Shown in pieces: positions 1-32,490 of a stretch of 32,490 bases of DNA (position 1 is the stretch's first letter; each line of letters starts with the position of its first letter). The notes beneath the pieces were generated by a model. That model saw nothing but the letters and a program-made list of their open reading frames with translations. It made no database searches and was not told the origin of the DNA. Source of the DNA: Gardnerella vaginalis (GTDB taxonomy: Bacteria; Actinomycetota; Actinomycetes; Actinomycetales; Bifidobacteriaceae); assembly GCF_001546485.1 (NCBI RefSeq), contig NZ_KQ956843.1, positions 1 to 32,490 on the forward strand, read 5' to 3'. Position numbers and translations under genes: made by a program.

Positions 1-72
1 TCGCGCGCTAAATCGCAGCGCGAAAGCAGGTCATCGTGCAAACGCGGGAAAGGTTGCAATCACTGACCGTAT
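1..72. other. Window edge, downstream of smpB
   Basis: These bases lie past the smpB stop codon and run to the window edge. A short GC-rich inverted repeat is visible (TCGCGC at 1-6 against GCGCGA at 18-23). It may be part of a larger hairpin cut by the window edge, possibly a terminator for smpB. I see no gene here; tmRNA (ssrA) is sometimes found after smpB, but nothing in these 72 bases supports it. Confidence 0.3.
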
Positions 73-570
73 TCAGTCAACGCCACGAGCGCGCAAATTA
101 CGGTAACGCATAGCGCGCAAAGCTTCACGCTTATCCTGTTCTTCACGCAATGCTTGACGCTTATCAAATTCCTTCTTACCACGCGCTAAAGCAATCTCTA
201 CTTTTACGTAACTTCCCTTAAAATACAAACGCAATGGCACTACCGTATAGCCTTTTGCTTCAGTTTGTCTCGAAAGCTTAGCAATCTGTGCTGCATGAAG
301 CAATAGCTTACGCTTACGCTTAGGCGCATGATTATTCCACGTACCGTTTAAATATTCTGGAATATTCGCACCTTCAAGCCACATTTCACCGCGACGATCG
401 ATAGTAACAAACGATTCAGCTAACGATGCTCGCCCCTCACGCAATGATTTCACTTCAGTGCCAGTAAGTGCAAGACCAGCCTCATAGCAATCTTCAATAG
501 CATAATCATGATGCGCCTTACGATTTTGCGCAACAGTAACTGTACCATCTTGCGCAGGCTTCTTTACCAT
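73..570 (-). CDS. smpB: SsrA-binding protein SmpB
   Basis: SmpB is the small RNA-binding partner of tmRNA. It places alanyl-tmRNA in the A site of stalled ribosomes for trans-translation, in the cytoplasm. The 165-residue protein has the usual length and layout: an N-terminal segment with NRKAHHDYAIED, the core EAGLALTGTEVKSLREGRASL, the IPEYLNGTWNNHAPKRKRKLLLH region, and a basic C-terminal tail rich in Lys and Arg (KKEFDKRQALREEQDKREA) that lies along the mRNA channel. The ATG is preceded by a good ribosome binding site (GGAGGG, five bases upstream). It is the last gene of a minus-strand block, but a strong hairpin lies between it and the upstream CHAP gene. It therefore probably has its own promoter in 571-631, where TATAAG at 594-599 is a weak -10 candidate. 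Confidence 0.97.
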   Translation of the reverse strand: MVKKPAQDGTVTVAQNRKAHHDYAIEDCYEAGLALTGTEVKSLREGRASLAESFVTIDRRGEMWLEGANIPEYLNGTWNNHAPKRKRKLLLHAAQIAKLSRQTEAKGYTVVPLRLYFKGSYVKVEIALARGKKEFDKRQALREEQDKREALRAMRYRNLRARGVD

Positions 571-631
571 TATTGCCCTCCAATACGCATCAACTTATAC
601 ATAACAAATACAAGAATCAACTATAAACAAA

Positions 632-665
632 ACTTGCCATAAGACATTACTATCTTATGGCAAGT
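632..665 (-). terminator. Rho-independent terminator after the CHAP gene
   Basis: A perfect 13-bp inverted repeat (ACTTGCCATAAGA and its complement) encloses an 8-base loop. Read on the minus strand it is followed by TTTTGTTT. It lies about 80 bases past the CHAP gene stop codon and upstream of smpB, so it should end or attenuate transcription from the ftsEX-CHAP side. Confidence 0.85.
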
Positions 666-742
666 GCATACAGTTCCAAAATCAGAGCGTCACATAACCC
701 ACAATAGCGCTACAATTTTGCGAACTATGAGCATTATAACCC

Positions 743-2149
743 TTAATAATGTACATACTCATAATTACCAGGATTATAAATAGTTTCATACGCAGGGAAT
801 GTTGCGAAACCAGTGCCACCTTCAGAAATAAGCACCGAACCATCGGCATTCACACGCTCAACAACAGCCACATGACCATACTGCCAATCAGCATTCCAAT
901 TACCAACACGCTGACCACGAGCAAATACCATTACCGCACCAACGTGTGGTGTACGATTCACTAAATATCCTAAACGACGACCAGTATTTGCCCAATCTGC
1001 TCCATTACCCATATAAGAGCCAACAGGAAGTCCCAGCTGCGAACGACGCAAATAAGCCCACAAAGTGCATTGACGTGCAGGATACGCAGAGCCACCAACA
1101 GTATTACCAGTATTATGACCGTAGCAGAAACCAGCGCGATCAGGACAATTACCAGGAACAGTATAATTCATGCCACTAGCAGCGCCATTAGAAAGCTGCA
1201 TCGGAGGTAAGGAAACATTAACTCCGGCACCACCCTTAACCTGCTGACGATTACCAGCATTCGGATCAGCGCGAGCAACAGCCTTATTAGCAAGAGCACG
1301 AGCCTGAGCATCAATAGCCGACTTCATAGCTATAATCTCTGCAGCTTCACGAGCAGATTGCGAAGTTAAACTACTTTTTTGACTTTCTAACTGCTTACGA
1401 ATATTTTCACCTTGATCGCGCAAGTTTTGCAACGATTTTTTACGATCATTAGCAGCCTGTGCAGCCAACTGTGCGCTTTGCGCTTGAGTATCCGCCTGCT
1501 GCTTAAGTTTTGCAATTTCTGTTTCAATAGCAGCTAAACGCTGGCGGCGGTTCATGGAAGTATTCAATGTGACAGCAGCATCATTAGCAGCATTCGCTTC
1601 ACTACGAGCTACAGCAGCTTCCGACTGCAATTTACCCACAAACTGCTCAGTCGTAGTGGATTTTGTTACAATGCCCATAACATCAGAAGCTTGCGAACCG
1701 TGGAAACTTTTACGCGCTAACTGAGCTACCGCAGCTTTAGCATCATCAAAATCAGCACCAGTTTTTTTAATTTTTTCTTCCAAATTGCGCTTATCTTTTT
1801 GCGCAGATTGCAAACGCTGCTGCGTTGATTCCACAAGACTACGCGCCTGAGCAGCCTGTTCATCCGCCTGCTGAGCAGCACGCACTTGGCTTGGAATTTG
1901 ACGCTCATTAAGATCGTTCAATTCAAGAATTTTATTCGCTAATTGCTTATTCACACCCGCAAGTTGGCGCTTCAAATTCTCATTATTCTGCACCTTACGG
2001 TTATACTCACTCATACTTACTGCGCGCGCTTCAGATGCTGTTAACACTGAGCCAACCACGCCAGCAAGCATCATGGTACCAGCAACAATTAAGCTCACTA
2101 ACGTATGAGTGCGCCGAATTGCAATCATGCTACGTCGAGCCTCGCTCAT
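743..2149 (-). CDS. Secreted coiled-coil CHAP-domain peptidoglycan hydrolase, PcsB-like
   Basis: The 468-residue product is a predicted secreted cell wall hydrolase. Residues 1-43 form a signal peptide ending in EARA. Residues about 48-290 are long heptad-rich helices (Gln, Ala, Lys and Glu rich) typical of a coiled coil. A linker leads to a C-terminal CHAP domain (about 340-468) with candidate catalytic Cys361 in RQCTLWAY and His426 in YGHVAVVERV. CHAP enzymes are cysteine amidases or endopeptidases of peptidoglycan. The coiled-coil plus CHAP design, and a position directly after ftsE-ftsX, match streptococcal PcsB, which is held inactive and released by FtsEX. That role is inferred from architecture and neighbours. 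The ATG has an AAGGGAAG ribosome binding site. The 170-base gap to ftsX holds a 16-bp tandem repeat. Mycobacterial FtsEX instead uses RipC, an NlpC/P60 protein, so the CHAP type here is notable. Confidence 0.9.
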   Translation of the reverse strand: MSEARRSMIAIRRTHTLVSLIVAGTMMLAGVVGSVLTASEARAVSMSEYNRKVQNNENLKRQLAGVNKQLANKILELNDLNERQIPSQVRAAQQADEQAAQARSLVESTQQRLQSAQKDKRNLEEKIKKTGADFDDAKAAVAQLARKSFHGSQASDVMGIVTKSTTTEQFVGKLQSEAAVARSEANAANDAAVTLNTSMNRRQRLAAIETEIAKLKQQADTQAQSAQLAAQAANDRKKSLQNLRDQGENIRKQLESQKSSLTSQSAREAAEIIAMKSAIDAQARALANKAVARADPNAGNRQQVKGGAGVNVSLPPMQLSNGAASGMNYTVPGNCPDRAGFCYGHNTGNTVGGSAYPARQCTLWAYLRRSQLGLPVGSYMGNGADWANTGRRLGYLVNRTPHVGAVMVFARGQRVGNWNADWQYGHVAVVERVNADGSVLISEGGTGFATFPAYETIYNPGNYEYVHY

Positions 2150-2277
2150 ATCACTTCCCTTTCCACATCACTACTGCGAATTATATCGTGACGCAAGGAA
2201 CCACGCGAGCCAATGTCGCAAAACTTACATTTTACATCATGTTAGGACTCACATAAGTTCCACTCATGAAGTCAATT

Positions 2278-2325
2278 TTGATACTACACTAAGTTGATAC
2301 TGCGCTAATTTAATATTGCGCTAAG
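2278..2325. repeat. Three tandem 16-bp units across the ftsX stop codon
   Basis: Three consecutive 16-bp units are visible: TTGATACTACACTAAG, TTGATACTGCGCTAAT and TTAATATTGCGCTAAG. The last one contains the ftsX stop codon (2321-2323). The copies differ from one another at only a few positions. Confidence 0.85.
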
Positions 2326-3244
2326 CCTTCAAATATCGTCTTAGAGCAATAGCTGAAGCAATAATCGACAACACTACTGCACCGGCTACCAGCATTGGAA
2401 CGCATAACCACACAGTAGATTGCGTTATAAATGGCATCCAACGAACATTTTGTGCAAGCCAATCAGTTACAAACACCTTTACAACCAAGCTTAATGCCGC
2501 GCCCGCAAGCAAAGAACCAGCGAAGGAAGCAAAAGCACCTTCAAGAATAAACGGCATGCGAATAGTCCAGTTAGAAGCACCAACTAAGCGCATAATTTCG
2601 GTTTCTTGACGGCGGCTCGCTGCAGACATACGAATCGTAGTGCCAGTAAGCATAATAGCTACCACAACCATAACTGCTGCAAGCACAATCGTCACAACAG
2701 TAGCGCGATTAAGTACACTGAAAACAGGATCGAAAATTTGTCGCTGATCAACAACCTCTTCCACACCATCTCGCCCAGAAAGAACTTCCGAAACAACCTG
2801 GTATTTCATAGGGTTCGTGAGCTTCAAACGAAGCGAATCCTGCATATCTGCGGCTGTAAGCGTTCTACCCTGATACATTCCATTAGGGTACTGCTTTAGG
2901 AAGGTATTTTTGTAAAATTCGTTACGACTTACGTACGTAATATTTGAAACGTCGTCGCCTAATTCTTGGTGAATAACATGCTCAAGCTTTACTATTTCAG
3001 CGTTTGTTGGGGCTTTTCCAGAAGCGCAGGAAGGAGATTGACTTGTGCCGTCTGGGCAAAGCCATGCAACAACCTCAACCTTGTCGTACCAGTCGCCTTT
3101 AGCTTGAGTAATCTGAGCCTGCATTAGCACAGAAGCGCCAATAAAAAGGAAGGAAATAAACGTTACAAGCATAACGGAAAGAATCATTGAAACGTTACGG
3201 CGTAAACTAATGCATGTTTCGGAAAAAATGAATCTTAAACGCAT
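2321..3244 (-). CDS. ftsX: Cell division protein FtsX (permease-like subunit)
   Basis: FtsX is the membrane subunit of the FtsEX complex. It relays FtsE ATPase activity across the membrane to activate septal peptidoglycan hydrolases. The 307-residue protein shows the family topology. A first membrane helix lies near residues 18-42, followed by a large extracytoplasmic loop (about 45-180, the hydrolase-binding region). Three more helices lie near 182-205, 232-258 and 274-302. The cytoplasmic SASRRQETEIMRLVGASNWTIRMPF segment is the typical FtsX/MacB coupling stretch. Its ATG overlaps the ftsE stop codon by one base (TAATG), which indicates translational coupling. The loop contains two Cys residues that could form a disulfide (in WLCPDGTSQSPSCASG). 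The 3' end overlaps a 16-bp tandem repeat. Confidence 0.97.
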   Translation of the reverse strand: MRLRFIFSETCISLRRNVSMILSVMLVTFISFLFIGASVLMQAQITQAKGDWYDKVEVVAWLCPDGTSQSPSCASGKAPTNAEIVKLEHVIHQELGDDVSNITYVSRNEFYKNTFLKQYPNGMYQGRTLTAADMQDSLRLKLTNPMKYQVVSEVLSGRDGVEEVVDQRQIFDPVFSVLNRATVVTIVLAAVMVVVAIMLTGTTIRMSAASRRQETEIMRLVGASNWTIRMPFILEGAFASFAGSLLAGAALSLVVKVFVTDWLAQNVRWMPFITQSTVWLCVPMLVAGAVVLSIIASAIALRRYLKA

Positions 3245-4794
3245 TACTTCGCTCCTTCAGCTTCGCTCGCATTATTATTGTCACTACTATTGTTGCTATT
3301 ACTCTTGTCGTTAGTAGCGTTAGTATCGCTGCCATTATTACCGTTATCATTGTTTGCAGATGACAGTGCAGATTGAGGAGGAGCTGGCGGCATTGGAGGA
3401 AGAGACGGCTTATTGAGAACCTCTTGCTGCTGCGGCACATGATTGTCTACTTCTTGTTGCGATTCATCAGCGCTTACAGCATCCTCAGCATTGTGAGCAG
3501 ATTCAGGATTGTGAGCAGATTCAGTATCCTCAATATTGTCGGATTCTTCACGCATAACTGACTTTTCTAACTGAGCTTGCGAATTATCTGCACTATTGTT
3601 AGCGCTGTCTACTGAATCAGTAGCAGTTTGCTTAATATTGCTAGCTATATCGTTGTTAATAGTTTTATCGTTAGTAGTTTTATCGTTAGTAGTTTTATCG
3701 TTAGTAGTTTTATCGTCAGGAGTTCCACTTTCAGAAGTCTCATGCTCAATATCGTCATCCTGCTTATCGCTCACAGAAAGCAATCCACGACCCCAAGTCA
3801 TTGTTGTTTCCAAAGACTGGAACACTTCGCCATAACGACCAGTACGACCAGAATGAACCGACTGAGCTAAACGAGCAATTCCCTCATTCTCAGAAGTATT
3901 ACCTTGCAAGGATTGCGTTACAATATCAACTGTTTCTTGAGCTTGAGCAGCACGCTGAGCTTTTTTAGAAAGTTTCTTATGACGTTCAGTATGATGCGTT
4001 TGATGAGCTGAATCTTGAATCGCATGACTGTCTGAATCATCAATGTTTCCAACAGATTGTTGTGCTTTAGACTTCTGTTCAACGTCGGAATCTGGGAAGT
4101 AAAGCGCAGAATCGTAAGATCCCTCGCGCTCATCTCGCACGATTTTACCCTCATGAAGCTCCACAACTCGTTTACGCATAGAGTTCACGATTTCCTCATT
4201 ATGCGTAGCCATAACAATTGTAGTTCCTGTGCGATTAATAGCTTCCAAAACTTCCATAATACCAAGAGAAGTAGTTGGATCCAAGTTTCCAGTAGGCTCG
4301 TCAGCAAGCAAAATTTGTGGATGATTTACATATGCGCGAGCAATTGCCACACGCTGTGCTTCGCCGCCGGAAAGTTCGTGCGGATAGTTATTTTCCTTAC
4401 CAGTTAAGCCAACGGTTTCCAGAACGCGCGGCACAAGCGAACGAATAGTCGCTCTACTCGTACCAATCACTTCCAAAGCAAAAGCAACATTTTGATAAAC
4501 TGTTTTATTATTAAGCAGCTTATAATCCTGGAAAATAAAGCCAAGAGATCTGCGATACTGCGGAACCTGACGGTTAGAAAGTCTACGCAAATCGTTACCA
4601 GCTACGTGAATTTCTCCACCATTTGCTTCTTCTTCACGAAGAAGCAAACTCAGCAATGTAGTTTTGCCAGAGCCTGAAGCACCAACCAGAAACACAAAAT
4701 CGCCGCGATCAACATGCAAAGATACGTCATCTAACGCAGGACGCGTACCTCGAGGATATATTTTTGACACATGATCTAATGAAATCAGCGACAT
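3244..4794 (-). CDS. ftsE: Cell division ATP-binding protein FtsE with a long C-terminal extension
   Basis: FtsE is the cytoplasmic ATPase of FtsEX. The ABC core fills residues 1 to about 228. It has Walker A GASGSGKT (38-45), the Q-loop in FIFQDYKLL (about 87-94), signature LSGGEAQ (141-147), Walker B ILLADEPTGNLD (161-172) and the H-loop His198 in MATHNEE. Canonical FtsE ends here. This protein continues for about 285 residues of hydrophilic low-complexity sequence rich in Asp, Ser, Asn, Gln and Thr. The extension includes the pentapeptide NDKTT repeated in tandem, a duplicated ESAHN block, a short Pro-rich patch (PSLPPMPPAPP) and an Asn/Ser-rich tail. The extension is in frame and ends in the one-base overlap with ftsX, so it is not an assembly artefact at a stop. 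It is presumably disordered and its function is unknown. The start is backed by GGAAGGAT upstream. Confidence 0.96.
   Translation of the reverse strand: MSLISLDHVSKIYPRGTRPALDDVSLHVDRGDFVFLVGASGSGKTTLLSLLLREEEANGGEIHVAGNDLRRLSNRQVPQYRRSLGFIFQDYKLLNNKTVYQNVAFALEVIGTSRATIRSLVPRVLETVGLTGKENNYPHELSGGEAQRVAIARAYVNHPQILLADEPTGNLDPTTSLGIMEVLEAINRTGTTIVMATHNEEIVNSMRKRVVELHEGKIVRDEREGSYDSALYFPDSDVEQKSKAQQSVGNIDDSDSHAIQDSAHQTHHTERHKKLSKKAQRAAQAQETVDIVTQSLQGNTSENEGIARLAQSVHSGRTGRYGEVFQSLETTMTWGRGLLSVSDKQDDDIEHETSESGTPDDKTTNDKTTNDKTTNDKTINNDIASNIKQTATDSVDSANNSADNSQAQLEKSVMREESDNIEDTESAHNPESAHNAEDAVSADESQQEVDNHVPQQQEVLNKPSLPPMPPAPPQSALSSANNDNGNNGSDTNATNDKSNSNNSSDNNNASEAEGAK
3490..3525. repeat. Two in-frame 18-bp repeats in the ftsE extension
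   Basis: An 18-bp unit (ATTGTGAGCAGATTCAGG) occurs twice in tandem with one base changed. It encodes the doubled ESAHN(P/A) block of the FtsE C-terminal extension, so copy number changes would keep the frame. Confidence 0.85.
3661..3720. repeat. Four in-frame 15-bp repeats in the ftsE extension
   Basis: The 15-bp unit AGTTTTATCGTTAGT is present three times exactly and a fourth time with changes in its last bases. It encodes the tandem pentapeptide NDKTT. Because 15 is a multiple of three, gain or loss of units would change extension length without breaking the downstream ftsX overlap. Confidence 0.92.
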
Positions 4795-4859
4795 TGTTTC
4801 AATCCTTCCGAAGATTATGTGTAATTGTTAGTTTTTGAGCGTAATTTAAACTTATATTT

Positions 4860-4943
4860 AAGATTCCACTCAAGATTCCACTCAAGATTCCGCTTAAGAT
4901 TTTACCTAAGATTCTTCTTACAGCTCTTCTTAAGATTCTGCTT
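4860..4943. repeat. Degenerate 12-bp tandem array across the prfB stop codon
   Basis: Seven consecutive 12-bp units of the type AAGATTCCACTC are visible. The first two are identical and the others are diverged. The array starts about 65 bases upstream of ftsE and runs through the prfB stop codon (4930-4932) into its last codons, so the final residues of RF2 are written by repeat units. It nearly fills the prfB-ftsE intergenic gap. Confidence 0.85.
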
Positions 4944-6066
4944 CAGCTTCTTTTTGAGCCGCAACTCGCTGCTCGTGACGCCAACGAATGCCAGCTTCAA
5001 TAAAGCCGTCAATATCGCCGTCAAAAACAGCCTGAGTTTGCGAAGTTTCGTAGCCAGTGCGCAAATCCTTCACCATCTGATACGGGTGAAGCACGTAGGA
5101 GCGCATTTGGTCTCCCCAACTTGCCTTAATATCTCCAGCAAGCTCCTTCTTTTTAGCAGCTTCTTCCGCATGCTTAAGCACCAGCAAACGAGATTGCAAA
5201 ACTGCCATTGCAGCGGCGCGGTTCTGAATCTGACTGCGCTCATCTTGCATAGAAACAACTAAGCCGGTTGGCAAATGCGTAATACGAACAGCAGAATACG
5301 TAGTATTCACACCCTGACCGCCAGGACCTGAAGCTTGGAAAGTATCCACGCGAATGTCGGAATCTGGAATATCAATATGATCCGTAGCTTCAACAAGAGG
5401 AATTACTTCAACAGCAGAAAAACCAGTTTGGCGACGTCCTTGATTGTCGAATGGAGAAATACGAACCATCCTGTGAGTGCCACCTTCTACAGAAAGGCGA
5501 CCATACGCGTACGGTGCATCCACTTGGAAAGTAGCGGATTTAATACCAGCTTCTTCTGCATAAGACGTATCCATCATCTTTGTTTTGTAGCCGTTTCGCT
5601 CAGCCCAACGCAAGTACATGCGAAGAAGCATTTGAGCAAAATCAGCAGCATCCACACCGCCCGCACCAGAACGGATCGTAACAACGGCAGATCGAGCATC
5701 ATACTCGCCGTCAAGAAGAGTCTGAACTTCCATATCGTCCAACTCGTGAGCAATAGAGCCAAGCTCCTCTTGAGCCTCGCTCATGGAATCAGCATCGCCT
5801 TCTTCTTCACCAAGCTCAATCAAAGTCTTAGTATCCTCAATGCGCTGCTCAACAGTTTGCAAACGCTTCAATTGAGACTGAGCTGCAGAAAGCTTACTGG
5901 TAACTTGCTGAGCATGCTCAGAATCATCCCAAAGCCCAGGCTCAGCAGCCTGCTTTTCTAAATCAGCAATCGTAGCCTTCAACGAATCGACATCTAGTGC
6001 TTTAGCAATCGAAGAATACTTTGCTTCAACTTCATTTAACGCTTGGGCAAAATCAAATTCCGCCAT
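4930..6066 (-). CDS. prfB: Peptide chain release factor 2 (RF2)
   Basis: RF2 recognises UGA and UAA stop codons and triggers peptide release. The 378-residue protein has the codon-recognition tripeptide SPF (204-206, in [21 protein letters not shown]), which is diagnostic for RF2. It also has the GGQ peptidyl-tRNA hydrolysis motif (249-251, in [16 protein letters not shown]). Residues 1-110 form the N-terminal helical domain. The reading frame is continuous, so the programmed frameshift found near codon 25 of many prfB genes is absent here. The Gln of GGQ is the expected methylation target of PrmC, encoded at 19705-20622. The gene sits between map and ftsE, with an 80-base and a 135-base gap; an AGAGG lies 11-12 bases before the ATG. 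The last codons fall in a 12-bp tandem repeat array. Confidence 0.98.
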
Positions 6067-6145
6067 TTACTTAACGTACCTCTTTACATCTATCTTACGC
6101 AATTACTACTCGCGAAATACTTACAAAAATCAACTCTTTATAAGT

Positions 6146-6919
6146 CTAGCGTACAGTCAAAATCTCTGGGCCATTTTCAGTAATCGCAATAGTATGCTCA
6201 GTGTGCGCACCACGAGAACCATCAGCAGAGCGAAGAGTCCAGCCGTCCTTAGGATCTTGGTAAATCTCGTCAGTAGTCTTTAAGAACCATGGCTCAATTG
6301 CAATCACAAGACCTGGGCGAAGCTTATAGCCGTGATGAGCAGTACCGTCGTTAGGAACGTGAGGATCACCATGCATAATATGACCGACTCCGTGACCGCC
6401 AAACTCAAGATTTACGCTGTAACCATACTCGTGAGCAACGCAACCAACAGCTGCAGAAATATCGCCAAGACGGTTGCCAGGCTGAGCCATGTTAATGCCA
6501 GCCTCCAAAGCTTCCTCAGTGCACTTAATTAAGCGTAAATCCTCAGGATCTGCATGCTTTCCAACAACGAAACTAATAGCTGAATCACCAACCCAGCCGT
6601 CGACGTTAATCGCCAAATCAAGAGTTAGCAAATCACCATCTTTAAGATTGTAATCGTAAGGAACACCGTGAAGAACAGCATCATTTACAGAAGTGCAAAT
6701 ATAGTGCGCAAAAGGACCTGTTCCAAAATCAGGAGCGTAATCAACATAGCAAGAAGAAGCACCTTTGCGGCTCATAATACGCTGGCGAACGAAGGCATCA
6801 ATTTCGAGAAGATTCGTGCCAACTTTGGTCATTGCTTTCAAATCTTTAAGAATACTACCTACAAAGCGACCTGCAGGTTTCATCGCTTCAATCTCAGCTG
6901 GAGTTTTCAGTTCAATCAT
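6146..6919 (-). CDS. map: Type I methionine aminopeptidase
   Basis: This enzyme removes the initiator methionine from new proteins in the cytoplasm. The 257-residue protein is the compact bacterial type without an N-terminal SH3-type extension. The five metal ligands fit: Asp101 and Asp112 (DLAINVDGWVGDSA), His176 in GGHGVG, Glu209 in AIEPWF, and Glu241 in HTEHTIAI. His183 in HIMHGDP is the catalytic His candidate. It is the first gene of the minus-strand block leading to prfB and ftsEX, and it is divergent from pepO. The ATG lacks a clear Shine-Dalgarno sequence (a TTGAAG lies close to it), so the leader may be very short. A second map copy is common in actinobacteria and cannot be excluded elsewhere. 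Confidence 0.97.
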   Translation of the reverse strand: MIELKTPAEIEAMKPAGRFVGSILKDLKAMTKVGTNLLEIDAFVRQRIMSRKGASSCYVDYAPDFGTGPFAHYICTSVNDAVLHGVPYDYNLKDGDLLTLDLAINVDGWVGDSAISFVVGKHADPEDLRLIKCTEEALEAGINMAQPGNRLGDISAAVGCVAHEYGYSVNLEFGGHGVGHIMHGDPHVPNDGTAHHGYKLRPGLVIAIEPWFLKTTDEIYQDPKDGWTLRSADGSRGAHTEHTIAITENGPEILTVR

Positions 6920-7011
6920 GCTTCAAGACTAACGCGCAGGCACGAAAATAGCGCAAGATAGCGCGAAAACATAAGGAAAATATAACGAAAATATTAGCTC
7001 ATAGTGTCGCT

Positions 7012-7017
7012 TAATAC
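7012..7017 (+). promoter_or_regulatory. Candidate -10 box for pepO, near-leaderless mRNA
   Basis: TAATAC lies 15 bases before the pepO ATG, and no Shine-Dalgarno sequence is present between them. Transcription starting six to seven bases past the box would give a leader of only about eight bases. No convincing -35 element was seen. Confidence 0.4.
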
Positions 7018-7032
7018 TTGTAAGCTAAATTC

Positions 7033-9174
7033 ATGCTTAATAACAATGAAAACAATAATAAAGGCAATCACGAATCACAGAAAGAAATTTCTGCTGTAGA
7101 TTTCGATCCAGCCTCCTTCTCATCAGTTACTCGTCCACAAGACGACTTGTTCCGTTACATAAACGGTCCTTGGATTGACACTTACACTCTTCCAGACGAC
7201 CGCCCAATGTACGGCGCTTTCCACAAACTTGCAGAAGATGCAGAGACGCAAATTCGAGATATTTTAGAAAGCGAAGATTGCTCAGCTAAAAAGTCGCAAA
7301 CTTTATACCGTAATTATTTGGATACTGCAGCTATTGAAAAAGCTGGAATTACACCAATTAAAAGCGATTTAGACGCTGTTGATTCGGCTAGCAATAAGGA
7401 AGATTTGGTTCGCACTCTTGGCTCACTTAACCCTTACGGCGGACCGGACGCAATGTTCTATTTTGGCGTTTACGGGGATCCTAAGGACCCTAAGACGAAT
7501 ATTATGCATATTGAGCAGTCGGGATTGGGCTTGCCGGACGAAGCGTACTATCGCGAAGATAATTATGCTCCAATTCGCGCTGAATACGTAAAAATGGTAG
7601 CTTCGCTGCTGCGCTTAGCTGGTTACGGTGACGCAACTACTACTCAAACGCAAGCCGAGCGTTTCTTGAATGTTGAAACGCAGATTGCAAGCAAGCATTG
7701 GGATAACGTAGCAACTCGCGATTCTCAAAAAACTTATAATCCTTACACTTATGTAGATTTAGCAAAAACGCTTGAAGCGCTGAATCTCGACGCTTTCTTA
7801 GATGCTGCGCAAAAAGCGTATGATAATTGCGAAGAAGCAAAGCACCAGCCAATCAATCTTCGTGAAGCTTTTAACAAAGTAGTAGTTCACGAGCCAAGCT
7901 TTATAGAAGGATTGAATAAGATTTGGCAGGAAGCTGACTTAGAAGATTTGAAGCTTTGGGCGCGCGTGCACGTGATTTTGTGCTGGGCAAGCCTGCTGAG
8001 TGAAGACTTTGCCGAAGCTAGATTCGACTTCTACGGCAAAGTGCTTTCTGGTGCCACAAAGCAACGCGACCGTTGGAAGCGAGCAGTTGGAGTTGTTGAC
8101 GATGCTTGCGGTGAGGAAGTTGGTCGCGAATACGTGCGCCTGCACTTCCCTGAATCTTCTAAAAAGTATATGCAAGGCTTAGTTGACAATCTTATTAACG
8201 CTTACCGCGAGTCGATTTCGCATAGTAGTTGGCTTGGCGAGGAGACTAAGGCGAAGGCTTTGGAAAAGCTTAGCAAGTTTGAGCCGAATATTGGTTACAC
8301 GAATCATTGGGTTGACTACTCTGCGCTAAATATTAAAGAAAACGCTGGTTTAGTTGAGAATATGCGCGAAGTTTCTCGATTCGGCTTTGGTAGGAATACT
8401 GCAAAAGCTGGAAATCCTGTAGACCGCGAAGAATGGCAGATGACTCCGCAAACTGTGAACGCTTACTACGATCCTCTGCTGAACGTAATCGTATTCCCGG
8501 CTGCTATTCTGCAACCGCCATTCTTTAACCCAAGCGCTCCAGACGCAGCAAATTACGGCGCTATTGGTGCCGTGATTGGTCACGAAATCGGCCACGGTTT
8601 TGACGATCAAGGTTGCGAATACGACGGCGACGGCGTGCTTAACAATTGGTGGACTGAAGAAGACAAAACCAACTTTACTGAGCGCACTAAAAAGCTTATT
8701 GAACAATACAATGCTTTTACACCAACGCAATTGATTGTTAAATACTCTCACTTAAAGAACAAAGAAGAGCGCAATGCAATGCCTCACGTAAATGGCGCTT
8801 TAACAATCGGCGAGAATATTGGCGATTTAAGCGGCGTAACTATTGCACTGAAAGCCTACGCTTTCGCTTTGCAAAAGAGCGAAGGACGTGAAATTGACGG
8901 AAGTGAAGATGCTATTCGAGAAACTTTGCTGAACGCTCCTGAAGTAGATGGTTTCACTGCTTTGCAACGATTCTTCTTAAGCTACGCGTTGGTATGGCGT
9001 TCTAAAGCTCGTAACGAGATTGCGGAACAGCTGCTTCAAATCGACCCACACTCCCCAGCCGAATGCCGAACTAACGGCATTGCTCGAAACGTAGACTTGT
9101 TCTACGATGCGTTCGATGTTAAAGAAGGCGACGAAATGTGGCTCGACCCTGCTGAGCGCGTACACATTTGGTAA
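7033..9174 (+). CDS. pepO: M13-family zinc endopeptidase (PepO-like)
   Basis: The 713-residue protein is a neprilysin/PepO-type metallopeptidase that cuts oligopeptides. The zinc site is intact: HEIGH at residues 517-521 and GENIGD at 593-598, giving His517, His521 and Glu594 as ligands with Asp598 supporting. NAYYDPLLNVIVFPAAILQPPFF is the conserved substrate-binding stretch ahead of it, and the protein ends with the family's C-terminal VWR/MYRIW-type tail (VHIW). The N-terminal half (about 20-420) is the M13 N-domain starting at DDLFRYINGPWIDTY. No signal peptide or membrane anchor is present, so a cytoplasmic location is expected, as for lactococcal PepO. It is a single-gene unit, divergent from map, ended by 11-bp repeats and a terminator shared with the converging CAP gene. 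Confidence 0.95.
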   Translation: MLNNNENNNKGNHESQKEISAVDFDPASFSSVTRPQDDLFRYINGPWIDTYTLPDDRPMYGAFHKLAEDAETQIRDILESEDCSAKKSQTLYRNYLDTAAIEKAGITPIKSDLDAVDSASNKEDLVRTLGSLNPYGGPDAMFYFGVYGDPKDPKTNIMHIEQSGLGLPDEAYYREDNYAPIRAEYVKMVASLLRLAGYGDATTTQTQAERFLNVETQIASKHWDNVATRDSQKTYNPYTYVDLAKTLEALNLDAFLDAAQKAYDNCEEAKHQPINLREAFNKVVVHEPSFIEGLNKIWQEADLEDLKLWARVHVILCWASLLSEDFAEARFDFYGKVLSGATKQRDRWKRAVGVVDDACGEEVGREYVRLHFPESSKKYMQGLVDNLINAYRESISHSSWLGEETKAKALEKLSKFEPNIGYTNHWVDYSALNIKENAGLVENMREVSRFGFGRNTAKAGNPVDREEWQMTPQTVNAYYDPLLNVIVFPAAILQPPFFNPSAPDAANYGAIGAVIGHEIGHGFDDQGCEYDGDGVLNNWWTEEDKTNFTERTKKLIEQYNAFTPTQLIVKYSHLKNKEERNAMPHVNGALTIGENIGDLSGVTIALKAYAFALQKSEGREIDGSEDAIRETLLNAPEVDGFTALQRFFLSYALVWRSKARNEIAEQLLQIDPHSPAECRTNGIARNVDLFYDAFDVKEGDEMWLDPAERVHIW

Positions 9175-9175
9175 G

Positions 9176-9230
9176 TTGCGAATAAATCGCAAATAAGTCG
9201 CGAATAAGTCAAAAATAAGTCAAAAATAGA
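9176..9230. repeat. Five tandem 11-bp units directly after the pepO stop codon
   Basis: Five consecutive 11-bp units of the type TCGCGAATAAG / TCAAAAATAAG begin one base after the pepO stop codon and run to the base of the terminator stem. Several units contain in-frame or out-of-frame TAA triplets. Confidence 0.85.
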
Positions 9231-9264
9231 AGCCTGCAGACGCTTAATAAACGTTTGCAGGCTT
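9230..9264. terminator. Bidirectional terminator between pepO and the CAP gene
   Basis: A 13-bp stem (AAGCCTGCAGACG against CGTTTGCAGGCTT, one G-T pair) closes a nine-base loop. On the plus strand it is followed by ATTATTTTCTATTTTT. On the minus strand it is followed by CTATTTTTG. It sits between the converging pepO and CAP genes and can serve both. Confidence 0.88.
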
Positions 9265-9299
9265 ATTATTTTCTATTTTTATTAATATTTTTAGTAATA

Positions 9300-10532
9300 T
9301 TATTGTTTATCTTTTGAATTATCAGAAGATTTTTCACTTCCGCCAGTTTTGCTATGCGCAATATGCTTCACGTGCAAACTATTTTTAGTAATCAGCCTTC
9401 GTTTTAAGAAAATCCAAGCTGCTACTGCTACAACGCATGAAACAAGCGCGCTTGACAGCACAATAACAAACGGCATAAACCCATGCGTTACACTACTTTT
9501 TTTCATAGCACTCGCAAATTTTTTATGATGCTTATGTTTTACGCGCCTTCCATGTTTTTCGTGAGCAACAACCTTTTTCTTAGCTTCCTCATCTTTACGC
9601 TGCTGCTCTTCTTTCTTTTTTTGTTCCTCTTCAGCACGCTTTTTTTGCTCTTCGGGAGATTCAGGACCAATTTTGCCATCAGGATAATCAATATCCCCGT
9701 TATATTCCGACAGCGTTAGTGCGCCAACAACACCATAAGGGCCACCCGAAGCCTCTCCGTAGCCGAAAGAAATATTGCTAGGATTCAAGATTTGGTACAA
9801 GTGACCATTATCTTCGCTAAAAGCTCCTGCTGTGGCTCGCAATGCCGATTCTTCATTCTGAATCCACAGCTGCATAGAGCCAGCAAGATCCACTCCCCAA
9901 CTTAAATTTTCAGCCCACGCCTTTCGACCCGTATAATCAGGCGCACTCACACCATCTGGACCAAAATGACCAAACTTTCCATGCTGAGCAGTTTCTTGCG
10001 CACGACGAAATGCATCCTGCTCATTCGCAGCATCATATTGAATATTATTTACATACGCTTCTTTGCTGAGACCACAACGACTCACATAATCTTGCAAAGG
10101 CATGCCATTAAAATAAGTGCCACGATTATCGTAAAGACGCGATCTTGCATTACGAATAGAAGCGAGAACATAACGAGCCACACTGTCAGACTGAATAAAA
10201 GCAGTAGTGGAAGCAGTGTGAGTTGTTTGAATGATTGGGTTCTGTTGATATTGGTGCGAATTTTCTACAGTAGAATCAGTAAAATTTGCGAATATTGCGT
10301 ATGCAGGTAAACTTGCAGTCGAGCACATAGCCAAACACACAGCCAAGCACGCAGCTAAGCACGCAATTATTACAGCACTCGTACGCACTAATGCATTCTT
10401 CGCAACATCTTTTGAAACATGTATTGAAGGATGCGCTAAGGCACTTACGCACATAGCAGGCTTATATTTTGCCTCTTCATAGCTGTTTTGCACCATACAT
10501 ATCTTCTTCACTGCATTCAATATTTTCAACAC
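9300..10532 (-). CDS. Membrane-anchored CAP (SCP/PR-1) domain surface protein
   Basis: The 410-residue protein is predicted to be exported. Residues about 46-79 form a hydrophobic signal (TSAVIIACLAACLAVCLAMC) ending in ASLPAYA. A CAP/SCP-type domain follows (about 115-275), recognised from the helical stretch with RRAQETAQHGKFGHFGP, the AENLSWG motif, and ILNPSNISFGYGEA. Then comes a Lys/Glu-rich charged helix (about 285-325), a His/Lys-rich basic patch (HEKHGRRVKHKHHKK), a membrane helix (about 350-374) and a short cytoplasmic tail. The protein is thus probably a surface protein held by a C-terminal membrane anchor rather than by sortase. CAP proteins have varied and mostly unknown roles in bacteria. 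The start drawn is GTG without a good ribosome binding site; the ATG at 10494-10496, with GAAGAAG upstream, is a credible alternative. Confidence 0.85.
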   Translation of the reverse strand: MLKILNAVKKICMVQNSYEEAKYKPAMCVSALAHPSIHVSKDVAKNALVRTSAVIIACLAACLAVCLAMCSTASLPAYAIFANFTDSTVENSHQYQQNPIIQTTHTASTTAFIQSDSVARYVLASIRNARSRLYDNRGTYFNGMPLQDYVSRCGLSKEAYVNNIQYDAANEQDAFRRAQETAQHGKFGHFGPDGVSAPDYTGRKAWAENLSWGVDLAGSMQLWIQNEESALRATAGAFSEDNGHLYQILNPSNISFGYGEASGGPYGVVGALTLSEYNGDIDYPDGKIGPESPEEQKKRAEEEQKKKEEQQRKDEEAKKKVVAHEKHGRRVKHKHHKKFASAMKKSSVTHGFMPFVIVLSSALVSCVVAVAAWIFLKRRLITKNSLHVKHIAHSKTGGSEKSSDNSKDKQ

Positions 10533-10813
10533 GTCTGCTCAATGTTACCTTGCGATAAGGAATTATGATGCATATACAGATACAACTGTGGGCAGCGTTA
10601 CTACATATTTTGTTATGTCAAGAGATGTATTACATTGTGGATACAACATAGCTTTTAACCACAAGAGAAGAATTTTCTAGCAAAGTTGTTGCGCAAAGTT
10701 CATAGTTATTACTACTGCGGCATTTCCTCATGGCTGCGAAGCTCAGGGGCAATGGTGGCTCTGATTTCGGGGCTGAAATGGCTGCAGTCCAATTTGTGAA
10801 AGGATGATACAAC
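10533..10813. other. Divergent intergenic region between the CAP gene and ssb
   Basis: This 281-base gap should hold promoters for both flanking genes. The left part is AT-rich. The right part (about 10700-10800) is more GC-rich and contains a possible 25-codon plus-strand ORF (10730-10807) whose TGA lies inside the ssb ribosome binding site region (AAAGGATG). A shorter nested 15-codon ORF (10752-10799) also ends there. Either could be a leader peptide or chance. No tRNA or terminator was seen. Confidence 0.35.
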
Positions 10814-11320
10814 ATGGCACAACAACAGTCCACGGTGACGATAAGCGGATACGTAGGAGCTGAACCAGTCAGTTTTGGACGTAATGAAAATTTTCCAGCT
10901 TGTTCGCTACGCATTGCAAGCACACAATCATATTACCGTAACGATGAGCACCAATGGCACGATAGGCCAACTACATGGATGACAGTGAAAGCATACCGCA
11001 CTTTAGCTTCAAATGTGCTGAAAAGCGTACATAAAGGCGATGCAATTATGGTCTACGGTAACCTAAGTACCGAAAGCTGGACGAAAGACGGAAATGATTA
11101 TAATCGTTTAATTTTGGAAGCCTGCGCTATTGGACATGATTTGAATCGCGGAACTACGCAATTTACCAAGCGTACAAATCAATCAGATACCAATAATCAA
11201 ACTGAAAAAAGTGCACAAACTGAAGAACATACTCACAGTGAAAAAAGTGCACAAACTGAACAAACTAACTCTCACTCACACGCTATGAACGACGAATTTG
11301 GGGGTGATGCAGATATCTAA
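10814..11320 (+). CDS. ssb: Single-stranded DNA-binding protein (SSB paralogue)
   Basis: SSB coats single-stranded DNA in replication and repair. Residues 1 to about 115 form the OB fold, starting TVTISGYVGAEPVSFGRNENFPACSLRIAST and including TTWMTVKAYRTLASNVLKSVHKGDAIMVYGNLSTESW. The C-terminal linker is Thr/Gln/Ser/His-rich and contains an in-frame 36-bp duplication (SEKSAQTE-type). The extreme C terminus is NDEFGGDADI: acidic, but not the canonical tip ending in Pro-Phe that binds partner proteins. Bacteria of this group usually have another ssb near rpsF/rpsR, so this stand-alone gene is probably the second copy. The ribosome binding site is AAAGGATG, eight bases from the ATG. It converges on proS. 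Confidence 0.93.
   Translation: MAQQQSTVTISGYVGAEPVSFGRNENFPACSLRIASTQSYYRNDEHQWHDRPTTWMTVKAYRTLASNVLKSVHKGDAIMVYGNLSTESWTKDGNDYNRLILEACAIGHDLNRGTTQFTKRTNQSDTNNQTEKSAQTEEHTHSEKSAQTEQTNSHSHAMNDEFGGDADI
11203..11260. repeat. 22-bp direct repeat inside the ssb linker
   Basis: A 22-bp sequence beginning TGAAAAAAGTGCACAAACTG occurs at 11203-11224 and again at 11239-11260. The 36-base offset keeps the reading frame and duplicates a 12-residue piece of the SSB linker. Confidence 0.88.
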
Positions 11321-11367
11321 AGAAAAGAAAATAAAATAATATCTCTCGCACCACGATAAACAATAAT

Positions 11368-11397
11368 GCCGCCAGGAATATTACTATTCTTGGCGGC
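11368..11397. terminator. Hairpin between converging ssb and proS
   Basis: A 13-bp stem (GCCGCCAGGAATA against TATTCTTGGCGGC, one G-T pair) closes a four-base loop. The T tract is weak on both strands (ATTATTGTTTA on the minus strand), but the position between converging genes suggests a shared terminator. Confidence 0.72.
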
Positions 11398-11419
11398 AAA
11401 TTGCGATTTATAAAAACTT

Positions 11420-11467
11420 ACGCAAGCAAAGCGTTACGCAAGTAAAGCGTTACGCAAGCAAAGCGTT
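11420..11467. repeat. Three tandem 16-bp units across the proS stop codon
   Basis: ACGCAAGCAAAGCGTT occurs three times in tandem, with a single base change in the middle copy. The proS stop codon (11450-11452) lies across the junction of the second and third units. The third unit thus encodes the last residues (ALLA) and the first two lie just after the gene. Confidence 0.93.
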
Positions 11468-13282
11468 TACTCGCTCAGCGATGCGGCTTGCAGCCTCATC
11501 AACTGGAACTGCTTCAACATCAGAACCATCACGATTGCGGATTTCAATCGTGCCATTATTCACGGTATCGCGGCCAGCTACAGCAATCAGAGGCACGCCA
11601 ACAAGCTCAGCATCCTTAAACTTCACGCCTGGAGAAACCTTTGGACGGTCGTCGAAGATCACTTCAATTCCCTGCTTACTCAGCTCCTCAACAACCTTCT
11701 CAGCAGCATCGAAAGCAACCTGATCCTTGCCAGTAGCAACAACATGAACTTGAGCTGGAGCAATAGCCATAGGCCATGCGAGACCAGCGTCGTCGTGATG
11801 CGTTTCTGCCAAGCATGCGAGCACACGGCTCACACCAATGCCGTAGCAACCCATCCAAACCGGCACAGCCTTACCGTTTTCGTTAAGAACGCTTAAGCCC
11901 AAAGCCTTAGAATACTTTAAGCCGAGCTGGAACACCTGGCCGATTTCCACACCGCGTTCGAAGCTAAGCGGACCGGAACCATCTGGGCTCATATCGCCGT
12001 CACGAACTTGTGCTGCTTCAACAACGCCGTCTGCTTCAAAATCGCGTCCGTACACAGCGTTGTAAACATGCTTTCCTTCTTCGTCGGCTCCTGTAATCCA
12101 GGCACTTCCCTTTGCAACGTGAGCATCCATCAAGTAGCGAACAGGATTTGCAATACCCCTACCCTCTTGGCGAGCTTGAGGACCCAATACGCTAAAGCCA
12201 ATGTAGCCCTTTACAAACTCAGGATGAGACTTCAAATCATCCTCAGTTGCTTCTTCAATTTCTGCAGGAGCAAACTGAGCCTCAAGACGCTTCATATCTA
12301 CCTGGCGATCTCCCGGAATACCAATAGCAACAATTTCGCGCCATGGCTCCTCGTGCTCGCCGCCTTCAGCGTCTGCCGGATGCTTAACAGCAATAATAAG
12401 GTTCTTCAAAGTGTCGGAAGCTTGCCATTCGCGTCCATCTTCGCGAGGATGCAAATCGTTAGAAACCTTCACCAAAGCTTCAATCGTCTTAGCATCTGGA
12501 GTTTCGAGAGCTTCTGCTGCAGGAGTTGCCGAATAATCAACATCTTGCATTTCTGGAGTGGTCAAAGCCTCAACATTCCAAGCTTTTCCGGAAGGTGCAA
12601 GCGCAAAAGTATCTTCACCAATTGGCATTGGAGCCAAGAACTCTTCGGAATCAGAACCACCCATTGGGCCAGAAACAGCGTGAACAATCACGTATTTAAT
12701 GCCCAAACGGTCGAAAATGCGAGCGTAAGCAGCGCGCTCTTCAACATAAGCAGACTTCAAACCATCTTCGTTAATCGAGAACGAATAACCATCTTGCATA
12801 ATAAACTCGCGGCCGCGAATAAGGCCAGCGCGCGGACGGAATTCGTCGCGATACTTCGTTTGAATCTGATACAAAGTAACAGGTAAGTCCTTATAGGAAG
12901 AATACATATCCTTAACAAGGAGCGTGAAAACTTCTTCGTGCGTTGGAGCAAGAAGATAGTCAGCTTGGTGGCGATCCTTTAAGCGGAAAATGTTATCGCC
13001 ATATTCTTCCCAACGGTGAGTGGCTTCGTAAGGCTCACGCGGAAGAAGCGCTGGGAAGTGAACTTCCTGCGCACCAATGCCGTTGATTTCGTCGCGAATA
13101 ATCGCTTGAACCTTGTTTAAAACCTTAAGTCCTAGCGGAAGCCAGGTCCACACGCCTGGGGCAGATTTGCGAATATAGCCTGCGCGCTGCATAAGTTTTG
13201 CGGAAGTCACGTCCGCGTCTGCAGGATCCTCGCGCAGCGTACGAAGGAACAGCTGAGACATACGAAGTACATTGGAATTCAT
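11450..13282 (-). CDS. proS: Prolyl-tRNA synthetase
   Basis: ProRS charges tRNA-Pro. It is a class II synthetase of the bacterial type, with an insertion (editing) domain between motifs 2 and 3. From the chosen start the protein has 610 residues. APTHEE (about 112-117) and RPRAGLIRGREFIMQDGYSF (about 149-168) form the motif 2 region. The insertion domain occupies roughly 210-390. GCYGIGVSRVLACLAE is motif 3, and the C-terminal anticodon-binding domain starts near 490. The open frame extends to 13318, but the ATG at 13280-13282 (MNSNVLRMSQLFLRTLRE) has GGAA just upstream and aligns better with what I recall of related proteins. The ATG at 13259-13261 is a third option. It follows the helicase gene by about 79 bases on the same strand. 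A 16-bp tandem repeat covers its end. Confidence 0.96.
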   Translation of the reverse strand: MNSNVLRMSQLFLRTLREDPADADVTSAKLMQRAGYIRKSAPGVWTWLPLGLKVLNKVQAIIRDEINGIGAQEVHFPALLPREPYEATHRWEEYGDNIFRLKDRHQADYLLAPTHEEVFTLLVKDMYSSYKDLPVTLYQIQTKYRDEFRPRAGLIRGREFIMQDGYSFSINEDGLKSAYVEERAAYARIFDRLGIKYVIVHAVSGPMGGSDSEEFLAPMPIGEDTFALAPSGKAWNVEALTTPEMQDVDYSATPAAEALETPDAKTIEALVKVSNDLHPREDGREWQASDTLKNLIIAVKHPADAEGGEHEEPWREIVAIGIPGDRQVDMKRLEAQFAPAEIEEATEDDLKSHPEFVKGYIGFSVLGPQARQEGRGIANPVRYLMDAHVAKGSAWITGADEEGKHVYNAVYGRDFEADGVVEAAQVRDGDMSPDGSGPLSFERGVEIGQVFQLGLKYSKALGLSVLNENGKAVPVWMGCYGIGVSRVLACLAETHHDDAGLAWPMAIAPAQVHVVATGKDQVAFDAAEKVVEELSKQGIEVIFDDRPKVSPGVKFKDAELVGVPLIAVAGRDTVNNGTIEIRNRDGSDVEAVPVDEAASRIAERVNALLA

Positions 13283-13360
13283 GCGTTCCAATCTATGTGC
13301 GCATGAGGACATAAACACTTGTTTACACTACTAAACAAACTCACAATACGTAATTTTCAA

Positions 13361-14827
13361 CTAAAACTCGTTATCGAATCCAAACTCGTCATTAACAGTG
13401 CTATCCATACTGTCTGCGCTAACAAAAATATCAAGCTCCTGCTGATCCGCAAAATCAACATCTTCTTTTTTAGCAACAAACGCGGAAGCACCCTCGCTAA
13501 AAAGCAGCTCACTCGCCCGCCGTGAAGCCTCACGCAAAGATCCGTCGAGCAGTACAGCATCTGCTGAAACACTAAACGCGCGATCGTTAATACCTTCCAA
13601 ATAAAGCCCGCCCAGATTTTCCACGCGCGAAAGCGCCACGTATCCCATTCCGGGAGCGAAAGTTCTACGCAAATCCATTACCGCACTGTCAAGTGTCATG
13701 CCTTGAGACTTATGAATCGTAATTCCCCACGCGCAACGAAGCGGCACTTGATTTACGCTAGCAAGAACCGTTTCGCCGTCTGTCATTTCCCAAGCAGCCG
13801 GCTTAAGAGTCACAATATTGCCATTTTCAAACTCAACAATTGGCCATCCGCCTTTAGATTCAGGCGCGAACCTCAAAACACGCCCAACAGAGCCGTTTAC
13901 GTACTGCTTTTCCTGATCGTTTCGCAACGCCATTACAGCAGCTCCAGCCTTCAAAACTAAACGCTCCGGAGCAAGCATATTCTTCTTTAAGCGCTCAACA
14001 AGATTCTTAGGACCGGCTTCCGTTGCCACAAACTCGTGGGGTTCCGCATCAATTGCCGCAAGTTTAGCATTATTTAATCCGTCTGCTTGCGAATTCGTTG
14101 GGAAAAGATGCACTGCAACTTCGTCATCTTCCGGATACTCACCAAGGCGACTAGCAAGCACTTGCTTGTCGTCGTCACTTACAAGACCGCCACGAATATC
14201 CGTTAAAACTTCAAGCAATTTGCCATCATCCTGACGATGCTGCTCAGTTAAGTAGCATACAGTCGGCTTTAAAGCATCCCATGCGAAAGATTCCGTAATA
14301 TAGCCTTCCGGATTTTTGCCGGCAGCAGCATACTTTTCGCGCGACGAAATGAACTCCTCGCTAGGCTCGAACACGTCGCGATTTCGCATAGAAGTGCTTA
14401 CAGGCGGAAGTTGGAAAAAGTCACCTGAAATAACTACTTGAAGTCCACCGAAAGGAGCTGGATTTTTGCGCACTTTACGGCACACTTCGTCAACCATGTC
14501 AAAAAGCCACGCGTGAATCATAGAAACTTCGTCCAGAACGAGCACGTCCGTAGCTTTTATGCGCTTTCCTCGCCGAGCTCTAATGGTTTTAAGAAGTGTA
14601 TCCGTAAGCGCGTTTGAAACTCCCACCCCGCTCCACGAATGAATGGTTTGACCGTTCAAATGCGTTGCCGCAATGCCAGTAGAAGCAGTTACAGCAACAC
14701 TTAAACCGTTTTTTCGCATTTCGCGAATAGCTTCGTTTAATACGTAGGTTTTACCTGCACCCGGAGCGCCTGTAATGAACACGCTCGCGCCAGCGTTGAT
14801 TATGGTTAAGGCTTCGGATTGCTTCAT
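13361..14827 (-). CDS. PIF1/RecD-like superfamily 1B DNA helicase
   Basis: The 488-residue protein is an ATP-dependent helicase of the PIF1/RecD2 type. Motif I is GAPGAGKT (20-27). Motif Ia lies in TASTGIAATHLNGQTIHSW, motif II is LVLDEVSM, motif III is VVISGDFFQLPPVS, and the C-terminal motifs are WGITIHKSQGMTLDSA and GYVALSRVENLGGLYL. PIF1-like enzymes move 5' to 3' and unwind forked DNA, R-loops or G-quadruplexes; which task applies here is unknown. The C-terminal 60 residues after the helicase core are acidic and end in DEFGFDNEF. It lies 30 bases after orn and ahead of proS on the same strand, so co-transcription is likely. The ATG has AAAAGGT upstream. Confidence 0.93.
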   Translation of the reverse strand: MKQSEALTIINAGASVFITGAPGAGKTYVLNEAIREMRKNGLSVAVTASTGIAATHLNGQTIHSWSGVGVSNALTDTLLKTIRARRGKRIKATDVLVLDEVSMIHAWLFDMVDEVCRKVRKNPAPFGGLQVVISGDFFQLPPVSTSMRNRDVFEPSEEFISSREKYAAAGKNPEGYITESFAWDALKPTVCYLTEQHRQDDGKLLEVLTDIRGGLVSDDDKQVLASRLGEYPEDDEVAVHLFPTNSQADGLNNAKLAAIDAEPHEFVATEAGPKNLVERLKKNMLAPERLVLKAGAAVMALRNDQEKQYVNGSVGRVLRFAPESKGGWPIVEFENGNIVTLKPAAWEMTDGETVLASVNQVPLRCAWGITIHKSQGMTLDSAVMDLRRTFAPGMGYVALSRVENLGGLYLEGINDRAFSVSADAVLLDGSLREASRRASELLFSEGASAFVAKKEDVDFADQQELDIFVSADSMDSTVNDEFGFDNEF

Positions 14828-14845
14828 TGGCAGTACCTTTTATTG

Positions 14846-14863
14846 CGTTTAATACGTTTAATA
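14846..14863. repeat. Two tandem 9-bp units across the orn stop codon
   Basis: CGTTTAATA occurs twice in tandem. The second copy contains the orn stop codon (14858-14860). Short, but in the same position as the longer arrays at other genes in this window. Confidence 0.6.
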
Positions 14864-15565
14864 GTCGCGCTTTTCCGCGGAATTTACATCTTCTAGCGCT
14901 TCACCGCGACGCTCGTACTCGCGAAGTAAACTCGTGCTTTCAATGTGTTGCGCGCCCGCTTTTGCTTGAGCTTCGCTTGGGCCTGGAGCTGGAACGAACA
15001 TCATATCGCGGTAGTAGCGAAGCTCGTCAATCGACTCAATAATATCCGCGAGCGCACGGTGACCGCCGTGTTTTGCCGGCTTATTGCGGTAAACGTCCGG
15101 ATAAAGTCTGCGCGAAATCTCCTTCAACGTACTTACATCGATGACGCGGTAGTGCAGATTTGCCATTAAATCTGGCATGTAACGGTCGAGGAACTTTTTG
15201 TCGGAGCCGACTGAGTTTCCAGCAAGATGAGCTTTTCCGCGAGCTGGCAGGAAACGCTTTACGTACTCAACAACCTGCTTTTGCGCTTCTTCCAAAGGCA
15301 AACCGTTCTTATTCCACTCATCAACAAGTCCAGAAGAAGTGTGCATATTGCGCACAAAATCATTCATATGAGCCACAGCAGCGTCGCTTGGCTTAATCAC
15401 TAAATCAATGCCGTCGTCGAGAACTTTCAAATTAAAGTCGGTTGGAACTACAGATACTTCGCATAATTCGTCGTGGAAAATATCGAGTCCAGTCATCTCG
15501 CAATCAATCCAAATTAAGCGCGATTCTTCCGGCGTAAACGTAAGATCTTCCTTAGCTTCAGCCAT
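14858..15565 (-). CDS. orn: Oligoribonuclease (DEDDh 3'-5' exoribonuclease)
   Basis: Orn degrades two- to five-nucleotide RNA fragments and pGpG to mononucleotides, the last step of mRNA decay. The 235-residue protein has the DEDDh residues: Asp21 and Glu23 in [12 protein letters not shown], Asp122 in [19 protein letters not shown], and His169 and Asp174 in [14 protein letters not shown]. It is somewhat longer than the usual 180-200 residues because of a charged C-terminal tail (about 195-235) ending RDY. The start is well supported by AGGAAAGGAACG. It is upstream of the helicase and proS genes and downstream of the AbrB-like gene, with an 87-base gap to the latter. Confidence 0.97.
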
Positions 15566-15652
15566 TTTCGTTCCTTTCCTAATATTTTTTTGAACTCATT
15601 AGCCTACATCTTCGTAGAGACGACTTTGAATTGAGTTGTATGAAATACTGAT

Positions 15653-15970
15653 TTAAGCATCTAATAAATCCTGCATAAGTTCATCTGTGTTATTAAATGA
15701 TTTTCCCTCATGAGCTTCAGCTTGACGACGAGCTTCGTCAGAAAGATCAACTGGTTCAGAGACTTTGCCAATTTTAAAATTGCGAATTGCTTCATCCATA
15801 CTTTTAAGAGTTCGGGAAGATATACTCTTTGGAACAGTAAGCTCACGTGGCTCTAATAAAATACAACCATTATCACATTCTTTAACATTGTAATAAGAGT
15901 ATTTAGCACCGCGCAGCGTTACACGCTTTTTACTATCAAGACGAACGTCATAATCTTTCACTACTTCCAC
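15653..15970 (-). CDS. AbrB/antitoxin-like small protein, no toxin partner seen
   Basis: This 105-residue protein has a beta-rich N terminus (EVVKDYDVRLDSKKRVTLRG, then YYNVKECDNGCILLEPRE). That pattern resembles the swapped-hairpin AbrB/MazE DNA-binding fold. The C-terminal half is helical and charged and carries DLSDEARRQAEAHEGKSF, like antitoxins that wrap a RelE/ParE toxin. The assignment is by eye and the family was not confirmed. No toxin gene is next to it: guaB lies upstream and orn downstream. The start is GTG with an excellent ribosome binding site (GAGGTGA). A near-consensus promoter and a perfect 20-bp palindrome lie immediately upstream, which suggests autoregulation. It could be an orphan antitoxin or a small regulator. 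Confidence 0.8.
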   Translation of the reverse strand: MEVVKDYDVRLDSKKRVTLRGAKYSYYNVKECDNGCILLEPRELTVPKSISSRTLKSMDEAIRNFKIGKVSEPVDLSDEARRQAEAHEGKSFNNTDELMQDLLDA

Positions 15971-15985
15971 AAAATCACCTCATTT

Positions 15986-16005
15986 TTAGTGGGATATCCC
16001 ACTAA
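15986..16005. promoter_or_regulatory. Perfect 20-bp palindrome, probable operator
   Basis: TTAGTGGGATATCCCACTAA is identical to its own reverse complement. It touches the -10 box and covers the expected transcription start of the AbrB-like gene, 16 bases before its GTG start. This is an ideal site for a dimeric repressor, most simply the gene's own product. Confidence 0.85.
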
Positions 16006-16034
16006 CTATACAATAATTTTATACTTTTTGCCAA
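16005..16034 (-). promoter_or_regulatory. Promoter of the AbrB-like gene
   Basis: On the minus strand TTGGCA (16029-16034) is followed, after 18 bases, by TATAGT (16005-16010). Both are close to the sigma-70 type consensus. Transcription would start within the palindrome. Confidence 0.7.
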
Positions 16035-16040
16035 AACGAA

Positions 16041-16093
16041 AAACGACGAAAAGCAGGCAAGTTGTAGATAACTTGCTTAACTTTTCGCCGTTT
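16041..16093 (-). terminator. Terminator downstream of guaB
   Basis: A long imperfect hairpin: AAACGACGAAAAG pairs with CTTTTCGCCGTTT with one mismatch, and an inner GCAAGTT pairs with AACTTGC. Read on the minus strand it is followed by TTCGTTTTGG. It lies past the guaB 11-bp repeats and just upstream of the promoter of the AbrB-like gene. Confidence 0.75.
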
Positions 16094-16108
16094 AATGCAA
16101 AATTACTT

Positions 16109-16174
16109 GCGATTTACACGCAATTTATACGCAATTTAATCGCATACATAGCGCACACCACGCGCACCACGCGA
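16109..16174. repeat. Six degenerate 11-bp units abutting the guaB stop codon
   Basis: Six successive 11-bp units begin with GC: three of the type GCAATTTATAC and three more GC-rich ones (for example GCACACCACGC). They end one base before the guaB stop codon on the plus strand, so they lie immediately 3' of the gene. Confidence 0.7.
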
Positions 16175-16175
16175 T

Positions 16176-18876
<2,701 letters not shown>

Positions 18877-18956
18877 CGGCTATGTCTTTCTGCTATTTTA
18901 ATATTCGCTTGCTTTATTTGATTGTATCGATTTGACGGTACCGCAAAATTAGTAAA

Positions 18957-18981
18957 TACTTTCGTACTTTCGTTACTTTCG
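18957..18981. repeat. Three short TACTTTCG units across the tsaC stop codon
   Basis: TACTTTCG occurs three times, with one extra T between the second and third copies. The tsaC stop codon (18973-18975) falls in this array. The gap between tsaC and the wecA start (18877-18972) is otherwise featureless. Confidence 0.6.
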
Positions 18982-19644
18982 CAAAGCCGCGCGAATTTCG
19001 CGCTCCGAAATCACTCCTTCGCGGAAAATCACGATGCCGTCTTCGTCGTTTGAATCTGCACCAACTACCGTGCTTGCCACATGCGAGCGAGTCGGACCTG
19101 CGTTCAAATACAGAGGGATTTCGTCACCAAAAGCATCCACTGCTTCTTCGACGCTGTCTGCACTTTCGTTACCGCTGCGATTCGCACTAGAAGCCGCAAG
19201 AGGTCCCGTTACACGCAAAATCCGCATCAATGCTGCACAATCTGGTACACGTACACCCTGCGTCGCTTCAGATTGTGCATCATTTTGCGCATCACTTTTA
19301 TCTGTTTTGCACAGCGTTGCAAGATGCGAAGCAACCGAACCTTCCTTCGCGCGCGCAATCGGAGAATATCCACCTGGAAGGAACTTTTCTCCTAAAATAT
19401 CAAGCGGAGAAGGCAAATAAAGCCCAAGTTTTTTTAAATCTTCTACTCCGCTCATTAAAATTTGCAGTGCTTTTGCACGAGGCCTACGTTTGAGTTCGTA
19501 AATTTTTGCAACCGCTTTCTCATTAAACGGGTCGCAAGCAACGCCATACACAGTGTCAGTCGGCACTACAATTACGCCACCTTCGTTAATAATTTGCGCT
19601 GCCATTTGCAGTGATTCTTCGTTGATATTGCAAATTTTGCTCAT
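18973..19644 (-). CDS. tsaC: L-threonylcarbamoyladenylate synthase (Sua5/YwlC/TsaC)
   Basis: This enzyme makes threonylcarbamoyl-AMP from threonine, bicarbonate and ATP, the first step of the t6A37 modification of ANN-decoding tRNAs. The 223-residue protein shows the YrdC fold: GGVIVVPTDTVYGVACDPFNEKAVAKIYELKRRPRAKALQILM near the N terminus, and PLAASSANRSGNES further on. It lacks the extra C-terminal Sua5 domain. Residues about 105-140 contain a Ser/Asp/Ala-rich insertion (CKTDKSDAQNDAQSEATQGV). The ATG at 19642-19644 is preceded by AAAGAGG at proper spacing; the upstream ATG at 19657-19659 has AAGGGG too close to it. It sits between prmC and wecA, as in Mycobacterium, with 60 bases to prmC. 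Confidence 0.94.
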   Translation of the reverse strand: MSKICNINEESLQMAAQIINEGGVIVVPTDTVYGVACDPFNEKAVAKIYELKRRPRAKALQILMSGVEDLKKLGLYLPSPLDILGEKFLPGGYSPIARAKEGSVASHLATLCKTDKSDAQNDAQSEATQGVRVPDCAALMRILRVTGPLAASSANRSGNESADSVEEAVDAFGDEIPLYLNAGPTRSHVASTVVGADSNDEDGIVIFREGVISEREIRAALRK

Positions 19645-19665
19645 TTTTGCCTCTTTCATTACCCC

Positions 19666-19707
19666 TTGCTTCTTATGTTGCTTCTTAGCTTTTTATTCTG
19701 CTTCTTA
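19666..19707. repeat. TTGCTTCTTA repeats reaching the prmC stop codon
   Basis: TTGCTTCTTA appears at 19666 and 19678 (12-bp spacing), and a related CTGCTTCTTA at 19698-19707 ends on the prmC stop codon. The array fills most of the short prmC-tsaC gap. Confidence 0.6.
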
Positions 19708-20622
19708 TTTTATTGCAAAAGTATATCTTGGTCTGCCTGTTAAATCGTTGCCAACGCACGAACGCACAAAACCTATACTTTCTGCGTATTTTTGAAGCGC
19801 ATCACCTTGCGAAATATCGTGCTCCATCACCAGCGCTCCCCCGGGACGAAGTAACGAGAAAGCCGCGCGCATAATCTGCTCCGGAATAGCTAAGCCGTCC
19901 GCAGAACCGCCGTACAACGCAAGCGGAGGATCATATTCGCGCACTTCAATCTGTTCCGGCACTTGAGTTTCTGGCACGTATGGCGGATTCGTGATTACTA
20001 AATCTACTTTGCCGCAAATTTGCGCAAGTTCCGGAGTTAAATCCGAAATATGCGCTTTTGTTGCATCACCAAGCACAGCATGATACCTGCCCAATACATG
20101 CAGATTTTCCTGCTTTTTTGCAGTTTCTTCAAAATTTTTTTGTAAATATTGGAAAGCTTTAGGAGATTTTTCTATAGCCCATACTTGCGCATCCGCAACT
20201 TCCGTCACAACTGACAATCCGATTGCACCCGAGCCAGCACATAAATCTACTACCGTAGGCTTACTAACACGCGATTCTCGCAGCCAATCCAATCCAGCTT
20301 CAACTACCATTTCAGTTTCCGGGCGCGGCACAAAAACACCCTTGCCGACTCGCAAATCTAAGTAGCGAAAAGGCGCATGACCAACAATATGTTGCAATGG
20401 CTCGCGAGAAGCACGTCTACTAACGAAAGCTTCATAACGATCAACATATCCAGCAGAAATATGAGCAGAACCAACACCATTACCCATCAGCAATGCCTTA
20501 TTAAGTTCAGCTAAGCTCACGCCGCATGCTTCCGCAAGCAGTAAACGCGCGTCATATTCTGCCGATTCTACGCCTGCTCGACTAAGCCGCATAGTAGCAT
20601 TTCGCAAAAGTTCACGCATCAT
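19705..20622 (-). CDS. prmC: Release factor glutamine methyltransferase PrmC (HemK)
   Basis: PrmC methylates the Gln of the GGQ motif in RF1 and RF2 using S-adenosylmethionine, which speeds termination. The 305-residue protein has an N-terminal helical domain (about 1-85, with ESAEYDARLLLAEA and RREPLQHIVG). The SAM-binding Rossmann domain has VVDLCAGSGAIGLSV and the substrate-gripping motif NPPY (212-215, in LVITNPPYVPETQ). GGALVMEHDISQGDAL is near the C terminus. It directly follows prfA, its substrate gene, with a 51-base gap that holds a 14-bp duplication. The other substrate, RF2, is encoded at 4930-6066. Two adjacent ATG codons could each start it and no clear ribosome binding site distinguishes them. 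Confidence 0.97.
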   Translation of the reverse strand: MMRELLRNATMRLSRAGVESAEYDARLLLAEACGVSLAELNKALLMGNGVGSAHISAGYVDRYEAFVSRRASREPLQHIVGHAPFRYLDLRVGKGVFVPRPETEMVVEAGLDWLRESRVSKPTVVDLCAGSGAIGLSVVTEVADAQVWAIEKSPKAFQYLQKNFEETAKKQENLHVLGRYHAVLGDATKAHISDLTPELAQICGKVDLVITNPPYVPETQVPEQIEVREYDPPLALYGGSADGLAIPEQIMRAAFSLLRPGGALVMEHDISQGDALQKYAESIGFVRSCVGNDLTGRPRYTFAIK

Positions 20623-20630
20623 AGAAGCTT

Positions 20631-20658
20631 AATTTCTACAAAATAATTTCTACAAAAT
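20631..20658. repeat. 14-bp tandem duplication between prfA and prmC
   Basis: AATTTCTACAAAAT occurs twice in tandem, exact in both copies, 15 bases past the prfA stop codon and eight bases before the prmC start. Confidence 0.85.
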
Positions 20659-20673
20659 AATGCTGAACCACTG

Positions 20674-21771
20674 CTACTTAGCTTGTGCTAAACGGTCAGC
20701 TTCATCTGCTTGAATATCACTGTCAATAACTGGTTGCAAGTCGCCATCAAGTACTTGGTCAAGATTGTAAGCCTTGTAGTTCGTGCGATGATCCACAATA
20801 CGATTTTCTGGGAAATTGTACGTTCGGATTCGTTCAGAACGATCGAGCGAACGCACCTGCGAGTGGCGCATATCCGCCGCTTCTGCTGCCTCCTGCTCGT
20901 GCTTCATAGCGAGCAAGCGCGACTTTAGCACACGAAGAGCTGCAGCGCGGTTTTGAATCTGCGACTTTTCATCCTGCATACTCACCACAATGCCAGTTGG
21001 AATATGCGTCATGCGAACCGCAGAATACGTGGTGTTCACAGACTGTCCGCCAGGACCGGAGCTCATGAAAATGTCGATTTTCAGATCTTTTGGATCGATT
21101 TCAATTTCGTCGTCATCTTCGTCTGCTTCTGGGAACACGATTACACCAGCTGCAGAAGTTTGAATACGCCCCTGCGATTCCGTAACTGGGATTCGTTGCA
21201 CGCGATGAACGCCACCCTCATACTTCATACTGGCCCACACGCCGTCTTCTGGAGCAGGTGTGCCTTTTGCGCGAATCGCAAGTTGAACGTCTTTTACACC
21301 GCCAAGTTCCGTTGAATTTTCGCTCTGGATTACAGTAGTCCAGCCGCGCTTTTCCGCATAACGCATGTACATACGCAATAAATCGCCAGCAAATAGTGCC
21401 GCTTCCTCGCCGCCTGTGCCAGCTTTAATTTCCATAATCATATCGCGAGCATCGTCAGGATCCCTAGGAATGAGAGCTGTGCGAAGCTTTTCTTTTGCCG
21501 TTGGAAGTTGCGCTTCTAAGCGCTTAGCTTCCTCAGCAAAATCCGGATCGTCGCTTGCCATTTCGTTTGCGGCTTCAAAGTCGTCGCAAAGCTGCTTGTA
21601 GTTGAGGTAAGCGTTTACGATTGAACCAAGTTCCGCATGCCTACGACCGAGTTTACGAATAGCGTCCGGGTTTGACGCAACTTCCGGGCTTCCCATGCGA
21701 CTTTCAATATCGCGGTACTCCTCTAACGCAGTAACTGCTGCTGGGAACTGTTCATCTACTGACTCAGCCAT
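20674..21771 (-). CDS. prfA: Peptide chain release factor 1 (RF1)
   Basis: RF1 reads UAA and UAG. From the chosen start the protein has 365 residues. The codon-recognition tripeptide is PVT (195-197, in [20 protein letters not shown]), which is diagnostic for RF1. The GGQ motif is at 241-243 in [19 protein letters not shown]. An acidic stretch ([12 protein letters not shown]) lies just before the GGQ domain. Two ATG codons are in tandem; the second (21769-21771) is five bases from AAAGGA and is preferred, since the first is only two bases from it. It follows rpmE and precedes prmC, the usual actinobacterial order. A terminator lies between rpmE and prfA, so prfA should have its own promoter in 21775-21858. 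Confidence 0.98.
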
Positions 21772-21858
21772 CATATTCCTTTGTAGTCGCGCCTAAAGCG
21801 GATTGTGAATCAAAATATTAAATATTAAAATTAAACACATACATGTTGAGTACATAAA

Positions 21859-21903
21859 ACGCCAGCCCCGCTTCGCGAAGTTACACGAAAACAGGGCTGG
21901 CGT
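21859..21903 (-). terminator. Rho-independent terminator after rpmE
   Basis: A perfect 10-bp GC-rich stem (ACGCCAGCCC and its complement) is separated by 25 bases that contain an inner small hairpin (CTTCGCGAAG). On the minus strand it is followed by TTTTATG. It lies eight bases past the rpmE stop codon. Confidence 0.85.
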
Positions 21904-21911
21904 CATAAAAG

Positions 21912-22124
21912 CTACTTAGTCTTCTTACCGTAGCGCTTCTCGAAGCGAGCCACGCGGCCGCCGGTATCGAGAATCTTCTGCTTGCCGGTATAGAATGGGT
22001 GGCACTTTGAGCACACGTCAACCGTCATGTGATCGCCATCAGCGGTGGAACGAGTTACGAAAGTGCTGCCGCAAGAGCAGGTAACCTGCACTGCGTGATA
22101 ATCGGGATGAATACCCTGCTTCAT
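21912..22124 (-). CDS. rpmE: 50S ribosomal protein L31, zinc-binding form
   Basis: L31 is a small protein bridging the ribosomal subunits. The 70-residue product starts [22 protein letters not shown] and has the four zinc cysteines of the C+ type (Cys16, Cys18, Cys38, Cys41, in CSC and VCSKC), followed by [25 protein letters not shown]. The open frame extends further upstream, but this ATG has a clear AGGAG five bases before it and gives the family's usual N terminus. In zinc-limited cells a zinc-free paralogue often replaces this form. The gene leads the prfA-prmC-tsaC-wecA run but is separated from it by a terminator. Confidence 0.98.
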
Positions 22125-22145
22125 AATGTCTCCTATGGAATTCGG

Positions 22146-22159
22146 GCGACCCGGGTCGC
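22146..22159. promoter_or_regulatory. 14-bp GC-rich palindrome in the rpmE leader
   Basis: GCGACCCGGGTCGC is its own reverse complement and lies about 22 bases before the rpmE ATG. It could be an operator, an mRNA hairpin for L31 autocontrol, or chance. It is strikingly GC-rich for this genome. Confidence 0.4.
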
Positions 22160-22226
22160 AAAGCCCCAATAGCTAAGCGTGAACCGGAACCTTCGCAATT
22201 TTAGTCACCACCCTCGACGCACTAAA

Positions 22227-25200
22227 TCAGCTTTCGTTATTTTTGCGCTTACGACGGCGACCAGCTTTACCCACAGCAAAACCTAATACCGAAAGCGTGG
22301 CAGACCAAAGAGCTGCAGTAGACTCATCACTACCAGTTTTTGCTAACGATGGAGCAGGCTGTGCAGGCTCTTCCTGACGTTCCGCATCTACGTGCAACAA
22401 AGGTTCCGGCATCGCTATTGCAGTTGGGTACTCTGGTTCCGGAGTTGGTGGAACAGGTGCTGGCGGTACCGGAGTTGGCGGTACCGGAGTTGGCGGAACA
22501 GGTTCCGGCGGTACCGGAGTTGGCGGAACCGGCGTTGGAGGCACCGGCTGCGGCTCAGGCGTTGGAGGCACCGGTTCCGGAGTTGGTGGAACAGGTGTTG
22601 GCGGTACCGGAGTTGGAGTTGGTGGCACCGGAGTTGGAGGTACAGGTTCCGGCGGCACCGGAGTTGGCGGCACCGGCTCAGGTTGCGGAGTAGGAGGCAC
22701 AGGCGTTGGAGGCACTGGCTTCTTCTCTTCACGTACCACAGTCATATTCACTGTAATTTCAGCACGCCTACCGTAATTATCTGTAGTACTAAACACAAAT
22801 GGCACTACGCGCGCACTTTCACCTTGCTTCCAATCAGTAATTGTAGGAATACCAGCCATAGTGCATTGGCTTCCAGAGCAAGATGCTGTTATGTTGTTCA
22901 TCACATTTCCAGAACCAGCAGCAAGCTGATTGTTAGGTGCATCATTATTATCGGTAAGCTTAAATTTTGTTTGCGTAAACTCACGCGTAGAACCACCAAA
23001 CGTAAACTTCATAGGCTTCATCTGCTTGAAGTTTGCAGTAATTGTAGTTTCGCGCGTTGGCTTAGGCTTTGGCAACGAAATTTCAGGGTTTATACCAGCA
23101 TTGCGCAAAATCTGCTTCAAAGCTTCCAAACTAGACTTCTTGGAGCTGCGAATTATCTTTGCAATAAATGGCTTATTCGCATCGTCAGCAAGCTCAGCGA
23201 ACACTTCGCGCTGAGCGTCAATAATACCGCTCATATCAACGCTATAATCATGAGGCTTGTCTGGATCAACTCCAGCATTTTTAAGCAATACCTTGAGAGA
23301 TTCAATACTAGACTTATGCGACTTGCGTATAATGCTTGCAACCCAGAACTTACTCTCATGCTCTGCCATGAGCGCCAAAATCTCACGTTCGCCATTAACA
23401 TTTGCAATTTTCAGCAAATTATTCAAGGCTTCTACAGTACTGTGGCGAGAATTGCGAATCAGCTTAGCAACCCATGGCTTATTGTCACCTTCAGCATATC
23501 GCGCTATGCTCTCGCGCTCAAAATCAGTTGCAATAGGATCATTTTTAACTTTTTGTGCTTCTTCCAACAGATGTTGCAATGCAGCCAGAGTCGACGCATG
23601 TGACCTACGAATAACATTCGCAACAAACGTCTTACCGCTCATTATTGCCATACGAGCCAAAGCTTCGCGCTCTTCTTCTGTAGCCTTGCGCTTATCTGCT
23701 GGAGCTGCTGGAATCTCAGTTGTGCTAGAAGTCCAATCCTTAAACACGTAGCCCTTATCTGCAAGCACGTCTGGAACTGGCATATGCACGTCTTTAACAC
23801 CCTTACGCACCCAGTATGTGAACACAGGAGACTTCATTTCTCCGCCACTACCAGCTACATACGTTACCTTGCTATAGTTCTTTTCTACAAACTTGGCTTC
23901 CGCAGTGCCTTTAGCTGGCAAATCGTTATCTGCAATCACATTCGGCAAAACATGCACACGAACTTGAATCTGAGTAGTAATAGTTTTCCGTTCCTTAGTC
24001 TTAGAATCAACTTCGTCTGTAGGTCGCGTAACATCTACAGTTACTGTGGCAGTTCCAGGCTTATATACATAGGTATTATAGTCTTTAACACCTTGCGTAT
24101 TATCAGTATCTTCTGGCTTTTCACCTTGACCATCAACGTGATTAATAGAAACGTTAACGTTAGGATCAGTGTTATGTACAAGCTTATTAAGGTTTGGAAT
24201 CGCATCTCCAACGCCAATAACCGTTTCCGGAATCTTTATATCCGAAATACCAGTTTGCTCAGCAACAAGAATTCGTGGAGTTGCGATATCCCACGCGTGC
24301 TTCCAATTAACATTGGACTCATTACCTTTAGCATCGTACATACGCCACTTTACGAAACCAGAAAGTAGCTTACCGGTGTCGCTTGCAACTTTTTGAGCAA
24401 ACTTAATATTGTCTTTAATATCTTTGCCGTGACGAATATACAGCAGCTTTGGCTTATGTTCACCATTATTCCATCTATGACCAATTTCTGGAAGGAAAAT
24501 GGTTGCAACATATCCGTCTGGAATCTTGTCGTCTTCAGAAGCGTCGATGACGTTTGGCATAAGCTTGTAGCGCGCTACAAAAGTAGTGTTTTCGTCAAAC
24601 TTCATACCAGCAATTTCAGCACTAGAATATAGCTTAATTTGTGGCTGAGTTGGTACAGTAGTAGGCGTTGGCGCCGCAGCAGCAAACAGTGTTACAAAAG
24701 GAACTACTGGTGCAGCAGTATTTGTACCATTCGTAATATTTGGCGTATTGGTCGAATTTGCTACAGGCGTAGTAGCTGTCTGCTTCTCCCAGCCTTGGAA
24801 CTCGTAATGGTATCCTTGCGCATCGTAATCTTTGCCAATAACCTGCGGAGCGCGAACACCACTAGCAGATTGCTTATACGCGTAGTACAATTCGCGTGAA
24901 CCTTGAGCAAATTCACCCTTGCCATTTGGTGACTTACCATCAATCTGAGCATTCTCAAATTTGACTTGAACGTAATATTTTGGATCAAGAACTTTATTAC
25001 GTTCAGCATTAGCACCAGTTTGCGCTTCAGGATGTTTACTATCTTCCTTCGCCAAGCTGCTTGGATACATCAACTGATAAAGCACCTTAAGGCGAGCAAC
25101 GCGCTTATACTTTTTAGGTTCTTCACCGTCCTTGTAATTGACTGTAATCTTTAGCGGCACAGTGTACAAAGAAGGCTTAGAAAGCATCTTCTTCTCAAAG

Positions 25201-28200
25201 TCTTCTGGCTTCTTACCTTTAGGCAAATCGTATTCGATTGTTACATCCTTTATATCGCCCTTAGTTTCTGCCTCTGCCTTCAAAGCAGCAAGATTTGTCA
25301 AATACTCGTCTAACTTTGGAAGCGTGTCACGCTTATCTTGCACAGCAACCAAGTAATCAGTCTGCACATCTGGCTCTGTCCAATCCTTTTGATCTGCCAC
25401 GAACTCTTGGAATGATTCATTGACTTTCCAGCCGTCTTTCCATTCATCGTCAGTTTTAGCAACATTTTTAATTTCAACAAGTTTCTTACCGTCATTAAGC
25501 ATGCTGCTTCGATTCCAAGTGCCAGTAGCATTGGTTAGGCTTGCTTTAAGCTTCTCCAAAGCATTAGTAGGGTCGCTAGAACTGTAAGGAATTCTTGAAA
25601 TATCAGTGCCCTTCTTTACATAGAACACCTTAGGACCACTTGTGCCATCCTTCCACAATCTACCCGGAGCAGGCTTAAAGATTGCAACTACAGCATCCTT
25701 AGGAACTTCACCACCGTCAGACGAATTGGAGAAGTAGTCAATCTTCTTGTAAACAGCGTGGTAAGTTACACCGTTTTGCAAATTCGCATCCGTGTAGCGG
25801 TCGCTTGAATTTATATCAAACTTCTGCTCTGGATTCGGATTCGCAGCAGTCGGCTTTACAACCTTAGTTGTCCAGCCCTTAAACACATAGTGGTAATTAT
25901 TTTCACTGTGATCCTCACCGAAGGCTTGCGGCACGCGGATTCTAACATCCTTACCTTTGTAAACGTAAGCAGTTAGCGTAGTTGTTCCGCCAGTAGAAGG
26001 AGTAGTGCCAGTCGTATCGTGACCAATAATAGTGCCTTCATCGTTACTACCAGTAAAGGTAATAGGCGCATATTCGGTAGCGTGCTTACTGCCGTAGTCG
26101 CTAGTCTTAAACTTTTCCCAATCGCTTTCGTACACCAAATCTGGCAGCACGCGGTACAGTACTTCAGCTTTAGCAGTGTTGCCGTTAAGAGCTACTTGCA
26201 CTTTAATCTTGTGCAAGCCTGGAGTGCTGTCGAATGTTGCACCATCAGCAAATGAGAACGTAGCACCCTCTGGATACTCAGTAGCATTGGTTATGAGCTT
26301 CTTAGCAGACTCGCCACTTTCAGTACTAATCTTCTCAAGTGGCGTAAGCACTTGCGGAGCTGCAGCAACAGGAGCTTTTAGCTTGAAGTTAGCAGTGTAA
26401 ATTACTTCAGGGCTGTTCTGCTCTTCGGAGCGAATCGGCAAGCGATCTACACCGGTAGCATACTCAAGCTTCGTAGAGCCAGAACCATACGAACCGATTT
26501 GCGAAGTCCAGCCAGCAAACTCAAATCCAGGCTTCGCTTTCACTGTTGGAAGCGGCATCTGGTATGCCTTCGTGCCCTTAATCGCATCGTACACAAGAGC
26601 AGAGCCGTCAGCTACATTGTTTCCTTGCCAGTCAACAACGCTGCCCATAGAGCCTTGACCATCGGCCACTTTGAACACGTAGCGCGTGTAGTGATCCGGG
26701 CGAGCTTGAGCATCGTTCTTGCGCTTAAGCACGCGAACGTCTTTATATCTGAAGGTAATTTCAGGAATATTATTAACATCCTGCTTGCCATCTTCGTCAG
26801 TTTTATAAGTAAAACTATCCCGCGTAGTTTCCGGCATAAAGCCTTCAATCGGCTTGTAGAACGCTACGTCGTACTTTCGATTTACAGAGCTGACTTCGCT
26901 TTCTGGAAGAAGCTCATTGCCGTTTTGATCAATATACTTTACCTTATACTTGCGCGTATTGTACGTTTGGTAAATAAACTCGCCAGTATTCTGATCCTCG
27001 TCCTTCGAGGCTTCAAAGCTCGTGAAATGCTTATCTGGGAAGTGCGTTTCGTCACTGTAGACTGCTTCCGCATTGTAGCGCAAATGCTCGCGCAAGCCGG
27101 AAACCGTTTGAGTAGAAACGTGATCCACCATCGCGGCTTTGGCTGATTTATCAGTAGCATTCTTATAGTCAATAAACGTGTACCCAGGCTTTAAGAATAT
27201 GTGCTTAAAAGTACCGTTGTAGCGAGTATCCTCAACCCACACTGCATTAAGCGTTATGTCTTCTACTACTTTGTTGCCAAAAGCGTACGGCAAAGTCGTG
27301 CCGTTCTTTTTAATCTCCCAGCCGTAGAAGTCGTAGCCTTTGCGAGTTGGAACCTTTATATCTTTATTTTCCTTAATAACATAGTAGTGATCGAACTGCT
27401 TTTTCGTAACTACGTTTGTTCCAAATTTCTCTTTGCCTTTTTCGTCGGTTTCAGGCATATTGTAGTTAAGCGTTACAGTGTGCTTAATACCTTCTGGCTT
27501 ACCCCACGCAGCGTAAAGCTTAATGCCGTTGACTGGCACTGTAATATCTTTAGCTTTGCCTTTATCTTTGCTTCCAGTTTTGTTCTTGTCTTCAGTACCT
27601 TCACTATTGTCATTTATCTTGCCATTTATAAGATGAATACCGGCTTGATCAACAGCCCAGCCTTTAAACACGTAGTCTTCTGGCAAATAATCAGGGCGCT
27701 CGATGGAGTACTTAGTACCATTAAGCGTGAAAGTGTACTTGCCGTCGAACTGCTTAGACGTATCGTCAGCATCATCTTTAGTTACAGAAGCATCGTAAGA
27801 CGTATCGTTTCCGTATAGCTCTTTGTCTTCGCCCGTCAAATCTTTTTTGCCGCGCTTGGTCAAGCTATACTCAAACGGCAGTTCTTCTGTAGCAGCGACA
27901 CTGCCGTCCTTTATAGCCTTGCCGTCCGCATTATAAAACTGCACAGCGTACTTCTGGCGGTCGTACCTAAACTCAAGTGGTTTGTTATCATCAAATTCAG
28001 TTGCATCACCAGTATAACCTTCTTGTTCATCTACTGGAACGCCCCTATACTTTCGAAATGCTAAATGATACTTTTTAGCAAAAGCTTTCTGCTCATCCTC
28101 ACTTAAATCATCCCAATCCCCATGATCATGAGATTCGTTATACCACTCTTCCAGCTTACCTTCAAAGTCGTCTGAATCTAACGCCTTACCAACTCTTGCC

Positions 28201-31200
28201 GTATCATAACCACCAGCAGGATTAAAACCAGCAATAGATGGAGCTGGATAATCATAGTCACCGCTAGGAGTATCATCTTTGCTATAAGAATCGGTAGAAA
28301 GCTCATAATCGTCCTCGCTTATCGTATCACCCTTTTTATGTTTTTTAGCAGACGCAATACTTTGCTTCCTAATAATCACCTGTATAGGCTGACTTTGATC
28401 ACTGCTATCAGCAGTAAGCAGACGCTGATTATCTTTTAACTCGTGTGTAACTTGAGGGTTATGCTCAGGGTCATCGCTAATTTTAGGTATTACTTTGTCT
28501 TTTGGATTTTTTTTAAAAGCAGCACGCCAACGAGGGTCAGCAAATTCTTCTTTAGTAAAACGATACGGAGGAGTGTCACGATACTTTACAACCCCTGCAA
28601 ATCCAAGCTGCCACCCTAAAGAGCCTTTTCCCTCTTCACTAAAATATAATTCATTTACATCAGGCCAAATATCAGTAAGCTTTTGACCATAACGAACATT
28701 TACGCGGTAGCCTTTATGGTTAATCTCAGTGCCATGCTCATCCTTGTCTTTACCAACATACTTATCTGAGCAACCGCCACCGCCAGCATAGCAATAAATA
28801 GTTGTTTTGCCGTTTTCATCTTTTCTTTTTATAGCAGCATTGTCACCATTATCTACGCCAGCCGGCTTAGCAAAAATAAGCTCATAAGTATTGCGATCGT
28901 AAACTAAGTTAAGAGTGTTGTTTAAGTCGTTCGCGCAAAGCTTCGCTTTACTACGTTTGCCTAAATCTGGACGACCCGGCACAAAATCATGTTGCTCATT
29001 GTTAAGCTTTTTAGTAAGATCCTTATTCACGTGGAAGTAGCGCGTGAATATGTCCTTGTAAACTCTATTATCCCAATTAGGGGTTTTAGCATCAATAGGA
29101 CCTGTAACATAATTACCGCTAGAATCTTTAAGGTAATTGCTTTCGGCACCAGGATTAGTGGTATCATACCCTTCCAAGTTTGTTACGTGCGTATCGTTCA
29201 TCCAGTTGAACTTTGCAATTAAGCCAGTTTCGTGTTTAGAATCTTTGCCTTGCAACTCTTCTTTAGTTAAGCCAAGCTCTGGGTTCTTTACATAATCAGT
29301 TTCGTCTGCGCCATTAAGCTTACTAGCATCATCAACAACGCCTGCATCATTCATCTTATCAAGCGCAACTTCACTGTCTGTTTGCACATTCTTGCGCTCA
29401 ACAAGACCAACAAAGTCGTAGTTTGCAAGCGAATCCGGATGCTCTTTGTCAACTAAATCCGCCTTTTGCACCCACACGTTCACGCGGTAGCTGGTAGCCT
29501 CGTTAGCCGACCATATCGCGCGGAATTGCACATTGTGATCCGGCATCGTATAATTAGCCGCTTCATTAGTTACAGACCTATTAGAAGCACTTGAGCGATT
29601 AGCACTCTCCCCCGGTTCTACTATCTGCCACCCCATGAACGTATGACCACGATACGTAGGTTCTGGAACCTCAGGCACTTTCTGGCCATAATACACTTTT
29701 TGAGCAGTAACATCCGTGCCGCCAGCAGAATCGTACGTAACTTCATACGCTTTACGGTAGTAGCGAAGGTTCAAAACAAGCTTGTCTTTTTCATCTTCAG
29801 AATCCGAAAGCGGCGAGCTAATAAGATTATGTTCCGGTTCATAGCCTGGAATATACGTTGAAACAGCTGTTACATTCGAGCCAACTGTGCCAGTAATCTC
29901 CGTAACGTGTATAAGTTCTTTAGTTGTTGTAACTTTGCCATCCTTGCCTTTAATTTTATGTTCTACAACAATAGGTTTGCCAATATTAGGCGCTTCATCA
30001 AACTTATCCTTATCCTTAAGATTCTGCACCAAGTGACGCACATAGTACTTAGCTGTTTTAGGAGCGTAGTTGATGTTCAACTCGCCGTAGTACTGAATGC
30101 CGTCTTCTGCTTTTGGCTGAGTAGAGGACGAAGATTGCGGATTTGTAGTTGTTTGAGATGATGAGGTTTGCGGAGCTTGAGCGCCGTTATTGCCTCCAAC
30201 AGCCGACCTTTCCTTTACAGCGTAATCAGTAATCAGCTTCTTGCTTAAACGCAAGTAGCGAATAGCATCCGCATCCGTGCCATCGTCAATAACGAACTTG
30301 CTGTTATTTCCCTCACCTTTTTTAACGTAGTACTGGTAATCACCAGAATGATATACGGACGGGCGGTATCCAGCAGCTTTTGGAAGCTCAATGTATTCGT
30401 ACTTGCCGCCTTTGCCAAGCTTATCGAAGCCGTCTTTGTCAATCGTAAGCTCGTACGGCTGCACAAGCTGCTTATTCGCAGCACCGTTAATCGTGTAGCG
30501 AATTTTCAAATTGTACGTAGCTTTTGGCTTTTTGTCGGTTTGTACCTGTTCGTTGGCAGTTGTCTGGTTATCAGCCGTTGGATGCTGCTCATTCGGCTTA
30601 ATTACCTGGCTATTTGGATCAGTTGCTGCGTTTGTTGCGCCAGCGTTTGGAGTGCCAGCGTTCTGTGTGCCAGTGGCCGGTGTAGAAGTAGGTGAAGACG
30701 TTGAGCCAGGATCTGAAGGCGTAGCGTTTTTATCTTCGCCTGTAGCACCTGTAGTTGCACCTTCTGCACTGCTTTGCGAACCTTGTGCATTGGTTTGCGA
30801 ACCTTGATCAGAGCCTTGCGCAGAGCCTTGTGAACCTTGCCCTTGTGTATTGCCTTGTGCAGTTGTATCTGCACTTGTGCTCGCTGTATTTCCAGCACCA
30901 GCATTAGATCCTGCACTTGCAGGAGTTGCAGGAGAAGACGGTGTAACTGTATTAGCTGCAGGGGTCACAGTAGGAGATGTAGACGCATTATTTGCAGAAG
31001 ATGCAGGTACATTTTCCGCAGAAGGTACACTACTCCCGCTATTATCACCACCGTTATTCTCAGCAGACCTAACCTTACGCACTTTTGGCGTATTTGCAGC
31101 ACTTACTGTATTCGCATTTTCTGCGTGAGTGCTTGAAGGTTGTGCATTTGTATTCTGCTCGCTTGCAGGCTTCGAGCTTTCAGCATTTCCAGACTGCGCG

Positions 31201-32036
31201 TTTGCAGGCTGTGAAGTTTTTGGTTGTGCAGGTTGTTTCACTGCAGAAGTATCAGCTGGATTTACGTCTGTTGGCTGTGGTGTCGTCGTCGATTCTGGCT
31301 TTGCAGTCGGCTTTACATCTGCCGGCTTTGCAGTCGGCGTTGATTCCTTTGCAGCTGGCTGCACAGCCGGCTTCGATTCTGGCTTTACTGCTGGCTGCGC
31401 TTGCTGCACTGGCGCAGGCGCACTTACTGCAGCACCAGCCGAATTTGCAGAAACTGTGGCATCCACTGAACTTTTCTTAATCGCAGCAGAATTCTTAACA
31501 GCACTTCCAACAGAATTCTTACTCACTAATGTCTCATGAGGATGAGAAACAGAAGCTTGCGAAGATGCCCCAAGATTCCCGCCAAAACTATGCCCCTCTG
31601 GAGATTGCTTAACTTCACCAATCTTCTTAGTCTCATCATCCTTAGTGGATTCCTGAGCTTGTTGACTATCCTGAACTTCACGAGCCTTCTCAGCTTCGCG
31701 TTGTTTTTGCAACTCAGCTTCACGGCGAGCAAGTTCTGCCCATTTCTGCGTTTGCACACTCTTGTGAAGCACACTAGCGCCCCAACGCTGCATGTTCAAT
31801 TCATCTGGATCAGGCTTGCCTTTGCCCATATTTTGCGTCATATGAGACGCGTCGATAATATCTTTCTGAGTAGGCTGCAACGCCGAAGCTACAACAGACG
31901 GCAGCATCATCGCTAAAGTCGAAGCAACTGCCACACCTGCAACACCAGTTCGCAAAGCACGAGAACGCTTAACAGCACGAGCTTTGCGAAGTGTTTTCTT
32001 TGGCATCTCACTGTGTAACTCGCTACGATCTACCAT
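22227..32036 (-). CDS. Giant cell-wall-anchored modular adhesin-like protein (InlB-type and Rib-like repeats)
   Basis: The product has 3,269 residues and is predicted to sit on the cell surface. Signal peptide: 1-52 (cleavage after ASA). A short helical segment (about 75-125) leads to a long disordered stalk rich in Ala, Pro, Ser, Thr and Gln (about 150-505). The rest is mostly beta modules. An InlB/Listeria-Bacteroides repeat lies at about 764-842 (YDSAGG...GHTFMGW) and another at 1519-1600. A MucBP-like stretch (KYIDQNGNELLPE) lies near 1700 and a Rib-like module near 1910-1965. A twice-used module (FKPAPGRLWKDG, FLPEIGHRWNNG) lies near 2120 and 2515. Four helical repeats lie at 2789-2980, a last beta domain at about 2990-3100, and a Pro-rich wall segment at 3107 to about 3203. 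The protein ends with sorting signal LAKTG (3231-3235), a membrane helix and a basic tail. Only five Cys were found. The start is firm: AAGGAG lies five bases upstream, with an in-frame stop just before. Adhesion is inferred; the ligand is unknown. Confidence 0.94.
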   Translation of the reverse strand: MVDRSELHSEMPKKTLRKARAVKRSRALRTGVAGVAVASTLAMMLPSVVASALQPTQKDIIDASHMTQNMGKGKPDPDELNMQRWGASVLHKSVQTQKWAELARREAELQKQREAEKAREVQDSQQAQESTKDDETKKIGEVKQSPEGHSFGGNLGASSQASVSHPHETLVSKNSVGSAVKNSAAIKKSSVDATVSANSAGAAVSAPAPVQQAQPAVKPESKPAVQPAAKESTPTAKPADVKPTAKPESTTTPQPTDVNPADTSAVKQPAQPKTSQPANAQSGNAESSKPASEQNTNAQPSSTHAENANTVSAANTPKVRKVRSAENNGGDNSGSSVPSAENVPASSANNASTSPTVTPAANTVTPSSPATPASAGSNAGAGNTASTSADTTAQGNTQGQGSQGSAQGSDQGSQTNAQGSQSSAEGATTGATGEDKNATPSDPGSTSSPTSTPATGTQNAGTPNAGATNAATDPNSQVIKPNEQHPTADNQTTANEQVQTDKKPKATYNLKIRYTINGAANKQLVQPYELTIDKDGFDKLGKGGKYEYIELPKAAGYRPSVYHSGDYQYYVKKGEGNNSKFVIDDGTDADAIRYLRLSKKLITDYAVKERSAVGGNNGAQAPQTSSSQTTTNPQSSSSTQPKAEDGIQYYGELNINYAPKTAKYYVRHLVQNLKDKDKFDEAPNIGKPIVVEHKIKGKDGKVTTTKELIHVTEITGTVGSNVTAVSTYIPGYEPEHNLISSPLSDSEDEKDKLVLNLRYYRKAYEVTYDSAGGTDVTAQKVYYGQKVPEVPEPTYRGHTFMGWQIVEPGESANRSSASNRSVTNEAANYTMPDHNVQFRAIWSANEATSYRVNVWVQKADLVDKEHPDSLANYDFVGLVERKNVQTDSEVALDKMNDAGVVDDASKLNGADETDYVKNPELGLTKEELQGKDSKHETGLIAKFNWMNDTHVTNLEGYDTTNPGAESNYLKDSSGNYVTGPIDAKTPNWDNRVYKDIFTRYFHVNKDLTKKLNNEQHDFVPGRPDLGKRSKAKLCANDLNNTLNLVYDRNTYELIFAKPAGVDNGDNAAIKRKDENGKTTIYCYAGGGGCSDKYVGKDKDEHGTEINHKGYRVNVRYGQKLTDIWPDVNELYFSEEGKGSLGWQLGFAGVVKYRDTPPYRFTKEEFADPRWRAAFKKNPKDKVIPKISDDPEHNPQVTHELKDNQRLLTADSSDQSQPIQVIIRKQSIASAKKHKKGDTISEDDYELSTDSYSKDDTPSGDYDYPAPSIAGFNPAGGYDTARVGKALDSDDFEGKLEEWYNESHDHGDWDDLSEDEQKAFAKKYHLAFRKYRGVPVDEQEGYTGDATEFDDNKPLEFRYDRQKYAVQFYNADGKAIKDGSVAATEELPFEYSLTKRGKKDLTGEDKELYGNDTSYDASVTKDDADDTSKQFDGKYTFTLNGTKYSIERPDYLPEDYVFKGWAVDQAGIHLINGKINDNSEGTEDKNKTGSKDKGKAKDITVPVNGIKLYAAWGKPEGIKHTVTLNYNMPETDEKGKEKFGTNVVTKKQFDHYYVIKENKDIKVPTRKGYDFYGWEIKKNGTTLPYAFGNKVVEDITLNAVWVEDTRYNGTFKHIFLKPGYTFIDYKNATDKSAKAAMVDHVSTQTVSGLREHLRYNAEAVYSDETHFPDKHFTSFEASKDEDQNTGEFIYQTYNTRKYKVKYIDQNGNELLPESEVSSVNRKYDVAFYKPIEGFMPETTRDSFTYKTDEDGKQDVNNIPEITFRYKDVRVLKRKNDAQARPDHYTRYVFKVADGQGSMGSVVDWQGNNVADGSALVYDAIKGTKAYQMPLPTVKAKPGFEFAGWTSQIGSYGSGSTKLEYATGVDRLPIRSEEQNSPEVIYTANFKLKAPVAAAPQVLTPLEKISTESGESAKKLITNATEYPEGATFSFADGATFDSTPGLHKIKVQVALNGNTAKAEVLYRVLPDLVYESDWEKFKTSDYGSKHATEYAPITFTGSNDEGTIIGHDTTGTTPSTGGTTTLTAYVYKGKDVRIRVPQAFGEDHSENNYHYVFKGWTTKVVKPTAANPNPEQKFDINSSDRYTDANLQNGVTYHAVYKKIDYFSNSSDGGEVPKDAVVAIFKPAPGRLWKDGTSGPKVFYVKKGTDISRIPYSSSDPTNALEKLKASLTNATGTWNRSSMLNDGKKLVEIKNVAKTDDEWKDGWKVNESFQEFVADQKDWTEPDVQTDYLVAVQDKRDTLPKLDEYLTNLAALKAEAETKGDIKDVTIEYDLPKGKKPEDFEKKMLSKPSLYTVPLKITVNYKDGEEPKKYKRVARLKVLYQLMYPSSLAKEDSKHPEAQTGANAERNKVLDPKYYVQVKFENAQIDGKSPNGKGEFAQGSRELYYAYKQSASGVRAPQVIGKDYDAQGYHYEFQGWEKQTATTPVANSTNTPNITNGTNTAAPVVPFVTLFAAAAPTPTTVPTQPQIKLYSSAEIAGMKFDENTTFVARYKLMPNVIDASEDDKIPDGYVATIFLPEIGHRWNNGEHKPKLLYIRHGKDIKDNIKFAQKVASDTGKLLSGFVKWRMYDAKGNESNVNWKHAWDIATPRILVAEQTGISDIKIPETVIGVGDAIPNLNKLVHNTDPNVNVSINHVDGQGEKPEDTDNTQGVKDYNTYVYKPGTATVTVDVTRPTDEVDSKTKERKTITTQIQVRVHVLPNVIADNDLPAKGTAEAKFVEKNYSKVTYVAGSGGEMKSPVFTYWVRKGVKDVHMPVPDVLADKGYVFKDWTSSTTEIPAAPADKRKATEEEREALARMAIMSGKTFVANVIRRSHASTLAALQHLLEEAQKVKNDPIATDFERESIARYAEGDNKPWVAKLIRNSRHSTVEALNNLLKIANVNGEREILALMAEHESKFWVASIIRKSHKSSIESLKVLLKNAGVDPDKPHDYSVDMSGIIDAQREVFAELADDANKPFIAKIIRSSKKSSLEALKQILRNAGINPEISLPKPKPTRETTITANFKQMKPMKFTFGGSTREFTQTKFKLTDNNDAPNNQLAAGSGNVMNNITASCSGSQCTMAGIPTITDWKQGESARVVPFVFSTTDNYGRRAEITVNMTVVREEKKPVPPTPVPPTPQPEPVPPTPVPPEPVPPTPVPPTPTPVPPTPVPPTPEPVPPTPEPQPVPPTPVPPTPVPPEPVPPTPVPPTPVPPAPVPPTPEPEYPTAIAMPEPLLHVDAERQEEPAQPAPSLAKTGSDESTAALWSATLSVLGFAVGKAGRRRKRKNNES
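22424..22718. repeat. Pro-rich PVPPTP repeat tract of the giant surface protein
   Basis: About 300 bases of near-identical units such as GGCACCGGAGTTGGCGGT encode alternating PVPPTP, PVPPEP and PTPEP blocks (residues 3107 to about 3203). This is the usual rigid spacer that crosses the wall just before a sortase signal. The DNA is highly repetitive, so length variation and assembly collapse are both likely here. Confidence 0.9.
23097..23672 (-). repeat. Four helical repeats embedded in the giant surface protein
   Basis: Four homologous blocks start at residues 2789, 2840, 2883 and 2942. Shared pattern: (E/Q)RE, then Ala-rich helix, then K-x-[FW]-[VI]-A-x-[IVL]-I-R-x-S-x-x-S-[ST], then x-AL/SL-x-x-[IL]-L-x-x-A. 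They are clearly alpha-helical and related, while all surrounding modules look beta-rich. They resemble leucine-rich-variant (HEAT-like) repeats by eye; this was not confirmed. Confidence 0.85.
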
Positions 32037-32110
32037 CGCTACTCCTTATCTCACAACCTCAGTACAGTGCATATTGCGCATAAATATGCAACTACTCAAT
32101 ATATGCGTAC

Positions 32111-32138
32111 TGTATACAAGCACAGCGCATGTGCTCAA
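32111..32138 (-). promoter_or_regulatory. Candidate promoter of the giant surface protein gene
   Basis: On the minus strand TTGAGC (32133-32138) and TATACA (32111-32116) are separated by 16 bases. A TTG immediately precedes the -10 box, giving an extended -10-like element. It would give a leader of about 70 bases. Another isolated TTGACA lies slightly upstream without a matching -10. Confidence 0.45.
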
Positions 32139-32161
32139 AATAAACACAATGTCAAACAGCT

Positions 32162-32190
32162 CTATGCAATACCACCAACTTATTGCATAG
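32162..32190. promoter_or_regulatory. 10-bp perfect inverted repeat upstream of the adhesin promoter
   Basis: CTATGCAATA and TATTGCATAG are exact complements separated by nine bases. The site lies just upstream of the candidate promoter and about 125 bases from the start codon. The AT-rich stem without a T tail suits a regulator binding site better than a terminator. Confidence 0.55.
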
Positions 32191-32299
32191 GTATGCACAG
32201 ATATGAACCATGCATAAAAACATTGACATACACAGTTTGCGAGCAACCAACAAAACCGCTGTATCTAAGCACCCTTTACATAATACACCAAAACCCATA

Positions 32300-32309
32300 C
32301 CCCCCCCCC
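32300..32309. repeat. Homopolymer of ten C (ten G on the coding strand)
   Basis: A run of exactly ten C is present in the given sequence, in an otherwise AT-rich region, about 265 bases upstream of the giant surface protein start. Runs of this length are prone to slipped-strand errors. An in-frame TAA three codons before the adhesin ATG shows that the tract is not in its coding frame. Confidence 0.95.
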
Positions 32310-32372
32310 AGAGAATTTTGTAAAAAATAATACGTTTTTGCATAAATTTTAAAAAATCCATAAATGCTCTGT

Positions 32373-32440
32373 AAATTACCGGCAAATATAGTCAAAAACC
32401 ACAAAAACAACAACAAACACCGGAAAAATTACCGGCAAAT
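32373..32440. repeat. 15-bp direct repeat pair
   Basis: AAATTACCGGCAAAT occurs at 32373-32387 and 32426-32440, 53 bases apart, with a related ACCGGAAAAA between them. Its role is unknown; it could be a paired protein-binding site or a remnant of an insertion or deletion. Confidence 0.75.
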
Positions 32441-32490
32441 GCGCGACGACCTGTTTGAGCGCTATTCCTCACGGCATAGCCGTTCGGCTG

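Follow-up and report, generated by a model that had tools for sequence, protein, structure and literature searches.

In Neisseria meningitidis, a poly-G tract lies between the -35 and -10 elements of the porA promoter, where variants carry 9-11 G and the length of the run sets the level of the surface protein (PMC3639595). In Bordetella, a C-stretch lies in the promoter region of the fimbrial genes fim2, fim3 and fimX; a single base in the fimX tract goes along with a nearly fourfold difference in transcript, and a relative carries the interrupted allele C6TC3 (PMC1891110). The G-tract of the Bifidobacterium breve pilus is an intragenic switch that joins two reading frames, and one sentence of the same paper notes that promoter spacers of UCC2003 contain additional G-tracts (Penno et al. 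2022, PMC9187656). In Gardnerella, G/C tracts of at least 8 are abundant, about 70% of them lie less than 300 bp upstream of ORFs, proteins with LPXTG or InlB B-repeats are often encoded nearby, and one tract, distinct from the one described here, was found with 9 or 10 residues among colonies (Garcia et al. 2024, PMC11287997). These descriptions, like the comparisons drawn from them below, follow the parts of the papers that were covered.

The window (the whole stretch of DNA that was analysed) is the entire contig C18, 32,490 bp in length, of a 1.6-Mb draft genome of Gardnerella vaginalis. A sequence-only reading had described in it a pure run of ten C on the upstream side of a 3,269-residue wall-anchored protein, and both were recovered: the run is exactly C10 on the plus strand and so reads G10 in the direction of the adhesin gene, and the protein is encoded by a real ORF whose ATG is 263 nt from the end of the tract (Table 1). 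The Listeria-Bacteroides repeats of the protein come from Pfam (E 8e-17), the only one of its features to do so, and the signal peptide, the Pro-rich region and the sorting signal were called by eye; on these predicted features it is a sortase-type protein. Relatives with 51-70% identity in the best segment occur in seven named records, six of them from Gardnerella (vaginalis, swidsinskii and piotii) and one from Bifidobacteriaceae bacterium NR021, and downstream of the adhesin the next large co-oriented ORF encodes a peptide chain release factor with PCRF/RF-1 domains. There is no second C/G run of at least 8 in the window. The G10 tract is unlikely to have arisen by chance, since under a first-order model 0.0017 runs of at least ten C would be expected in the window, and 100 dinucleotide shuffles of the window gave a mean of 0.02 matches, none of them reaching the three overlapping matches observed. 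One mark of a phase-variable contingency locus that works by slipped-strand mispairing is an uninterrupted mononucleotide run, about 8 or longer and above chance, and the tract has it; the suggestion that a wall-anchored protein is preceded by a homopolymer of the switch type is supported.

Table 1. Features of the adhesin locus, in window coordinates
Feature	Position	Strand	Basis and remarks
G10 tract on the adhesin sense strand (C10 on +)	32300..32309	-	read from sequence; G9-G11 in orthologous leaders
Candidate -35, TTTACA	32319..32324	-	sequence and layout score; 5/6 to TTGACA; 9 nt lie between it and the tract, giving a 19-nt spacer with G10
Candidate -10a, TATGGG	32294..32299	-	TA after tract in 10/10 leaders; adjoins tract, weak, 3/6 to TATAAT
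Candidate -10b, TATTAT	32280..32285	-	alignment; begins 14 nt past tract, which would then be at -35
Conserved proximal block TGTTTATTTT	32137..32146	-	alignment; candidate second promoter or regulator site
Rival upstream promoter, TTTACA-18-TAAAAT	32346..32375	-	promoter scan; its transcript would carry the tract in the leader
Presumed ribosome binding site, AAGGAG, 5' of adhesin ATG	32042..32047	-	sequence
3,269-aa surface protein	22227..32036	-	signal-peptide-like N-terminus, Listeria-Bacteroides repeats, Pro-rich region, terminal LAKTG signal

That the tract is an error of sequencing or assembly is hardly credible. It is true that 9 of the 16 separate C/G sites of at least 8 in the window's genome (G000) adjoin N scaffold gaps (contigs C28, C32, C36, C38, C42, C48, C52 and C53), and that N runs occur at the tract in two of the adhesin orthologs, but the leader tract is also seen in several other assemblies, one of them a single contig, and only its exact length is in doubt, not the tract itself. 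On the basis of the same 9 of 16 tracts, assemblies seem to be broken by G/C tracts, either through hard reads or through mixed lengths. Eight of the nine were listed twice because the gap falls within the tract; the pairs about 109 bp apart in this genome, considered as a dispersed two-tract element, are single tracts interrupted by 100-N scaffold gaps, and the element was rejected. The contig of the window itself ends 181 bp upstream of the tract, and about 50 bases at its terminus (32437-32490) have 80-92% identical copies at several places elsewhere in the genome; this dispersed repeat probably broke the assembly.

The tract cannot frameshift the adhesin, as had been stated, for an in-frame TAA (32048-32046) stands upstream of the ATG with three codons between them. 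Since the adhesin frame is closed from the tract to the start in all ten leaders examined, frameshifting of the adhesin is excluded, and an intragenic G-tract switch of the B. breve pilus type, in which a frame would join tract and adhesin, was rejected on the same ten leaders. Bifidobacterium and Gardnerella belong to the same bacterial family. The Bifidobacterium pilus genes had been brought forward as a precedent, which is not apt: their switch is an intragenic frameshift (PMC9187656) and the adhesin has no such joining of frames, so that the B. breve pilus is the wrong model for this tract. A short upstream ORF reading through the tract had also been proposed, and the 77-codon ORF in question does exist (32152-32385, minus strand). 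That the tract switches this ORF, and that its translation in turn controls the adhesin, is nevertheless very improbable. In favour of it, the leader of the closest relative (L096) retains a partly similar open frame of 118 aa through its interrupted tract, as judged by eye; but this similarity is what is expected from DNA that is 77% identical, the two frames differ in length and in their ends, and by eye none of the eight remaining leaders has a counterpart. Over the ten leaders, the longest ORF that spans the tract varies from 23 to 183 aa, some of these ORFs crossing N, and the upstream-ORF option is not supported.

To compare the same site in orthologs, adhesin residues 481-2900 were used as query against 112 genomes of the genus (GTDB) with a cut-off of E <= 1e-60. 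The adhesin is present in 12 of them, all of 1.5-1.8 Mb, and the leader in the window was compared with one from each of the 11 other genomes. A pure tract of G9-G11 is found in 9 of the 12, namely G10 in the window, G060, G109, G110, G009 and G014, G11 in G030 and G090, and G9 in G075. The tract of G060 is immediately preceded by 10 N, G043 has G8 followed by an N gap of 830 bases, G045 carries an interrupted tract, GGGGGTGGGGG (G5TG5), at the aligned position, and there is no tract in the leader of G111. In all ten tract-bearing leaders, whether the tract is pure or interrupted, TA follows immediately on its 3' side, and TAT in nine of them. The leaders fall into two subfamilies that were aligned separately; aligned pairs are 47% to 93% identical, those of different lineages often only about 47-77%, and the distance from tract to start ranges from 55 to 278 nt. 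Thus, the tract and its TA are retained while much else differs. Between L091 and L093, which are 91% identical over 285 nt, the tract is G9 in one and G10 in the other, and L089 and L094 (93% identical) have the same tract length. The length at the orthologous site therefore differs between related genomes (G9, G10, G11 and G5TG5), a comparison between species, each represented by one genome.

These data bear on the view that the tract is a slippery relic of little effect and that the main promoter of the adhesin is proximal, near TGTTTATTTT, about 100-110 nt before the ATG, which we regard as unlikely. The block is strongly conserved, with bases 1-9 identical in 7/7 leaders of the adhesin subfamily and base 10 in 6/7, and it may be a second promoter or a regulator site. 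Moreover, the switch must be dispensable in places, because G111 has no tract and that of G045 is interrupted. However, a neutral slippery run should decay, whereas pure tracts are retained in 9 of the 12 genomes and each is followed by TA; and in L092 and L095 only 55 nt separate tract and start, so that a further promoter would have little space.

The candidate elements around the tract (Table 1) allow two layouts. A porA-type layout, in which the tract would lie between -35 and -10 in a spacer of 16-19 nt, is present in the window but weak, TTTACA and TATGGG being separated by 19 nt. In the alternative geometry, TATTAT would serve as the -10 and the tract would take the place of the -35. 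This would resemble promoters of the fim type, in which the tract lies at or upstream of the -35 with a good -10 downstream, and in which it sets the distance between an activator site and RNA polymerase. In the window, L087 and L096, conservation of the hexamer after the tract is limited to TA, but GGTGTATTAT, which contains TATTAT, is identical in the three, with TATTAT 14 nt downstream of the tract. Therefore, the choice lies between a spacer layout with a weak -10 and a TATTAT -10 with the tract at -35, and both candidate layouts put the tract within the predicted core promoter.

The spacer layout was scored with a matrix trained on non-adhesin tracts, in seven adhesin leaders (L087, L095, L096 and two without a clean tract were left out). 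The window scores 5.53, with TTACAA, one base on, chosen by the matrix and a spacer of 18; this is below the training-site median of 9.2 and is reached by 3.0% of shuffles. The corresponding shares of shuffles are 0.2% for L093, 0.3% for L094, 0.8% for L089, 1.8% for L091, 4.4% for L090 and 17.9% for L092, values that are not independent between related leader pairs and to which TA contributes much. The idea that all adhesin orthologs have a fixed -35 ahead of the tract was rejected, as in L092 no suitably spaced hexamer scores well (0.77); its TTGAAA is 24 nt off by an eye count.

Another possibility, which we consider still less probable than the relic, is that the tract is transcribed, RNA starting at the upstream promoter TTTACA-18-TAAAAT and the G run acting in the 5' leader by structure, stability or pausing. 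This promoter has 10 of 12 matches to the consensus, but a plain promoter scan performs near chance, with 2 sites in the region against 1.1 expected, and the most similar leader, L096, has TAGGAT at the aligned -10. Furthermore, no Rfam family reached the gathering score in the adhesin leader, and a transcribed tract leaves the TA beside it unexplained.

Whether TA accompanies such tracts more widely can be seen from the 12 adhesin-bearing genomes, in which 212 sites of at least G8 were listed, 2 at G060 contig ends being left out. By their flanks they represent 205 distinct tracts, of which 25 touch N and in which a gap-split tract is counted twice. By a simple ORF rule, 99 precede a gene whose sense strand carries the G and 40 a gene whose sense strand carries the C, 42 lie in a same-strand ORF, 9 in an opposite ORF, and 15 fit none of these classes. 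Among the clean upstream-G tracts (n=85), TA is next in 65 and TAT in 56, while 14 of the 36 clean tracts within same-strand ORFs are followed by TA; column counts also place a TTGA-like stretch some 14-11 nt ahead of the tract, and 52% have T at +6. When all tracts with readable flanks were taken together (176 of 205, those with N or short flanks being excluded), TA adjoins 105, compared with 13 for the other strand and 37 for flanks read backward, so that the backward control for TA itself is not low. With the additional demand for a -35-like hexamer (at least 4/6 to TTGACA, 5-12 nt before the tract), 64 of the 176 remain, against 11 with backward-read flanks and 3 on the other strand, and in 49 of the 64 the spacer is 17-19 nt (19 in 27 tracts, 18 in 13 and 17 in 9).

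To limit redundancy from paralogous and orthologous tracts, which are numerous, the adhesin and tracts with similar flanks were removed. In the remaining set TA follows 19 of 33 tracts (mean of 3.3 and largest value of 11 in 2,000 shuffles), and a -35 at 7-9 nt precedes 12 of 33 (4.7 on average and at most 13 in shuffles). The -35 match is on average best at 8 nt (2.36, equalled by 6 of the 2,000 shuffles), with that at 1 nt nearly as high (2.33). For representatives of the same-strand-ORF class the figures are 7/22 for TA and 3/22 for the -35. On these counts and controls, the evidence for the -10 is strong and that for the -35 is moderate. The usual layout, TTGAnn, 7-9 nt, G9-11 and TATnnT, has the geometry of a porA-type promoter-spacer switch: in many tracts the run makes up the 3' portion of the -35/-10 spacer and adjoins the -10. 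The pattern TTGA N9-15 G8 TA was matched 58 times in the 12 Gardnerella genomes; of the other 100 genomes, 17 contain it, with 20 matches between them. The reversed pattern has 3 matches (1 and 2, respectively). This strict pattern misses the tract of the window, whose genome has a single match elsewhere and many tracts running into gaps; among the matches listed, the sole adhesin tract is that of G014, with a 21-nt spacer. The upstream class with C on the sense strand (40 tracts, 18 representatives) showed no clear promoter layout of its own, and several of its members are, by eye, G-on-sense promoters that were given the wrong neighbour gene.

Ten hand-chosen proteins downstream of tracts were scanned with Pfam, giving one pilin, three Rib-type proteins (the match of L107 being below the Pfam cut-off), one subtilase and five without a match. 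The sequence TTGACTTTTnnnAAC precedes the run in 26 distinct tracts, and the run is followed by TATGTT or TATCTT in 25 of them and by N in one. At L104, L208, L201, L264 and similar loci there are paralogous secreted-looking proteins (MxNKKAIAAFAAGATLL...) with near-identical tract promoters, several per genome; the L104 protein, the only one of its kind scanned, has no Pfam match. At L169, L191, L244 and similar loci, G tracts within ORFs are followed by TATTCGTTTC and a common start of the seeming mature protein, and these are probably a separate class of frameshift switches. In addition, on contig C1 of G109, 23 of the 24 G tracts are on the plus strand in the first 0.9 Mb and on the minus strand beyond, as if their G were held on one replication strand.

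Considering the retained TA, the two layouts and the genus-wide pattern together, we give a probability of about 0.6 to the reading that the G10 tract lies in the core promoter of the adhesin and that slippage alters its spacing and tunes transcription. By slipped-strand mispairing during replication, G residues of the tract would be added or removed, each change would bring the -10 closer to the upstream promoter element or move it farther away, and adhesin transcription would go up or down in sub-populations. For this tract we infer promoter activity, length change within a clone and expression that follows length. Of the four routes that had been left open (promoter spacing, a regulator site, leader RNA structure and a short upstream ORF), promoter spacing best fits the layouts around the tract. 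More tentatively, and at slightly less than even odds, there may be a genus-wide set of promoter-spacer switches of one design before surface genes (pilin, Rib-type, subtilase and the TTGACTTTTnnnAAC-G-TATnTT paralogs), with the adhesin as a two-promoter member. If so, the tract promoter of the adhesin would modulate expression and a constant proximal promoter would set its floor, and since each tract promoter would be tuned independently by slippage, one clone could display many surface states.

Gardnerella surface proteins are relevant to biofilm and to bacterial vaginosis. The layout turns the statement that tracts lie upstream of genes into a testable rule, by which spacer length should predict high or low expression, and the surface state could therefore be read from single-colony or metagenome DNA. 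That surface genes of Gardnerella are preceded by variable tracts is already published (PMC11287997); in the main-text parts of that paper that were covered there is no analysis of promoter layout, and the word 'promoter' occurs only in a reference title. No account of a Gardnerella promoter-spacer layout was found among titles and abstract openings, a range that mostly excludes subscription papers, and as far as could be seen the genus-wide promoter geometry goes beyond the published account.

In comparison with the known systems, the tracts of Garcia et al. are from the same genus and, like that of the adhesin, are G/C tracts of at least 8 upstream of surface genes (PMC11287997). The B. breve pilus shares with the adhesin a G tract and a sortase-dependent surface structure (PMC9187656). 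With porA the likeness extends to a poly-G run of 9-11 G in a promoter spacer and to a surface protein (PMC3639595), although the bacterium and the protein are unrelated, and the effect of length is proven for porA and presumed for the adhesin, whose tract-adjoining -10 is weak. The fim promoters differ in their conserved fim box, the adhesin locus having no known activator site, and in a tract described as C, which at the adhesin is G on the sense strand; they are alike in having a C/G tract in the promoter region, with the interrupted C6TC3 there and G5TG5 in a Gardnerella ortholog. Judged by these likenesses, porA of Neisseria and the fim genes of Bordetella appear to be closer precedents than the pili of B. 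breve, and the adhesin tract is likely to be a porA-like or fim-like core-promoter switch.
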